DNA from: Anderseniella sp. | GTDB lineage: Bacteria > Pseudomonadota > Alphaproteobacteria > Rhizobiales > Aestuariivirgaceae | DNA length: 64,000 nt | Reading direction: 5' to 3' | NCBI GenBank assembly: GCA_030626025.1 | Contig: DAOUPT010000009.1 | Span: forward strand, 1-64,000 | Shown here: positions 1 through 64,000 of the stretch, piece after piece | How positions within the stretch are numbered: position 1 is the first letter of the stretch | How the letters are laid out: every line of letters begins with the position of its first letter | The notes under the pieces: generated by a model | What the model was told of the DNA's origin: nothing | The model's input: the letters and a program-made list of their open reading frames with translations, nothing else | The model's database searches: none | Translations under genes and position numbers: made by a program

Positions 1-2
1 AG

Positions 3-62
3 TGCATTTTTCGCTTTATTTTTACACTGGTTATGCTATTGACGCTCGCGCTGGCCAGTTAA
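3..62 (+). CDS. Possible C-terminal tail of a gene entering from the left edge (partial)
   Basis: Reading frame 3 is open from the window edge to a TAA at 60-62. It encodes about 19 residues, mostly hydrophobic (Ile, Phe, Leu, Val, Ala), which would fit the last membrane helix of a membrane protein. Nothing in so short a piece identifies a family, and an open frame of this length can arise by chance. The tRNA-Lys gene begins 23 bases later. A TTGACG at 39-44 inside this stretch could be a -35 element for the tRNA, but no good -10 follows. Confidence 0.3.
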   Translation, partial: CIFRFIFTLVMLLTLALAS

Positions 63-85
63 ACTGGTTGGTGGCAATGATGAGA

Positions 86-161
86 GGGCCCGTAGCTCAG
101 TTGGTAGAGCAACTGACTTTTAATCAGTAGGTCACAGGTTCGATCCCTGTCGGGCTCACCA
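86..161 (+). tRNA. tRNA-Lys (anticodon UUU)
   Basis: The sequence folds as a complete cloverleaf. The acceptor stem pairs 86-92 with 151-157, with one G-U pair. The D arm carries AGTTGGTA. The anticodon stem pairs 112-116 with 124-128 around the loop CTTTTAA, giving anticodon TTT at 119-121. The T arm contains GGTTCGATCC. The discriminator base is A158 and the CCA end (159-161) is encoded. It decodes AAA and AAG lysine codons. It stands alone; the next gene starts 132 bases downstream. Confidence 0.97.
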
Positions 162-293
162 TCGCCACCCCAGTTCTTCTCAAACCTAAAAAAGATTTTA
201 GTTTGCCCCGGCCTGCGTATATGGCACAATGTAAACGGGCAACGACCAGCAACGGGTAAGAGAGTATCTGCTGCAGTACAATAGGATTCTGAT

Positions 294-962
294 ATGAAAC
301 GGGTAACTTTCGCCATTTGTTTGCTGGCCTTGCTCCCGACTTCCGCGCAGGCAGGCTGCAAGAGCCATTATTCACCGGGGGTGGACTGGACAGGTTGTTT
401 CAAAGAACGACTGATGCTTAGCAAACGCCCCTCACAAAATACGGTTTTCAGCAAAGCATATCTGTCAGGAACATCTTTTTCAAAAAGCGATTTAACCGGG
501 GCCAAATTCACTGAATCTGAACTGATGCGGGTCAGTTTTACCGAATCTGTGTTGTCCAAAACCAACTTTGAGCGTGCTCATGGCAGCCGGATCAGTTTTA
601 AAAATGCCAATCTGAGAGAAGCAAACCTACACAAATCAGAATTACAACGCAGTAATTTCAGTGGCGCGGACCTTACCGGCGCCAATATGTTGAAAGGTGA
701 TTTTTTCCGGTCTAAATTTGAAGGCGCAAATTTGACAGACGTCAATCTCAGACGTTCAAACCTCTCACGAACCTTTTTTGCCGGAGCCATTCTTAAAAAT
801 ACAAACCTCACGGAAAGCTATCTTTACAAAGCCCATTTTGAGGGTGTGGATTTGCGGCAAACCACGGGTCTGGCGCAAGACCAGATCGATAGAATGTGTA
901 TCGATGACAAAACTCAGCTACCGGCCGGGCTGAAAAAACCGGAAAACTGGAGATGTGAGTAA
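294..962 (+). CDS. Secreted pentapeptide-repeat protein
   Basis: This 222-residue protein has a clear Sec signal peptide: basic MKR, a hydrophobic core, and a likely cleavage after AQA near residue 20. From about residue 50 to 190 it is built of five-residue repeats of the A(D/N)LXX/F type (for example SDLTGAKF, ANLREANL, ADLTGANM), expected to form a right-handed beta-helix. Cysteines near both ends could pair in the periplasm. The ATG has an AGGA Shine-Dalgarno seven bases upstream. The 3' end overlaps the convergent LysE gene by 49 bases. The fold is well supported; the function is unknown, since this repeat occurs in proteins of many roles. Confidence 0.85.
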   Translation: MKRVTFAICLLALLPTSAQAGCKSHYSPGVDWTGCFKERLMLSKRPSQNTVFSKAYLSGTSFSKSDLTGAKFTESELMRVSFTESVLSKTNFERAHGSRISFKNANLREANLHKSELQRSNFSGADLTGANMLKGDFFRSKFEGANLTDVNLRRSNLSRTFFAGAILKNTNLTESYLYKAHFEGVDLRQTTGLAQDQIDRMCIDDKTQLPAGLKKPENWRCE

Positions 963-1576
963 AGCAGTTTTGCAGAAATTGACCACATCACAACACCAAT
1001 TGAGAACTCCAATATACGCCAACTGGCTGGTCTTTCGAAAATAGGTGCCAAAAATCGCGCACCGTACCCAAGCGCAAAAAACCAGACGAATGAGGCCAGC
1101 ACTGCCCCGACCCCATATGCAATCTGGGCAAACCCTGCATAACGGGCCGACAACCCGCCGAGCAGAACAACCGTATCAAGATACACATGGGGGTTAAGAA
1201 ACGTCAGGCTAAGGACCGTTACAATGGTTTTGGTCATCGATGGTGGAGTGATTGGCGCAGTATGCAGGCTTTGCCTCTGAAAAGCCCGGCGAAATGCCAT
1301 CACCCCGTAAACAAACAGAAATCCCGCACCCAGAATCGTTACTACCGTGATCAGGTCAGGTGAAGACTGGACAATGGTGCCAAATCCCCCAACACCGGCA
1401 ATAATCAACACCGCATCAGACAAGGCACAAATCATAACCACAGTAAAAACATGCTCGCGAATAATACCGAGCTTGAGAACAAACGCATTCTGAGCGCCAA
1501 TTGCTATAATCAGCCCCGCACCCAGAAAAAAACCCGCACTGGCCGGTCCAGCCAGTACAGCCAATTGTTCAATCAT
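914..1576 (-). CDS. LysE/ArgO-family amino-acid exporter
   Basis: This 220-residue inner-membrane protein has about six hydrophobic helices and the LysE/ArgO signatures GAQNAFVLK near residue 27 and LNPHVYLDTV near residue 126, as in exporters of lysine and arginine. It begins 17 bases after the M19 dipeptidase gene on the same strand, so the two are probably cotranscribed. Cleavage of dipeptides followed by export of surplus basic amino acids is a sensible pairing (inference). The C-terminus overlaps the pentapeptide-repeat gene on the opposite strand. Family assignment is confident; the exported amino acid is not settled by sequence. Confidence 0.88.
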   Translation of the reverse strand: MIEQLAVLAGPASAGFFLGAGLIIAIGAQNAFVLKLGIIREHVFTVVMICALSDAVLIIAGVGGFGTIVQSSPDLITVVTILGAGFLFVYGVMAFRRAFQRQSLHTAPITPPSMTKTIVTVLSLTFLNPHVYLDTVVLLGGLSARYAGFAQIAYGVGAVLASFVWFFALGYGARFLAPIFERPASWRILEFSIGVVMWSISAKLLYSHLQFSGFFSPAGS

Positions 1577-1593
1577 GTCGTTGCCTGAAGTTA

Positions 1594-2655
1594 TTATGAT
1601 TTATCTTTATCTAACGTTACGTACAGCAGGTCGCACCAATTTTCAAAACAAATACGACGAATGAGCGCTTCGCCAAACTGTGCTTTTTCCATGGCATCAA
1701 TCAATTTGGTATTACCGCTGACATCGCCGATTTGTTTTGGCAGTTGACAGCCATCAAAATCAGAACCCAGAGCAACGCCTTTTTCGCCAAGTTTTTCGAC
1801 CAGATATGCCAGATGACGGATCATGACTTCCAGGTCTGTATCTGTGTCACGCGCACCATCAGGACGTAAAAAACCAACATTATAATTAAGTCCGACAACC
1901 CCGCCTGACGCTGCTATCGCATCTAGTTGCTTGTCAGTCAGATTACGCGGTGAAGGGCAAATTTCATGGATATTTGAATGGGTTGCGACAAGCGGCGCAT
2001 CTGACAAATCAGCAATATCCCAAAAACCTTTTTCATTCAAATGCGATAAATCAAGCATAACGCCCATTTGGTTACAGACCCGCACCAGCTCTTTGCCGGT
2101 GTCAGTCAGACCATTGCCCGTGTCCGGTGACCCGGGGAAACCCATCGGCACCCCCTCGGCAAATATATTATTTCGAGACCAGACCGGACCGATTGATCGC
2201 AACCCAGCACTGTAAAGCACCTCAAGTGCGTTAAAGTCCTTGTCAATCGCCTCGGCCCCTTCGATGTGCATCAGCATCGACATCTCGCCCTTGTCGGCGG
2301 CGACTCGAATATCGTTGGCACTACGAATTATCTTCACCCGCCCTTGCGATGCCTTTTCCATCCGCAGGGCCCGCGCGAACATGCGGTTGGTATAACGCAG
2401 AGCGTCTTCCTGTTCGATTTCAGCAAAGTTTGCAGGGTCGGTGGGGTCAAACTTGCTAAAATCGGTCTTCTCCATGGTCGATGGAACAAACATCGCAAAA
2501 AACCCACCGGCAAAACCTGCTGCCTTGGCCCGTGGAAAATCTACATCTGCTTGTGGAAACCCGGCAAAAAACTCAGCACTATTCTCTGAACAGCCAAACC
2601 GTTCCAGCTTCAAAAGCGTATCATTGTGTCCGTCAAAGACTTTGTAATCAGCCAT
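1594..2655 (-). CDS. Membrane-dipeptidase-type peptidase (M19 family)
   Basis: This 353-residue zinc peptidase belongs to the renal dipeptidase family. Visible metal and active-site residues are H10 and D12 (DGHNDT), E132 (HIEG), H205 (DLSHL), H226 (THSN) and D299 in GSDFDG. Family members hydrolyse dipeptides, and some act on other amide substrates. There is no signal peptide, so the enzyme is probably cytoplasmic. It lies 10 bases downstream of the 8-oxoguanine deaminase gene and 17 bases upstream of the LysE exporter gene, suggesting a small catabolic or salvage operon. Substrate cannot be fixed from sequence. Confidence 0.93.
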   Translation of the reverse strand: MADYKVFDGHNDTLLKLERFGCSENSAEFFAGFPQADVDFPRAKAAGFAGGFFAMFVPSTMEKTDFSKFDPTDPANFAEIEQEDALRYTNRMFARALRMEKASQGRVKIIRSANDIRVAADKGEMSMLMHIEGAEAIDKDFNALEVLYSAGLRSIGPVWSRNNIFAEGVPMGFPGSPDTGNGLTDTGKELVRVCNQMGVMLDLSHLNEKGFWDIADLSDAPLVATHSNIHEICPSPRNLTDKQLDAIAASGGVVGLNYNVGFLRPDGARDTDTDLEVMIRHLAYLVEKLGEKGVALGSDFDGCQLPKQIGDVSGNTKLIDAMEKAQFGEALIRRICFENWCDLLYVTLDKDKS

Positions 2656-2665
2656 CGTTAACTTC

Positions 2666-4006
2666 CTAGATTGAATTTAAAAACACTTTTGCCGCTTGCC
2701 CATGTTCGTACCTTAATCGCGAAATATCGATTCCAACAGGGTTGGCATCCTCAACCCGCCACTCCCCTCCAACCATCACCCGGTCAGCCGTATGAGCCCC
2801 GCAAAGCACCAGCGCAGCCAGCGGGTCTCCGGCACCTGAAAAGCGCAATTCGTCCAGTTTATACATGGCAAAATCAGCCTGCATGCCGGGGGCAATTTTG
2901 CCAATATCTTGGCGCCCCAGACAGGCCGCCGAACCTTCTGTCGCCCAACGAATAGCATCAAGATGGGTGGTTTTGGCACCCGGATACGTCAGCCGGTTAA
3001 TCATCAGGGCATGGCGAACGGCTTCCATCATGTTGGATGAATCGTTGGACGCCGAACCATCAACGCCAAGTCCGACCGGGCTACCGGCAGCTTCCAGTTC
3101 ATGGGTTTTGCAATGGCCTGAACTCAGCACCATGTTGGAGGTCGGACAATGACAAATAGCAACCCCTGCTCTGCCCAACCTTTCAACCTCGTCGGTTTCA
3201 AAATGAATTCCGTGGGCCAGCCAGGTGTTCTCATGCAACCAGCCGACATCCTCAAGATAATCAAGCGGTCGCAGTCCGAACAATTCCTGACAAAAGGCAT
3301 CCTCATCATGTGTTTCAGCCAAATGGGTGTGAAGTCGGCACGAACAGCTTTTGGCAAGATCAGCGCAACCTTTCATCAACTCACGGGTAACCGAAAACGG
3401 CGAGCATGGCGCCAAAGCAACCTGTATTTGCGCACCAGCGCTGTTGTCATGATAGGTTTTGATCACCCGCTCGCAATCGTCCAAAATTTCATCGGTATCC
3501 TGAACAACACTGTCAGGTGGCAACCCACCATCTTTTTGCGACAGGTTCATCGAGCCGCGAGTAACCGTCAATCTTATCCCCAGCGCCAGAGCTTCTTCCA
3601 CCTGAATATCCATGGCATTTTCCAGCCCGATCGGAAACAGATAATGGTGATCACTGGCACAGGTGCCACCCGACATCATTAATTCAACCAACGCCAATCT
3701 GGTTGCCAGACGATGCGCGTCAGGGGTCAGCCGCGCCCACACTGGATAAAGTGCCTGCAACCACGGAAACAGTTCCTTGTTGATAGCTTCCGGGTGGGCA
3801 CGGGTCAGGGTTTGATAGAAATGATGATGGGTGTTTATCAGGCCGGGCAAAACCACATGCTCACTGGCATCAAAAACCTGATCAACCGGGGTTGTCGGGC
3901 TTTTCCCACTGGCAACAACCTCGGAAATCACGCCACCTTCAATCACCACACCACCAGCAGCATATTCGCATAAAATCGCAAGCGGGTTTTTTATCCAGAG
4001 GCGCAT
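2666..4006 (-). CDS. 8-oxoguanine deaminase (amidohydrolase family)
   Basis: This 446-residue amidohydrolase of the ATZ/TRZ group resembles 8-oxoguanine deaminase (EC 3.5.4.32) most closely. Support comes from the metal-binding H60-x-H62 in NTHHHFYQTL, the following RAHPEAINKELFPWL stretch, HTHLAE, LAHGIH, CHCPTSN and the distinctive VDGSASNDSSNMMEA. The reaction converts 8-oxoguanine, a product of oxidised nucleic acid, to urate and ammonia. The neighbouring coxG-type gene often travels with xanthine-oxidase-type molybdoenzymes that also make urate, which fits purine catabolism. Related hydrolases share the fold, so the exact substrate is inferred from motif similarity. Confidence 0.85.
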   Translation of the reverse strand: MRLWIKNPLAILCEYAAGGVVIEGGVISEVVASGKSPTTPVDQVFDASEHVVLPGLINTHHHFYQTLTRAHPEAINKELFPWLQALYPVWARLTPDAHRLATRLALVELMMSGGTCASDHHYLFPIGLENAMDIQVEEALALGIRLTVTRGSMNLSQKDGGLPPDSVVQDTDEILDDCERVIKTYHDNSAGAQIQVALAPCSPFSVTRELMKGCADLAKSCSCRLHTHLAETHDEDAFCQELFGLRPLDYLEDVGWLHENTWLAHGIHFETDEVERLGRAGVAICHCPTSNMVLSSGHCKTHELEAAGSPVGLGVDGSASNDSSNMMEAVRHALMINRLTYPGAKTTHLDAIRWATEGSAACLGRQDIGKIAPGMQADFAMYKLDELRFSGAGDPLAALVLCGAHTADRVMVGGEWRVEDANPVGIDISRLRYEHGQAAKVFLNSI

Positions 4007-4015
4007 GAAATCCGC

Positions 4016-4744
4016 TCAGCCGATCCCACCAAACAAAATAAAGAAAAGCAGAATAATCGCAGCCCCGAGTGCGGCCAGGATAATAGCCACCAACGGACTT
4101 GATTCGGATTGCTTGGTAATCTGCTCCGGCTCTTGTTTTACCACAGCAGCAGGCTTTGCTGATTTCTGTGGAGCCTTTTTCGGTGCTTCTACAGAAGCTA
4201 CAGGTTGTTTTTTGACTGTTGCGGTCTCTTTAGCCCCTTTTTTGGCAGGTTTCTTAGCCGCAGCCTTCTTCCTAACGACCTTCTTTGCCGGTTTGCTGTC
4301 GCCGCCATCAGCAGCCAGTTTGGCAAACTTCTTGAAAAAATCATTAGCCATCTTCTTGGCCGTCGAAGCAATCAACCGGGAACCGATTTGCGCCAGCTTG
4401 CCGCCAACTTGCGCATCCACGTCATAGGTCAAAATTGTGTGGTCACCGTCTTCATCAAGCTTTACCGTCGCCTTGCCCTTGGCAAATCCGGCAACCCCGC
4501 CTTTGCCCTGCCCGCTCAAGACATAACTTTTAGGCGGGTTGAGTTTTGACAGTTTAACATCACCTTTAAACGTTGCCTTTACCGGGCCAACCTTGGCCTG
4601 CACCGTGGCGGAAAACTCCGTGTCGGACGTTTTTTCCAGCTCTTTACAACCAGTGATAGATTTTTTGAGAATGGCCGGATCGTTCAACGCTTTCCAAACC
4701 TGTTCGCGCGGTGCGGCAATCTTTTCTTCGCCCGACATTTTCAT
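4016..4744 (-). CDS. CoxG-like SRPBCC protein with Lys/Ala-rich linker and C-terminal membrane anchor
   Basis: Residues 1 to about 145 form a CoxG/SRPBCC domain (starts MSGEEKIAAPREQVW; later GKGGVAGFAKGKATV and YDVDAQVGGKLAQIGSRL). Residues about 150-215 are a low-complexity Lys/Ala/Pro linker, and 218-240 are a single hydrophobic helix ending in Gly-rich residues. CoxG-type proteins help place molybdenum hydroxylases such as CO dehydrogenase at the membrane. No cox structural gene is in the window; the next gene is the 8-oxoguanine deaminase, so a xanthine-dehydrogenase-type partner elsewhere is more plausible (inference). The first ATG (4744) has AAGGAAA upstream; a second ATG lies two codons in. 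Confidence 0.85.
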   Translation of the reverse strand: MKMSGEEKIAAPREQVWKALNDPAILKKSITGCKELEKTSDTEFSATVQAKVGPVKATFKGDVKLSKLNPPKSYVLSGQGKGGVAGFAKGKATVKLDEDGDHTILTYDVDAQVGGKLAQIGSRLIASTAKKMANDFFKKFAKLAADGGDSKPAKKVVRKKAAAKKPAKKGAKETATVKKQPVASVEAPKKAPQKSAKPAAVVKQEPEQITKQSESSPLVAIILAALGAAIILLFFILFGGIG

Positions 4745-4746
4745 GG

Positions 4747-5859
4747 CTAATTTCCTTTTTCCCAGTCTTGCATGGTTTGATTTTTAAACGCTTCAAAAGT
4801 TCCGGCCTCAATCGCGCTACGCATCCCGGCCATTAATTCTTGATAATAAGCAATATTGGCCCACGACAGCAACATCATACCAAGAATTTCATTGGCTCTG
4901 ACCAAATGATGCAGATAAGCCCGCGAATATTTATTGAGCGCCTCATGGCCGGAGGTCTCATCAAGCGGTCGCAAATCCTCGGCGTGTTTGGCATTGCGAA
5001 TGTTAATTTTTCCAAATCGTGTGAATGCCTGACCATGGCGACCGGAACGGGTTGGCATAACACAATCAAACATGTCGATGCCCCGCTCCACTGACAACAA
5101 CAAATCAAGCGGCGTACCAACGCCCATAAGATAGCGCGGTTTATCGGTGGGCAAATGCGGCGCGGTCACCTCAATGGTTTGCAGCATCAACTCCTGCCCC
5201 TCACCCACAGCCAAACCACCAATGGCATAACCTTCAAAGCCGATTGAAATCAGACCCTTTGCCGATTGCTCACGTAAATCCGCCTCAATCCCGCCCTGAA
5301 CAATGCCAAAACAGGCATGGCCGGGTTGCTCGCCAAAAGCTGTGCGCGAGCGTTCAGCCCAGCGCAAGGAAAGCTCCATCGCCCGTTGCGCATCATCGCG
5401 ACTGTGTGGAAAACCAACACACTCATCAAGTTGCATTTGAATGGTTGATCCGAGCAGGCGCTGAATTTCCATCGACCGTTCAGGGGTTAGTTCATGTTTG
5501 GAACCATCAATATGCGACTGAAAAGTCACGCCCTTTTCGGTAAGCTTGCGCAATTTGGCCAGTGACATCACCTGAAATCCGCCAGAATCCGTCAGGATAG
5601 GCCCATCCCATTTGATCAGGTCATGTAATCCACCAAGCCGCGCCACTCTTTCAGCCCCGGGCCGCAACATCAAATGGTAGGTGTTACCGAGAATAATATC
5701 GGCCCCGGCATCACGTACTTGATCCATATAGAGAGCTTTGACGGTGCCTTGTGTACCAACCGGCATGAATGCAGGCGTCTGGATATCGCCGCGCGGGGTT
5801 TTAACCACACCGCGCCGGGCAAGGCCGTCGGTTTTGAGCAGTTGATAAGAAAAGGTCAT
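4747..5859 (-). CDS. tgt: Queuine tRNA-ribosyltransferase (TGT), zinc site apparently lost
   Basis: The 370-residue enzyme exchanges guanine 34 for preQ1 in tRNAs with GUN anticodons. Catalytic parts are intact: D91 in TDSGGFQ (general base) and D265 in [13 protein letters not shown] (nucleophile). The usual CxCxxC zinc triad before the conserved YSRAYLHHL is absent: the equivalent positions are S303, H305 and L308, and the fourth ligand, normally His in a WHN motif, is A334 in [10 protein letters not shown]. Thus all four structural zinc ligands differ. The start codon overlaps the queA stop (ATGA), so queA and tgt are coupled. Identity is certain; the effect of zinc loss on folding is unknown. 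Confidence 0.96.
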
Positions 5860-6953
5860 TTTTTGGGGAACAACAAACTGGAATCGCCATAGGAGTAAAA
5901 ACGGTATCCGCTTTCAATAGCATGAGCATAAGCTTTGTGCATAGTTTCCTGACCAGAAAAAGCGGAAACCAGCATAAACAGAGTGGATCGCGGCAGATGG
6001 AAATTTGTCATCAAACCGTCGATAAAGCGGAACTTATAGCCAGGTGTGATGAAAATGTCGGTACTATCTGAAAAGGCGTGAAGTTTTCCGTTTTCATCCG
6101 CAGCACTTTCCAGCAACCGCAACGCGGTCGTGCCCACAGCAATAATCCGGCGGCCCTGCTGTTTGGCCTCATTCAGGCGTTCGGCCAGTTCTGCTGACAA
6201 AACCCCGTTTTCCGAGTGCATTTTATGATCCTTGGTATCACCGGCCTTGACCGGCAAAAAAGTCCCGGCTCCGACATGCAAGGTGAGATATTCCAGCGAA
6301 ACACCGCGCGCCGAAAGCCTGGCCATCAAATCAGCGGTAAAATGCAACCCGGCGGTCGGTGCCGCAACAGCGCCGTCATGGGTTGCATACATGGTTTGAT
6401 AATCATCCAAATCAGCATCGTCACATGCCCGTTTGGAAGCGATATAGGGCGGTAGTGGCATCTCGCCATGGGTAGCAATCGCGGTTTCCAGAAACGGTCC
6501 CGACAAATCAAAGGCAAGTTCTATCTCGCCGCCCTCACCTTTTGCAACCACCTTGGCATTCAGATTGTCGACCATGCAAACATCGCCGGAGCCGGAAAAA
6601 CAAATGTTGTCGCCGACATTCAGCTTGCGGCCCGGTTTGGCAAAAGCCTTCCAGCTTGATGGAGAAAGATTTTGATGAAGGGTAACTTCAATATTAGGTG
6701 TAGTGGTGCCGCGACCGGTTCGAATGCCGCGCAGTCGCGCCGCAATTACCCGGGTGTCATTGCAAACAAGGACATCACCCTCATGCAACAAATCAGGTAA
6801 ATCACCGACCGAATGATCCGACAACAACTCATCAGACATTATTCCATCAGTCTGGGGTGCCACCAAAAGCAATCGCGCCGCGTCCCGTGGATTTGCGGGT
6901 CGCAGCGCGATGTTTTCTGTTGGTAGATCGAAATCAAAATCGTCTACACGCAT
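5856..6953 (-). CDS. queA: S-adenosylmethionine:tRNA ribosyltransferase-isomerase
   Basis: The 365-residue QueA transfers and isomerises the ribosyl group of SAM onto preQ1-modified tRNA, giving epoxyqueuosine, the step after TGT. The family pattern is visible from the N-terminal [15 protein letters not shown] through [24 protein letters not shown] near the middle and [14 protein letters not shown] near the end. Length is normal. The stop overlaps the tgt start by four bases. The upstream cyclophilin gene stops 15 bases before this start. Confidence 0.97.
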
Positions 6954-6968
6954 TGGAAAGTTATTCCT

Positions 6969-7433
6969 TTACGCGTCTGCAGCAACCTGCATTTTAACGA
7001 TTTTGTCAGGAGATGCAGGTGGTTCACCTTTGGCCAGCATGTCAACAAAGTCCATGCCTTGTGTAACCTGACCCCAAACCGTGTATTGACCGTTGAGAAA
7101 CGCCGAATCGCCAAAGCAGATAAAAAATTGGCTGTTGGCACTGTCAGGCATTTGCGAACGGGCCATGGAACAGGTACCGCGCACATGTTTTTCCTTGTTA
7201 AACTCTGCTTTGATGTCCGGCTTTGACGAGCCGCCCATACCAGTACCATTCGGGCAACCGCCCTGGGCCATAAATCCGTCAATCACCCGGTGAAAAATCA
7301 AGCCATCGTAAAATCCTTCACGGGCAAGCTCTTTAATCCGCGCCACATGACCGGGTGCCACATCAGGTTTCAACTCGATAACCACACGACCGTGGTCGGT
7401 TTCGAGATATAAAGTGTTTTCAAGATCGGACAT
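6969..7433 (-). CDS. Cytoplasmic cyclophilin-type peptidylprolyl isomerase
   Basis: This 154-residue single-domain cyclophilin catalyses cis-trans isomerisation of prolyl bonds. Motifs include LIFHRVIDGFMAQGG, GTGMGGS, CSMARSQMPDSANSQFFI and LNGQYTVWGQV. It has no signal peptide, unlike the paralogue just upstream (7462-7983), so it should act in the cytoplasm. The pair is a tandem duplication, and this arrangement next to queA-tgt and coaD is common in alphaproteobacteria. Called ppiB in some genomes; I leave the symbol open because two copies sit side by side. Confidence 0.95.
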   Translation of the reverse strand: MSDLENTLYLETDHGRVVIELKPDVAPGHVARIKELAREGFYDGLIFHRVIDGFMAQGGCPNGTGMGGSSKPDIKAEFNKEKHVRGTCSMARSQMPDSANSQFFICFGDSAFLNGQYTVWGQVTQGMDFVDMLAKGEPPASPDKIVKMQVAADA

Positions 7434-7461
7434 TGTAATTCCTTTTTTCAGGGGTTTGACC

Positions 7462-7983
7462 CTAGTTTTTTACATACATTTTGAGGATTTTATCAGGGTT
7501 GCGTGGTGGCTCGCCCTTGTTGATTTTATCGATACAGCTCATGCCTTTAGTGACTTTACCAAAAGCGGTATATTTCTCATTAAGGAAGTGCCCGGCAGCC
7601 AACATAATGAAAAACTGCGAGTTGGCACTATCAGGCGAGGAAGAACGGGCCATACCAACGATACCGCGATCAAATGGCGCACGGTTAAATTCAGCTTTCA
7701 GGTCAGGCAATTTGGAACCGCCTCTGCCGGTACCGGTCGGATCGCCAGTTTGGGCCATAAATCCGGCGATGACGCGATGGAAAATGATACCGTTATAAAA
7801 ACCTTTTTTGGCCAGACTTGCAATACGATTAACATGGTTGGGAGCCAGCGCCATGAAGGGTTTGATTTCAACTTCACCGCATTTCAGCTTCATAACGATT
7901 GTTTCAGCCGATGCCGTTCCAACAACTGCGGTACTCAAGCCAACCGCAAAAGCACCAGCAATGAGGGTTTTCATCATCTTCAT
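7462..7983 (-). CDS. Periplasmic cyclophilin-type peptidylprolyl isomerase
   Basis: This 173-residue cyclophilin begins with a Sec signal peptide (basic MKMMK, hydrophobic stretch, cleavage likely after TASA near residue 26), followed by the domain with GIIFHRVIAGFMAQTG, GTGRGGS and SPDSANSQFFI. I set the start at ATG 7983: the in-frame TTG at 7995 lies within the GGAGAG that serves as ribosome-binding site. It is the exported partner of the cytoplasmic paralogue 28 bases downstream and probably helps fold envelope proteins. Confidence 0.94.
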   Translation of the reverse strand: MKMMKTLIAGAFAVGLSTAVVGTASAETIVMKLKCGEVEIKPFMALAPNHVNRIASLAKKGFYNGIIFHRVIAGFMAQTGDPTGTGRGGSKLPDLKAEFNRAPFDRGIVGMARSSSPDSANSQFFIMLAAGHFLNEKYTAFGKVTKGMSCIDKINKGEPPRNPDKILKMYVKN

Positions 7984-8002
7984 TTGTCTCTCCAATAAAA
8001 TT

Positions 8003-8506
8003 TCAGGATTTGGTATTTAGACTAGCACTGACCATTTGCAAAGCCTCTGGTGGCACAAATGACGAAATGTCGCCGCCCATTCTGGCAATTTGCTTAACCA
8101 GCGATGAGGCTATCATTCGGGTTGCCGGAGACGCGGTGAGAAACACCGTTTCAATATTTGGCATCATCGCCGCATTCATCTGCCCCATTTGCACCTCATA
8201 ATCAAAGTCCGTGGCATCTCGAAGCCCTCGGATGATCACACTGGCCCCTACCCGCTGAGCAGCAGAAACCGACAGATCATCAAAAGTTTCAACCCGTATA
8301 TTCATGCCCGTTGCGGCAGAAATAGGGCCACAAACCGTTTGTAACAACGAGATTTTCTGCCCTTCATCAAGCAAACTCTTTTTACCGGGATGAACACCGA
8401 CACCAAGCACCAACTCATCAACCAGATTGGCGCAGCGAGTGATAATATCAACATGCCCGTTGGTTACGGGGTCAAAACTGCCGGGATAAAATCCAGTTCG
8501 GGTCAT
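8003..8506 (-). CDS. coaD: Phosphopantetheine adenylyltransferase
   Basis: This 167-residue enzyme catalyses the penultimate step of coenzyme A synthesis, adenylating 4'-phosphopantetheine. The nucleotidyltransferase signature GFYPGSFDPVTNGH lies at the N-terminus with the T/HxGH histidine at residue 18; later come RGLRDATDFDYE and the C-terminal ISSSLVK-type helix. Start ATG 8506 places the protein at the usual length and has AAAGG upstream; an upstream in-frame start at 8563 would add a non-homologous tail and overlap the RhtB gene. Confidence 0.97.
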   Translation of the reverse strand: MTRTGFYPGSFDPVTNGHVDIITRCANLVDELVLGVGVHPGKKSLLDEGQKISLLQTVCGPISAATGMNIRVETFDDLSVSAAQRVGASVIIRGLRDATDFDYEVQMGQMNAAMMPNIETVFLTASPATRMIASSLVKQIARMGGDISSFVPPEALQMVSASLNTKS

Positions 8507-8525
8507 TTTGAAACCTTTGTTTTTT

Positions 8526-9134
8526 TTAACGACGTGCCAACGCCAGCCAAAGGCCACCGCCAATCAATGCAATACCAGACACCCGCTCAACCATCCGAAC
8601 GCGCGATCGCGAAAGCCAGTTCCCCGCGTTTCCGGCCAAAAACGCGTAACAGGTGTCAATAATCGTGGCTACAATCATAAAGGTCAGGCCGAGCAATGAA
8701 ATTTGGTAAACCGCACTTGCCGACGGATCAACAAATTGCGGGATAAATGCTCCGAAAAACAGCAGTATTTTGGGATTGGTGACAGCAACAAGAAATCCTT
8801 GCAGAAAAAATCCGCCCTTAACCGGCTTTGCTTCACCCGATGTCAGCTTGCCATCAGAACGCCACAGCTTGATACCCAGCCAGATCAAATAACAGGCGCC
8901 AACCAGCCTCAATAGGTCAAACCACTCGCTGATGAAAGTCATAACTGAAGCCATTCCAGCGACCAGAACCACTAGAGCCACCCCCATTCCAACTTGTGTT
9001 CCAGCAACATTTGCCAAACCGGCCCGCGCGCCATGGCGAACAGAATTAGCGATTATAACCGTAACCGTCGGACCGGGAACCATGATGATTACAATGCAGG
9101 CAATCACATAAGGTATCCAGATTTCAAGGCTCAT
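8526..9134 (-). CDS. LysE/RhtB-family translocator
   Basis: This 202-residue membrane protein of the RhtB branch exports amino acids or homoserine-like compounds. The N-terminal helix contains the family signature VPGPTVTVIIANSVRHG, followed by AGTQVG and about five more hydrophobic helices; TNPKILLFFGAFIPQFV is also typical. It sits between gyrA (3 bases upstream) and coaD, so it probably rides on gyrA transcription. It is only distantly similar to the LysE at 914-1576. Substrate unknown. Confidence 0.9.
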   Translation of the reverse strand: MSLEIWIPYVIACIVIIMVPGPTVTVIIANSVRHGARAGLANVAGTQVGMGVALVVLVAGMASVMTFISEWFDLLRLVGACYLIWLGIKLWRSDGKLTSGEAKPVKGGFFLQGFLVAVTNPKILLFFGAFIPQFVDPSASAVYQISLLGLTFMIVATIIDTCYAFLAGNAGNWLSRSRVRMVERVSGIALIGGGLWLALARR

Positions 9135-9137
9135 GGC

Positions 9138-11900
9138 TTATTCCTGCTCATCCGTACCACTAGTGGTTCCATTAGAGGCTTCATCTTCTTCATCGTTCTC
9201 GTCGTCACTTTCCGATATGTGAGAGACAGATACAACCTTTGCTTTACCCGCTGTATCAAAAACAGTGACACCCTGTGTTGAGCGACCGGCAATCCGAATG
9301 CCATCAATCGGGCAACGGATCAATTGGCCCGCATCGGTAACCAGCATAATCTGATCCCCAAATTCAACCGGGAATGAGGCAACCAGGTCCCCGTTGCGAT
9401 CACTGGTGGTCATGGCAACAATGCCCTTGCCGCCGCGCCCGGTCACACGATATTCGTGTGATGATGAACGCTTGCCGTAGCCATTTTCGGAAATTGCCAG
9501 AATGAATTGCTCAGCCGCACCAAGTTCGGCATAACGCTCTTGCGACAACCCGGCTTCTGCGCTGCCTTCAGTTTCATCCGGCGTCTCGCCCTCTTCGCCA
9601 TATTCACCGCGAACAGCACGTGAAAGCTTGAGATAAGCGTTACGTTCATCAGCGTCGACATCGATATGGCGCAGAATGCTCAATGAAATGACCTCATCAC
9701 CCTTGGCCAGATTAATGCCGCGCACTCCAACCGAATCCCGGCTGGCAAAAACCCGCGCATCACTGACTTTAAAGCGAATGGCCTGACCTTTTTTAGTAGT
9801 CAACAGCACATCATCAAGCTCAGAACAGGTCTCTACCCCAACAATACTGTCAGTATCATCCAGTTTCATGGCAATCTTGCCGTTCTGGCGAACATTGGTG
9901 AAATCAGACAACTTGTTGCGGCGGATCGTACCCCTGTTGGTGGCAAACACCACATCCAGTTCACCCCAGGTCTCCTCATCCTCAGGCAACGGCATAATGC
10001 TGGTAATCCGCTCGTCTTTTTCCAGAGGCAACAGATTGATCAGCGCTTTACCGCGCGCTTGTGGCGCAGAAAGCGGCAGACGCCAGACTTTCATCTTGTA
10101 GGCAATGCCACGTGAGGAAAAGAACACAATCGGTGTATGGGTCGTTGCCACAAACAGCTTGGTGACAAAATCCTCGTCTTTGGTCTGCATACCCGAGCGG
10201 CCCTTGCCGCCGCGACGCTGAGCCCGATAGGTTTCAAGCGGCACCCGTTTGATGTAACCGGTGTGGGTAACCGTCACCACCATGTCTTCGACCTTGATCA
10301 GGTCTTCATCGTCAAAGTCACCAACAGCCTCAACAATTTCCGAACGCCGTTCGGTATTGAATTCTTCTTTGTAGGTCAGCAATTCATCGGTAACAATGCT
10401 CATAATCCTGACGCGAGACCCGAGAATATCAAGGTAATCCTTGATTTCTTCACCCAGTTTATGCAGTTCGTCAGAAATTTCATCCTGGCCCAATGCCGTC
10501 AAACGAGCCAGACGCAGTTCAAGAATAGCCCGCGCCTGCGTATCAGACAGCTTATAGGTGCCATCTTCTGCAACCGTATGGCGCGGATCAGCAATCAGCA
10601 GCACCAATGGGGCAATGTCTTTGGCCGGCCAGTTGCGCTCAAGCAATTGCGCCCGGGCGGTTGCCGGATCTGGCGCGGCGCGGATAAGCGCAATAACTTC
10701 ATCAATGTTGGCGACCGCAATTGCCAGTCCAACCAAAATATGAGCCCGGTCACGGGCTTTGTTAAGCAGGAATTTGGTCCGGCGGGTAACAACTTCTTCG
10801 CGGAAAGCAATAAAGGCGGTCAACAAATCTTTCAGATTCATCAATTCCGGTTTGCCACCGTTCAGCGCCACAGCATTGATCGAAAATGAGGACTGTAACT
10901 GAGTGAACCGGAAAAGCTGGTTCAACACCACCTCAGGCATGGCATCACGCTTGATTTCAACAACGACCCGCATTCCATGGCGGTCTGACTCATCACGCAC
11001 ATCAGAAATGCCTTCAATGCGCTTGTTACGCACATGATCGGCCATTTTCTCGATCATCGCCGACTTGTTCACCTGATAGGGAATCTCGGTAATAATAATC
11101 GCTTCACGATCCTTGCGAATTTCCTCAACATGGGTTTTACCGCGCATCATAATCGAACCGCGCCCGGTTTCATAAGCAGACACAATCCCCGAACGGCCAA
11201 GGATCATCGCTCCGGTCGGGAAGTCAGGCCCTTTAATGTATTCCATCAATCCGGGGATAGTTATCGCCGGATTTTCAATCTGGGCGATACAGGCATCAAT
11301 AACCTCGCCAAGATTGTGTGGAGCCATATTGGTCGCCATACCCACAGCAATACCGCCCGAGCCATTGACCAGCAAATTGGGGAAGCGCGCTGGCAAAACC
11401 GTCGGCTCCCGCTCTGAATCATCGTAGTTACCGCGAAAGCTGACGGTATCTTTATCCAGGTCAGCCAATAGCCCGGTGGCTGTCTTGCTCATCCGCACTT
11501 CGGTATAACGCATGGCTGCCGGTGGATCACCGTCTATCGAGCCAAAGTTGCCCTGCCCGTCCAGCAGCGGCAGTCTTAGGGAAAAGTCCTGCGCCATCCG
11601 CACCAGCGCGTCATAAATGGCTGAATCACCATGCGGGTGATATTTACCCATGACATCACCGACCACACGGGCCGATTTCTTGTACGGTTTATTCCACTCA
11701 TAGCCGCTCTCATGCATCGAATACATGATGCGCCGATGCACAGGCTTTAACCCGTCACGAACATCGGGCAGCGCCCTCGAAACAATCACACTCATCGCAT
11801 AATCGAGATAAGAGGTTTTCATCTCTTCTTCGATGGTGATCGAGCCTATGTTTTCAGATGGGATACCATCTTCGTTTTCATGATCTTTATTGTCTGACAA
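9138..11900 (-). CDS. gyrA: DNA gyrase subunit A (TTG start)
   Basis: The 920-residue subunit cuts and rejoins DNA during ATP-driven negative supercoiling. The catalytic tyrosine is Y132 in [11 protein letters not shown]. The quinolone-resistance region reads [17 protein letters not shown] with S93 and D97, the drug-sensitive residues. The GyrA box QRRGGKG near residue 571 marks gyrase rather than topoisomerase IV. The beta-pinwheel C-terminal domain ends in an acidic tail. The start codon is TTG with AGGA ten bases upstream; no in-frame ATG precedes the conserved [13 protein letters not shown]. The region 11901-12047 upstream should hold its promoter, but I see no clear box. Confidence 0.98.
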
Positions 11901-12047
11901 ACCCGTTAATTCCTATATGCGCGACCCACAAAACTCCCGACTTGGTCTGTCGAGAATCAGTCGCGCGATTCAACCTCGCAGATACTAGCAAAATCGAGAG
12001 AAAACTGCAATTTTTACAGGGGTGTTTACAGGTATTTATACCGCGGC

Positions 12048-12410
12048 TTATTTGCCCAGTTCAAGCACCACTTCCTTGCCGCCGTAACCATGCACAAGGT
12101 CACCTGCCCGTACCCGAACCTTCTTGGTTCCGGCTGGAATTTTAACCCCGCCTAGCGAACGCGTAAACGGTTGTTCATCAACATGAGGGTGAAACAAAAC
12201 CCGCGTCCCCAGCACCTTGCCATCCATAGCCAAAACCTGAAAACTGTTAGCGTAATGCTTCCAACCCTCATCGGCATGCTTGATGGTGGCAGAAACACTC
12301 CATGTGCCACCCGAACCGCGAGCAGTCGCAGCCAACACATCGGCTTTGCCAGCAAATGCAGATGTGCTTGCAAGGGTTAAAGTAATGGCGATTGTCAGTG
12401 TTTTAAACAT
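12048..12410 (-). CDS. Small conserved secreted protein of unknown function
   Basis: This 120-residue protein has a signal peptide (MFKTLTIAITLTLASTSAFA) and a mature region of about 100 residues with the pattern ATIKHADEGWKHYANSF, LGTRVLFHPHVDEQPFTRS and KKVRVRAGDLVHGYGG, which suggests a small beta-sandwich. I recall similar unnamed periplasmic proteins in other alphaproteobacteria but know no function. I start at ATG 12410 because AGGG lies six bases before it; the ATG at 12416 directly abuts that AGGG. The conserved histidines (HADEGWKH, HPHVDE) could bind a metal, which is only a guess. It is followed downstream by gyrA on the same strand. Confidence 0.75.
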   Translation of the reverse strand: MFKTLTIAITLTLASTSAFAGKADVLAATARGSGGTWSVSATIKHADEGWKHYANSFQVLAMDGKVLGTRVLFHPHVDEQPFTRSLGGVKIPAGTKKVRVRAGDLVHGYGGKEVVLELGK

Positions 12411-12472
12411 GGTCATCCCTGTTTGATATTTTTATCCATCGTCCTTAAGCCTAGCAAAAAGCGCTTAAAATC

Positions 12473-13456
12473 TCAACAATACCGCTCAGGCCCGTTATAC
12501 TGCTCAACTGAATAACGGTCCCCGTGCGCGAACCCGATTGGCAGCAAGCCTTCTATCTCGGCCAGATCGTCAGCGCTCAGTTTAATATCCGCGCCATCAA
12601 CATCTCTTTGCAAGTGCTCTGGCGACCGTGTACCGGGGATGGGGATAATGTGGTCACCCTGTTTGAGGCACCAGGCCAACGCCAACGCCTCAGGTGTCCA
12701 GCCCCGCTCAACAGCATAAGCATTAAAACGACCGATTATTTCGGCATTGTATCTAAAATTCACTTCTTCGAATCGCGGGTTGTTCTTGCGAAAGTCGCTA
12801 TCACGAAAACCGGACGGATCAGGCATCACACTGGTCAGCATTCCCCGCGCCAAGGGTGAAAATGCCACAAAAGCAGTCCCCAGACGCTGGCAAGCCTGTA
12901 TCATGCCGAGTTCAGGATATCTCGTCCACAGCGAATATTCGCTTTGCACAGCCATAACATGGTGCACCGCATTAGCGCGCTCCAGCGAACCGGGCGAAAT
13001 TTCTGAAAAGCCGAAACCGCCAATTTTGCCTTCCTTGACCAGTTGAGCCAGTGTTTCGGTGACATCCTCAATCGGGCGCTCCTGTTCGCGACGGTGAACA
13101 TAAAACAAATCAACAAAATCAACACCAAGACGCGCAAAGGACTCCTCAAGGCACTGGCGCAGATATTGCGGGGAATTGTCATAACCACGCTTTGGCGCTG
13201 TCCTGATCCCGGCTTTGGTGGCTATTTTGAAGCGATTAGGGTGGTCTTTGATGAACGTACCAACAACCTGTTCTGAAACGCCATTGCCGTAGATATTTGA
13301 GATATCAAGATGATCAACACCCAATTCGAGGGCCAATGCCAGAGTGCGATGGCTTTCCGCCTCATCCGTCGGTCCATAAAACCCGCCAAAACTCATGCAG
13401 CCAAGGCCAATTGCGCCGACTTCCGGCCCATTTTTTCCAAGTTTACGTTTTTCCAT
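12473..13456 (-). CDS. Aldo/keto reductase
   Basis: This 327-residue NADPH-dependent oxidoreductase has the family (beta/alpha)8 barrel and catalytic tetrad: D51 and Y56 in DISNIYGNG, K81 in ATKAG and H121 in YVHRR. The start ATG is preceded by AGAGGG. Related enzymes reduce aldehydes, ketones or quinones; the physiological substrate cannot be inferred. The gap 12411-12472 on its downstream side holds a weak stem (TTAAGC at 12445-12450 with GCTTAA at 12463-12468), possibly a poor terminator. Confidence 0.93.
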   Translation of the reverse strand: MEKRKLGKNGPEVGAIGLGCMSFGGFYGPTDEAESHRTLALALELGVDHLDISNIYGNGVSEQVVGTFIKDHPNRFKIATKAGIRTAPKRGYDNSPQYLRQCLEESFARLGVDFVDLFYVHRREQERPIEDVTETLAQLVKEGKIGGFGFSEISPGSLERANAVHHVMAVQSEYSLWTRYPELGMIQACQRLGTAFVAFSPLARGMLTSVMPDPSGFRDSDFRKNNPRFEEVNFRYNAEIIGRFNAYAVERGWTPEALALAWCLKQGDHIIPIPGTRSPEHLQRDVDGADIKLSADDLAEIEGLLPIGFAHGDRYSVEQYNGPERYC

Positions 13457-13469
13457 ATTTCCCTCTCAC

Positions 13470-13886
13470 TTACAGCAGTCCTAATTCAATCAATTCTGCC
13501 CGCATTTCCACCGGGATATCACTTTCGCGTTCAGCACTGGTCAAATCGGGTGAAGTATCTTCCTGTTTCAAATAGCGCCAACCCTGAAAGGCCCGGCGCG
13601 GTACCGGACGTACTGGCACCAGTTCCTGACCGAGCATCAAACGGCAGCGACGAATACCTTCGGGATCGGTGAATTCTTCTATATCAGTCAACCGTTGCCG
13701 AACCAGTATCTTGCCCCGCATAACCCAATACAGCGAGCCGCCATCAAGCAGTTCTTTCTGGCGCCGCGGCACCATGCGGGTGACATGGAAAATCCGTTTA
13801 TTTTCCTTAAGACGGGTTTTCTGATAGTCAGCCAGTTGCTGGATTTCAGAAACCCCAACACACAATTTAAGCATGTTAAGAGCCAT
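13470..13886 (-). CDS. DUF1489 family protein
   Basis: This 138-residue cytoplasmic protein matches the alphaproteobacterial DUF1489 family: N-terminal MLKLCVGV, a central TRMVPRRQKELLDGGSLYWV, VRQRLTDIEEF and a C-terminal PVRPVPRRAFQGWRYL. No catalytic function is known to me. The chosen ATG overlaps the TGA of the upstream carboxylase gene (TGATG, around 13886), implying translational coupling; a TTG one codon earlier is possible but less likely. Confidence 0.85.
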   Translation of the reverse strand: MALNMLKLCVGVSEIQQLADYQKTRLKENKRIFHVTRMVPRRQKELLDGGSLYWVMRGKILVRQRLTDIEEFTDPEGIRRCRLMLGQELVPVRPVPRRAFQGWRYLKQEDTSPDLTSAERESDIPVEMRAELIELGLL

Positions 13887-15865
13887 CAATCTGCCTCTTT
13901 CGGCTCCAGTACGACAAGCACCTGTCCGTCTTTCACTTGATCACCAAGCTCCACATCAATTGAATCCACCATGCCATCAAACGCGGCACTCAGGCTATGC
14001 TCCATCTTCATGGCCTCAAGCACCACCAGTGTATCACCGGTTGTGACTTCGGTGCCTTCTGACACCGGCAAAGCGATAACTTTTCCAGGCATCGGCGCTT
14101 TGACGATAGCGCTTCCAACACCACCAAGCTCGTCTCGATCCATTAAATCACGAGCTGAAATCTCGAAATGCTGTCCACCTGTCGAGACAAACATTTTTGA
14201 GTTGGCAACAAAGAAAGATCCGCAATGGTCATCATCACCAATGGTCGCTGTCAGATCAATGCCACTGGTCCGGACGTTTCGGACTTCGACATCACCATCA
14301 ATTAGAAACCCGTCGGAGGTCCAATTGATATCAACTTGCTTTTCCTGACCATTAACAATCAGATGCAACGTGTCCACACGTTCTGTACCCGCCAGCGACC
14401 AACCGGTCAGCTTCTGCCATGGCGACGTAGCTGACGACCTGTCAATCAAACCATGTACCCAACTGGCAATTGCCAGACTTTCGTTCACCGACGATGAAAC
14501 ATGCAATAAATCTTCGATATTCGCATCAATAAATCCGGTATCCATCTCGGCATTGATGAAGCCTTTATGCCTGGCCAGACGGGTCAAAAACCTGGTGTTT
14601 GTCCGCAAGCCCAGAATAACCGTTCCGGCAAGCACATCTCCGAGTTTTTCCAGTGCTTCTCCGCGCGTCTCACCTTTGACGATTACTTTGGCGATCATCG
14701 GATCATAAAACGGCGAGATCTGGTCGCCCTGCACAACCCCTGTATCAACACGAATACCCTCATCATCAGGCCACACAAGCTGGTGCAGAGTGCCGGTTTG
14801 CGGCAGAAAATCGCCAGCCGGGTCTTCAGCATAAACCCGCGCTTCAAACGCATGGCCGGCTATGGTGATATCTTCGTGCTTTGCAGGTAATTCTTCACCA
14901 GCAGCAACCTGCAATTGCCACTCAACCAGATCATAGCCGGTAATCAGTTCAGTAACAGGATGTTCAACCTGCAAGCGGGTGTTCATCTCCATGAAAAAGA
15001 AACCATCCGGTTTCAACCCGTCAGACCCATCAACAATAAACTCGACCGTTCCCGCCCCCGCATAATCAACCGCCTTTGCCGCCGCTATCGCTGCATCGCC
15101 CATGGCCTGACGAACTTCATCGGTCATGCCAGGTGCCGGGGCCTCTTCAATCACCTTTTGATGCCGACGCTGCAGTGAGCAGTCGCGCTCGAACAAATGA
15201 ACAGCGTTGCCGTGACTGTCGCCAAAAATCTGCATTTCAATGTGACGCGGATTACTGATAAACTTTTCGATCAGGACTTTATCATCACCAAATGCTGCCG
15301 ATGACTCGCGCAAGCAAGACACCAGTGCCTCATCAAACGCTGCATGAGTATCAACTTTACGCATACCCTTGCCGCCACCGCCTGCAACGGCTTTGATCAT
15401 CACCGGATAACCGATTTCATATGCTTTTTGCTTGAGAAAAGCCGCGTCCTGATTGGCGCCCTGATAACCTGGAACGACCGGAACTCCGGCGTTCAGCATC
15501 AGTTCCTTGGCTTTATCCTTAAGCCCCATGGCGCGAATCGCAGTAGCAGGTGGACCGACAAATTTAACGCCCTGCTTTTCACATTGCTCGGCAAAATCGG
15601 CATTTTCGGACAAGAATCCATAGCCGGGATGAAGGCATTCAGCCCCGGTGGTTTTTGCCACTTCGAGAATTTTGTCGCCGCACAAATAGCTCTCATTGGC
15701 CGCTGCCGGGCCAATACAATAAGCTTCGTCGGCCAGCTTAACGTGCATGGCGTCTGCATCGGCTTCAGAATAGACAGCAATAACCCGCAGACCCATCCGT
15801 TTTGCCGTCCTGGCAATGCGGCAGGCGATCTCTCCGCGGTTAGCAATTATGATAGATGAAAACAT
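13886..15865 (-). CDS. Acyl-CoA carboxylase alpha subunit (biotin carboxylase plus biotin carrier; methylcrotonyl-CoA type likely)
   Basis: The 659-residue protein carries an N-terminal biotin carboxylase (IIIANRGEIACRI, then the ATP-grasp glycine loop AVAGGGGKGMR, MNTRLQVEHPVTE) and a C-terminal biotin carrier domain with EAMKMEHS, biotinylated at K620. It carboxylates biotin with bicarbonate and ATP. The length and the stretches ESYLCGDKILE and AIRAMGLKDKAKELM resemble 3-methylcrotonyl-CoA carboxylase (leucine breakdown) more than propionyl-CoA carboxylase, but this is judged by eye. No carboxyltransferase beta subunit lies in the window. The stop codon overlaps the DUF1489 start. Confidence 0.9.
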   Translation of the reverse strand: MFSSIIIANRGEIACRIARTAKRMGLRVIAVYSEADADAMHVKLADEAYCIGPAAANESYLCGDKILEVAKTTGAECLHPGYGFLSENADFAEQCEKQGVKFVGPPATAIRAMGLKDKAKELMLNAGVPVVPGYQGANQDAAFLKQKAYEIGYPVMIKAVAGGGGKGMRKVDTHAAFDEALVSCLRESSAAFGDDKVLIEKFISNPRHIEMQIFGDSHGNAVHLFERDCSLQRRHQKVIEEAPAPGMTDEVRQAMGDAAIAAAKAVDYAGAGTVEFIVDGSDGLKPDGFFFMEMNTRLQVEHPVTELITGYDLVEWQLQVAAGEELPAKHEDITIAGHAFEARVYAEDPAGDFLPQTGTLHQLVWPDDEGIRVDTGVVQGDQISPFYDPMIAKVIVKGETRGEALEKLGDVLAGTVILGLRTNTRFLTRLARHKGFINAEMDTGFIDANIEDLLHVSSSVNESLAIASWVHGLIDRSSATSPWQKLTGWSLAGTERVDTLHLIVNGQEKQVDINWTSDGFLIDGDVEVRNVRTSGIDLTATIGDDDHCGSFFVANSKMFVSTGGQHFEISARDLMDRDELGGVGSAIVKAPMPGKVIALPVSEGTEVTTGDTLVVLEAMKMEHSLSAAFDGMVDSIDVELGDQVKDGQVLVVLEPKEAD

Positions 15866-15906
15866 ACATATTTATGTCACTGCGGTGATCAATAGGCAAG
15901 CGATGT

Positions 15907-16737
15907 TTACCTACTTTTGGCTAATGTATCAAACGCCATCAATCGTTCCAGCAACCGCGGCATTTCATCCAGCGGCACCATGTTGGGACCATCCGAGGGC
16001 GCTGTATCAGGAGCTTGGTGGGTTTCAATGAAAACCGCAGCAACCCCGATAGCCACTGCCGCTGTTGCCAGCACTTCGACAAATTCCCGCTGTCCACCAC
16101 TGGAAGAGCCCTGCCCGCCCGGTTGTTGCACCGAATGAGTAGCGTCAAACACCACCGGCACGCCCATGTCTTTCATAATCGGCAGTGAACGCATATCCGA
16201 CACCAGCGTATTATAACCAAAAGAAGCCCCGCGCTCGGTCAGCATGATATTGGCATTGCCACTATCAACAACTTTTTTAAGGACATTCTTCATGTCCCAT
16301 GGGGCAAGAAACTGGCCTTTTTTAATGTTGACGATTTTACCGGTGTTGGCCGCAGCAATCAAAAGGTCGGTTTGGCGGCACAAAAACGCCGGGATTTGCA
16401 AAACATCAACATAATCAGCAATAGCCGCACACTGTCCCGGTTCATGCACATCAGTTAACGTTGCCACACCAAGCTCTTTGCGCAAATCTGCAAAAATCTC
16501 CATGGTAGTTCCAAGACCTGCGCCGCGCTGTCCATCAATGCTGGTACGGTTGGCTTTGTCAAAAGAAGACTTGTAAATCAATCCAATGCCGAGATCTTTG
16601 CATATCTCCTGCATCCGTCCGGCGATATCAAAAGCATGCTGCCGGGTTTCCATCTGGCAAGGTCCGGCAATAATCGTCAGCGGCGCCTGATTGGCAATTT
16701 TTAAATCGCCCAGTTTAATCTCAGTATTTGCTTTCAT
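15907..16737 (-). CDS. kdsA: 3-deoxy-8-phosphooctulonate (KDO8P) synthase
   Basis: This 276-residue enzyme condenses arabinose 5-phosphate with phosphoenolpyruvate for the KDO sugar of lipopolysaccharide. Motifs include [43 protein letters not shown] and HSVQQPGG. C27 in AGPC is the metal-ligand cysteine that marks the metal-dependent KdsA class, together with the C-terminal DGPNMVPL. Start ATG 16737 is preceded by GAGTGAG; a longer reading to 16767 would overlap the VOC gene and lacks family support. Confidence 0.97.
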
Positions 16738-16741
16738 TTTC

Positions 16742-17536
16742 TCACTCAAATAAAATCGCCGCACCACAAATAGACACCGGCTCTAAAGGTCCTTGTTTAA
16801 CACCTATGGTAAATCCTGCAAGCTGTGGTCCGTCCGACATCTCCGGCGGCGCTGCACGGTAACGATTTTTGAAACTGGCTGGCGTAAGAATTACCACACG
16901 ACCGCGCCTGGTTGCGATCAAAATATCTCCATCATCGGTCAGTTCAGACTGGCAATGGGTAAATGCCGACATAAACGGGGCGAAATCAACAGGGTTTTCA
17001 GCAACCAGGCATACTTCAACGATATGGCTCGCGGTGTTTTCATGGCGCTGATACTCAGCTTTCCAAAAATACTCCGGTTGAAACTGCTGGCAGGTAAAAA
17101 AGCCCGCCATCAACATGTCGTTGTGGCTGACAAAGTTAAGTCCGAAACTAACCGTAACGACCTCTTTCGATGGCAGAACGGCCTTGCGGGAAAACTCAAA
17201 CGGCTCATAGCTATCCAATCCCGCCTGCCGTGCTGCAACATTGTCCTGACGAAAATCGTCACTATCCATAACCAGCATCGAGCATCCTTGGCGCTTTGCC
17301 AGATAATGCTGATTGAACCGTGCAAAGCCGAAATGCCCGGCCTGATCATCGGGAATTTTTTCCGGTTCGGCAACTGTCAACAGTTCGAGAAAAAAACCAT
17401 CCAGTTGCACAATGCAATTATGGGTGCCAAACGGATGCTGAGCCCGCGGTGTTACCGTAAATCCCAATTGCCGGTAGCTGTCAGCGGCACTGTCAAGGTC
17501 ATCCACACACAGCACAAGGTGGTCAAGCCCCTTCAT
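16742..17536 (-). CDS. VOC (glyoxalase-like) superfamily protein
   Basis: The 264-residue protein has paired betaalphabetabetabeta units typical of vicinal-oxygen-chelate proteins: [21 protein letters not shown] at the N-terminus and [18 protein letters not shown] in the second half. H6 and later H/E residues could bind a metal. It resembles the glyoxalase-like (PF13468-type) proteins found near kdsA in some alphaproteobacteria. Start and stop overlap its neighbours closely: its ATG shares ATGA with the MscS gene, and kdsA begins four bases after its end. Reaction unknown. Confidence 0.8.
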
Positions 17537-20046
17537 TTTCGGGCCACCTTGCGCGGTTTGCGCGCCGCTGGTTTCTTTTCGAACGCTTGCGAGATTTTCT
17601 CAATATCGCGGATGTTGATATCACGCTGCGGGAACGGAATTTCGATACCAGCAGCTTTCAGTTCTCGAAAAATGGTAAACCGCAAATCTGAGGCTACCGC
17701 GGTGCAATAGCCGATATCATCCAAAAATATCCGAAGCTGAAAATCAAGTGAACTGGACCCGAAATCCATAAACATCACCCGCGGTGCCGGTGAAGATATG
17801 ACACGGTCATGGGCCTGTGCACATTCAATCAGTATTTTTTGAACTTGTTCAGGGTCAGAATCATAACCAACCCCGACATTGATTTTGATCCGTCCCACCG
17901 ATGACCCGTGAGACCAGTTTTTCACCGGATCAGAAATAAAACTCGAATTGGGCACAATCACCGAGCACCGGTCAAAAGTCTCAATTTCGGTCGAACGGAC
18001 ATTGATCTTTTTAACCACCCCTTCACCTGCACCCACTTCAATCCAGTCTCCGATTCGAATAGGACGTTCGGCCAGCAAGATCAAACCGGAGACAAAATTA
18101 GAAACAACTGATTGCAAGCCAAAGCCGATACCAACACTGAGCGCCCCGGCGACAATAGCCAGTTTGGAAAAATCCAGACCGGCTGCGCTAAGCGCAAACC
18201 CGCCAGCCAGCAGCACCCCGGTATATTTAACCCCGGTAGCGATGGAATTTTGCACCCCGGCATCAATATTTGACCGACTCAAAATGCGCCGGTTCAGCCA
18301 CGTCGACAAAATTCGAACCACAATGACCCCAACAACCAGCATAACGATAGCCAGAAGAATTTTCGATGGCTCAATGGAAACATCGCCAACTTTAAAGCCA
18401 AAAAACGCTTGCCTGGCGAGGCTAGAGAAATCCACCCAGGTAATCGTCCAAAGAGCCAGAACAAGCGGCGCTCCAAGTAAAACAACCGAAACATCAGTGA
18501 TTGTTGACAGCAACAACCCGACCCGCCGGATGGTCTCGTCACCCAGGCCCATCTTGCTTCTGATTGCCTTGCCAAACCGCGACCACGGCTGGGTACTGCT
18601 TGAAACCAGGGCATCAACGAGATGATGGATAAGATACAGAATAATAACCATCGCAGCAGTAACCAGCGTGTTGGTTATGATAAAGTGTGCCAGCGCAATG
18701 TAGCCAAATAACAGTGCAACAACGCAAATTCCCAACAACAACCAGGCGATCAAAAAGAACCGGTGGGCCCAGCTAAAGTAAAAACTTCTGCCTTCGGTAG
18801 GCTCGGTATCATCAAGCAGCGCCCCGGCACTTCGTGATGTTGAGACTATTTTGGCAAGAGTCACAATCAGCAAAATACTAACCAGAGCATGGACCCCGAC
18901 GACAAACTCCAGCGGCATAAAGGTAATATCCGCCAAAGCACTGGCACCACGATCAAGCCCGAAAATTACCGCAGCAAACAATCCGTAACGAAACAGTTGA
19001 CCGGCTGCCAAATCATCCATATTGGCAAGCCGCCAATCAAAATTGGACGGCGCCAACACTGCGCGCAGAACCGTAATCATAACACTGGCAATAAAGATGA
19101 TTTCGCCACCCGCTATCACCAATCGTGGTATCCGCAGATCATCCACTGCTGACATCGTCACAATCGTCAGACTGATAAAAATCGTTACAACGCCAATAAT
19201 GGCAACAACAACGGTCCCACCAACGGCCCGCCAGATTCGGCGCAAATCTGAGGCTTCCCCAATCCGGTCCGGTGGGTTGGACATTTTTGACCAGACGAAA
19301 AACACCAACAAAACAGCTAGCGAAAAAATACTCATAACAGCCAGAAAACTGGCAGTACCTGAAATTTTTTCATCAGTGCCCGCAGGCTTGTGCCAGACCT
19401 GAAACAGACCGGTTGTCCGCCCGCTGGCATCAACCAGTGTCGGTGTAAAATCCCACCACAATTGCGGATTCAATACCGAACGACGTGATACAAACACCCG
19501 TTCAACAAAAGCGGCTTTTTGCAACTCCGATATTTTAGATGCCAGTTGCCCGGTTTCCAACTCCAATAAATCCAGTTGTTTGAGCTCTGCCTTTAACCCG
19601 TTCAAAGTATTGCTAAGCGCGTCACGTTGGGTGGTGATAGTTTCCGCTTCGGTTTCGCCCTTTTTGGGCGCTGGCCCCAACTCCTTTAGTCGGGCAGCAA
19701 GGTCTGCAATGGGTGTTTCCATCCCGCCGCGGGCAATCGCAACTTTTTTGCGCAACTCCACAAGCACGCCACGGCTGGTAACCAGCTTTTCGATTGTCGC
19801 GGTTGGTGAATTGATATCTTTTCTAGCAGCGGCCAGTTCCTTGCCAAGGGCTTCAAAAGTTCGCCGGGCCCGGGCAATCGCATCATCAACCGCTGGAGCC
19901 ACGACCGCAACCTTTGGTTTTGGTTGTATTTCAGTTTTTTCAGATGCAGGCTTTGTTGCAGGCGTTTCCTGCCCATACCCGGCCTGTCCAGATAACAGCA
20001 AAACAGACGCAACAACCAACGAGCGAAAGAGGGTCAAATAAGACAC
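17533..20046 (-). CDS. Large MscS-family mechanosensitive channel with N-terminal DUF3772-type domain
   Basis: The protein is about 837 residues. It opens with a signal peptide (LFRSLVVASVLLLSGQAGYG) and a periplasmic coiled-coil-prone region of about 180 residues resembling DUF3772. Multiple membrane helices follow, then the conserved MscS pore and beta domain (GLDFSKLAIVAGALSVGIGF, NFVSGLILLAERPIRIGDWIEV, VRSTEIETFDRCSVIVPNS). It should release solutes on osmotic downshock. I prefer GTG 20046 as start because GGAG lies eight bases upstream; TTG 20052 is too close to it. The last four bases overlap the VOC start. The C-terminus is basic ([14 protein letters not shown]). Confidence 0.9.
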   Translation of the reverse strand: MSYLTLFRSLVVASVLLLSGQAGYGQETPATKPASEKTEIQPKPKVAVVAPAVDDAIARARRTFEALGKELAAARKDINSPTATIEKLVTSRGVLVELRKKVAIARGGMETPIADLAARLKELGPAPKKGETEAETITTQRDALSNTLNGLKAELKQLDLLELETGQLASKISELQKAAFVERVFVSRRSVLNPQLWWDFTPTLVDASGRTTGLFQVWHKPAGTDEKISGTASFLAVMSIFSLAVLLVFFVWSKMSNPPDRIGEASDLRRIWRAVGGTVVVAIIGVVTIFISLTIVTMSAVDDLRIPRLVIAGGEIIFIASVMITVLRAVLAPSNFDWRLANMDDLAAGQLFRYGLFAAVIFGLDRGASALADITFMPLEFVVGVHALVSILLIVTLAKIVSTSRSAGALLDDTEPTEGRSFYFSWAHRFFLIAWLLLGICVVALLFGYIALAHFIITNTLVTAAMVIILYLIHHLVDALVSSSTQPWSRFGKAIRSKMGLGDETIRRVGLLLSTITDVSVVLLGAPLVLALWTITWVDFSSLARQAFFGFKVGDVSIEPSKILLAIVMLVVGVIVVRILSTWLNRRILSRSNIDAGVQNSIATGVKYTGVLLAGGFALSAAGLDFSKLAIVAGALSVGIGFGLQSVVSNFVSGLILLAERPIRIGDWIEVGAGEGVVKKINVRSTEIETFDRCSVIVPNSSFISDPVKNWSHGSSVGRIKINVGVGYDSDPEQVQKILIECAQAHDRVISSPAPRVMFMDFGSSSLDFQLRIFLDDIGYCTAVASDLRFTIFRELKAAGIEIPFPQRDINIRDIEKISQAFEKKPAARKPRKVARK

Positions 20047-20067
20047 GCGCAATACTCCGATAAAGTT

Positions 20068-21699
20068 CTAAACCAGACGACTTTGTTCAACAGCAGCTGC
20101 AATAAATGATGCAAATAACGGATGAGGTTCAAACGGCCGTGATTTTAACTCGGGATGATATTGCACCCCGATAAACCACGGATGATCTTCCAGTTCTATG
20201 GTTTCCGGCAACAGCCCGTCAGGCGAAGTCCCGGCAAATTTCATTCCGGCTTTTTCCAGCGCTTCTCGATAACCCATATTCACTTCATAGCGATGCCGGT
20301 GACGTTCAGAAATCTCGGTCGCTCCACCATAAATTTCACTAATACGCGAGCCTTTTTCCAGTTTGGCAACATAGGCACCAAGTCGCATAGTACCGCCCAA
20401 ATCTCCACTGGACTGGCGTTGTTCCAGCTCGTTACCCTTCATCCATTCGGTCATCAGCCCGACCACCGGCTCATCAGTTTCGCCAAATTCTGTTGAATTG
20501 GCATTTTCAATCCCGGCCAGATTGCGGGCAGCCTCGACCACCGCCATCTGCATTCCCAGACAAATCCCGAAATATGGCACATTATGTTCACGGGCAAAGG
20601 TCGCTGCCTTGATTTTACCCTCAACCCCGCGGCCACCAAACCCGCCGGGCACCAGAATTCCATCAACCCCATCCAGCATCGGTGTCGGATCTTCTTGCTC
20701 AAAAACCTCTGCCCCGAACCATTGCAGATTAACCTTCACCTTATTGGCAATTCCACCATGGGCAAGAGCTTCATTCAAGGATTTATAGGCATCCAGCAAT
20801 TCAACATATTTGCCGACCACTGCTATGGTAACCTCACCTTCGGGATTGGCCACGCGGTTGGAAATTTCTTCCCAGCGTGAAAGATCAGGTTCCGGTGCAT
20901 CTTCAATGCCAAATGCGGCCAGCACCTCCCGGTCAAGGCCTTCATTGTGGTAGGCAATCGGCACATCATAAATCGATTTCAGATCAAGTGCCTGTATGAC
21001 CGCCGAAGGTCGCAAGTTACAGAACAATGCAATCTTGCGCCGTTCATTTTCCGGAATTTCACGATCAGCCCGGCACAGCAATATATCAGGTTGAATCCCG
21101 ATAGAGCGTAGCTCTTTTACCGAGTGCTGGGTCGGTTTGGTTTTCAATTCACCCGCTGTTGGGATGTACGGCAGCAGCGTCAGGTGAATATAAACGCAAT
21201 CACCGCGCGGCAATTCGTTTCCAACCTGCCGAATCGCTTCAAAAAACGGCAACGCTTCAATGTCGCCAACAGTGCCACCAATTTCGCACAAAACGAAATC
21301 ATAATCCTCATTACCGTCATAGATGAAATCTTTAAGCGCATTGGTAACGTGTGGAATGACCTGCACGGTCGCGCCCAGAAAATCACCGCGACGTTCCTTG
21401 GCTATGATTTCCTGATACAGTCGCCCGGTGGTGATGTTGTCAGATTTAATTGCCGAACGTCCGGTATATCGCTCGTAATGCCCCAAATCGAGGTCAGTTT
21501 CAGCCCCGTCATCGGTAACAAAAACCTCGCCGTGCTGGTAAGGAGACATGGTGCCGGGATCAACATTGAGATAAGGGTCAAGCTTGCGTAATCGCACCTT
21601 GTAACCACGAGCCTGCAAGACCGCACCAAGAGCTGCTGAGCCAAGACCTTTACCAAGTGAAGAAACCACACCGCCGGTTATAAAAATATATCGCGCCAT
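20068..21699 (-). CDS. pyrG: CTP synthase
   Basis: The 543-residue enzyme aminates UTP to CTP with glutamine. The N-terminal synthase domain starts [18 protein letters not shown]; the C-terminal glutaminase has the nucleophile Cys in [11 protein letters not shown] and the catalytic His and Glu in [11 protein letters not shown]. Length and motifs are standard. A perfect 7-bp hairpin lies 14-33 bases upstream of the start (21713-21732). The next gene, an MscS channel, follows after about 20 bases. Confidence 0.98.
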
Positions 21700-21712
21700 G
21701 GGATTTATGGAT

Positions 21713-21732
21713 TAAACGGAGTCGACCGTTTA
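21713..21732 (-). promoter_or_regulatory. Hairpin in the pyrG 5' leader
   Basis: TAAACGG at 21713-21719 pairs perfectly with CCGTTTA at 21726-21732 around the loop AGTCGA. It sits between secG and pyrG, just upstream of the pyrG start, and has no run of T on either side, so it is not a standard terminator. It could shape pyrG translation or mRNA stability. Function is inferred only from position. Confidence 0.3.
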
Positions 21733-21799
21733 GGAAAGCATTACTTGCAAATAATCCCAAAAAACTTTTGCCGGCAGTTATCACAAACCACTCTTCAAA

Positions 21800-22177
21800 T
21801 TACTGACTGGTTGGAACCTGTGGCTTGGCCGGGTCTTTTGGCGCCCCACCAAGGTTGGGCAATTTGACCGCTCCACCAGCGCCAGTGTTAGTATTTCCAG
21901 GTGCTTTTGATCCACCAACACCCTCAAAAACCGAGGTAGGCGCGCTAGAGCGCGTTGCCATAACCGTCAGACTGATTGATGTAATGAAAAAACCAAGGGC
22001 AAGAATTGCCGTGGCTCTTGTTAGCGCATTGCCGGCACCACGAGCGTTAAACATGCCACCGCCAGCACCGCCGCCGCCCCCGATTCCCAGGGCGCCGCCT
22101 TCAGAACGTTGCAACAAAACAGTGCCGATAAGGCCCATTGCGATCAACAAATGTATTACAAGAACAATTTCAGTCAT
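21800..22177 (-). CDS. secG: Protein translocase subunit SecG
   Basis: This 125-residue membrane subunit of the SecYEG channel has the usual two helices: residues about 3-21 (VLVIHLLIAMGLIGTVLLQ) and about 53-73. The conserved RSEGGALGIGGGGGAGG loop lies between them. The C-terminal tail is rich in Gly, Pro and Lys and longer than in E. coli, as is common in alphaproteobacteria. It lies between tpiA and pyrG on the same strand. Confidence 0.93.
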   Translation of the reverse strand: MTEIVLVIHLLIAMGLIGTVLLQRSEGGALGIGGGGGAGGGMFNARGAGNALTRATAILALGFFITSISLTVMATRSSAPTSVFEGVGGSKAPGNTNTGAGGAVKLPNLGGAPKDPAKPQVPTSQ

Positions 22178-22253
22178 CAGCCCGCCGGGCTCCTTAAAAA
22201 TCTAAAAGCATGAATTGACCGCTATGTAATGCCAATTGCAGCAAATTGCAAGC

Positions 22254-23012
22254 CTACTCGTAAGCTGCAATGATACCCAGAAAATCAACCGCTTTAAGGC
22301 TCGCACCGCCAACCAGTGCCCCGTTCACATTGGCAGCAGCCATTAGTTCAACAGCATTGTTGGGCTTCACCGAACCGCCATACAAAATAGCAATTGGTGC
22401 TGCTTCGTCTTCACCCAGCGCCGCGACGAGCCGTTTACGAATATGAGTATGAACTTTTGCCACTTCTTTTACTGTCGGCGTAAGACCCGAACCAATCGCC
22501 CATACAGGTTCATAGGCAATAACCGTATTTTTGGCCGTTGCTGTCGCAGGCAACGAACCTTTAATCTGACTGGTCATTACCTTAAGAGTCTGGTTCGCCT
22601 TATATTGTTCGAGTGTCTCGCCAACACAAATAATAGCTGTAAGGCCCGCCGCATGGGCCGCTTCTGCCTTGGCGCAAACAGTCTTGTCTGTTTCGCCATG
22701 ATCAGCCCGTCGCTCCGAGTGACCGACAATAACGGCTGTTACGCCGGTATTTTTCAACATTTCGGCTGAAATATCGCCCGTATGCGCCCCGCTCTGGGCT
22801 GTATGGCAATCCTGGCCGCCGATTTTGACTTTTGAGCCTTTGGCCGCTGTTTTTGCTTCACCAAGAAGTGTCGCGGGTGGGCAAATCATCACATTGCATT
22901 TTGGCTTGCGATCTTTAAGCTTAGCCGCAAGAGTTCTTATTTCCTTCAAAGATGCCTTTTTGCCATTCATCTTCCAGTTACCGGCGACAAGCGCACGAGG
23001 TGATTTTGCCAT
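22254..23012 (-). CDS. tpiA: Triosephosphate isomerase
   Basis: The 252-residue glycolytic enzyme interconverts dihydroxyacetone phosphate and glyceraldehyde 3-phosphate. Active-site residues are N12 and K14 (GNWKMNG), the histidine of VIVGHSERR and the glutamate of [11 protein letters not shown]; the phosphate-binding LYGGSVKP is present. Start ATG 23012 has AGGGG upstream; the longer frame to 23060 adds a non-homologous peptide. The gene is divergent from the PpiD-type gene, with promoters expected in 23013-23166. Confidence 0.97.
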
Positions 23013-23166
23013 TAGAAATTCCCCTTTTAAATCTCTGAATTTGTCTTCAAATATTGACATTGGATATCAGACCTTTATCTGTTTGCGAAGGGCACCAATT
23101 GCAGCAGGCAAAAACCAGCCTTATTTATGGTAAATTGGTCCACATAAAAGAAAAGGAAAACGCAAT

Positions 23167-25053
23167 ATGCTCACTGCCATGCGAGGCGCAACCGGCGGCA
23201 TTATCGCCAAAACATTTCTGGTACTCTTGGCCGGCAGTTTTGCTGTCTGGGGTGTTGCCGATGTTTTTACCGGCTCACGCGATCAGGTTCTGGCAAAAGT
23301 CGGCGAGCGCGAAATCAGCGCGGTTGAGTTCCGAAACTTTTTTGACCAGCGCCTGCAAGACCTGAGCCGGAGAACCGGCCAGCCAATAACCGCTGCCCAG
23401 GCCCGCAAATTTGGCATGGATCGTCAAATCCTTGGAGACCTCCTGAGAAGTGGTGCCTTGGATGAACAGGCAAAAACCATGAAGATGTCGCTGTCAGGTA
23501 AATTTATTGCCGAACAAATCGCCAAAAACCCGGCATATCAAGACGCAAGCGGCAACTTTAGCGCCAGTGCCTTGCAGCAACGCCTGTACAATGCCAGCGT
23601 TACCGAGGCGCAGTTCATTGCCAACGAACGCAACAATATGATCCGCACTGCTATCACCTCTGCGATTTCAGATGGCCTCGAAGCCCCGGCAACACTGGTT
23701 CGTCTGGTCGCTGAACAAGCCAGCGAACTTCGCGATGCCGCTTACTTCACCATCAGCGGCGATGGCATAGAGATTGCCGAGCCGACCGATAAGCAGGCCG
23801 CGGAGTTCTATATCAAAAACAAATCCCGCTTTGCAGTGCCAGAGCGCCGGGTTTTCGAAACCATGTCCATTAACGCTGCTACATTGGGCAAATCGGCCGA
23901 AATTAACGACGAAATTCTCAAAACTATCTATGAGAAAGAAAAATCCCGCTTTGGCTCACCCGAAACCAGAATCATTGAGCAAATCCCCTTTGGCAACAAG
24001 GTTGAAGCCTCAGCCGCACTGAAACGTATTCGCGAAGGTGTATCATTTGATTCGATTGCCAAAGAGCGTGGGTTAACCGATAAAGACAAGCTACTTGGTA
24101 CTTTTAAAAGACCCGATGTTCCTGACCGGCAAATTGCTGATGCAGCCTTCAGCCTTAAAGAAGGTGCGGTTTCAGAACCCGTGAGCGGTAAACTCTCAAC
24201 CTTTTTGATACGGGTTGCCAAAATCACCCCGGAAAACGTCAAAACACTTTCAGATGTTCGTGACGAATTGGTCAAAATCATTCAAACCGAAGCCGGTCGT
24301 GATGAAATTCTAAATTTGCGTGACAAGGTTGAAGATGAGCGCGGTGGCGGGGCACCGTTCAAGGAAATCGCCAAGTCCCTGGGCCTTTCCTACAATATCA
24401 CCCCTGCCCTGAATCGAGCCGGTTTCGACAAAGATGGCAAACCGGGCAGCGACATCGCTGACTGGGCCAAAGTTTTGCAAGCCGGCAATGAAAGCGACGT
24501 CGGTCTGGAAATTGACCCGGTTGCCACTCAGGATGATGGGTTTGTCTGGGTAAATATACAGGATGTTATCCAGTCCCACACCAAACCTCTCAAAGAAGCG
24601 AAAGACGAGGCCGGTAAAATGTGGAAAGCTGACCAACTTCGTCAGGCAATCAAAAAGAAAGCCGAAGATCTGAAAAAACGCGCCAATGGCGGTGACAAAT
24701 TCCAAGACCTGGCCCAACAGGCCGGTGCCGAAATCAAAAAGGAACTGGGCTTCAATCGCCGCACTGCCAGCGCCAACTTTGACAGCAACGCCGTGCGGGC
24801 AGCCTTTGCCGGCAAGCTTGATCAAGTCACGATTTCGATCAATCCGGATGGAAAGGCAGCCAAGATCATGTCAATTACACCGGTTCTGGCCCCGCCCTAT
24901 AATCCCTCAAGTGCCGAGGTCAAGGAAATCCGCAGTCAACTCAAAGCATTGATCAACAATGATGTTTATGCCGGTTACATGGCCGAGTTACAAAAATCTG
25001 TTGGTGTTGAAATTCGACAGGACGCCTGGTCGCGGGTGTTTCAAACCCCGTAA
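23167..25053 (+). CDS. PpiD/SurA-type membrane-anchored peptidylprolyl isomerase
   Basis: The 628-residue envelope chaperone has one N-terminal membrane helix (residues about 12-33), then a SurA-N-like region (VGEREISAVEFRNFF onward) and a parvulin-type rotamase region around residues 245-365. The long C-terminal part is helical and charged. It likely assists proteins leaving the Sec channel, as PpiD does. It heads the trp operon: trpE starts 32 bases after its stop. A possible promoter is TTGCAG at about 23098 with TATTTA 17 bases on. Confidence 0.9.
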   Translation: MLTAMRGATGGIIAKTFLVLLAGSFAVWGVADVFTGSRDQVLAKVGEREISAVEFRNFFDQRLQDLSRRTGQPITAAQARKFGMDRQILGDLLRSGALDEQAKTMKMSLSGKFIAEQIAKNPAYQDASGNFSASALQQRLYNASVTEAQFIANERNNMIRTAITSAISDGLEAPATLVRLVAEQASELRDAAYFTISGDGIEIAEPTDKQAAEFYIKNKSRFAVPERRVFETMSINAATLGKSAEINDEILKTIYEKEKSRFGSPETRIIEQIPFGNKVEASAALKRIREGVSFDSIAKERGLTDKDKLLGTFKRPDVPDRQIADAAFSLKEGAVSEPVSGKLSTFLIRVAKITPENVKTLSDVRDELVKIIQTEAGRDEILNLRDKVEDERGGGAPFKEIAKSLGLSYNITPALNRAGFDKDGKPGSDIADWAKVLQAGNESDVGLEIDPVATQDDGFVWVNIQDVIQSHTKPLKEAKDEAGKMWKADQLRQAIKKKAEDLKKRANGGDKFQDLAQQAGAEIKKELGFNRRTASANFDSNAVRAAFAGKLDQVTISINPDGKAAKIMSITPVLAPPYNPSSAEVKEIRSQLKALINNDVYAGYMAELQKSVGVEIRQDAWSRVFQTP

Positions 25054-25085
25054 CATTTCCAACAGCAATATGTAGAACCAATCAA

Positions 25086-26606
25086 ATGTCTATTTCACCC
25101 GACTTTACGGCCTTTTCGAAAACCTATGAAAAAGGTGCACCGCAGGCGGTTTATACCAGTTTGGTCGCTGATCTTGAAACCCCGGTCACCGCCATGCTGA
25201 AAATCGGCAAGCAAGCCAGATACAGCTTTCTGCTGGAATCGGTTGAAGGTGGCGCCGTCCGCGGTCGCTATTCAATGATCGGCCTGAACCCTGATCTGAT
25301 CATGCGCATCAATGGCCCCAAAGCTGAAGTTAACCGCACCGCCTTGATCGATGAAAGCAGCGGCTTTGAAGCGATGCCGCAACAGCCTCTTGATGCGTTG
25401 CGGGCAATAATGGCCGAAACCGAAATCGAGTTGCCCGACGCTCTGCCCCCGATGGCCGCCGGTCTATTTGGCTATATGGGTTATGACATGGTGCGGTTGA
25501 TGGAAGACCTTCCACAACAAAATGTCGATGTGCTGGAAGTGCCGGACGGGATTTTTATCCGCCCGACAGTGATGGCGATTTTTGATGCAGTCAGAGACGA
25601 AGTAACAGTTGTCGCGCCGATTTATCCATCAGAAAAAACCAGTGCCAAAGCAGCCTATGAAAATGCCTGTGACCGGCTCAATACGGTTATTGACATGCTG
25701 GAACAACCGCTGGACCCGCGTATTCACCAATCACCCGACACCCCGGCAATAAAGGCACCTGTGTCAAATACCACGCCGGAAGATTACAAAAAGATGGTTT
25801 TGAAAATCAAGGACTACATCAGTGCCGGTGATGTGTTCCAAACCGTAATCTCGCAACGTTTCGAAACCGAGTTCCCCCTGCCACCCTTTGCCTTGTACAG
25901 GGCTCTGCGGCGCGTCAACCCCTCGCCTTTCCTCTACTTTCTCAACTTCGATACGTTCTCGATTATTGGCTCAAGCCCTGAAATTCTGGTACGCGTCCGT
26001 GATGGCCGGGTTTCCATTCGACCGATTGCCGGCACCAGGCCGCGCGGGGCAACCCCGACAGCTGACAAGGCGCTGGCCGATGAGTTACTGGCCGACCCCA
26101 AAGAACTGGCCGAACACTTGATGTTGCTTGATCTGGGCCGCAATGATGTCGGACGGGTGGCTGAAATTGGCTCGGTTGAAGTCACCGATAAATTCATTCT
26201 CGAGTTCTACAGCCAGGTCATGCACATCGTTTCCAATGTCGAGGGTAATCTCGACAAGAAATTCGATGCCATCGATGCCCTGGAAGCCGGTTTTCCGGCC
26301 GGAACCGTTTCTGGTGCCCCCAAAGTGCGGGCCATGGAAATTATCGATGAACTGGAAAAAGAAAAACGCGGCCCCTATGCCGGTTGCGTTGGCTACTTCT
26401 CGGCCAATGGCGACATGGACACCTGCATCGTCTTGCGCACCGCCATCGTCAAGGACGGCAAGATGTATGTACAGGCTGGCGCTGGCGTTGTTGCAGACAG
26501 TGTGCCACAAAGCGAGCATGAGGAATGTATCAACAAGGCAAAGGCGCTGTTTCGCGCCGCTGAAGAAGCTGTTCGCTTTGCCGGTCAAGCTGGACGCGGG
26601 CAATAG
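25086..26606 (+). CDS. trpE: Anthranilate synthase component I
   Basis: The 506-residue subunit converts chorismate to anthranilate using ammonia from TrpG. The feedback-inhibition motif LLES is at residues 49-52, so tryptophan control of the enzyme is probably intact. The chorismate-binding domain includes IGSSPEILVRV, RPIAGTRPRG and FPAGTVSGAPKVRAMEIIDELE. The 32-base gap before it leaves no room for a trpL leader peptide, so attenuation directly at this point is unlikely. trpG follows after three bases. Confidence 0.98.
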   Translation: MSISPDFTAFSKTYEKGAPQAVYTSLVADLETPVTAMLKIGKQARYSFLLESVEGGAVRGRYSMIGLNPDLIMRINGPKAEVNRTALIDESSGFEAMPQQPLDALRAIMAETEIELPDALPPMAAGLFGYMGYDMVRLMEDLPQQNVDVLEVPDGIFIRPTVMAIFDAVRDEVTVVAPIYPSEKTSAKAAYENACDRLNTVIDMLEQPLDPRIHQSPDTPAIKAPVSNTTPEDYKKMVLKIKDYISAGDVFQTVISQRFETEFPLPPFALYRALRRVNPSPFLYFLNFDTFSIIGSSPEILVRVRDGRVSIRPIAGTRPRGATPTADKALADELLADPKELAEHLMLLDLGRNDVGRVAEIGSVEVTDKFILEFYSQVMHIVSNVEGNLDKKFDAIDALEAGFPAGTVSGAPKVRAMEIIDELEKEKRGPYAGCVGYFSANGDMDTCIVLRTAIVKDGKMYVQAGAGVVADSVPQSEHEECINKAKALFRAAEEAVRFAGQAGRGQ

Positions 26607-26609
26607 ATC

Positions 26610-27221
26610 ATGATTACGCTGATAGACAATTATGACAGTTTCACCTGGAACCTTTATCACTTCCTTGGCGAATTGGGCGCGGAAACAGTGGTCCATCGCA
26701 ATGACCAGATTAGCGTCGGCCAGGTATTGTCATCAGGCACCGATGGCATTGTGCTGTCACCCGGCCCGTGCACGCCCGATGATGCCGGCATTTGCCTTGA
26801 ACTGATCGAAGCCGCGCAAGAAAAACTCCCCCTGTTTGGCGTCTGCCTTGGCCATCAGTCTCTTGGACAGGTGTTCGGTGCCAAAGTCGTCCGCGCACCC
26901 AACCTGATGCACGGCAAGGTTTCTACCGTAGAACATTACGGCCACCCGTTATTTGATGGCATTCCCAAGAGATTCCAGGCTACCCGCTATCACTCCCTGA
27001 CCATAGAGCCCGATAGCATTCCCGACTGCCTTGAAGTGACTGCCAGAAGTGATGATGGCGTCATCATGGGCATTTCGCACCGTGAGTTACCAATGCACGG
27101 GGTACAATTTCATCCTGAAAGCATTGCCTCGGAATACGGCCACAAATTATTGGGCAATTTCCTCAAATTGACCGGCCTTGACCCCCTCGACGTGCAAGAA
27201 AGCATAGAAGAGAAAGCATAG
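26610..27221 (+). CDS. trpG: Anthranilate synthase component II (glutamine amidotransferase)
   Basis: The 203-residue amidotransferase releases ammonia from glutamine for TrpE. The nucleophile is C79 in GVCLGHQSLGQ, with the His/Glu pair in VQFHPESIASEYG. It is a separate gene from trpE, whereas many Rhizobiales have a fused trpE(G). In some bacteria this subunit also serves p-aminobenzoate synthase; the tight trp operon here favours the tryptophan role. Confidence 0.97.
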   Translation: MITLIDNYDSFTWNLYHFLGELGAETVVHRNDQISVGQVLSSGTDGIVLSPGPCTPDDAGICLELIEAAQEKLPLFGVCLGHQSLGQVFGAKVVRAPNLMHGKVSTVEHYGHPLFDGIPKRFQATRYHSLTIEPDSIPDCLEVTARSDDGVIMGISHRELPMHGVQFHPESIASEYGHKLLGNFLKLTGLDPLDVQESIEEKA

Positions 27222-27224
27222 AAC

Positions 27225-28238
27225 ATGTCTGACTTTAAACCTCTTATCGACAAGGTCGCCAACGGTAAGGCACTTAGTATTGAAGAAGCAGAAGCTGCCT
27301 TTGAGGTGATGATGTCGGGTCAGGCAACCCCGTCGCAAATCGGCGGGTTTTTGATGGCTTTACGGGTCCGTGGTGAAACCGTTGATGAAATCACCGGTGC
27401 TGTGCGTACCATGCGGGCCAAAATGACCCGGGTTAACGCCCCTTCTGATGCCCTTGATATTGTCGGCACCGGCGGTGATGGTTCGGGTTCCTATAATATC
27501 TCCACCTGCTCGGCCATTGTCGCTGCCGGTGCTGGTTTAAACATCGCCAAACACGGCAACCGCTCACTATCATCCAAATCAGGTGCCGCCGATACACTGG
27601 CAGCACTGGGGGTGAACATCGAAGTTTCACCAGAAAAAATCAGCGAGTGCATAGCCAAAGCCGGTGTCGGCTTTATGTTTGCCCCTGCTCACCACGCCGC
27701 CATGCGCCATGTGGGTCCAACCAGGGTTGAACTTGGCACTCGAACCATTTTTAATCTGCTTGGTCCGCTGTCCAATCCGGCAGGCGTCTCAAAACAGATT
27801 GTTGGCGTCTTTTCAAAAGCCTGGGTCAAACCTCTCGCCCACGTTCTTAAACAACTGGGCTCGGAGCGGGTCTGGGTAACCCATGGCGAAGGCGGACTGG
27901 ACGAAATCACCCCGACCGGCACCACATGGGTATCTGAATTGAAAGATGGTGAGGTAACATCCTTTGAAATTCAACCCGAAGATGCCGGTATCAAGCGCTG
28001 GACACTGGATGATCTTAAAGGTGGTGAACCGGCAGAAAATGCCGAGGCCCTGCGCGAAGTCCTCAAGGGCGCCAAAAACGCCTTCCGCGATGCCTCTATC
28101 ATGACCGCTGGTGCAGCTTTGGTGGTGGCTGACAAGGCCCCTGACCTGAAAACCGGCACCGCAATGGCTGCTGCCGCCATTGATGATGGCCGCGCCCTTA
28201 AAACACTCGATAAACTAGTAGAAGTATCAAATAGCTGA
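27225..28238 (+). CDS. trpD: Anthranilate phosphoribosyltransferase
   Basis: The 337-residue enzyme attaches phosphoribose from PRPP to anthranilate. The PRPP-binding loop [14 protein letters not shown] begins near residue 82, followed by [17 protein letters not shown] and [10 protein letters not shown]. The start lies three bases after trpG and the stop two bases before trpC, so the genes are one transcript. Confidence 0.98.
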
Positions 28239-28240
28239 TC

Positions 28241-29059
28241 ATGGTAACTATTCTCGATAAAATCGCAGCATATAAACGCGAAGAAGTCGCCGCTGCCAAA
28301 CAGACCGTCAGTACCGCTGACATTATCCAACGCGCTGCTGTAGGCAACCCGGTTCGCGGTTTCAAATCTGCGCTGGAAAGCAAAATCAATGAGGGCAAAT
28401 GGGCCCTGATAGCAGAAATCAAAAAAGCCAGCCCGTCAAAAGGCTTGATCCGCGAAGACTTCAATCCGCCAGAACTAGCAAAAGCCTATCAAAAAGGCGG
28501 CGCTGCCTGCCTGTCTGTCCTGACCGACACACCATCGTTTCAGGGCGCCCCACAATTTCTGATTGATGCCCGCCAAAGCGTCACCCTGCCCGCCTTGCGC
28601 AAAGACTTCATGCTTGATCCCTATCAGGTCTATGAAGCCCGTTCCTGGGGTGCCGATGCTATTTTGCTGATTATGGCGATGATTGATGACACACTCGCTG
28701 CCGAACTTGAAGCTCTGGCTTTTGAGTTGGGGATGGATGTTCTGGCCGAAGTTCATGACGGGCAAGAACTGGACCGGGCACTTAATTTGAAAACCGGCTT
28801 GATCGGAATCAATAACAGAAACCTTAAAACCTTCCATACCAGTCTCGAAACAACCCGCGAACTTGCCCCCAAAGTCCCTAAAGACAGACTGATTGTTGGG
28901 GAAAGCGGGCTGGCGACGCCGCAGGATTTACAATATTTGTCCGATGTCGGTGTAAACTGCTTTTTGATTGGTGAAAGTTTAATGCGTAAACAAAATGTAG
29001 CTGGTGCAACACAAAACCTGCTCACCAAACCGGTACCCGCTAGCGGGGAGCTGACTTAA
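28241..29059 (+). CDS. trpC: Indole-3-glycerol phosphate synthase
   Basis: The 272-residue (beta/alpha)8 enzyme closes the indole ring. Family motifs include [46 protein letters not shown] and [12 protein letters not shown]. It is monofunctional (no fused TrpF). The stop TAA shares its last base with the moaC ATG (TAATG), so molybdenum-cofactor genes are coupled to the trp operon, an order common in alphaproteobacteria. Confidence 0.98.
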
Positions 29060-29538
29060 TGTCTGAAAAACGCTTGACACACCTTGATGAAACCGGTGCC
29101 GCAGCCATGGTCGATGTGTCTGAAAAAGACATTACCAACCGGATTGCAAGGGCCGGTGGTTATATTGAGATGAGACCTGAAACCCTGGCCATGATCCTTC
29201 AAGGTTCAGCCAAAAAAGGCGATGTCATCGCCACAGCGCGCATCGCCGGCATTATGGCCGCCAAGCGCTGCCATGAATTGATCCCCCTCTGCCACCCTTT
29301 GCTGATTTCAAAAGTTGCTGTGGATTTTCAACCGGATGAAAAAACCAGCCGGATATATGTTGAGGCAATGGTCAAGATTTCCGGCAAAACCGGGGTGGAA
29401 ATGGAAGCCCTGACCGCCGTCAGCATCGCCTGCCTGACGCTTTATGACATGTGCAAGGCGGTTGATCGCGGCATGATAATTTCCGATGTCAAAGTTTTAG
29501 AAAAAGACGGTGGCAAATCAGGTCACTACAAATTGTGA
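29059..29538 (+). CDS. moaC: Cyclic pyranopterin monophosphate synthase
   Basis: The 159-residue enzyme acts in the first steps of molybdenum-cofactor synthesis, together with the radical-SAM protein MoaA (not in the window). Motifs [13 protein letters not shown] and [23 protein letters not shown] are diagnostic. It overlaps trpC by one base and is followed seven bases later by moeA. Confidence 0.97.
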
Positions 29539-29545
29539 GTTAATT

Positions 29546-30748
29546 ATGAGTCTTTTACCGGTTGAAGAAGCAAAGCGTCGAATTCTGCACGGTGTAAAAA
29601 CCACCAAAGTCAAAAACGTTCAGATAGACCGGGCCGCCGGACGTGTGCTTGCCAAAGACCTGAAAGCCAAACGCAATCAACCACCATTTGCCGCTTCTGC
29701 TATGGATGGCTACGCCGTTAAAGCCCGGGACATTACTAAAACTCCCGCAGAACTGCACGTAATCGGTCAGGCACCAGCAGGACAACAGTTTTCCGGTCGC
29801 ATGTTGGTTGGTCAGGCGGTGCGCATTTTCACCGGTGCGCCCCTGCCGCAAGGCGCTGATACCGTGATCATGCAGGAAAACACTGTAACCAAGGGCGACA
29901 GTGTTATAATCGGTCAATCGGCCAACAAAGGCAATTTCATCCGTCCCGCAGGACTTGATTTCAAAAAAGGCAATGTGGTGTTGTCGGCCAACACACTCCT
30001 TAACGCCAGAAATACCGGTCTTTGCGCCGCCATGAACTACGCCAAAGTGCCAGTTCGCAAAAAACCCACAGTAGCCATTCTGGCAACTGGTGACGAATTG
30101 GTCGAACCCGGCGGCAAGCTTCGAGCCGATCAGATTGTTTCATCAAACTCAACAGCCCTGGCCGCTGCAATTACCGCATTTGGCGGCAAACCAATTGATC
30201 TCGGCATTGTGCCGGACAAACTCAACCATGTCGAAAGAGCTATCAAAAAAGCCAGCCAAGCCGATATCTTGATTACCATCGGCGGTGCCTCAGTTGGCGA
30301 CCACGACCTGATTGGTCCCGCCTTTGAAAATCTCGGCATCAAGCTAGATTTTTGGAAAATTGCCATGCGCCCCGGCAAACCGCTGATTTTTGCCACCAGA
30401 GGAAAACAGCGAATTTTGGGCCTGCCGGGGAATCCGGTTTCTTCGCTGGTTTGTGCCAGAATTTATCTCAAACCACTCATTGAGAAAATGCTTGGCCTGA
30501 CCAGCACTGATGACCTTGGCAAAGCCAAACTCGCGATACCGCTTCCAGCAAATGACCTCCGGCAGGATTATCTCCGCGCCAAGCTAACCCGCGATGCCAG
30601 AGGGCAATTGATCGCAACGCCCTTCCCGCTGCAAGACAGTTCGATGCAGCTTACCTTTGCCCGCTCTGACGCGCTGATCATCCGCTCGCCAAATGCGCGA
30701 TATGCCCGCAAAGGTGCTGTGGTTTCATTTTTGCCGATAGATTTTTAG
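29546..30748 (+). CDS. moeA: Molybdopterin molybdenumtransferase
   Basis: The 400-residue enzyme inserts molybdate into adenylated molybdopterin. Domain III carries ILATGDELVEPG, IVSSNS and GGASVGDHDL; the N-terminal region has AMDGYAV; GLPGNPVSSLV follows. ATG 29546 is used because the frame starting at 29510 would run inside moaC. In most Rhizobiales lexA follows moeA; here it is replaced by an M15-type peptidase gene. Confidence 0.97.
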   Translation: MSLLPVEEAKRRILHGVKTTKVKNVQIDRAAGRVLAKDLKAKRNQPPFAASAMDGYAVKARDITKTPAELHVIGQAPAGQQFSGRMLVGQAVRIFTGAPLPQGADTVIMQENTVTKGDSVIIGQSANKGNFIRPAGLDFKKGNVVLSANTLLNARNTGLCAAMNYAKVPVRKKPTVAILATGDELVEPGGKLRADQIVSSNSTALAAAITAFGGKPIDLGIVPDKLNHVERAIKKASQADILITIGGASVGDHDLIGPAFENLGIKLDFWKIAMRPGKPLIFATRGKQRILGLPGNPVSSLVCARIYLKPLIEKMLGLTSTDDLGKAKLAIPLPANDLRQDYLRAKLTRDARGQLIATPFPLQDSSMQLTFARSDALIIRSPNARYARKGAVVSFLPIDF

Positions 30749-30894
30749 ACCATTTTGACGCTACGAACCTGCGACGCATTGCGCCACAGGATTGTAAGCT
30801 TTTCTAATTGCTGACATAATTCCTCCTTTTTTCGAACATGAAAGAAGAAGAGAACGCCCTCTCAAATTTTGCATATTAGAAGGGGCGCATATAG

Positions 30895-31521
30895 GTGTTC
30901 GTAACAATCAACCACCGCGCGAAGTTCATGCGCGCGTTTACAATCCTGTCTCTGTCGGTTGGCATTTCACTGGCATCGGCAAATCTCAACAGTGCCAATG
31001 CCGAGCGCATCGAAACTGCGCAGCTGAAACAAAGTAAGGCTAATTTCAAAAATCCGGTCAGCAAGCGAAAGGTTCGCATCCGCAAGGCTTCGACATACAG
31101 CAAAGCACGCCGGGCGTTGAAACGGACTAAAAAAAGCTCCCTGCGCCGCCGCTCACCAAAACATGTGATTAAACATACGCGCACCCGCCGTTATCACGGC
31201 CTCCATCCCCGGCTGAGCCGCTTGCTCGCCGTTGTCAAACGCCATTACGGTCGTCCGGTCATTGTATCGTCAGGTTGCCGTTCTCACCGCCACAATCGCC
31301 GCGTCGGTGGTGCGAAACGCTCAATGCATCTGCGGTGTATGGCTGCTGATTTCAAAGTTTCTGGCGTGTCTAAGTCAAGCTTACGTCGCTACGTTTCAAG
31401 ACTGCCCGGTCGCGGCGGTGTCGGCACCTATTGTGGCCGCTCCATTGTCCACCTCGATGTCGGCCCCCGCCGCTCGTGGTATCACGGTTGCCGCAAGCGC
31501 CGTAGTAAGCGTAGAAGTTAG
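30895..31521 (+). CDS. Basic secreted M15-type (D-Ala-D-Ala carboxypeptidase-like) peptidase
   Basis: This 208-residue protein has an N-terminal signal-like segment, then a very Arg/Lys-rich region (residues about 47-105) and a peptidase M15_3-like domain. Likely zinc ligands are H145 and D152 (SMHLRCMAAD) and H186 (IVHLDVG), with SSGCRSHRHNRRVGGA upstream. Such enzymes trim peptidoglycan peptides. The usual glycine after the first His motif is cysteine (C148), and C128, C180 and C199 could form disulfides. I keep GTG 30895 because AAGGGG lies nine bases upstream; ATG 30928 is an alternative. The 146-base gap before it holds no clear terminator. Confidence 0.78.
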   Translation: MFVTINHRAKFMRAFTILSLSVGISLASANLNSANAERIETAQLKQSKANFKNPVSKRKVRIRKASTYSKARRALKRTKKSSLRRRSPKHVIKHTRTRRYHGLHPRLSRLLAVVKRHYGRPVIVSSGCRSHRHNRRVGGAKRSMHLRCMAADFKVSGVSKSSLRRYVSRLPGRGGVGTYCGRSIVHLDVGPRRSWYHGCRKRRSKRRS

Positions 31522-31522
31522 A

Positions 31523-31566
31523 GCACTTCCCGAAAAGTGGGAACCGGTTTTCGGATAAAGAAGTGC
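31523..31566. repeat. Nested palindrome of the Rhizobiales interspersed type
   Basis: Outer arms GCACTTC (31523-31529) and GAAGTGC (31560-31566) enclose inner arms CCGAAAA (31530-31536) and TTTTCGG (31548-31554). The core reads CCCGAAAAGTGGGAACCGG, a motif I remember as very frequent between genes in Rhizobiales. It fills the 55-base gap between the convergent peptidase and trkA genes, where it could act as a bidirectional transcription stop or mRNA end. Only one copy is obvious in this window. Confidence 0.7.
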
Positions 31567-31576
31567 GAAAAACGCT

Positions 31577-32953
31577 TTAGAAGTACTCAAGGCTGACCCG
31601 GAACAAATCTTTAAGATTTTGCACCTGGTCAGCCATGGCAAACAGCACAACCCGGTCATTGGCTTTGATTTCCGTATCACCGGTTGGCATAATCACTTTG
31701 CCATCGCGCACAATGGCACCAAGCCGGACACCATCAGGCAGTTCGGTATCGCGTAATTTGTTGCCAATCATTGGTGATGTCTCCAACACATCAGCCTCAA
31801 CAATTTCGCCGTCACCACCCAAAACCGGGTGAACACCACGAATACGACCACGACGTACGTGCTTGAGAATGCTGGAAATGGTAACCGTTCGCGGATCAAT
31901 AAAAGCATCGAGTCCGAGCCGGTCGCGCAATGAAGAAATCTCTAAGCCCGATACCAGCGCCATCGCCTGCAACGTGCCTTGTTGTTTGGCCATCATTGAT
32001 GACAGAATATTGACTTTGTCATCATCGGTAACCGCAATAAACGCCTCGGTCTGGTGGATGCCTGCTTCCCGCAAAATCTCATCATCCAGTACAGAACCGT
32101 GCAACACCATAGCCCGGCGCAACTTTTCTGAAACGGCCTCGGCCCGCTGTTCATTGACTTCAATAACCCGGATTTTAATCCCGCTACTGCGCTCTTCCAG
32201 TTTTTCGGCCACATAAAGCCCGATATTTCCGCCACCACCGATGATCACATGCTCTGGCGGTCTTTCATTATGCCCGAACAGAGATAACACCCGCGCTGCC
32301 TGAGACTGATCACAGATAATAAAGACCTGATCGTGCGCCAACAGCTGTTCATCACTGTGAGGAACGAAAGTTTTTCCCTCACGCACCACGGCAACAACCA
32401 CCGCATTAAGGTCAGGAAACAGCTCGGTTAATTGCGATAATGGCGTATTTACAATCGGACAATCGTCGCGCAGTGTGATGCCGATGGCCAGAACAGTCTC
32501 ATCAACAAAATAAATCGCCTCAAACGCCCCCGGCAACGCCAAACGCCGAAGAACCATCTCACCCACGGCAATTTCCGGCGAGATAATTACGTCAATCGCC
32601 GTGTTGGCGGCCGAAAACATTCGCTGGTATTCAGGTGCCAGATAAGCCTGTGCCCTGACCCGGGCAATTTTGGTAGGAACTTCAAACAGTGAATTAGCCA
32701 CTTCGCAAGCCATCATATTGACTTCATCAACAAATGTCGCGGCGATGATCATGTCAGCATCTTCAGCACCGGCTCGCTCCAATACATCAGGATGGGCGCC
32801 ATGACCAACAATGCCCTGTATGTCCTGCGAATTGGAGATAAGCTGAATCAGTTCTTCAGAAGTATCAATCAGGGTAACATCATTGTCTTCACGTGCCAGC
32901 CGCTCAGCTATGCCGCGTCCAACCTGCCCTGCCCCGCAAATAATTATTTTCAT
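31577..32953 (-). CDS. trkA: Trk system potassium uptake regulatory protein TrkA
   Basis: The 458-residue cytoplasmic protein has two RCK units. Each NAD-binding fold shows a glycine motif: GAGQVGRGIAERL at residue 7 and IGGGGNIGLYVAEKL near residue 238. Each is followed by a TrkA_C domain. It gates the TrkH/TrkG channel in response to nucleotides. It follows ntrX as in many alphaproteobacteria, but here an 18-bp tandem array separates the two, and hfq-hflX, which usually come next, are 14 kb away. Confidence 0.97.
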   Translation of the reverse strand: MKIIICGAGQVGRGIAERLAREDNDVTLIDTSEELIQLISNSQDIQGIVGHGAHPDVLERAGAEDADMIIAATFVDEVNMMACEVANSLFEVPTKIARVRAQAYLAPEYQRMFSAANTAIDVIISPEIAVGEMVLRRLALPGAFEAIYFVDETVLAIGITLRDDCPIVNTPLSQLTELFPDLNAVVVAVVREGKTFVPHSDEQLLAHDQVFIICDQSQAARVLSLFGHNERPPEHVIIGGGGNIGLYVAEKLEERSSGIKIRVIEVNEQRAEAVSEKLRRAMVLHGSVLDDEILREAGIHQTEAFIAVTDDDKVNILSSMMAKQQGTLQAMALVSGLEISSLRDRLGLDAFIDPRTVTISSILKHVRRGRIRGVHPVLGGDGEIVEADVLETSPMIGNKLRDTELPDGVRLGAIVRDGKVIMPTGDTEIKANDRVVLFAMADQVQNLKDLFRVSLEYF

Positions 32954-33021
32954 GTTTCAAAGCCAATAATTCACACCCCCAATATCTAGCACATCGGTAT
33001 GGTGGTCCAAAAGGCCTAATT

Positions 33022-33183
33022 GTTAGCCACATTTTATTCGTTAGCCACATTTTATTCGTTAGCCACATTTTATTCGTTAGCCACATTTTATTCGTTAGCC
33101 ACATTTTATTCGTTAGCCACACTTTATTCGTTAGCCACACTTTATTCGTTAGCCACACTTTATTCGTTTGCCACACTTTATTC
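33022..33183. repeat. Tandem array, nine copies of an 18-bp unit, overlapping the ntrX stop
   Basis: Nine uninterrupted units of GTTAGCCACAYTTTATTC occupy 162 bases. Units 1-5 (33022-33111) carry ACATTTT; units 6-9 (33112-33183) carry ACACTTT; unit 9 also reads GTTTG for GTTAG. A partial GTTAG follows at 33184. The ntrX stop TAA (33178-33180) and the codons for its final Asn-Glu lie in or beside the last unit. Because 18 is a multiple of three and every unit supplies AAC GAA TAA in the ntrX frame, loss or gain of units would leave the NtrX C-terminus unchanged. There are no spacers, so it is not a CRISPR array. Confidence 0.97.
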
Positions 33184-34554
33184 GTTAGTAAGCCCAAGGG
33201 ATTTGATTTTCCGGTGCAGCGCCGACCGTTCCATCCCCACATGAGTTGAGGTTCGCGAAATATTGCCACCAAAACGCATTAATTGTGCAGCTATGAAGTT
33301 TCGCTCAAAAACCTCCCGCGCTTCACGAAGGGTCAGGTTGAGTATTTCCTCGTTATCAGAGCCATTAATGGTCCCAGGCACCGAATCCCCCACTTCGCTG
33401 GGCAGCATGTCTTTGGAAATTTCACTGCCGCTTTCACCTTCGGCCAAAATCAACAACCGCTCAACATTGTTACGCAATTGCCTGATATTACCGGGCCAAT
33501 TGTGAGTTTGCAGAATAGCCACCACATCGTCACCAATTTTCCGCGCCGGTTGCCCTGAAGTCTGAGAGTATTGTTCAGCAAAATGGGCGATCAACTCGGG
33601 AATATCTTCGGCATGTTCCGGCAACCCGGGGACCAAAACCGGTACCACATTCAAGCGGTGAAACAGGTCTTCCCTGAATTCTCCGTCTTCGATCATCTTT
33701 TGCAAATCCCGGCTGGAAGACGAAACCACCCGAACATCCACTTTAACCTTGTTGCTGCCACCAACACGTTGAAACCGTTGCGCCACCAAAACCCGCAAAA
33801 CTTTCGCTTGGGTTTCAAGCGGCATATCGGCAACTTCGTCTATATACAATGTGCCCTGATGCGCCTCTTCCAGCGCGCCGATACGCTGGGCTTTACCGGT
33901 TTCAATATCCTCGGTGCCAAAGAACTCTTCTTCCATGCGGTCAGGCGTCATGGTGGCAGCACTTAAGGTCACAAACGGCCCACTATGACGCAAAGATTGC
34001 TCATGCAAAATGCGTGCGGCAAGTTCCTTGCCCGAACCATGCGGACCGGTAATCAGCACCCGGCTGTTGGTCGGTGCCACTTTCTCAATCGTCTGTTTAA
34101 GCTGCCGGATAGCAGCTGATTCCCCGATCAGCTCGTTTTTGCCACCGGTACGCCCGCGCAGTTCATCATTTTCGCGTTTAAGCCGGGAAATCTCCAAGGC
34201 TTTTTCAACAACAAATACCAGCCGGTCCGCTTTAAAGGGCTTTTCCAGATAATCATATGCGCCGCGCTGGATCGCCGATACCGCAGTTTCAATATTACCA
34301 TGTCCCGAGATTATCACCACCGGCACATCGGGGTGTTTGTCTTTGATAACATTCAACAAATCAAGCCCGTCAAGCCGTGAGCCCTGCAACCAGATGTCCA
34401 GCACAATCAACGATGGACGCCGCTCCTCAATGGTGGCAAGGGCTGAATCGCTGTCAAATGCCAGACGGGTTTCGTATCCCTCATCTTCGAGAATGCCGGA
34501 AATCAGTTCGCGAATATCCACCTCATCATCGACAATTAAAATATCAGCTGACAT
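33178..34554 (-). CDS. ntrX: Nitrogen regulation response regulator NtrX
   Basis: The 458-residue regulator has a receiver domain with phospho-acceptor D53 (VLDIWLQGSRLDG), a central AAA+ domain with Walker A GPHGSGKE and Walker B GTLYIDEVADMP, and a Fis-type helix-turn-helix at the end (GGNISRTSTHVGMERSALHRKIKSL). The sigma54-contact loop GAFTGA is missing; FFGTEDIETGKAQRIGALEEA stands there, as in other alphaproteobacterial NtrX proteins, so it probably does not activate sigma54 in the NtrC manner. Partner of NtrY, whose gene overlaps by 11 bases upstream. Its stop codon lies in the 18-bp array. Confidence 0.97.
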   Translation of the reverse strand: MSADILIVDDEVDIRELISGILEDEGYETRLAFDSDSALATIEERRPSLIVLDIWLQGSRLDGLDLLNVIKDKHPDVPVVIISGHGNIETAVSAIQRGAYDYLEKPFKADRLVFVVEKALEISRLKRENDELRGRTGGKNELIGESAAIRQLKQTIEKVAPTNSRVLITGPHGSGKELAARILHEQSLRHSGPFVTLSAATMTPDRMEEEFFGTEDIETGKAQRIGALEEAHQGTLYIDEVADMPLETQAKVLRVLVAQRFQRVGGSNKVKVDVRVVSSSSRDLQKMIEDGEFREDLFHRLNVVPVLVPGLPEHAEDIPELIAHFAEQYSQTSGQPARKIGDDVVAILQTHNWPGNIRQLRNNVERLLILAEGESGSEISKDMLPSEVGDSVPGTINGSDNEEILNLTLREAREVFERNFIAAQLMRFGGNISRTSTHVGMERSALHRKIKSLGLTNE

Positions 34555-36829
34555 TAGCTTCTCCCGTTTTCTTATTGTTTTTATCCAAGGTAACCTCTGT
34601 TTTTGCTTCTAGTGGAAAAACAAGGCTAATCTGTGCACCGCGTCCATCATCAAAGTCTTTTGGTGCATCACTTAAGGTGATGGTTCCGTGATGGTCCTGC
34701 ATGATACGTTTGACAATCGCCAGCCCCAATCCAGTACCTTTAGCCCGGGTTGTCATATATGGTTCGGTCAACCGTCCACGGTTTTCTTTTGGCAGTCCTT
34801 TGCCATTGTCGGTAACCGTCAGGATCACATCCGAGTCAACTTTGCGAAGCGAAATGATGATTTTGGCCGGCGGCTCTGGCTCAACCTCTAATCTGGCCTC
34901 AATCGCTTCCTTGGCGTTTTTCACCAGATTGGTAATCGCCTGTGTCACCAAACGACGATCAACCGCAATTTCAATATTTTCATCAACAATATCGGTTTCA
35001 AAAATAATCTCTTCAAAACTCGCTTTTTGCAAAACCAGAGCGTCTTTGGTGACGGTGACAATATTGATTTTCTCGAGTACAGCACTCGGCATCCGGGCAA
35101 ATGACGAAAACTCATCCACCATGCTGCGAATATCACCAACTTGCCGAATGATGGTTTCAGTACACTTGTCAAACACTTCCGGGTTTGAGGTAACCTCCTT
35201 GCCATATTTCCGTTTCAAACGCTCTGCGGCCAGTTGAATAGGCGTCAAAGGGTTTTTTATTTCATGAGCAATGCGTCTGGCAATATCAGCCCAGGCAGAA
35301 TTGCGCTGCGCCGCGACCAGCTCTGAAATATCATCAAAGGTAACCACCACCCCGTGTTCATCTTCACTGGTGCGTTCAGTCGTCACCTGAACAACAAAAT
35401 TCTTGTCGTGATCATCGATATGCAATGTAATGTTGTCTTCAGCCCGTCCTGAAACCTTGCTCTCGGCAAGTTCAAAAGCTGGAACCATCTCAGGTAACAC
35501 TTTACTGAAGTTTTTGCCGAGCAGATCACGGCGACTTTTCTTTAAAAGTTTCAACCCGGACCGATTAACCAGCGTTATTTTGCCATCAGGATCAATGCCG
35601 ATAACACCGGAGCTAACCCCGGCCATAACCGCTTCAGAAAAACGCCGCCGCTCATCCAGTTGATGATTGGTCGATACCAACTCTCCCCGCTGAGTCACCA
35701 ATTGCGACGTCATCTGGTTAAACGTCATCCCCAGCGTTGCAATATCGCCGGTACCGCCGCCAACCCGAACTTTGGTTGCCAATTCGCCTCTCGAAACCTT
35801 TTCAGCCCCTTTCACCAGCGCCACAATTGGTTCAACCAGCCGGTCAGCCACCAACATGCCCAACCATACCGCTGCCAGCAGGAAAATTACCGCAACACCG
35901 ACAAACATCATGGCAAAGGTGACTTGCAAACCGGTCCGCTGAGACAGCATCCGATCATATTTCAGCTTTTCAATACGCGCTTTAAGCAATTGCGATGTCA
36001 CATTCGGATTGACCAACCGATAAATGTACAAAAAATGATTGTCGTACTCTTTCAGTTTGATCAGACCGCGAATAACGTTACCGGTCCCTGGTCCGACCAC
36101 AACCATTTCACCTTTTTCCGCTTTTGCAATCTCAGCATCCATAGGCGGACGAAAGCCGAGATCACGACTGGCTGAAATACTCGCCTCAATCTTTTTTTTG
36201 CCATTGTCGATAATAAATGCGCCAGACAAGTTCCGAAGCGAGACAAGCGTAGCCAATTGGCTGAGAAACACCCGCCGGTTCTCATCAAAAATTTTCTTGG
36301 TCTGATTGACATTCAAAGCGATACCGGAAAGGTCACCGCGCACCAGGTCAACTTGCTCCTCGTGATAAGCTTCACCGATACTGACCGACGTCTGCACCAT
36401 TACGCTCATCCGGTCCGAAAACCACGCATCCAGCCCTCTGTTAAGGGTAACTGTGGCAAAAAAAGCAATCACGAGGGCCGGCACCGCGGCGAAAAGGCTA
36501 AATTGCCCGACAATCCGGGCGTGCAAAATCGCCCCGGGAATTTTTCGATGCCGGGCAACCAACAACTGCCAGACCTGCCAGCCGATCAGCAATGCCATGA
36601 CCGAAAGGACGGCCGCATTGGCCAGCAACAAATTGAAAATCGTATCCGATTCCGGCGCAATTGGAGTCAGGCCGGTCAAAATAGCAAATGTCGCTACGCC
36701 GAGACCTATGGCTAAAATCACCAGACCGGCACCGGCGCGACCAATGCCTCTTTGCCGCAAACTGACAAATTGCACGTCTTCATTGCCCGAAAATTCCGGC
36801 GAATTTCTATCTTGTTCGATTGCTGTCAT
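34544..36829 (-). CDS. ntrY: Nitrogen regulation sensor histidine kinase NtrY
   Basis: The 761-residue inner-membrane kinase has helices at about 33-52, 66-90, 108-128 and 303-327 with a periplasmic sensor region between the last two. A HAMP domain (about 328-382), a PAS domain (about 395-500), a HisKA domain with H522 ([13 protein letters not shown]) and a GHKL ATPase (DNGKGLPKENRG, KGTGLGLAIVKRI) follow. It phosphorylates NtrX and responds to nitrogen or redox cues in relatives. The 118-base gap before it carries short repeats that may be an operator. Confidence 0.97.
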   Translation of the reverse strand: MTAIEQDRNSPEFSGNEDVQFVSLRQRGIGRAGAGLVILAIGLGVATFAILTGLTPIAPESDTIFNLLLANAAVLSVMALLIGWQVWQLLVARHRKIPGAILHARIVGQFSLFAAVPALVIAFFATVTLNRGLDAWFSDRMSVMVQTSVSIGEAYHEEQVDLVRGDLSGIALNVNQTKKIFDENRRVFLSQLATLVSLRNLSGAFIIDNGKKKIEASISASRDLGFRPPMDAEIAKAEKGEMVVVGPGTGNVIRGLIKLKEYDNHFLYIYRLVNPNVTSQLLKARIEKLKYDRMLSQRTGLQVTFAMMFVGVAVIFLLAAVWLGMLVADRLVEPIVALVKGAEKVSRGELATKVRVGGGTGDIATLGMTFNQMTSQLVTQRGELVSTNHQLDERRRFSEAVMAGVSSGVIGIDPDGKITLVNRSGLKLLKKSRRDLLGKNFSKVLPEMVPAFELAESKVSGRAEDNITLHIDDHDKNFVVQVTTERTSEDEHGVVVTFDDISELVAAQRNSAWADIARRIAHEIKNPLTPIQLAAERLKRKYGKEVTSNPEVFDKCTETIIRQVGDIRSMVDEFSSFARMPSAVLEKINIVTVTKDALVLQKASFEEIIFETDIVDENIEIAVDRRLVTQAITNLVKNAKEAIEARLEVEPEPPAKIIISLRKVDSDVILTVTDNGKGLPKENRGRLTEPYMTTRAKGTGLGLAIVKRIMQDHHGTITLSDAPKDFDDGRGAQISLVFPLEAKTEVTLDKNNKKTGEANVS

Positions 36830-36850
36830 TATTTTCTTTTATCAACAAAA

Positions 36851-36917
36851 CGCTACATTTCCCCCGCTACTTAACCTGCGGAATCGCTACAAAAGCAGTG
36901 TTGCACAAAATCAACAC
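36851..36917. promoter_or_regulatory. Repeats in the ntrC-ntrY gap, possible operator
   Basis: CGCTAC occurs three times in direct orientation, at 36851, 36865 and 36885. Close by, GTGTTG (36898-36903) and CAACAC (36912-36917) form a perfect 6-bp inverted repeat with eight bases between. All lie upstream of ntrY, so a separate promoter or regulator site for ntrYX is plausible. I could not match them to the NtrC box (GCAC-N5-TGGTGC) or to a sigma54 promoter. Short words like these can also repeat by chance. Confidence 0.3.
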
Positions 36918-36947
36918 GTATGTGGCAATTTTACGACAAACATAGCG

Positions 36948-38414
36948 TTAAGTGATATTGTTTTTTCGCACCACGGTCAACTGTAGGTCCTTAATACGCG
37001 ACCTTAAAGTGTTGCGGTTTATGCCAAGCAATTGCGCCGCTTTGATCTGATTGCCGTTTTCGGCTGCCAGCGCTGCTAAAATCAGCGGCGCTTCAACTTT
37101 TTGAATTATTCGGGCATAAAGCCCCGGTGGCGGATTTTCATCGCCAAACCCGGCAAAGTAATCCACAAGGTATTTTTCCACCACGTCTGACAGATCAAAC
37201 ACCTGCTCACCATCCTGCAATGGGGTGATTTCTTTTTGAGCAGCAAACTCAGCCTCAACTGCCGCCAGATCAATTTCTTCATCCGGTTGAATGGCCACCA
37301 GTCGCTGGATCAAATTCTCCAGTTCACGGACATTACCGGGCCATTTATGCCGGGTCAGTCTCTCAATCGCCCGCGTCGTCAGGGTTTTGGCCGGCAAGCC
37401 CTGCTTTTGGCAGGTCTGCAGGAAGTGATGCACCAAATCGGCAATATCACCAACTCTTTCACGCAGTGGCGGCAACCGCAAAGGCACGACATTCAGCCGA
37501 AAATAGAGATCTTCGCGAAAACTACCCTGCTTGATCAACTGCCGCAAATCGCGGTGAGTGGCAGCAATGACCCGTACATTGGTCTTGCGTGGCCGGGAAC
37601 CGCCGACACTGCTAAATTCCCCCTCTTGCAACACCCGAAGCAAACGGGTTTGCGCCTCCAATGGCATATCGCCAATCTCATCAAGAAATAATGTCCCGCC
37701 CTGGGCTTGCTCAAACCGCCCCGCATAGCGCGCCGTTGCACCGGTAAAAGCACCTTTTTCATGACCAAACAACTCGGACTCGATCAGCTCGCGAGGAATA
37801 GCGGCCATATTTATCGCAACAAAGGGTGATTGTTTGCGTTTGGAATAGTCGTGCAGGGCCCGCGCCACCAATTCCTTGCCGGTTCCTGATTCACCAACGA
37901 TCATTACCGTTAAGTCGGTCTGAGTCATGCGGGCGATTATGCGATAGATATCCTGCATGGCTGGCGAGCGACCAACCAGTGGCATTTCCTCTACAAATTC
38001 ATTTTTCCTGCGCAATTTTGAAGATTTCTCACCCCGCGATGCCTGTTCAAGGCCACGCTCAACAACCCCCAGCATCTCCTTGAGATCAAAGGGTTTTGGC
38101 AAATACTCATAGGCCCCACGCTCGGCCGCAGTAATGGCTGTCATAATGGTATTTTTGGCACTCATCACAATTACTGGCAGATTGGGGCGGGCTTTCTTGA
38201 TACGCGGCAGAATTTCAAAGGCATTCTCATCGGGCAAAACCACATCGGTGATCACGATATCACCCTCGCCCTCAGCCACCATCCGCCACATGGTCATGGC
38301 ATTCCCGGTGGCACGAACTTCGTAGCCGGCCCTTGTCAGGGCTTGCGTCAAGACGGTACGGATTGCCGTGTCATCATCGGCCAGAATAACCGTTTTTTGC
38401 TGGTCAGCGTTCAT
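36948..38414 (-). CDS. ntrC: Nitrogen regulation response regulator NtrC
   Basis: The 488-residue sigma54 activator has a receiver domain with D57 (ITDVVLPDE), an AAA+ domain with Walker [10 protein letters not shown] and the intact sigma54 loop [13 protein letters not shown], and a C-terminal Fis-type helix-turn-helix ([20 protein letters not shown]). It switches on nitrogen-assimilation genes when phosphorylated by NtrB. ATG 38414 is the start; the frame upstream to 38528 lies inside ntrB. It overlaps the ntrB end by 11 bases. Confidence 0.98.
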
Positions 38415-39519
38415 CACCAGACCTTTCTTGTTCAGACGTTGGCTCTTCAGATAAAGGCAAAAGAATAGAAAATACTGTCTCGCGATCATTGCTGTCACAT
38501 TCAATGACCCCGCCATGATCCCCGACAATTTTAGCCGTCAGCGCCAAACCCAACCCTTTGCCATTGGGCTTGGACGACACAAATGGCTCAAACAAATGCG
38601 GTAAAATATCCTCGGAAATTCTCGCACCGGTATTTGCAACCTTAACTTCAAGCGGCAAGGAAATTCGCTCGCCACTGCCGCGGACCGACAAATGGACCCC
38701 GGGGCGAAAAGAGGTTGAAAGGGTAATAGTTCCTGCAACCCCGGAATCATCAATCGCTTCAGCCGCATTTTTCACCAGGTTCAGCAGGACCTGAATTAAC
38801 TGGTCACGATTTCCCAACACCGAAGGAAGCGATGGGTCATACACTTCATTGATCGTAACATTCTGCGCAAACCCGCTCTGGCTCACTTTGCGAACATGAG
38901 ACAGAACCGAGTGTATATTGACAGCGGTGCGAACAATTGGTCGTTCATCGGAAAATTCTTCCATCTGGTTGACCAAATCGCGAATTCGGTCCGTTTCAGT
39001 AACGATCAACTCGGTAAGCTCCAGATCTTCACTTTCCAGCCCGGTTTCCAGCAATTGTGCTGCGCCACGGATACCCGATAACGGGTTTTTGATTTCGTGA
39101 GCCAGCATCGAAGCCATGCCCGTTACCGTACGCGCCGCATTTCGATGCGTCAGTTGCCGATCGATTTTCTGGGCCATAGAGCGTTGCAGGATTTGCAACA
39201 AAACGGAGCCTTTTTGATCAATTATCGGCGCAATCTGCAGATCTGAAACCCGCTCGCCACCAAAGCGCGGCGTGCCGACTGCTATGCCATATTCATTGAC
39301 AGTCGCCTGGAATTTCCTGACATCATCCAGCAAAGCCAGTACCGGGCTGGTTTCAGGAATAATCGCACTGATCTTTCTTTTGGTCAGAGACTTTGAGCTG
39401 GCATGGAAAAAGTTTTCAGCCGCCACATTGGCAAAAACCACCATATTATCGCCATCAACAACCAGCAACGGGTTTGGTATTGATTCCAGAAATGCGGCAA
39501 ATCCTGACATGTTGATCAT
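38404..39519 (-). CDS. ntrB: Nitrogen regulation histidine kinase NtrB
   Basis: The 371-residue soluble kinase/phosphatase has an N-terminal PAS domain ([19 protein letters not shown]), phospho-acceptor H141 in [14 protein letters not shown] and a GHKL domain ([15 protein letters not shown]). It controls NtrC under PII signalling. The ATG at 39519 overlaps the dusB stop as ATGA; the longer frame to 39633 would run inside dusB. Coupling to dusB is the classical nifR3-ntrB arrangement. Confidence 0.97.
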
Positions 39520-40544
39520 GCTGCACACTCTGCTTTCCGACACATTGCTTGCTGCCCGGCGTATTTTGACAATTCTTCGAGCAATTCGACTACCCCTGCC
39601 GGTTGATCTTGCCTCATCACCAACCCGCGCCACTTCGCCATGCCGTTTTCATCAAGAACCTTCTGCTCGCCAAGACGTTGAACAAGCCAGCCCAGGTGCT
39701 TGCGGGCGTTTCTCATACCGACCACAACGCCATAAAATGACAGCATCATTTCATAATGCTCAATCGCCAATTGTATTTGCCGCTCAACCGGCACTGTCTC
39801 GGCATTGGCACCATCTTCGAGTTGGGCTGCCATCTCACCAATTACCCACGGGCGACCATAGGCACCACGGCCAATCATCACCCCGTCAGCTTTCGACATT
39901 TCAAGCATTTGCCTGATGTCCTGCACATTCTGACCATCTCCATTAGCAATCACCGGCACGCTAACCTGACTTTTTACCGCAGCAATCGCGGCCCAGTCCG
40001 CCTTGCCTTTGTAAAACTGGCAACGGGTCCGACCATGAACGGTGATCATCGCCACACCAGCATTTTCAGCCCGCAGGGCAAGTTCCGGCGCATTAATTGT
40101 GCTATCATCCCAGCCAAGCCGCATTTTCACCGTAACCGGCACGTCGCTGGCTTCCACCGTCGCCTCAATCAGCGAAACCGCATGATCAAGGTTGCGCATC
40201 AGGGCCGAACCGGACAGCGAACCTGTCACCTGACGAGCCGGACAACCCATATTGATATCAATGGCATCACAGCCAAGCCCCTGCGCCACCCGGGCACCCT
40301 CGGCCATCCATTTGGCCTCGCGACCAGCCAGTTGGATGACAAAGGGCGAGACATCATCCTTGCGGGCTTTCTGCACCATGTCAGTGCGGATGCGGGCCAG
40401 TTCTTTCGAGGCAATCATTTCCGACACAACAAGCCCGGCCCCATGAACATTGGCCATCTGCCGAAAAGGCAAATCCGTCACCCCTGACATCGGTGCGAGA
40501 AACACCTTGTTGCGGGTTTTGATATGTCCTATTTGTATGCTCAT
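39516..40544 (-). CDS. dusB: tRNA-dihydrouridine synthase B (NifR3 type)
   Basis: The 342-residue flavoenzyme reduces uridine to dihydrouridine in tRNA. The N-terminal LAPMSGVTDLPFRQ, the catalytic cysteine in INMGCPARQ, VKMRLGW and HGRTRCQFYKG are typical. It heads the ntrBC operon, ending with ATGA overlap to ntrB, as nifR3 does in Rhodobacter and rhizobia. It is divergent from ispDF, with about 70 bases between the starts. Confidence 0.97.
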   Translation of the reverse strand: MSIQIGHIKTRNKVFLAPMSGVTDLPFRQMANVHGAGLVVSEMIASKELARIRTDMVQKARKDDVSPFVIQLAGREAKWMAEGARVAQGLGCDAIDINMGCPARQVTGSLSGSALMRNLDHAVSLIEATVEASDVPVTVKMRLGWDDSTINAPELALRAENAGVAMITVHGRTRCQFYKGKADWAAIAAVKSQVSVPVIANGDGQNVQDIRQMLEMSKADGVMIGRGAYGRPWVIGEMAAQLEDGANAETVPVERQIQLAIEHYEMMLSFYGVVVGMRNARKHLGWLVQRLGEQKVLDENGMAKWRGLVMRQDQPAGVVELLEELSKYAGQQAMCRKAECAA

Positions 40545-40616
40545 CGATAACCAATAAAAAATTTGCCTAATTTTCAGGCATATTTATACCGCGCGCGTTT
40601 TTTACACAAGAGTTAC

Positions 40617-41777
40617 ATGACCACTATCGCAATCATTGTCGCCGCAGGCTCAGGCACCCGTGCCGGTGGCGGGCTTCCCAAACAGTATCAACAAATTGGC
40701 GGCCAGCCGGTTCTGTGCCACACCCTCAACGCCTTTATGAGCCACGATGGCATTGACGATATTATCGTGGTTATCAGCCCCGAACACCGCGACATCTATG
40801 ATCAGGCCATCAAGGGTTATCCCTTGCGCGAACCGGCAATCGGCGGCGAGACCCGGCAGCAATCTGTTTTTAACGGTCTGCAAGCTATCAAAGGCGACAA
40901 CCCGACCAACGTACTCATTCATGACGCCGCCCGGCCCTTCGTGTCGGACGATATTATCAACAATGTCATAACCGCCCTGAATGACCATGAATGCGCAATC
41001 CCCGGCATTGCAGTGGTTGACACCATCAGTGAAGTTCAAGATGGCAAGGTCACCGCGCACCTGAACCGCGATAATTTGCGTGCTGTGCAAACCCCACAAG
41101 GTTTTGTCTTTGACGCAATATTTGCCGCCCACCAAAAAGCCGCCGATGAAGGCAATACCAGTGCCACCGATGACTCAGCCCTCATCTCGCCCGTTGTTGT
41201 TGTTGCTGGTGAAAGCAAAAATGTCAAACTCACCACAGCCCAGGATATTGAAAAAGCAGACCAACAAATGAAGCAGCTTAACCTCGCCGACCTGCCCGAC
41301 ATTCGCGTCGGTCAGGGGTTTGACGTTCACGCCTTTGAACCCGGCGACCATGTGATCCTGTGCGGGATAAAAATCCCCTTCACCGCAAAATTAAAAGGCC
41401 ATTCAGACGCCGACGTTGCCATGCACGCCCTCACCGACGCCATACTCGGCGCCCTTGGCGAGGGCGACATCGGCAAGCATTTCCCGCCTAGCGATGCGCA
41501 ATGGAAAGGGGCTGCTTCAGAGATTTTCCTCAACGGGGCCATTGATCTAATACTTAAACGCAACGGCCTGCTGGTCCACAGTGATATTACCATAATCTGC
41601 GAAGCGCCAAAGCTGCGGCCCCATATTGATGATATGCGCCAAAAGTTGGCTGATATTATGGGCTGCAAAATTGACCGCGTATCAATAAAGGCCACTACCA
41701 GCGAACAACTGGGTTTTACCGGCCGCGGTGAAGGCATCGCTGCCATGGCAACCGCAACAGTAAGGCTCCCGGTATGA
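40617..41777 (+). CDS. ispDF: Bifunctional IspD/IspF (MEP isoprenoid pathway)
   Basis: The 386-residue fusion joins 2-C-methyl-D-erythritol 4-phosphate cytidylyltransferase (residues about 1-222; AIIVAAGSGTRAGGGLPKQY) and 2-C-methyl-D-erythritol 2,4-cyclodiphosphate synthase (about 226-386; RVGQGFDVHAFEPGDH with metal ligands Asp and His, then GHSDADVAMHALTDAILGA). Such fusions are usual in alphaproteobacteria. ATG 40617 fits the family; a TTG at 40563 would add 18 unrelated residues. The stop overlaps the cinA start by four bases. Confidence 0.98.
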   Translation: MTTIAIIVAAGSGTRAGGGLPKQYQQIGGQPVLCHTLNAFMSHDGIDDIIVVISPEHRDIYDQAIKGYPLREPAIGGETRQQSVFNGLQAIKGDNPTNVLIHDAARPFVSDDIINNVITALNDHECAIPGIAVVDTISEVQDGKVTAHLNRDNLRAVQTPQGFVFDAIFAAHQKAADEGNTSATDDSALISPVVVVAGESKNVKLTTAQDIEKADQQMKQLNLADLPDIRVGQGFDVHAFEPGDHVILCGIKIPFTAKLKGHSDADVAMHALTDAILGALGEGDIGKHFPPSDAQWKGAASEIFLNGAIDLILKRNGLLVHSDITIICEAPKLRPHIDDMRQKLADIMGCKIDRVSIKATTSEQLGFTGRGEGIAAMATATVRLPV

Positions 41778-42286
41778 TGTTCGATCAAAAAACAATTATC
41801 ATCATCAAGGACGTCCTTGATCAGGCCCGTGAAAACGGCTTGATGATCGCTACGGCTGAAAGCTGCACTGGTGGCCTGATCGCTGCTGCCCTCACCTCTG
41901 TTGCCGGTTCGTCCGACGTGGTCGAGCGCGGTTTCGTAACTTATTCCAATGAAGCCAAAACAGAAATGCTCGGCATCGATGAGAATTTGATCGTCTTGCA
42001 CGGCGCTGTCAGTGAACAGGTTGCCCGCGCCATGTGCGAAGGTGCCCTGAAAAATTCAAACGCCAATTTAACCGTCAGCGTAACCGGCATCGCCGGACCC
42101 GGTGGCGGTTCGAAAGAAAAACCGGTCGGTACCGTCCATCTTGCCGTTGCCAGCGAAAACAGCCCAACCAGCCATTACCATCTACAATTTGGTGACATCG
42201 GCCGCGATGAAATCCGCCACAAAACCATGCTGGCCGCTTTTTCGATGTTGAAAGAACAAATGAGCGGCCAGGTCAGCACCGCTTAG
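41774..42286 (+). CDS. CinA C-terminal-domain protein (nicotinamide-nucleotide amidohydrolase PncC type)
   Basis: This 170-residue protein consists only of the CinA C-terminal domain: TAESCTGGLIAAALTSVAGSS, ERGFVTYSNEAKTEMLG and TGIAGPGGGSKEKPVGTVH. Members deamidate NMN to nicotinate mononucleotide in pyridine-nucleotide salvage. The MoCF-like N-terminal half of full CinA is absent. It overlaps ispDF by ATGA and is convergent with the RatA-type gene five bases away. Confidence 0.94.
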   Translation: MMFDQKTIIIIKDVLDQARENGLMIATAESCTGGLIAAALTSVAGSSDVVERGFVTYSNEAKTEMLGIDENLIVLHGAVSEQVARAMCEGALKNSNANLTVSVTGIAGPGGGSKEKPVGTVHLAVASENSPTSHYHLQFGDIGRDEIRHKTMLAAFSMLKEQMSGQVSTA

Positions 42287-42291
42287 AAGCA

Positions 42292-42747
42292 CTAACCGTA
42301 AAGCTGATCCGCCCGTTTCTCAAATGCCTCGGTGAGCTTTGTCATCACAAGGTCATAAGAAGCTCTCATCACCAATCTCATGGCAAAACTGGAGATTTCG
42401 TAATCCAGCACCATTTTGCTCTGTGAACCGCCACCGGGAAGATCGACAAATTTCCAGGCATTGGTCAATCTTTTAACCGGCCCGCTACTGGACGTGGATA
42501 CAATGGTCAATTCATTACTGTTGGCGATCACATCGCTGATAAATGACTCATCAATTCTAAGTTTCTTCTGCCTAACAGATAACTGCCCTTTGAAAGTCAA
42601 AACACCTTTTGTTTCTTCTTGCTCACCATAAATCAAAGACTCATAAACCAGCGGCAAAAACTCATGATAGGAAGCAACATCTGCCGCCATATCAAACATT
42701 TGCTTTGCGGAGTATTTCGAATCTCGCATTAGTTCGTGACGTGGCAT
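42292..42747 (-). CDS. COQ10/RatA-family START-like protein
   Basis: This 151-residue single-domain SRPBCC protein matches the polyketide-cyclase/COQ10 group: SAKQMFDMAADVASYHEFLPL, VLTFKGQLSVRQKKL and DYEISSFAMRLVMRASYD. Family members bind hydrophobic ligands; the mitochondrial COQ10 supports ubiquinone function and E. coli RatA was described as a ribosome-associated toxin. The lipA neighbourhood, conserved in alphaproteobacteria, favours the quinone role. It starts 20 bases after lipA. Confidence 0.9.
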   Translation of the reverse strand: MPRHELMRDSKYSAKQMFDMAADVASYHEFLPLVYESLIYGEQEETKGVLTFKGQLSVRQKKLRIDESFISDVIANSNELTIVSTSSSGPVKRLTNAWKFVDLPGGGSQSKMVLDYEISSFAMRLVMRASYDLVMTKLTEAFEKRADQLYG

Positions 42748-42767
42748 AAACTTTTCTTCTCAATCAA

Positions 42768-43712
42768 TTACCGGCGCGCGGCGCGAAGTTTTTCAAAATC
42801 ATCACCGGCATGATGGGACGAACGGGTAAGCGGGCTTGACGACACCATCAAAAAACCCTTGGCATAGGCAGTTTTCTCTAATCCCTCAAATTCTTCCGGT
42901 GTGACAAATCTGTCAATCGCCGCATGTTTTGAAGTCGGCTGCAAATACTGACCAATAGTTATGAAGTCAATGTCCGCCGCCCGCATATCATCCATGACCT
43001 GCATAATATCGTCGCGAACTTCACCCAATCCGACCATAATACCCGACTTGGTAAACATCTCCGGGTCGAGCTCTTTCACCCGCTGCAACAATCGCAAGGA
43101 ATGAAAATAGCGCGCGCCGGGACGAATTTTCAAATACAGATGCGGCACGGTTTCAAGGTTGTGGTTAAATACATCCGGTTTCGCTTCAACCACCATTTCC
43201 AGCGCGCCGTCCTTGCGCAAGAAGTCCGGCGTCAACACTTCCACAGTTGTTGTTGGTGATGCTGCCCGAATCGCCCGAACCGTAGCTGCGATATGAGCTG
43301 CACCGCCATCATCGAGATCATCGCGATCAACCGAGGTAATCACCGCATGGGACAATTCCATCAGCGCCACAGCCTCGGCTACCTTTTCCGGTTCGCTGGC
43401 ATTAAGCGGTCCCGGCTTGCCGGTTTTGACATTGCAAAATGCGCAAGCGCGCGTGCAGGTATCGCCCATCACCATAAAGGTCGAATGCTTTTTCGACCAG
43501 CATTCGCCAATATTGGGACAACTTGCTTCTTCGCAAACCGTAACCAACCCGCGCTCACGGACAATTTTCATGGTCTCTTTATAAACACCAGAACCGGGTG
43601 CCTTCACCCGAATCCAATTCGGTTTGCGCTGAATGGGGTTATCAGCCCGATGGGCTTTTTCCGGGTGTCGCAATTTTTCAGGCTCGGAGGCCCTGTCAAG
43701 CACGGTAGCCAA
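42768..43712 (-). CDS. lipA: Lipoyl synthase
   Basis: The 314-residue radical-SAM enzyme inserts two sulfurs into octanoyl groups. The auxiliary cluster cysteines are C60, C65 and C71 ([12 protein letters not shown]), the SAM cluster cysteines C86, C90 and C93 (CTRACAFC), and the C-terminal serine ligand lies in RSSHHA. The start appears to be TTG with AAGGG nine bases upstream. It is adjacent to the lipoamide dehydrogenase gene, its functional partner. Confidence 0.98.
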
Positions 43713-43735
43713 TTAATTATTCCCTTTTGAAGCCA

Positions 43736-44035
43736 TCACCTGACCCGTTGGCCTTTAAGCAACCGGTAAACCGTAATCATCGCCACTGCACCAACAACTG
43801 AAACCAGCAAATTCCCCCAGAACCAGCCCTGGAAAATCAGCGCGATTTTCAGACCAATCACATTGGCCAGAAAACCACCAACATAAGCCCCGACAATACC
43901 GATAATAATGTTCATCAGCAAGCCGTGCGAACTGTTGGTCAGCTTTTCAGCGATCCACCCGGCAATCCCGCCAATCAACAAGGTGCCGAAAATTCCAACA
44001 CCGCCACCCAAATCCATCAAACTCAAAACTTCCAT
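43736..44035 (-). CDS. GlsB/YeaQ/YmgE-family small membrane protein
   Basis: This 99-residue protein has three hydrophobic helices (about 12-32, 38-60 and 70-92) rich in glycine, with GGIAGWIAEKL and IIIGIVGAYVGGFLANVIG matching the transglycosylase-associated/GlsB family. It is linked to stress responses in various bacteria, but no biochemical activity is established. It lies between lpd and lipA on the same strand. Confidence 0.9.
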   Translation of the reverse strand: MEVLSLMDLGGGVGIFGTLLIGGIAGWIAEKLTNSSHGLLMNIIIGIVGAYVGGFLANVIGLKIALIFQGWFWGNLLVSVVGAVAMITVYRLLKGQRVR

Positions 44036-44063
44036 AAAATTGCCTCCGGTTAAAAAGTACCAA

Positions 44064-45464
44064 CTACATATGGATCACACGGCCATAAGCATCAAGGGTG
44101 CTTTCGTGCATCATTTCAGAAAGTGTTGGATGCGGGAAAACCGTGTGCATCAGGTCTTCTTCGGTGGTTTCCAGTTTCATCGCAATAACAAAACCCTGAA
44201 TAAGTTCAGTAACTTCGGCCCCAACCATATGGGCGCCGAGCAACTGGCCGGTTTTCTTGTCAAAGATGGTTTTGATCAAGCCCTGATCTTCACCAAGCGC
44301 AATCGCTTTGCCGTTGCCCATGAATGGAAAACGCCCGACTTTGATGTCATGCCCGGCTTCTTTGGCTTTGGCTTCGCTCAAACCAACCGAGGCCACCTGC
44401 GGATGGCAATAGGTGCAACCGGGAATCTGGTTTTTATCCATCGGATGAACCTTCTTGCCAGCAATTTTCTCAATACAAATCACACCCTCATGCTCAGCTT
44501 TATGAGCCAGCATCGGCGGACCGGCCACATCACCAATGGCATAAACCCCGGCCACATTGGTGCGGCCAAAATCGTCAATGACAATACAGCCACGACCCGT
44601 TTTGATTTTCAGCGCTTCCAGTCCGAGATCTTCAATATTACCAACCACACCAACCGCTGAAATCACCCGGTCCACCGTCAGGCTATGCTGCTTGCCTTTT
44701 TTGTCCTCAATCGTAGCTGTAACACTTTCTTTGCCCTTATCCAGCTTGGCAACCTTGGCCTCGGTCATAATTTTAAGACCGTGTTTTTCCAGTTGCTTGC
44801 GAGCAAATTTCGAGATTTCCGCATCTTCAACCGGCATAATCTGGCTCATAACTTCGACCACTGTCACATCAACGCCCATCGAGTTATAAAATGACGCAAA
44901 CTCAATGCCGATCGCCCCGGACCCGACAACCAGCATGGATTTTGGCATCGCATCGGGCACCAGCGCTTCAAAATAAGACCACACCAGCTTGCCATCCGCC
45001 TCTAATCCCGGCAAGGCGCGCGGTCGCGCCCCGGTGGCCAAAATGATGTGTTTGGCCTCAAGCGTTGCAACAGCCTTACCGTCCTTGCTGACCGCCACCT
45101 TTCCCTTGCCTGCCAGTGTGCCACGACCGTCAACAACCGTGACTTTATTCTTTTTAAGCAAATGCTGCACTCCGGCACTCAAGCGCTTTGACACCCCGCG
45201 CGAGCGCTCAACCACAGCTTTGGCGTCAATCTGAATATTATCTGCCGATAGACCATATTCCTTGGCCCGCTTGAAAAAATCGAAAATCTCGGCACTGCGC
45301 AACAACGCTTTGGTGGGAATACAGCCCCAATTCAGGCAAATGCCACCCAAATGCTTGTCTTCCACCACAGCGGTCTTAAAGCCTAGCTGCGCCGCCCTGA
45401 TCGCCGTAACATAACCACCCGGCCCGGCCCCGATAATCACAACATCAAACTTCGTATCAGCCAT
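44064..45464 (-). CDS. lpdA: Dihydrolipoyl dehydrogenase (E3)
   Basis: The 466-residue flavoenzyme reoxidises lipoamide in pyruvate or 2-oxoglutarate dehydrogenase. It has the FAD motif VVIIGAGPGGYVTAIRAAQ, the redox disulfide in GGICLNWGCIPTKAL, an NAD-binding VVGSGAIGIEFASF and the C-terminal HPHPTLSEMMHE. The redox motif and nearby lipA suggest the pyruvate-dehydrogenase-linked copy; the pdh genes are not in the window. ATG 45464 is chosen; ATG 45476 four codons upstream is possible. Confidence 0.97.
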   Translation of the reverse strand: MADTKFDVVIIGAGPGGYVTAIRAAQLGFKTAVVEDKHLGGICLNWGCIPTKALLRSAEIFDFFKRAKEYGLSADNIQIDAKAVVERSRGVSKRLSAGVQHLLKKNKVTVVDGRGTLAGKGKVAVSKDGKAVATLEAKHIILATGARPRALPGLEADGKLVWSYFEALVPDAMPKSMLVVGSGAIGIEFASFYNSMGVDVTVVEVMSQIMPVEDAEISKFARKQLEKHGLKIMTEAKVAKLDKGKESVTATIEDKKGKQHSLTVDRVISAVGVVGNIEDLGLEALKIKTGRGCIVIDDFGRTNVAGVYAIGDVAGPPMLAHKAEHEGVICIEKIAGKKVHPMDKNQIPGCTYCHPQVASVGLSEAKAKEAGHDIKVGRFPFMGNGKAIALGEDQGLIKTIFDKKTGQLLGAHMVGAEVTELIQGFVIAMKLETTEEDLMHTVFPHPTLSEMMHESTLDAYGRVIHM

Positions 45465-45498
45465 TTTCAATTCCATTTTTAAACGCAGTTTTATTAAC

Positions 45499-46881
45499 TT
45501 AATTCGCGCTGGCGGCATCAAACCGCTTCCTTGCCACATCTATTCGTGTAATCGGAAACCGCACAGACAGCTCAGCCATAAGGCCATCATCACTGTCCCG
45601 CCGCTCCAAAACATCGCCGTTCTCATAAATCCATGCCACATCCGCACCACTTGCCAGCGACACCGAAAATGTCAAAATATCATCGTTTTTCGACAAATTT
45701 GTTTCAATCGTCTCAAGCAGGGTGTCAATCCCCTCACCTGATACCGACGAAATCACATTGATGTTTTCGCTTAAAGCCGCCAGATTTTTTCGCTGCACAA
45801 GATCATCTTCATCGAGCAGGTCACACTTGTTCCAAACCTCAACCATCTGGTTGCGCTCTTTTTCACTGACACCGAGTTCGCTCAACACTTTCAACACATC
45901 CAGCCGCTGAATCTCCGTATCTTCATGGGCGATATCGCGCACATGGACGATAAGATCAGCGCTTAGAACCTCTTCCAAAGTTGCCCGAAAGGCTGCAACC
46001 AGTTGTGTTGGCAGATCGGCAATAAAGCCGACCGTATCAGACAGAATCACCTTGCGGCCATGCGGCAATTCAAGACTGCGCATGGTCGGGTCAAGGGTGG
46101 CAAACAGTAAATCCTTGGCCAAAACGTCGCCAGTAGTCAGATAATTGAACAATGTCGACTTGCCTGCATTGGTATAGCCAACCAGCGCCACCACCGGGTA
46201 CGGCACCTTTTGCCGACTCTTGCGATGCAACCCGCGGGTTTTCTTGACCTTGTCCAACTGACGCTCAAGTTTTTTTATCCGGGCTTGAAGATCACGCCGG
46301 TCAGATTCTTTCTGGGTTTCACCAGGACCACCAACGGTTCCCGAACCGCCACGCTGCCGCTCAAGGTGGGTCCAGGACCGCACCAGACGCGAGCGTTGAT
46401 AAGCCAGATGCGCCAACTCAACCTGCAACCGGCCTTCTTTGGTTTGCGCCCGTCGTCCAAAAATCTCAAGAATCAAGCCGGTACGGTCAAGCACCTTGCA
46501 ATTCCAGGCTTTTTCCAGATTGCGTTGCTGACCGGGTGACAATTGCGTGTTGGTGACGACCAGTTCGATGTCGTCCATCGCTACATAGCCTTTGATTTCT
46601 GACACCTTGCCAGCCCCCAGATAGGTAGCCGGTGTAACCTGCCGAAGCATGACCGTTACTGTGTCGACAATCTCAAGCTCAATCGCCAATGCCAGACCGG
46701 TAATTTCGGCAAGGTCAGCTTCTGTCGTGCGGCGATCAGACAAGCCTTGTCCGCGCCCACCATCACGCATGCTTAAATGGACGACAAGCGCCCGCGTTGC
46801 CGGAGCTTCTTCATTGTGAAAACTAACACCTTCTGAACCATTTAGCCCAGAAGTCTTGTGTTCATCTGTGTTTTTTGTCAC
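45499..46881 (-). CDS. hflX: GTPase HflX
   Basis: The 460-residue ribosome-associated GTPase has an N-terminal HflX domain (ATYLGAGKVSEIK, TQLSPGQQRNLEK, GRRAQTKEGRLQVELAHL), a Arg/Lys-rich coiled coil and a G domain with G1 GYTNAGKSTLF and G3 DTVGFIADLP. It rescues or splits ribosomes under stress in E. coli. The start is GTG with AGG six bases upstream. It follows hfq by 48 bases, the conserved hfq-hflX pair. Confidence 0.97.
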   Translation of the reverse strand: MTKNTDEHKTSGLNGSEGVSFHNEEAPATRALVVHLSMRDGGRGQGLSDRRTTEADLAEITGLALAIELEIVDTVTVMLRQVTPATYLGAGKVSEIKGYVAMDDIELVVTNTQLSPGQQRNLEKAWNCKVLDRTGLILEIFGRRAQTKEGRLQVELAHLAYQRSRLVRSWTHLERQRGGSGTVGGPGETQKESDRRDLQARIKKLERQLDKVKKTRGLHRKSRQKVPYPVVALVGYTNAGKSTLFNYLTTGDVLAKDLLFATLDPTMRSLELPHGRKVILSDTVGFIADLPTQLVAAFRATLEEVLSADLIVHVRDIAHEDTEIQRLDVLKVLSELGVSEKERNQMVEVWNKCDLLDEDDLVQRKNLAALSENINVISSVSGEGIDTLLETIETNLSKNDDILTFSVSLASGADVAWIYENGDVLERRDSDDGLMAELSVRFPITRIDVARKRFDAASAN

Positions 46882-46929
46882 CGAATGCCTAAAGCGTTAG
46901 AGTTTTGACTAAAAAGCCAAGACCCGTGG

Positions 46930-47169
46930 TCAATCATCATCACCATCATAAAGGCTGATTTGCTGACCTGGCATAATAGTCGAAATCGCATGTTTGTAAA
47001 CCAGTTGAGACATGCCATCGCGCCGTAACAAAACGCAAAAATTATCAAACCACGTCACCACGCCCTGCAACTTCACTCCATTGACGAGAAAAACCGTCGA
47101 TGGAACCTTGTTCTTGCGAATATGGTTTAGAAACGTATCCTGCAAATTCTGTGGCTTTTCACTTGCCAT
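46930..47169 (-). CDS. hfq: RNA chaperone Hfq
   Basis: The 79-residue protein forms a hexameric Sm-like ring that pairs small RNAs with mRNAs. Sm1 ([16 protein letters not shown]) and Sm2 (YKHAIST) are intact; Q10-D11 in NLQDTF and the basic RKNK rim are present. The acidic tail is very short, normal for alphaproteobacteria. Its promoter should lie in 47170-47462, shared with divergent uvrA. Confidence 0.98.
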
Positions 47170-47339
47170 CTTTTATCCCCTTGTTTTTAGGGCGTTTTTG
47201 CGCAGTATCCCGGTCATTTAGCGCCGCCGTTTTTGTTTTTTGTCAGGGAGTATACTGTCAATTACCCGCCTCCCATCGACAGACGCTAGCATAAATTTTC
47301 AGCTTCGGCGACAAAATCTGTCCGGATATCAATATGTTA

Positions 47340-47359
47340 TGTTTTGCTCGGGCAAAACA
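47340..47359. promoter_or_regulatory. Perfect hairpin in the hfq-uvrA intergenic region
   Basis: GTTTTGC (47341-47347) and GCAAAAC (47352-47358) pair perfectly around TCGG, and one further T-A pair extends the stem to eight. It lies midway between divergent hfq and uvrA. No T-run follows directly, so a terminator is unlikely; a dimeric-regulator operator or a stable leader hairpin is possible. Confidence 0.35.
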
Positions 47360-47394
47360 ATTGCTGTAACGATTTTTTCTAACCAAACTAATTA

Positions 47395-47427
47395 TTGCAT
47401 ACTGTCAGTTTCTGTCAGTATTGCATA
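47395..47427 (+). promoter_or_regulatory. Nested direct repeats upstream of uvrA
   Basis: CTGTCAGT occurs at 47402-47409 and 47412-47419, exactly one helical turn apart, and is flanked by TTGCATA at 47395-47401 and 47421-47427. The block lies 36-68 bases before the uvrA ATG, where a regulator would touch the promoter. It does not match the alphaproteobacterial LexA box GTTC-N7-GTTC. The ordered arrangement suggests a protein-binding site; the binder is unknown. Confidence 0.4.
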
Positions 47428-47462
47428 TTGCGATTGTTCCCCATTTGATCTATTGAGTTCGA

Positions 47463-50348
47463 ATGGCTAATCCACTTAAATCAATTCGCGTTCAAGGTGC
47501 TCGCGAGCACAATTTGCAGGACATCTCAATCGAGATTCCCCGCGACGCCTTGATCGTATTCACCGGCCTTTCCGGCTCGGGAAAATCTTCACTGGCATTT
47601 GACACAATTTACGCTGAAGGCCAGCGTCGTTATGTGGAAAGCCTGTCCGCTTACGCGCGGCAATTCCTCGAAATGATGCAAAAGCCCGATGTTGACCAGA
47701 TTGACGGCCTATCACCAGCTATCTCCATCGAACAAAAAACCACCAGCAAAAACCCGCGCTCAACAGTTGGGACTGTCACCGAGATTTACGACTACATGCG
47801 CCTGTTGTTCGCCCGGGTCGGCACTGCCTATTCCCCAGCAACCGGTTTACCGATTGAAAGCCAGACCGTCACGCAAATGGTTGACCGCCTGCTTGACCTT
47901 GAAGATGGTGCCCGGATTTATCTGCTCGCCCCGGTGGTCCGCGGTCGCAAGGGCGAATACCGTAAGGAATTTGCCGAATTTATGAAACAGGGCTTTCAAC
48001 GGGTGAAAGTCGATGGCGAGTTTTACGAAATTGCCGATGTCCCTGATCTTGATAAGAAATACAAACACAACATTGACGTGGTGGTTGATCGTCTGGTGAT
48101 CAAACCCGACCTCGGCAACCGGCTGGCCGATTCTCTTGAAACAGCACTCAAATTATCAGACGGTCTGGCCGTTGCCGAATTTGCCGATAAAAAGGATGAA
48201 AAAGGAGAACCCGAGAGGATTATGTTCTCCGAACGGTTCTCCTGCCCGGTCTCCGGCTTTACCATTGATGAAATCGAACCCCGGTTGTTTTCCTTTAACA
48301 ACCCATTTGGCGCTTGCCCGTCCTGCGACGGCCTTGGCACTGAACTGCGCTTTGAAGCAGACCTTGTGGTGCCTGACAAAACCCTCAGCCTGAACAAGGG
48401 TGCAATATTGCCGTGGGCCAAAACCGGCAACACTTCACCCTACTACACCCAGACCCTGCAAGCTATTTGCCGGAAATACAAAGGCTCAATGAATAAGCCT
48501 TGGGAAGAATTGCCGGAAAAAATCCGGGAGGTTATTCTATATGGTTCCGGTGACGAAGATATCACCTTCACCTACGATGATGGTTTGCGCAGCTACAAAA
48601 CCCGAAAACCCTTTGAAGGCGTCATGGGCAATATTCAGCGGCGCTGGCGTGAAACCGACAGCACCTGGGTACGTGAAGAACTAACCCGTTTTCAAACCCA
48701 CCATGCTTGCGGCGCTTGCAATGGCTATCGGCTGAAACCTCAGGCCGATGCTGTAAAAATTGCCGGAAAGCATATCGGTCAGATTGCCGAAATGTCAATT
48801 TCCGCCGCCCATGAATGGTATAGTGACGTCGACAAATACCTCAGTGCACAGAATAAAGAAATCGCCAGGCCAGTCCTTAAAGAAATCCGCGAGCGCCTGA
48901 AATTCTTGGTCGACGTCGGCCTTGAATACCTCACCCTGTCTCGCAAATCCGGCACGCTTTCTGGTGGTGAAAGCCAGCGCATTCGTCTGGCCTCACAAAT
49001 CGGTTCCGGCCTGACCGGGGTTCTCTATGTGCTTGATGAGCCATCCATCGGCTTGCACCAGCGCGACAACGCCCGTCTACTCGAAACCCTCATCCATCTG
49101 CGCGATCTCGGCAACACCGTCCTGGTGGTTGAACACGATGAAGACGCCATCCGCAGTGCCGACTATGTCGTTGATATCGGCCCAGGTGCGGGTATCCACG
49201 GCGGGAAAATAGTTGCGCAGGGATCCGCCGAAGATGTCATGTCCAACCCGGCCTCACTAACCGGACAATATCTGACCGGCATGATGCAAGTGCCAATCCC
49301 GGCCAATCGACGCAAAATTGACAAAAAGCGGCTATTGAAAATCATCGGCGCACGGGCCAACAACCTCAAGAACGTAACAGCCGAAATCCCGCTCAAACTG
49401 TTTACCTGCGTTACCGGCGTCTCAGGCGGCGGCAAATCCTCTCTGCTGATCGATACCCTCTATAAAGCCGCCGCCCGCAAATTGATGCGGGCCAGGGCTA
49501 TGCCAGCCGTTCACGATAAAATCGAAGGGTTGGAATTTCTCGACAAAATCATCGATATCGATCAGTCTCCCATTGGCCGCACCCCGCGCTCAAACCCGGC
49601 AACCTACACCGGCGCATTTACGCCAATTCGCGAATGGTTCGCTGGTCTGCCCGAAGCAAAAGCCCGTGGTTATGGTCCCGGTCGGTTCTCGTTTAACGTC
49701 AAAGGCGGTCGTTGTGAAAACTGCAAGGGCGATGGTGTTATCAAAATCGAAATGCACTTCCTGCCCGATGTCTATGTCACCTGCGATAATTGTCAGGGTG
49801 AGCGCTACAATCGCGAAACCCTTGAAATTCGTTTCAAAGGCAAATCAATTTCCGACATTCTCAACATGACCGTCACCGAAGGCGCTGATTTCTTCAAAGC
49901 CATTCCCTCAGTTCGTGACAAGCTGGTGACACTCGAACGGGTTGGCCTCGGCTATATCAAAGTCGGTCAACAGGCAACAACGCTTTCAGGCGGTGAGGCC
50001 CAGCGGGTCAAACTGGCAAAAGAACTTTCCAAGCGCGCCACTGGACGAACGCTCTATCTGCTCGATGAACCAACAACCGGCCTGCACTTCCACGACGTTG
50101 CCAAATTGCTGGATGTTCTGCACGAACTGGTCGACCACGGCAACACTGTCGTAGTGATCGAACACAATCTCGAAGTCATAAAAACCGCTGACTGGGTCGT
50201 TGATCTTGGTCCGGAGGGCGGCGATGGCGGTGGTGAAATCGTCGTGGCAGGAACACCCGAAACCGTCGCCGATTGCGCTTGGTCCTATACCGGTCATTTC
50301 CTCAAACCAATTCTGGAACGTAATCGCCAGAATGCAGCAGCAGAGTGA
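47463..50348 (+). CDS. uvrA: Excinuclease ABC subunit A
   Basis: The 961-residue damage-recognition ATPase of nucleotide excision repair has two ABC modules (Walker [15 protein letters not shown] at about 33-46 and [13 protein letters not shown] in the second half; signatures [12 protein letters not shown] and [12 protein letters not shown]) and two zinc modules (CPVSG with CPSC; CENC with CDNC). No typical SOS box precedes it. A small secreted-protein gene begins three bases after its stop. Confidence 0.98.
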
Positions 50349-50351
50349 AAC

Positions 50352-50822
50352 ATGTTTAGACAATTATGCTTTCTATTATCGTTCCTGCTTCCGTTTCAGA
50401 TTTCGGCTCATGCAGGTGCACCGGAAATTCAGATTTATGAGTCCAATTTTGTCTCTTATTTGATTTTACCTGACGGGTCAGAGAGGGACAATAACTCGCG
50501 AATTGTACCCAACATAGCCAAGAAATCCTGCTTTGGCTGGCTCATCAAACATAAACGCCGCCCCGGTATCGCTCAAATTACAGAAACCCTTACATTGCCA
50601 AGTGTGCCAACAGAGTGGGCCAATGCAGATAAGGACACCTTTGCACCAACGATTATCAACCCCGATAGAAAATCAGCCACGGTTAATCACAAGGTCGCAC
50701 TGGATAAGGGCGAATTTACCTCTATATGGTGCATTGCCAAAGGCGACCCTTCTGGAGAATACTTTTTTGAAGTCCGTCATGGCAAAACTCTGCTTGCTTA
50801 TTTCGATTTTGTAGTGAAGTAA
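50352..50822 (+). CDS. Secreted protein of unknown function
   Basis: This 156-residue protein has a Sec signal peptide ([21 protein letters not shown]) and a mature part of about 135 residues. The mature part looks beta-rich, with two cysteines (in KKSCFGW and IWCIAKGD) that could form a disulfide. Phrases such as [21 protein letters not shown] suggest an immunoglobulin-like or C2-like sandwich. I recognise no family. It sits three bases after uvrA and 37 bases before trmFO, so it is probably transcribed with them. Confidence 0.65.
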
Positions 50823-50859
50823 GTCATTTTTGATTTCTGCAAACCGGACTTTTTTAAAC

Positions 50860-52254
50860 ATGGACAAAAACAAACCTCAACCCGTTCACATTATCGGTGG
50901 CGGACTCGCTGGTTCTGAAGCTGCCTGGCAGTTGGCCAATGCTGGTGTGTCTGTGATTATCCATGAAATGCGTCCGGTGCGGGGAACCGATGCCCACCAG
51001 ACAGATAAATGCGCTGAATTGGTGTGCTCAAACTCTTTCCGCTCAGATGATGCTGAAAACAACGCCGTTGGCTTGCTGCATGCTGAGATGCGTCTGGCAA
51101 ACTCATTGATTATGGCCTGTGCCGATGCCCGCAAATTACCCGCTGGCGGGGCGCTGGCTGTCGACCGTGAAGGTTTTTCACAAGAGGTCACCGACCGGCT
51201 AAACGGTCACGAGCTGATCACCATAGAGCGTGAAGAAATTGCCGGACTACCGCCGCAGGAATGGCAAAACGTCATCATTGCCACCGGGCCCCTCACCTCA
51301 CAAGCGCTGGCTGCCGACATTGCCCAACTCACCGGCGATGATGGTCTGGCATTTTTCGATGCCATTGCCCCGATTGTCCACAAGGACAGCATCAATTTCG
51401 ATATCGTCTGGTTCCAGTCGCGCTATGACAAGGAAGGCCCCGGCGGTACTGGCGCTGATTACATCAATTGTCCGCTCGATGAACAGCAATACCAGACCCT
51501 GATCGAAGACCTGATAAATGGCGACAAAGGCAAATTTCAGGAATGGGAAAAGGACACTCCCTATTTTTCCGGCTGTTTACCCATCGAAGTGATGGCCGAG
51601 CGCGGCCCTGAAACCCTGCGTTTCGGCCCGATGAAACCACGCGGCCTGACCAATAAGCACCAACCCGACATCAAACCCTATGCGGTCCTGCAATTGCGTC
51701 AGGACAACGCCCTTGGCACGCTATACAATATGGTCGGTTTCCAAACCAAACTGAAATATGGCGAGCAGGCTGAAGTTTTCCGCAAGGTACCGGGATTGGA
51801 AAATGCCGAATTTGCCCGCTTGGGAGGTTTGCACCGCAATACCTTCCTCAACAGCCCTGAGGTACTGGATGAACATCTCCGTCTAAAGGCCCGACCTTCA
51901 ATCCGTTTTGCAGGTCAGGTAACAGGTGTTGAAGGCTATGTGGAAAGCGCCGCCATCGGCCTGATTGCCGGCAAAATGGCTGCTTGTGATGCCTTGGGCC
52001 ACTCGTTCATCCGCCCTGAGATTACCACAGCCCACGGTGCCTTGCTAAACCACATAACCGGCGGTCACCTCGGCGAAACCCTCAACGGCAAGCAGTCTTT
52101 CCAACCGATGAACGTAAATTTTGGCCTGTTCCCACCGGTTGAAATCGTCAAAACGCCGGGTGTTCGTATGCGCGGCAAAGACAAAAAAGCCGCCCGCAAA
52201 AAAGCCTACACCTCACGGGCTATTGAGAGTTTTGCAAATTGGATTTCTCATTAA
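50860..52254 (+). CDS. trmFO: Folate-dependent tRNA (uracil-54) methyltransferase TrmFO
   Basis: The 464-residue flavoprotein methylates U54 of tRNA using methylenetetrahydrofolate. The FAD-binding [46 protein letters not shown] and [11 protein letters not shown] are diagnostic. ATG 50860 gives the family length; TTG 50830 would add ten residues. The last 35 bases overlap the convergent DUF4153 gene. The C-terminus ends in a basic stretch ([14 protein letters not shown]) before a short helix. Confidence 0.97.
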
Positions 52255-54019
52255 CCGGCAAGAGCAACCAGAAATTAATATGGCGAATGCTTTCCCCACG
52301 CACACCCAACTCGCCTATTAAATGATTAACAATCAACTTTATCGGCTGCCCCTCACCTTTAACCAACAAGACCAGCTGCCTGGGTTTCACTTTTTGAGCG
52401 GTTCGTGCCTTTTCAAGGAGTTCCTTGACCGCAAGACTCCTCTGCATGCCATTGTAGGTGACAAGCAACTGCTCATCCTTGATTTTCACGATACCACCAT
52501 TTGCAAATTTCACATTGGCACCACGCCGGACCAGAAAGAGACCGGAAAGCAAACTGTCCCGCTCAATTTTGACCCCGACGACCGAGCTCCTACGAAAAGA
52601 AACCATATCACGGCCCGCTTTTCTGGCCGCTACAGCTCTGTTGAACGCAAACAACTTATTAATATCTGAAGCAACGGCATATCCGTGAAGATGACCTTGT
52701 TCAAACGGATTTTCCTTGTGACCACTAAAAAGCGGCTGCAAGCGCTGCAACTCATTTTGTTTGCGCAAAAAATTTACAATTGATCGCGAGCTGACCTTAA
52801 CCTCGTTGGGTACTTTTTCTCTAGCCGGAAGCTGGTCGGTTATCTTGCCATTCTCCACATATCCCCATGTTTCCAGCAACGTCACCAATCGCTTATGCTG
52901 ACTGTGCACCGACACGCCCTTGGCGCCCCATGGCCCAAAGGACGCCAGCAGCAAAAGCACCGCCATTGAGCCAATGATCACCTGCGGCCTGGCCTCAAGC
53001 CTTTTTGAAATAAAGTACCCAATCATCGCTGCCAGCCACAAGGCAACTACAGCCAGTCCATAACGTTCCGGCGTAACACCATATTCGTTCACCCGTACCA
53101 CAACCGCGATAACCAGCAATACCAGTGGAACAATTGTGAACCAGAACCAGTGGCGGGTGAAAACTTTTAGCAATCGTGTGCCATCTTCCACCCACGGTCT
53201 GGCGATCAGCCATGTCGCGGCCCCGCCAGTGCCAAAAATCAGCACCATCATGCCGACTTTTCCTCTTGGCAAATCGAAAGAAAAGCCGATTTTGACCGCA
53301 TAGGCATGCAGGATTAAAACATAAATCAACAATACCGGTACAAGCACATAATTGATCAGAATTGACACGCCCCGGTTCATCAGATCATCGCCGCACGGCA
53401 AAGTGAGTTCTTCATCAATATCCCAGGGTATAAGCGCCAGTCCATAGAGCGGCCCGACCACCGTCACCGCCAGGCTGATGGCATGCTCATAACCATCTTT
53501 GGGAATTTTAATATGAAAGAGGTATTCAAGGCTGGCAAGAATGGCAGAAATTCCACCTGCGACCAGAGCTCCTGCCAGAACAGCCAGAATAATAGCCATT
53601 GCCAACCGGGAATTGAAAAGCCAAACGACATTAAAACTGACGCCCGGACGCAAAAACGCAGCAATCATCACCCACAAAATCAACGCCGGAATCATCATTA
53701 AGGCATTAGCGGCAAATACTTGCGGAAAAACCAGTAACGCGGCAAAAACAATCGCTGAAAGCAATGCCGCACTAAAACCTTTTATTCGAGACCATTCTCG
53801 CCATTGCGCCAGCAAATGAACGCCGCCACTCGCTAGAAAGGCCGCGACTCCGCCCTGATAAATATGCTGCAAGGTTTGCCTGTCGTTGAAGTTGACAATG
53901 TCCTCGATCTCCAGACCGACAAACACAAACATAAAAACGCAAACCAGTACCGAAACCGGAAACCGCCTTGCGATCATCTCCAGATCTGGTAAGAACCTGC
54001 TAAATAGACTGATTTTCAT
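52220..54019 (-). CDS. DUF4153 multi-pass membrane protein
   Basis: This 599-residue inner-membrane protein has roughly twelve hydrophobic helices over residues about 20-370, including [22 protein letters not shown], followed by a soluble C-terminal region of about 210 residues. The pattern matches DUF4153. No function is established that I know of. The C-terminal half contains Lys/Arg-rich beta-like segments ([12 protein letters not shown] type). It overlaps trmFO by 35 bases at the 3' end and is upstream-separated from the NDUFAF6-like gene by about 33 bases. Confidence 0.82.
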
Positions 54020-54052
54020 TAGATGCCTCCCATTCGTTCCGCCATTTTGCCT

Positions 54053-54910
54053 CTAAATGCGTTCAAAAAATGACTTTTTGAATAAGAACCACTGCATTTT
54101 TAGCTGGGATGTTGCGGTCAAATTTCTAAGCGGATTGCTAGTCGACCCCGATGACTTATTGAAATTTAAATCCGCAAGGCTGGCTGGCCAAAATGCTGGT
54201 AAAACATCCTTGTTTAAACGCTCCTGCCCCTGTCTTAGCTGCCGGAGATTATCGGAAACCATATGACAAAGCTGGCTAACAACAAGTTGCATGCCTTTGG
54301 AATTTTCCCCAGCCACAACATTCCTGAAATCCAGTTTATGTTTCGCGAGCAGATCAGCAGGCACAAAGCATTGTTTTCGGGCAACTTGCTGTGGAAGCGT
54401 TCGCAACATTTTACCCAAACCGCGAGCCACACCGGCTTGCCCGATCAGATCGTCAATTTCCAAAGCATCATAGCCAATCAAAACTCTGGCAACCAAATCT
54501 GCAACCGCCGCAGAGGTTGCTGTCTGATAAGCGATCAAGTCCTCAACGCTGGCCATCGGTTCGCGATAAAAATCGAACTGATGGGCATCAATAAGCTTGT
54601 TGAACAAATGCTTGGGTAAATCATATTTGTGAACCACCAATTGCAGTTCTTTGGCCACCGGATGGTCATCACAATTGCCGTCAAACACCCCTTCAATGGC
54701 ATCGCGCCACCATTGCAGCCGTATCTCACCAATAGCAGGCTCACTCACCTGCCCGGCAATATTGCAGATTTCGGCATCAAAGGCATAGACGGCGAACAAA
54801 GCACCGTGTTTGTCTTTGCCAGCCAATAGCGTTGATAGATACCGGTCCAGATCATTCGACTTTACCAGATCAAGGCAGTGTACCGCGTTGGGATCGCGGA
54901 TTTGCGTCAC
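54053..54910 (-). CDS. Squalene/phytoene-synthase-fold protein, NDUFAF6-like (probably non-catalytic)
   Basis: This 285-residue protein shares the trans-isoprenyl diphosphate synthase fold: AVYAFDAEICNIAGQV, IRLQWWRDAIEGV and a late QAGVARGLGKMLRTLPQQ. The second aspartate-rich motif of true squalene synthases (NILRDVxED) is replaced, since the Asp and Glu-Asp positions are Thr and Pro-Gln. That pattern resembles mitochondrial NDUFAF6, a complex I assembly factor, rather than an active synthase. The GTG start overlaps the secF stop (GTGA). Direct role in respiratory assembly is inferred. Confidence 0.8.
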   Translation of the reverse strand: MTQIRDPNAVHCLDLVKSNDLDRYLSTLLAGKDKHGALFAVYAFDAEICNIAGQVSEPAIGEIRLQWWRDAIEGVFDGNCDDHPVAKELQLVVHKYDLPKHLFNKLIDAHQFDFYREPMASVEDLIAYQTATSAAVADLVARVLIGYDALEIDDLIGQAGVARGLGKMLRTLPQQVARKQCFVPADLLAKHKLDFRNVVAGENSKGMQLVVSQLCHMVSDNLRQLRQGQERLNKDVLPAFWPASLADLNFNKSSGSTSNPLRNLTATSQLKMQWFLFKKSFFERI

Positions 54911-55839
54911 ACAAGTTCCTCAGAATCACCTTCCGGTTTGATCGGCTCAGATATCCTGGCACCAGTGAACATCAGTAATGGTGCAGCGATGAAAATCGAT
55001 GAATAGGTACCGACAATCACGCCCCAGATCATGGTGAAAGTAAAGCCGCGCAAAACCTCGCCGCCAAATGTATATAACGCCCCCAAGGCCAACAAGGTCG
55101 AGACAGAGGTCAAAATCGTCCGGCGCAGCATCTGGTTCAGCGACAGATCAATAACATCCTTTAGCTCTTTCTTTTTATATTTCCGCAAATTTTCGCGCAC
55201 CCGGTCATAAACCACCACCGTATCGTTGAGCGAATAGCCGACAATAGTCAAAATCGCGGCAATAATCGGCAAGCCAAAGCTAATCTGCAAAATCGCAAAA
55301 ATGCCGATGGTCAGCAAAACGTCATGAGACAGTGACAGCACCGCCCCCACCGCAAATTGCCATTCAAACCGGAACCAGATGTATATCATCACCGCCAGAA
55401 TAGCGACGATAACGGCAATCGTACCTTCCTGCGCAAGCTCGCCGGATACTTTCGGGCCAACAACTTCAACCCGGCGATACTCCACTTCATCGCCAAGTGC
55501 AGCCTGTACTTTCTCAATCGCTGCACGCTGCTTTTTCTCGCCACCGTCCTGGGTTTCAAAGCGGATCAGAACATCCTTGTCGCTGCCAAAAGCCTGAAGT
55601 TCAAAATCTCCAAGACCAAGCCCGCTGATTTTGCTCCGCAAAGCACCGATGTCGGCTTTCTGTTTGGTTTGAATTTCAATCAGCGTACCGCCCTTGAAAT
55701 CAATACCGAAATTCAACCCGGCAGCAAAAAACAACACAACTGAAGCGACACACAAAGCAGCTGAAATATAGGACGCCAGTTTGGCGTATTTCATGAAGCC
55801 AATATTTGTGTCATCGGGCAAAAATTTAAACGTGTTCAC
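54907..55839 (-). CDS. secF: Protein translocase subunit SecF
   Basis: The 310-residue membrane subunit works with SecD to pull exported proteins across the membrane. It shows the first-helix region ASYISAALCVASVVLFFAAG, the GIDFKGGTLIEI motif, a periplasmic domain and five further helices with GYSLNDTVVVYDRVREN. The start is GTG with GAGGAA upstream. secD precedes it by 19 bases. Confidence 0.97.
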   Translation of the reverse strand: MNTFKFLPDDTNIGFMKYAKLASYISAALCVASVVLFFAAGLNFGIDFKGGTLIEIQTKQKADIGALRSKISGLGLGDFELQAFGSDKDVLIRFETQDGGEKKQRAAIEKVQAALGDEVEYRRVEVVGPKVSGELAQEGTIAVIVAILAVMIYIWFRFEWQFAVGAVLSLSHDVLLTIGIFAILQISFGLPIIAAILTIVGYSLNDTVVVYDRVRENLRKYKKKELKDVIDLSLNQMLRRTILTSVSTLLALGALYTFGGEVLRGFTFTMIWGVIVGTYSSIFIAAPLLMFTGARISEPIKPEGDSEELV

Positions 55840-55858
55840 GATGATAATTCCTCAGTTT

Positions 55859-57484
55859 TTAAAGTGGCACTGTTTTGGGACGCTTGCGGGCGACCCAGAA
55901 TGCTACGACAAGACGGTTAAATGTGAACGCGGTGAACACAGTGGTCAGAATGCCCAGCCCCAAGGTCACGGCAAAACCCTTAATCGGTCCAGAACCGAGA
56001 CCAAACAAAACCACGGCTGCAATGAAGGTTGTGATATTGGCATCAAGAATGGTTGCCAAAGCACGCTGAAAACCGATCTCGATAGAATTGAGCGGCCCGC
56101 GCCCGGATCGAGATTCCTCTCGAATACGCTCAAACACCAGCACATTTGAGTCAACCGCCATACCCATGGTCAAAACAATCCCGGCAATACCGGGTAGTGT
56201 GAGTGTCGCACCAAGCGCCGATAGAACACCGATCAGCAGGAACAAGTTGGCGATAAGTGCAAGGTTGGCAAAAACACCAAACAGCCTGTAACTGACCAGC
56301 ATAAAGGCCAGAACAGCAATCAAACCAATAATCGACGCCATCAATCCAGCCGAGACTGAATCAGCCCCAAGGCTGGGTCCAACACTGCGCTGTTCAACAA
56401 TGACCAATTCGGCTGGCAAGGCACCCGAACGAAGCACCAGCGCCAGATCATTAGCTTCGGGAACTGTGAAGTTCCCTGAAATCTGACCGGAACCACCCAA
56501 AATCGCCGTTTGAATGACTGGTGCAGACATGACCTCACCATCAAGAACAATAGCAAACTGACGCCCTACGTTCTTACGAGTGAGATCACCAAAAAGCACA
56601 CCACCCTTGGTATTAAAGCGAAATGTCACAATTGGCTGACCATCACGCTGATCAAAACCCGGTTGTGAATCAACCAGATGTTCACCACTAACGACTTCGT
56701 TACGCCCGGTTTGAACCCACATGAATTGCGCAGGATTTTCCTCGCGCGGCCAGGCCTCACAATTTAGGGGTGGACGCTGACCGGCACCGGTTGGCTGGCT
56801 GTCACAGGCCAGTTGAAATTTAAGTTTGGCTGTTTTTCCCAGTATTTTTATTAGCCGTTTAGAATTCTGCAGACCGGGAACCTGCACCAAAATGCGATCA
56901 ACACCTTGTCGCTGAATTGTTGGTTCAGTGGTGCCCAGCGAGTTTATCCGGTCACCAAGGATTTTAACAATCGCCTTGATCGCCGAACCGATTTTGGCAT
57001 TGAGGCCCGCCTCTACAAAAGTAAATGTAATCCGCGTTCCCTCAACGTCCATGTTGTACAAGTTCGCACCGGGACCACCAAACCCCATGGTTTGGCTCAA
57101 ACCACTGCTTGAATTATCGATCGTAAGCTTGCGCAGTTCAGGCAGGACCTTCTCGAGATCGGCTGCATTCTTGATGTTTACACCGACAGCACCACCTGAT
57201 TTTAAGCCAAGTCCCGTGTAACGAACTTTGACGACATTTCGCAAGCTGTGGCGCAGATCACCGACAAGTTGTTTGAGTAACTCGACTTTAAATTTTTTGC
57301 CGTCAACTTCCAGAACCACATGGGTACCACCCTGAAGGTCCAACCCTTTGACCAACGGTTGCAACATTTCAGGAAAATACGCTGTACGAAAATCTTTCGT
57401 CACAAGGTTCGGCGACGAAAACACTATTCCAAACAGGATCGTCAGCAATATGGGGATGGTTTTCCACTTGGAGAGTTGAAACAT
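55859..57484 (-). CDS. secD: Protein translocase subunit SecD
   Basis: The 541-residue membrane protein has the N-terminal helix, GLDLQGGTHVVLEV, a large periplasmic P1 domain, and six C-terminal helices with GMAVDSNVLVFERIREE. ATG 57484 has AAGAGAA upstream; the TTG at 57487 is not needed. It lies in the conserved order yajC-secD-secF. Confidence 0.97.
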   Translation of the reverse strand: MFQLSKWKTIPILLTILFGIVFSSPNLVTKDFRTAYFPEMLQPLVKGLDLQGGTHVVLEVDGKKFKVELLKQLVGDLRHSLRNVVKVRYTGLGLKSGGAVGVNIKNAADLEKVLPELRKLTIDNSSSGLSQTMGFGGPGANLYNMDVEGTRITFTFVEAGLNAKIGSAIKAIVKILGDRINSLGTTEPTIQRQGVDRILVQVPGLQNSKRLIKILGKTAKLKFQLACDSQPTGAGQRPPLNCEAWPREENPAQFMWVQTGRNEVVSGEHLVDSQPGFDQRDGQPIVTFRFNTKGGVLFGDLTRKNVGRQFAIVLDGEVMSAPVIQTAILGGSGQISGNFTVPEANDLALVLRSGALPAELVIVEQRSVGPSLGADSVSAGLMASIIGLIAVLAFMLVSYRLFGVFANLALIANLFLLIGVLSALGATLTLPGIAGIVLTMGMAVDSNVLVFERIREESRSGRGPLNSIEIGFQRALATILDANITTFIAAVVLFGLGSGPIKGFAVTLGLGILTTVFTAFTFNRLVVAFWVARKRPKTVPL

Positions 57485-57533
57485 CAAAATTCTCTTTGAT
57501 TGTTACTTGGTGATTATCGGGTCAGATCGCGTT

Positions 57534-57869
57534 TTACTTATCGGTTTTTACCGGCTCGCCTTTAACGCGGACATCGGCAATCATGCTTTTTACAAATTTG
57601 ATTTTGGTGTCCGGCGCCACTTCAACCATAATTTCGAGATCATCAATAACCTTTGTAACCTTGCCAATCATCCCTGCACTGGTAACAACTGTGTCACCGC
57701 GGCGAATATTGGCCACTTTAGCCGCGTGTTCCTTGGCTCGCTTTTGTTGCGGCCGGATCATTAGAAAGTAAAATACAGCCATAATCAGGACCAGTGGCAG
57801 CATTGTCGATGCCATTTCCCCGAAAGAACCGATGCCGGCGGTTTGTGCATATGCAGGAGTTGTAAACAT
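57534..57869 (-). CDS. yajC: Sec translocon accessory protein YajC
   Basis: The 111-residue protein has one N-terminal membrane helix (about residues 22-40, PLVLIMAVFYFLMIRPQQKRAKEH) and a cytoplasmic beta domain with RRGDTVVTSAGMIGKV. It binds SecDF-YajC. The gene starts the minus-strand Sec operon; the region 57870-58026 separates it from the divergent DUF815 ATPase gene and should contain both promoters. Confidence 0.95.
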   Translation of the reverse strand: MFTTPAYAQTAGIGSFGEMASTMLPLVLIMAVFYFLMIRPQQKRAKEHAAKVANIRRGDTVVTSAGMIGKVTKVIDDLEIMVEVAPDTKIKFVKSMIADVRVKGEPVKTDK

Positions 57870-58026
57870 GGGTTTTTTCCCTTAACAAAATTCAAAAATA
57901 ATCGTTGCCGCTATATACAGCTAGTCGACTGCAATTAAAAGACAATTGGCTTGATATGCCATATAACAACGCTGAATTAGAAATCAACGCCCTTCAAGGC
58001 CATTTGTGATCACAACAGAGCTTAAA

Positions 58027-58872
58027 ATGACAGAAAATGACCCATTGCACCGAATCGCTGCCGCTCTTGAACGCCTTGCACCGGCTGAACCGGCAAAACC
58101 GGATTTTAATCAGGCCAGCGCATTTATCTGGCAATCAAACGGCTCACTACAGCCGGTAAAGGCCGTAAACCGGGTTGAACTTGGCCTGTTAAAGGGCATT
58201 GAGCGCACCAAAGACATACTGATCGAAAACACCGAGCGCTTTGCCAATGGTTTCAGCGCCAATAATGCCTTGCTGTGGGGTGCCCGCGGCATGGGCAAAA
58301 GCTCGCTGGTCAAGGCGGCCCACCATTTTGTTGATAAAAACAGCGACTGCGCCCTGAAACTGATCGAAATTCATCGTGAAGACATCGAATCCCTGCCCCA
58401 ATTGATGGGCTTTGTTCGCACCTCGCCGGACTATCGCTTCATTGTTTTTTGCGACGACCTGTCCTTTGATGGCGATGATACCAGCTATAAATCTCTCAAA
58501 GCGGCCCTTGATGGCGGCATTGAAGGGCGACCGGAAAACATGTTGTTCTATGCCACTTCCAACCGCCGTCACCTGCTGCCCCGCGACATGATGGAGAATG
58601 AACGCTCCACTGCCATCAATCCGGCAGAAGCGGTGCAGGAAAAAGTTTCGCTCTCAGACCGTTTCGGCCTCTGGCTCGGTTTCCACAATTGCAATCAAGA
58701 TGAATTTCTGGAAATGGTCGAAGGCTATTGCCAACATTACAAACTGAAAATCGCCAAACGTGACTGGCAACCACAAGCAATCGAATGGGCCGTGACCCGC
58801 GGCTCCCGCTCTGGCCGGGTCGCTTGGCAATTTGTTCAAGATTTAGCTGGTCGATTAGGCGAAAATATCTAA
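58027..58872 (+). CDS. DUF815-family AAA+-like ATPase
   Basis: The 281-residue protein contains a P-loop ATPase: Walker A WGARGMGKSSLVKA near residues 86-98 and Walker B RFIVFCDDLSFDG, plus an arginine-rich C-terminal lid (TRGSRSGRVAWQF). The match is DUF815. Function is unknown, though it is widespread. ATG 58027 has AGAG eight bases upstream; GTG 58006 with AAGG six bases upstream is an equally possible start. A strong terminator follows 19 bases after the stop. Confidence 0.88.
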   Translation: MTENDPLHRIAAALERLAPAEPAKPDFNQASAFIWQSNGSLQPVKAVNRVELGLLKGIERTKDILIENTERFANGFSANNALLWGARGMGKSSLVKAAHHFVDKNSDCALKLIEIHREDIESLPQLMGFVRTSPDYRFIVFCDDLSFDGDDTSYKSLKAALDGGIEGRPENMLFYATSNRRHLLPRDMMENERSTAINPAEAVQEKVSLSDRFGLWLGFHNCNQDEFLEMVEGYCQHYKLKIAKRDWQPQAIEWAVTRGSRSGRVAWQFVQDLAGRLGENI

Positions 58873-58891
58873 TTCCAGTCCCCAAACGCCA

Positions 58892-58919
58892 AAAAACCCG
58901 GCTGGGAAACCGGGTTTTT
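58892..58919. terminator. Bidirectional rho-independent terminator
   Basis: AAAAACCCGG (58892-58901) pairs perfectly with CCGGGTTTTT (58910-58919) around an eight-base loop. The GC core is followed by T5 on the plus strand and by T5-6 on the minus strand. It lies between the convergent DUF815 gene and the LytM lipoprotein gene and should stop transcription from both sides. Confidence 0.9.
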
Positions 58920-58969
58920 CGATTGTTTTGCAGGGGGACTCTGCGTCTGGGAGAATTTACCTATACGGT

Positions 58970-60211
58970 TTAATTCAACGCAGCAGTTTTTGAAGTCAGA
59001 TACTTCATCGGGTTTACCGCACTTGCGCCTTTGCGGACTTCAAAGTGCAGTTGCGGGGTTTTGACAGAACCGGTCTGACCCGCTTTGGCAATCACAGTGC
59101 CACGTTTAACCGTATCACCGCGTTTGACAAATAATTGTTTGTTGTGGGCATAGGCCGTGACCCAACCGTTTTTGTGGCGAACCAGAACAAGGTTGCCATA
59201 GCCTTTCAGCTCGTTACCGGCGTAAGCAACGATACCTGCTTCTGCAGAGCGAACGCTGGTTCCCTCAGGCACAGCAATATTGATACCTTCATTGCGCAAT
59301 CCGCCCGGTTTTTTACCAAAACTGGAGATAACCCGGCCTTTAACCGGCCAACGGAAAGTAGAATTGGTGGTTTGAATAACCGGAGCCGCTGTTTGCGGAA
59401 CGGTCTTTTGCACCTGTTGAATAGGAGCCGGTTGAATACGGTCTGTGTTCTTGGTGACAATCCTGATTGGTTTGCGTTTGAACGGCGCAGTTTTTGGTGC
59501 CATTGCCACTCTGTAACCGGTTGATTTGCCCGGAATATTAACCATCTGTCCGACATTAAGACTATACGGCGCTGCCAGATTATTGTGTTTGGCAATGCTA
59601 TAAGGGTTCTGGTTGTAGGTGCGACCAAGTGAGAACAGGGTTTCACCTGCCTTCACACTATGCGCGCCACTGCTGGCAAAATTCCGCTTTTTCGGTACCG
59701 GTGCACTTGCGGCGCGATATTTGGGTTGTTGAGGTGTAAAACTTGGTGCCGGTGAACTTGGAGTTGCTACACCCGGCACTTTTAACCGCTGGCCAACATT
59801 TACAGCATAAGGATATGAGATCCCGTTAGCACTGGCCAGTTGCGGCACAGACAAGCCATTGGCGCGGGCCAGTGAATACATGGTTTGGCCGGATTTAACT
59901 GTAATGAAACCGTTTGTTGCCGGGCGATAAGCAGCTGTTTTAACGGGAGCTTTATAAGCCGTTGGTGCTTTGTAGGTGTTTGCCGGTTGCTGCCAAGAAG
60001 GACGAACCGAACCTTGATCTGGGGAGCCTGACAACTGAGTGCGTGAGACACCAGTATCGGTTGCCTTGCTTGGCACAGATGCTGTGTTTACTGGTGGATA
60101 ACTGCCAAACCGGTCAACTGAAGATGAACAGGCTGCAACACTGATGGATGCTGTGGCTAAAACCAGGCCGCGAATGGCAAGACCTGCACGACGTCGGTCA
60201 AAATGACTCAT
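58970..60211 (-). CDS. NlpD-like lipoprotein: two LysM domains plus degenerate LytM (M23) domain
   Basis: The 413-residue lipoprotein has a lipobox around C28 (SVAAC), LysM domains at about 102-146 and 183-228 for peptidoglycan binding, and a LytM domain at about 300-405. Three of four zinc ligands of active M23 peptidases are missing: the first His is N307, the Asp is N311 (RNEGIN), and the first His of the HxH motif is Q387; only H389 remains. It should therefore act like EnvC or NlpD, activating amidases during cell division, not as a hydrolase. ATG 60211 is chosen; the in-frame start at 60241 would bury the signal peptide. Confidence 0.92.
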   Translation of the reverse strand: MSHFDRRRAGLAIRGLVLATASISVAACSSSVDRFGSYPPVNTASVPSKATDTGVSRTQLSGSPDQGSVRPSWQQPANTYKAPTAYKAPVKTAAYRPATNGFITVKSGQTMYSLARANGLSVPQLASANGISYPYAVNVGQRLKVPGVATPSSPAPSFTPQQPKYRAASAPVPKKRNFASSGAHSVKAGETLFSLGRTYNQNPYSIAKHNNLAAPYSLNVGQMVNIPGKSTGYRVAMAPKTAPFKRKPIRIVTKNTDRIQPAPIQQVQKTVPQTAAPVIQTTNSTFRWPVKGRVISSFGKKPGGLRNEGINIAVPEGTSVRSAEAGIVAYAGNELKGYGNLVLVRHKNGWVTAYAHNKQLFVKRGDTVKRGTVIAKAGQTGSVKTPQLHFEVRKGASAVNPMKYLTSKTAALN

Positions 60212-60317
60212 AACTAAAACCCCAAAACTCGGTACTAACAAACTTACTGTCCGTTATAGTGAACAAAATTGGTTAAGAGAGCGTTTATGGATTCTCGAAA
60301 TTTGGAATTTTTTTACC

Positions 60318-60980
60318 CTATTTTTCGCGCGCCACACCTTTTTCGCGCGCCACTCCGGCAACCATCGGCACAAAGCGAACACTCATCAGTTTTGTTTCTT
60401 TAAAACCGTCACCATCGCGTTCGACCTTCAACAAAGCCTGATGACCCCTGCCCTCATCCACCGGAATAATCATAATGCCGGTTTCACTTAGCTGATCAGC
60501 AAGGGCTTGCGGGACTTCGGCGGCAGCGGCGGTGACAATAATATGATCAAATGGTGCCTGCTGCGGCCAGCCCTTATAGCCATCGCCAACCAGTGTTGTG
60601 ATGTTGCGCAAGGCCAGTTTTTCAAACAATTTCTGGGCTTTTATCGACAAGGTTCGATAGCGCTCAATGGTATAAACCCGTCGGCATAATTTTGATAAAA
60701 CCGCAGCTTGATACCCCGACCCAGTGCCAATCTCCAGCACCTTGCTACGTTCGTTCAGCCGTAATTGCTCGGTCATGAAAGCAACGATGAAGGGTTGCGA
60801 AATCGTCTGGCCACAGGAAATCGGCAAAGACTGATCAAGATAAGCCTGATCGACAAATGGCCCGGACACGAACAATTCCCGTGGTGTGGTCTCAAGTGCC
60901 TCCAGCACCCGCATATCGCGAATGCCTTGAGCCCGCAGATCCATCACCAACTTTGCTTTTACCGCATCGCCAACAGTCAT
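60318..60980 (-). CDS. pcm: Protein-L-isoaspartate O-methyltransferase
   Basis: The 220-residue SAM-dependent enzyme repairs isoaspartyl residues. Motifs include PISCGQTISQPFIVAFMTEQL and VLEIGTGSGYQAAVLSKL. The C-terminus repeats GVAREK twice because of an 18-bp tandem duplication just before the stop (60321-60356). It follows surE by two bases, the familiar surE-pcm pair. Confidence 0.96.
   Translation of the reverse strand: MTVGDAVKAKLVMDLRAQGIRDMRVLEALETTPRELFVSGPFVDQAYLDQSLPISCGQTISQPFIVAFMTEQLRLNERSKVLEIGTGSGYQAAVLSKLCRRVYTIERYRTLSIKAQKLFEKLALRNITTLVGDGYKGWPQQAPFDHIIVTAAAAEVPQALADQLSETGIMIIPVDEGRGHQALLKVERDGDGFKETKLMSVRFVPMVAGVAREKGVAREK
60321..60356. repeat. 18-bp tandem duplication at the end of pcm
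   Basis: TTTTTCGCGCGCCACACC (60321-60338) is repeated at 60339-60356 with one base changed. It duplicates the last six codons of pcm in frame, giving a doubled GVAREK tail. This looks like a slippage event that did not disturb the catalytic domain. Confidence 0.9.
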
Positions 60981-60982
60981 AA

Positions 60983-61753
60983 TTAACCCTTGTTACTGTT
61001 TAAAGCTCCACGCACGGTGTCCAGCGCTTCCACATGGGTCAGGTTCAAATGCAACGGCGTCACCGAAATATAGTTTTCATACAACGCCCAAAGGTCTGTA
61101 CCCGGCGCCGGATTAGAACGTTCGCGGCGAAAGCCAAACCAGTAATAAGGTTTGTTCCAGCCATCTTCACGTTCATCCAGCTCAAAATTGTTCTGGTCAC
61201 GCTTGCCTTGCCGAGTTGCTTCCACACCCTTTATGTCACCGGGCGCACAATCAGGAAAATTCACATTGAGCAGTCCACCCGGTCCGATATCCAGTTTGGC
61301 CAGATCAGCAATAACTTGCGGACCTTTTTGAATGGTCGGTTCATAACAAATAGAGTTTTGCGAACTTATGCCTTGCGCCTGACTGACAGCAATTGACCTG
61401 ATACCAAGAACAGCACCTTCCATGGCAGCAGCAATAGTACCGGAATAAGTCACATCATCGGCAATATTATGCCCGCGATTAACCCCCGACAAAACCAGAT
61501 CGGGTCGCTCGGGCATGGCTTTATGAACCGCCATCAAAACACAATCGGTTGGTGTGCCCTTAACCGCAAACCGTCGATCATCAATCTGGCGCATCCGTAT
61601 CGGGTCTGACAACGACAAAGAGTGAGACGCCCCTGATTGTTCAGCTTCGGGCGCAACCACCCAGACATCATCGCTGATGCTTCGGGCAATATTTTCCAGA
61701 ACGACTAACCCATCGGCATTTATACCATCATCATTGGTTACAAGAATGCGCAT
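60983..61753 (-). CDS. surE: 5'/3'-nucleotidase SurE
   Basis: The 256-residue metal-dependent phosphatase has the N-terminal ILVTNDDGINADG with the Asp pair, PEAEQSGASHSLSL and SGVNRGHNIADDVTYSGT. It dephosphorylates nucleoside monophosphates and is linked to stress survival. ATG 61753 is preferred to the adjacent TTG 61756. It lies between serS and pcm with almost no gaps. Confidence 0.97.
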   Translation of the reverse strand: MRILVTNDDGINADGLVVLENIARSISDDVWVVAPEAEQSGASHSLSLSDPIRMRQIDDRRFAVKGTPTDCVLMAVHKAMPERPDLVLSGVNRGHNIADDVTYSGTIAAAMEGAVLGIRSIAVSQAQGISSQNSICYEPTIQKGPQVIADLAKLDIGPGGLLNVNFPDCAPGDIKGVEATRQGKRDQNNFELDEREDGWNKPYYWFGFRRERSNPAPGTDLWALYENYISVTPLHLNLTHVEALDTVRGALNSNKG

Positions 61754-61756
61754 CAA

Positions 61757-63034
61757 TCAAGCCTCAATTTTGGTTAAGCCACCCATATAGGGCAACAGGG
61801 CATCGGGTACGGTAATCGAACCGTCTTCATTTTGGTAATTTTCCATAACCGCAACCAGCGTCCGGCCAACCGCCAGACCAGAGCCGTTAAGTGTATGGAT
61901 AAACCGCGTGCCTTTTCCTTCATCGGGCCGATAGCGGGCATCCATCCGCCGGGCCTGAAAATCACCACACACCGAACAGCTGGAAATCTCGCGATAAGCC
62001 TCCTGCCCGGGCAACCACACTTCCACATCATAGGTCAACTGCGCACCAAACCCCATATCGCCGGTACACAAGGCCAGCACCCGGTAATGCATACCCAATT
62101 GTTTGAGCACTTCCTCAGCACAAGAAGTCATCCGGTCAAGTTCCTGCCGCGATGTTTCAGGCGTGGTCAAACAAACCATCTCCACCTTCCAGAACTGATG
62201 CTGGCGAATAATGCCACGGGTATCGCGCCCGGCAGACCCTGCTTCTGAGCGAAAGCACGGCGTCAACGCCGTCAATCGCCTCGGCAAATCGGCCTCATCC
62301 ACAATGGATTCGCGAGCCATGTTGGTCAGCGGCACCTCAGATGTCGGGATCAGCCAGCGGCCATCAGTGGTCTTGAAAAGATCCTCGGCAAATTTCGGCA
62401 ATTGCCCGGTGCCATAAACCGCTTGATCACGCACCAGCAACGGCGGGCTGACTTCGGTATAGCCATTTTGTTCAGTCTGCAAATTCAGCATAAACTGCCC
62501 GATGGCTCGCTCCATCCTGGCCAGTTTGCCTTTCAGAATAACGAATCGGGCCCCGGACATTCCGGCAGCCGTTTCGAAATCCATCATGCCAAGCGCTTCA
62601 CCAAGCTCAAAATGCTGTTTGGGCGCAAACTCCAATTGCGGCGCATTACCATACTGGCGAACTTCAACGTTGTCTGCTTCATCGGCCCCGTCAGGTGTTT
62701 CAACAAGCGGAATGTTGGGAATCGCTGACAGCAATTCTTTCAACTCATCATCAACCCGCTTTTGATCATCACCGGCAGTTTGAATAACCAACTTCAGCTC
62801 AGCAACTTCAGCTTTCAACATTTCGGCAAGGTCTTTGTCACCACCACCCATGGCTTTGCCAATCTCTTTGGAGGCCACATTACGGCGACTTTGTGCATCT
62901 TGTAGTTTTTGGACATGAACACGTCGCTGATCATCAAGCGCAACAACTTTATCGGCAACCGCTTCACCTCCGCGACGCGCCATTCCGGCATCAAACGCCT
63001 CAGCATTTTCGCGAATCCATTTCGTATCAAACAT
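61757..63034 (-). CDS. serS: Serine--tRNA ligase
   Basis: The 425-residue class II synthetase has an N-terminal coiled-coil arm (residues about 25-105) and catalytic motifs including [38 protein letters not shown] and [18 protein letters not shown]. Length is normal. It is followed immediately by surE; the 93-base gap before it (63035-63127) separates it from tatC. Confidence 0.98.
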
Positions 63035-63127
63035 AACTTTAACCGCCCAATCAGAATCGAGGTTTATTTTTGTGATAATTGTATAAGCGCACTGATGCGA
63101 GAAGGCAAAGGGAGAGTAGAAGCAGAT

Positions 63128-63931
63128 TTACTCCTGCTCACCATCATCATTGCCCGGATCAGACTCTTCAGCCATACGTCGTTTTTCGATCATGCCGACA
63201 GCAATAATCGCAAGTTCATACAATCCAACCAGCGGTATCGCTAGGCCAAGTTGCGAAAACGGATCGGGCGGGGTAAAGATTGCCGCTAGCGTTACAACGC
63301 CAACAATGGCGTATTTGCGTTTGCCGCGTAATCCATCAGCTGAAACCACGCCGATTTTTCCCAGCAATGTCAGAATCACCGGCAGCTGAAAACAAAAGCC
63401 AAAAGCCAAAATCAGCGTCATGATCAAACTGAGATAGTCAGAAACCCGCTGCTGCAACTCAATGGCGATGACACCATCACCGGCGGCGCGTTCAAAGCTC
63501 AGGAAAAACTTCATCGCAGTTGGCATAATAAAGAAAAACACCAGCGCCGCACCGAGCATAAACAAAAATGGTGTCGCCAGCAAAAACGGCAAAAATGCCT
63601 TTCTTTCATTCTTGTACAAGCCGGGCGCAACAAATTTATAAATCTGCGCTGCAATCAGCGGAAAGGCAATAAACAAGCCGCCGAACATGCCAATTTTCAA
63701 TTGTGTAAAGAAAAACTCCTGCGCTGCCAGAAATTGCAGCTTGATCTCTTTTCCTTCACCAACTGCGGTTTGATAGGGAATCAACAGAATATCAAAAATA
63801 TCATCCGCAACAGCAAAACAGGCAATAAATGCTACGATAAAACCGGCCACGCCATAAATCAACCGGGTGCGCAACTCTACTAAATGCTCGATCAAAGGCG
63901 CCTTGCTGTCATCAATGTCTCGTTCATTCAT
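63128..63931 (-). CDS. tatC: Sec-independent protein translocase TatC
   Basis: The 267-residue membrane protein has the N-terminal [17 protein letters not shown], the TatBC contact region, and about six helices including [11 protein letters not shown] on the periplasmic loop and [21 protein letters not shown]. It is the docking core for twin-arginine substrates. The C-terminal tail is acidic ([12 protein letters not shown] type). tatB lies 12 bases upstream. Confidence 0.97.
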
Positions 63932-63943
63932 CGCTGACTGCCT

Positions 63944-64000
63944 CTAACTTTTCTTCACTGCAGGTTTTTTCGCAGCTTTTTTAGCCGCTGTTTTCCTGGC
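63944..64000 (-). CDS. tatB: Sec-independent protein translocase TatB, C-terminal fragment (cut by window edge)
   Basis: Only the last 18 codons are present. They encode a Lys/Ala-rich tail (ARKTAAKKAAKKPAVKKS) followed by TAG at 63944-63946. The frame is open to the right edge and sits directly before tatC, where tatB is normally found; low-complexity basic tails are usual in alphaproteobacterial TatB. The conserved domain lies outside the window. Confidence 0.75.
   Translation of the reverse strand, partial: ARKTAAKKAAKKPAVKKS

Follow-up and report, generated by a model that had tools for sequence, protein, structure and literature searches.

Can a tRNA-guanine transglycosylase (TGT) do without its zinc ion? 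This question is raised by a gene in the window, the 64,000-nt stretch of Anderseniella sp. contig DAOUPT010000009.1 that was analyzed, whose product carries other residues at all four positions where zinc ligands are expected. TGTs are said to have two hallmarks, one of them the zinc-binding domain (PMC6165067), and the enzyme is stated to require zinc for activity (PMC9508795, listing Chong et al. 1995). In the eukaryotic TGT subunits, the site is formed by three cysteines and one histidine, the cysteines of human QTRT1 being Cys317, Cys319, and Cys322 (PMC6165067, PMC3660597).

The tgt gene and its neighborhood

The gene, tgt, occupies positions 4747 to 5859 on the minus strand and codes for a bacterial tRNA-guanine(34) transglycosylase of 370 amino acids (TIGR00430 and PF01702). 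Its minus-strand reading frame is intact, and the plus-strand frame of the same interval is interrupted by stop codons. The protein scores 474.2 bits against the equivalog model TIGR00430 (cut-off 306.75), aligning with model positions 1 to 363 of 368, and matches PF01702 with an E value of 2e-155 as the sole match to that family in the genome. The neighboring gene, queA (5856 to 6953, minus strand), codes for the next enzyme of the queuosine pathway (TIGR00113, 356.5 bits against a cut-off of 267.45; NF001140, 451.4 against 324), and the end of queA and the start of tgt share 4 bases.

The binding pocket of the window TGT is of the preQ1 type, with a GGLAVG motif, V218 (equivalent to Val233), and C147 (equivalent to Cys158). 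The same GGLAVG pocket is reported for E. coli TGT (PMC10723273). The queuine-type pocket used for salvage, which that paper defines as GG[LS][AS]G and which is found in Chlamydia, is absent from the window TGT. Queuosine genes identified in this genome code for QueA, QueF (E 3.1e-32), QueG (420.7 bits), and a QPTR-type transporter (E 1.6e-21). The sole QueC match spans 61 residues at 22.3 bits (Pfam cut-off 22) within a 556-aa frame (L363, at G000:C113:17069-17251). Given so marginal a match, import of preQ0 or preQ1 may take the place of synthesis in this strain, which on its gene content is possibly a salvager of these compounds rather than a queuosine maker.

Several other genes lie nearby on the minus strand. 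Directly downstream from tgt, positions 4016 to 4744 code for a protein whose middle part is rich in Lys, Ala, and Pro and whose C-terminus is hydrophobic; its only NCBIfam match is to an Rv0910-type family and falls below the cut-off (28.7 bits against 100). An 8-oxoguanine deaminase is encoded at 2666 to 4006 (657.9 bits, cut-off 532). Upstream of queA are two adjacent cyclophilin-type peptidylprolyl isomerase genes (6969 to 7433 and 7462 to 7995), both of which score under the equivalog cut-offs.

The zinc site of the window TGT

In the Zymomonas mobilis enzyme, the zinc ligands are C318, C320, C323, and H349. Alignment to the Z. mobilis chain 1ozm places S303 (codon at 4951 to 4953), H305 (4945 to 4947), L308 (4936 to 4938), and A334 (4858 to 4860), all on the minus strand, in the columns of the first, second, and third cysteines (Cys1, Cys2, and Cys3) and of the histidine, respectively. 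A first-pass annotation of the window had named exactly these four residues, and both their positions and the alignment verify this assignment. Residues 205 to 359 align with 1ozm by phmmer free of gaps, and the zinc-site stretch of the window TGT lies on DSECHCAVCQKWSRAYIHH of that chain. Here CHCAVC of 1ozm pairs with SGHEAL and TEHNIAFY with SWANIAYY, so that the ligand histidine stands opposite an alanine. A shifted alignment around residues 300 to 335 can be set aside, since the 1ozm alignment is ungapped from 205 to 359 and a MAFFT alignment of 311 loci keeps the same columns.

On sequence, it can also be dismissed that ligands are supplied from elsewhere in the protein. Its only cysteines are C147, C183, and C266, none of them in the C-terminal subdomain. 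C147 aligns with the pocket residue C158 of Z. mobilis and C266 with C281, which adjoins Asp280, so two of the three occupy catalytic-core columns. No second CxCxxC occurs anywhere in the 370-aa sequence. The catalytic residues D91 (codon at 5587 to 5589; D102 in Z. mobilis) and D265 (5065 to 5067; D280), both on the minus strand, had been called intact, and their positions confirm it.

The combination S-H-L-A occurs at the same positions in two other genomes of the genus (L314 and L317), whose TGTs are 92-93% identical to that of the window. Because these two genomes encode the same four residues, a sequencing accident is ruled out. Damage to the gene or an assembly error is excluded by the TIGR00430 score, by these genus members, and by a dN that is low relative to dS. 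Judging from the missing ligands, zinc would be absent from the window TGT.

Distribution of zinc-less TGTs

The four ligand columns were read in 311 loci aligned with MAFFT, in which the window is L001, and TGTs without a complete CCCH ligand set are here called zinc-less. This survey covers Pseudomonadota and, beyond it, only PDB hits and papers. The order of the window was taken as Hyphomicrobiales from its nearest named relatives; the coded and named sets of loci are not directly matchable. From the order, 90 of the 95 other matching genomes were fetched, leaving out four same-genus repeats and one split gene (G032), and all 90 TGTs, from 48 families by code, are without the complete set. 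The family of the window was read in 30 of 57 matching genomes, and again every one of the 30 (window, G022, and G068 included) is zinc-less. A tgt match persists in 96 of 101 genomes of the order.

Elsewhere in the class, 109 of the 167 matching genomes among the matches listed provided 110 loci, 30 chosen by best score and 80 mainly as one per family. Twenty of these 110 are zinc-less, one each in 20 of 104 families, again among the matches listed. Outside the class, 50 TGTs of Pseudomonadota were read among the matches listed, and none of the 30 best-scoring or the 20 lower-scoring ones is zinc-less. Both lists of matches, for the rest of the class and for Pseudomonadota beyond it, stop short of the lowest-scoring ones. 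In a set of 80 named loci, 66 lack the CCCH set: NCBI places 59 in Hyphomicrobiales, one in Geminicoccales, and one in Parvularculales, and gives no order for five. The 14 named loci with CCCH include Rhodobacterales, Sphingomonadales, Acetobacterales, Rhodospirillales, Rickettsiales, and SAR116.

The trait therefore belongs to the order and not to the window gene alone. It had been suggested at first that some relatives might also lack the cysteines; reading the site columns across alphaproteobacteria bears this out in a stronger form, as an order-wide absence of the complete set.

Two zinc-bearing cases were encountered along the way. A TGT from Pseudomonadota outside the class (L344, genome G302) keeps its zinc ligands and carries about 12 additional residues between the CxCxxC and SRAYL motifs. 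One genome of the class (G127) has two tgt genes on different contigs (L133 and L210), both with full zinc ligands.

Ligand states and a proposed order of loss

The ligands have not disappeared evenly. Among 176 zinc-less TGTs, the window excluded, Cys2 is kept in 151, the histidine in 24, Cys3 in four, and Cys1 in two. Loss of all four is rarer, being found in 18 of the 176 and in the window. Cys1 is most often replaced by Ser, Cys3 by Ala or Ser, and the histidine by Asn, Ala, Ile, or Val; Thr also occurs at Cys3, and Trp, Asn, Ser, and others occur at Cys2. Besides the genus of the window (S-H-L-A), Cys2 is gone in its sister genus (N-H-L-A, H-H-L-A), in Bradyrhizobium (S-W-T/A-I), and in others. 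Two loci outside the order, L136 (C-C-S-H) and L261 (C-C-L-H), keep three ligands and may yet be able to bind zinc; the zinc-less counts include both.

From these states, read as they stand rather than through a reconstruction, we infer a stepwise loss. L136 and L261 resemble early stages, and S-C-S-H resembles an intermediate one. An ancestor would have lost Cys1 and Cys3 first and the histidine thereafter, with Cys2 going last in scattered lineages that include the genus of the window.

One loss or several

How often this happened was examined with trees from which columns 297-308 and 333-335 were excluded throughout. Two sets, of 70 and 113 rows, were selected; the 113-row set takes in all zinc-less rows of the class from outside the order together with L095 and L103, and the 70-row set omits L232 from those zinc-less rows. 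In the careful tree of 70 rows, an 18-row clade with support of 97/95 unites the window with Hyphomicrobiales, Parvularculaceae, and related families, and zinc-less rows elsewhere raise the count to eight changes. Letter composition is unusual in six rows, which come from genomes of 1.0-1.4 Mb, and five of these sit on end branches longer than 0.8.

It is quite possible, and we propose it tentatively, that TGT is not intrinsically dependent on zinc and that Alphaproteobacteria took the site apart step by step and lost it on several independent occasions, maybe as an adaptation to spare zinc or to thiol stress. If so, an order-wide class of metal-independent TGTs exists that work with a scaffold that has changed little. 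A single loss in Alphaproteobacteria followed by horizontal transfer into scattered families is a somewhat more doubtful proposal, and would be compatible with a working zinc-free enzyme. A single origin is not what the 70-row tree displays, given its eight changes and the presence of one zinc-less clade in 0 of 200 bootstrap trees, and a 312-row FastTree needs 12 changes. The AU test against one such clade in the 70-row tree is nonetheless borderline (p 0.056), and the starred branches of that tree force one change only. Similarly, the 113-row quick tree has eight changes as it stands, but uniting its 47 zinc-less rows gives a tree that is 54 log units better (p-AU 0.815).

Conservation, selection, and predicted structure

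All 177 zinc-less TGTs of alphaproteobacteria, that of the window among them, have the same residue at seven positions: D91, D265, C147, V218, Y315, H318, and E324. The last three are the equivalents of Tyr330, His333, and Glu339 of Z. mobilis, and we take Glu339 to have a role in the dimer. The homodimer hot spot of the Z. mobilis enzyme comprises Phe92, Trp326, Tyr330, and His333 (PMC5395182). In these columns, the window TGT keeps Y315 and H318, has Y311 in place of Trp326, and has L81 (5617 to 5619) in place of Phe92. Phenylalanine is mostly conserved in the Phe92 column. Leucine takes its place in the window TGT, in its genus, and in many TGTs of Rhizobiaceae; in all, 20 of 177 zinc-less TGTs have it, versus three of 105 zinc TGTs.

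When redundancy-weighted residue frequencies of zinc and zinc-less TGTs are compared, three of the four ligand columns show the strongest differences. Beyond the ligands, the top differing columns are 275, 44, 134, and 141; within residues 284-345 of the subdomain, columns 284, 337, and 310 come next and most others are much lower. This comparison, which ignores phylogeny, revealed no convincing compensating residues around the zinc site, and the differing columns other than ligands may reflect ancestry only. The scaffold was thus largely preserved while the ligands were lost.

The tgt gene is under purifying selection. Between the window and the two other genus members, dN is 0.063-0.070 and dS is 2.1-3.4, the latter being saturated. 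Over residues 284-345, four of 62 residues differ and dN is 0.076-0.083, which is not lower than for the whole gene; the subdomain is therefore constrained about as much as the rest, and not more.

An AlphaFold2 model of the window TGT, built on a 100-sequence alignment, has a mean pLDDT of 95.8, with values of 97-99 over residues 291-350. The predicted structure is a TIM barrel with a C-terminal helical subdomain, and its best PDB matches by Foldseek are the Z. mobilis TGTs 1efz and 1ozm (TM 0.97, rmsd 1.1 Å), so the prediction agrees with the fold of the zinc-bearing enzyme. The model says little about stability because AlphaFold2 ignores metals and a few substitutions hardly register.

A probable working enzyme and its alternatives

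Very probably, the window gene encodes a working TGT whose C-terminal subdomain would fold and dimerize without structural zinc. Such an enzyme would exchange guanine-34 of tRNAs with GUN anticodons for preQ1. The former metal site would be filled by small or apolar side chains: chiefly Ser and Ala where Cys1 and Cys3 stood, and Asn, Ala, Ile, or Val where the histidine stood.

Experiments on relatives bear on this proposal. Bartonella henselae TGT is reported to complement an E. coli queDF tgt deletion when preQ1 is supplied (PMC10723273), and the journal version describes this complementation as partial (PMC11570991); zinc is mentioned nowhere in the main texts of these two reports. The sequence of B. 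koehlerae (L089), which stands in for that of B. henselae, reads S-C-A-N at the ligand columns, as does that of S. kostiense (L034), which stands in for S. meliloti. An S. meliloti tgt mutant is reported to leave the HeLa cytoskeleton unaltered even with preQ1 and to be impaired in nitrogen fixation, and a queA mutant to have little or no symbiotic phenotype (PMC3568095). Given this queA result, the tgt phenotype does not report cleanly on queuosine. Taken with conservation across the order, the B. henselae complementation and the Sinorhizobium tgt phenotypes indicate that zinc-less TGTs are probably active. The stated zinc requirement does not conflict with the zinc-less enzymes if it is a property of the zinc-bearing branch.

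The window TGT might instead still bind a metal through a rearranged site, made of H305 or a relic Cys2 together with H317/H318, or formed across the dimer interface. The frequent retention of Cys2 and the 24 retained histidines would fit such a site, as would the several family members that have histidine in column 303, column 305, or both (H-C-L-A, H-H-L-A, N-H-L-A, and S-H-L-A). We nevertheless regard it as improbable, since the substitutes are varied and mostly of non-ligand types (Asn, Ala, Ile, Val; Ala, Ser, Thr; Trp, Asn, Ser), the C-terminal subdomain of the window TGT offers no other cysteine, and H318, the counterpart of the dimer residue H333, is likewise retained by 102 of 105 zinc TGTs. 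Even less credible is a gene in decay or without TGT activity, of which the missing ligands would be a symptom. Decay of tgt does occur in the order, where the gene is reported to be fragmented in several Bartonella quintana strains (PMC10723273), but the window gene has an open frame, a score above the model cut-off, a low dN relative to dS, and the catalytic Asp pair shared by all 177 zinc-less TGTs, and the order retains tgt widely while this genome has the queA overlap and queG. The proposal made at the outset, a natural zinc-free TGT and not a damaged gene, thus remains the best reading of a gene that is intact, overlaps queA, is under purifying selection, and has kept its catalytic residues.

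Implications

Contrary to the stated zinc requirement, TGTs lacking the ligands occur throughout an order to which rhizobia and Bartonella belong. Every relative examined from this order has a broken zinc site, which suggests that TGT can dispense with the ion. No description of a zinc-less TGT or of its distribution was recognized among titles and the starts of abstracts in searches of mainly non-subscription literature, and database curators may already know of such proteins. In these bacteria, zinc limitation would not need to affect the TGT step of the queuosine pathway, and annotating their TGTs with zinc by homology would be an error. Because natural zinc and zinc-less TGTs both exist, the role of zinc can be tested directly by swapping a few residues.

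Comparison with known systems

The closest comparison is with Z. mobilis TGT (1ozm, 1efz, 1pud) and E. coli Tgt, whose fold the window TGT is predicted to share, with 58% identity to 1efz. Like zinc-containing bacterial TGTs, it keeps the catalytic Asp pair and the equivalents of Cys158/Val233 and Tyr330/His333/Glu339; unlike them, it has S, H, L, and A for the three cysteines and the histidine, and it departs further from Z. mobilis at Leu81 and Tyr311 of the dimer hot spot. The B. henselae enzyme is likewise a Hyphomicrobiales TGT with a GGLAVG pocket, and its relative in B. koehlerae is also without Cys1, Cys3, and the histidine but, unlike the window, keeps the second cysteine.

The eukaryotic subunits QTRT1 and QTRT2 are homologous to the bacterial protomer. 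In contrast to the window TGT, both are reported to keep the three cysteines and the histidine, even in the non-catalytic subunit (PMC3660597). A parallel outside this family is provided by glutamyl-tRNA synthetases, tRNA enzymes whose zinc subdomain is described as being without the zinc motif in many bacteria, and whose zinc-free forms are reported to function (PMC4381286). The enzyme and the subdomain are different ones, and some bacteria have deleted the whole domain of the synthetase, whereas the TGT subdomain has been kept.
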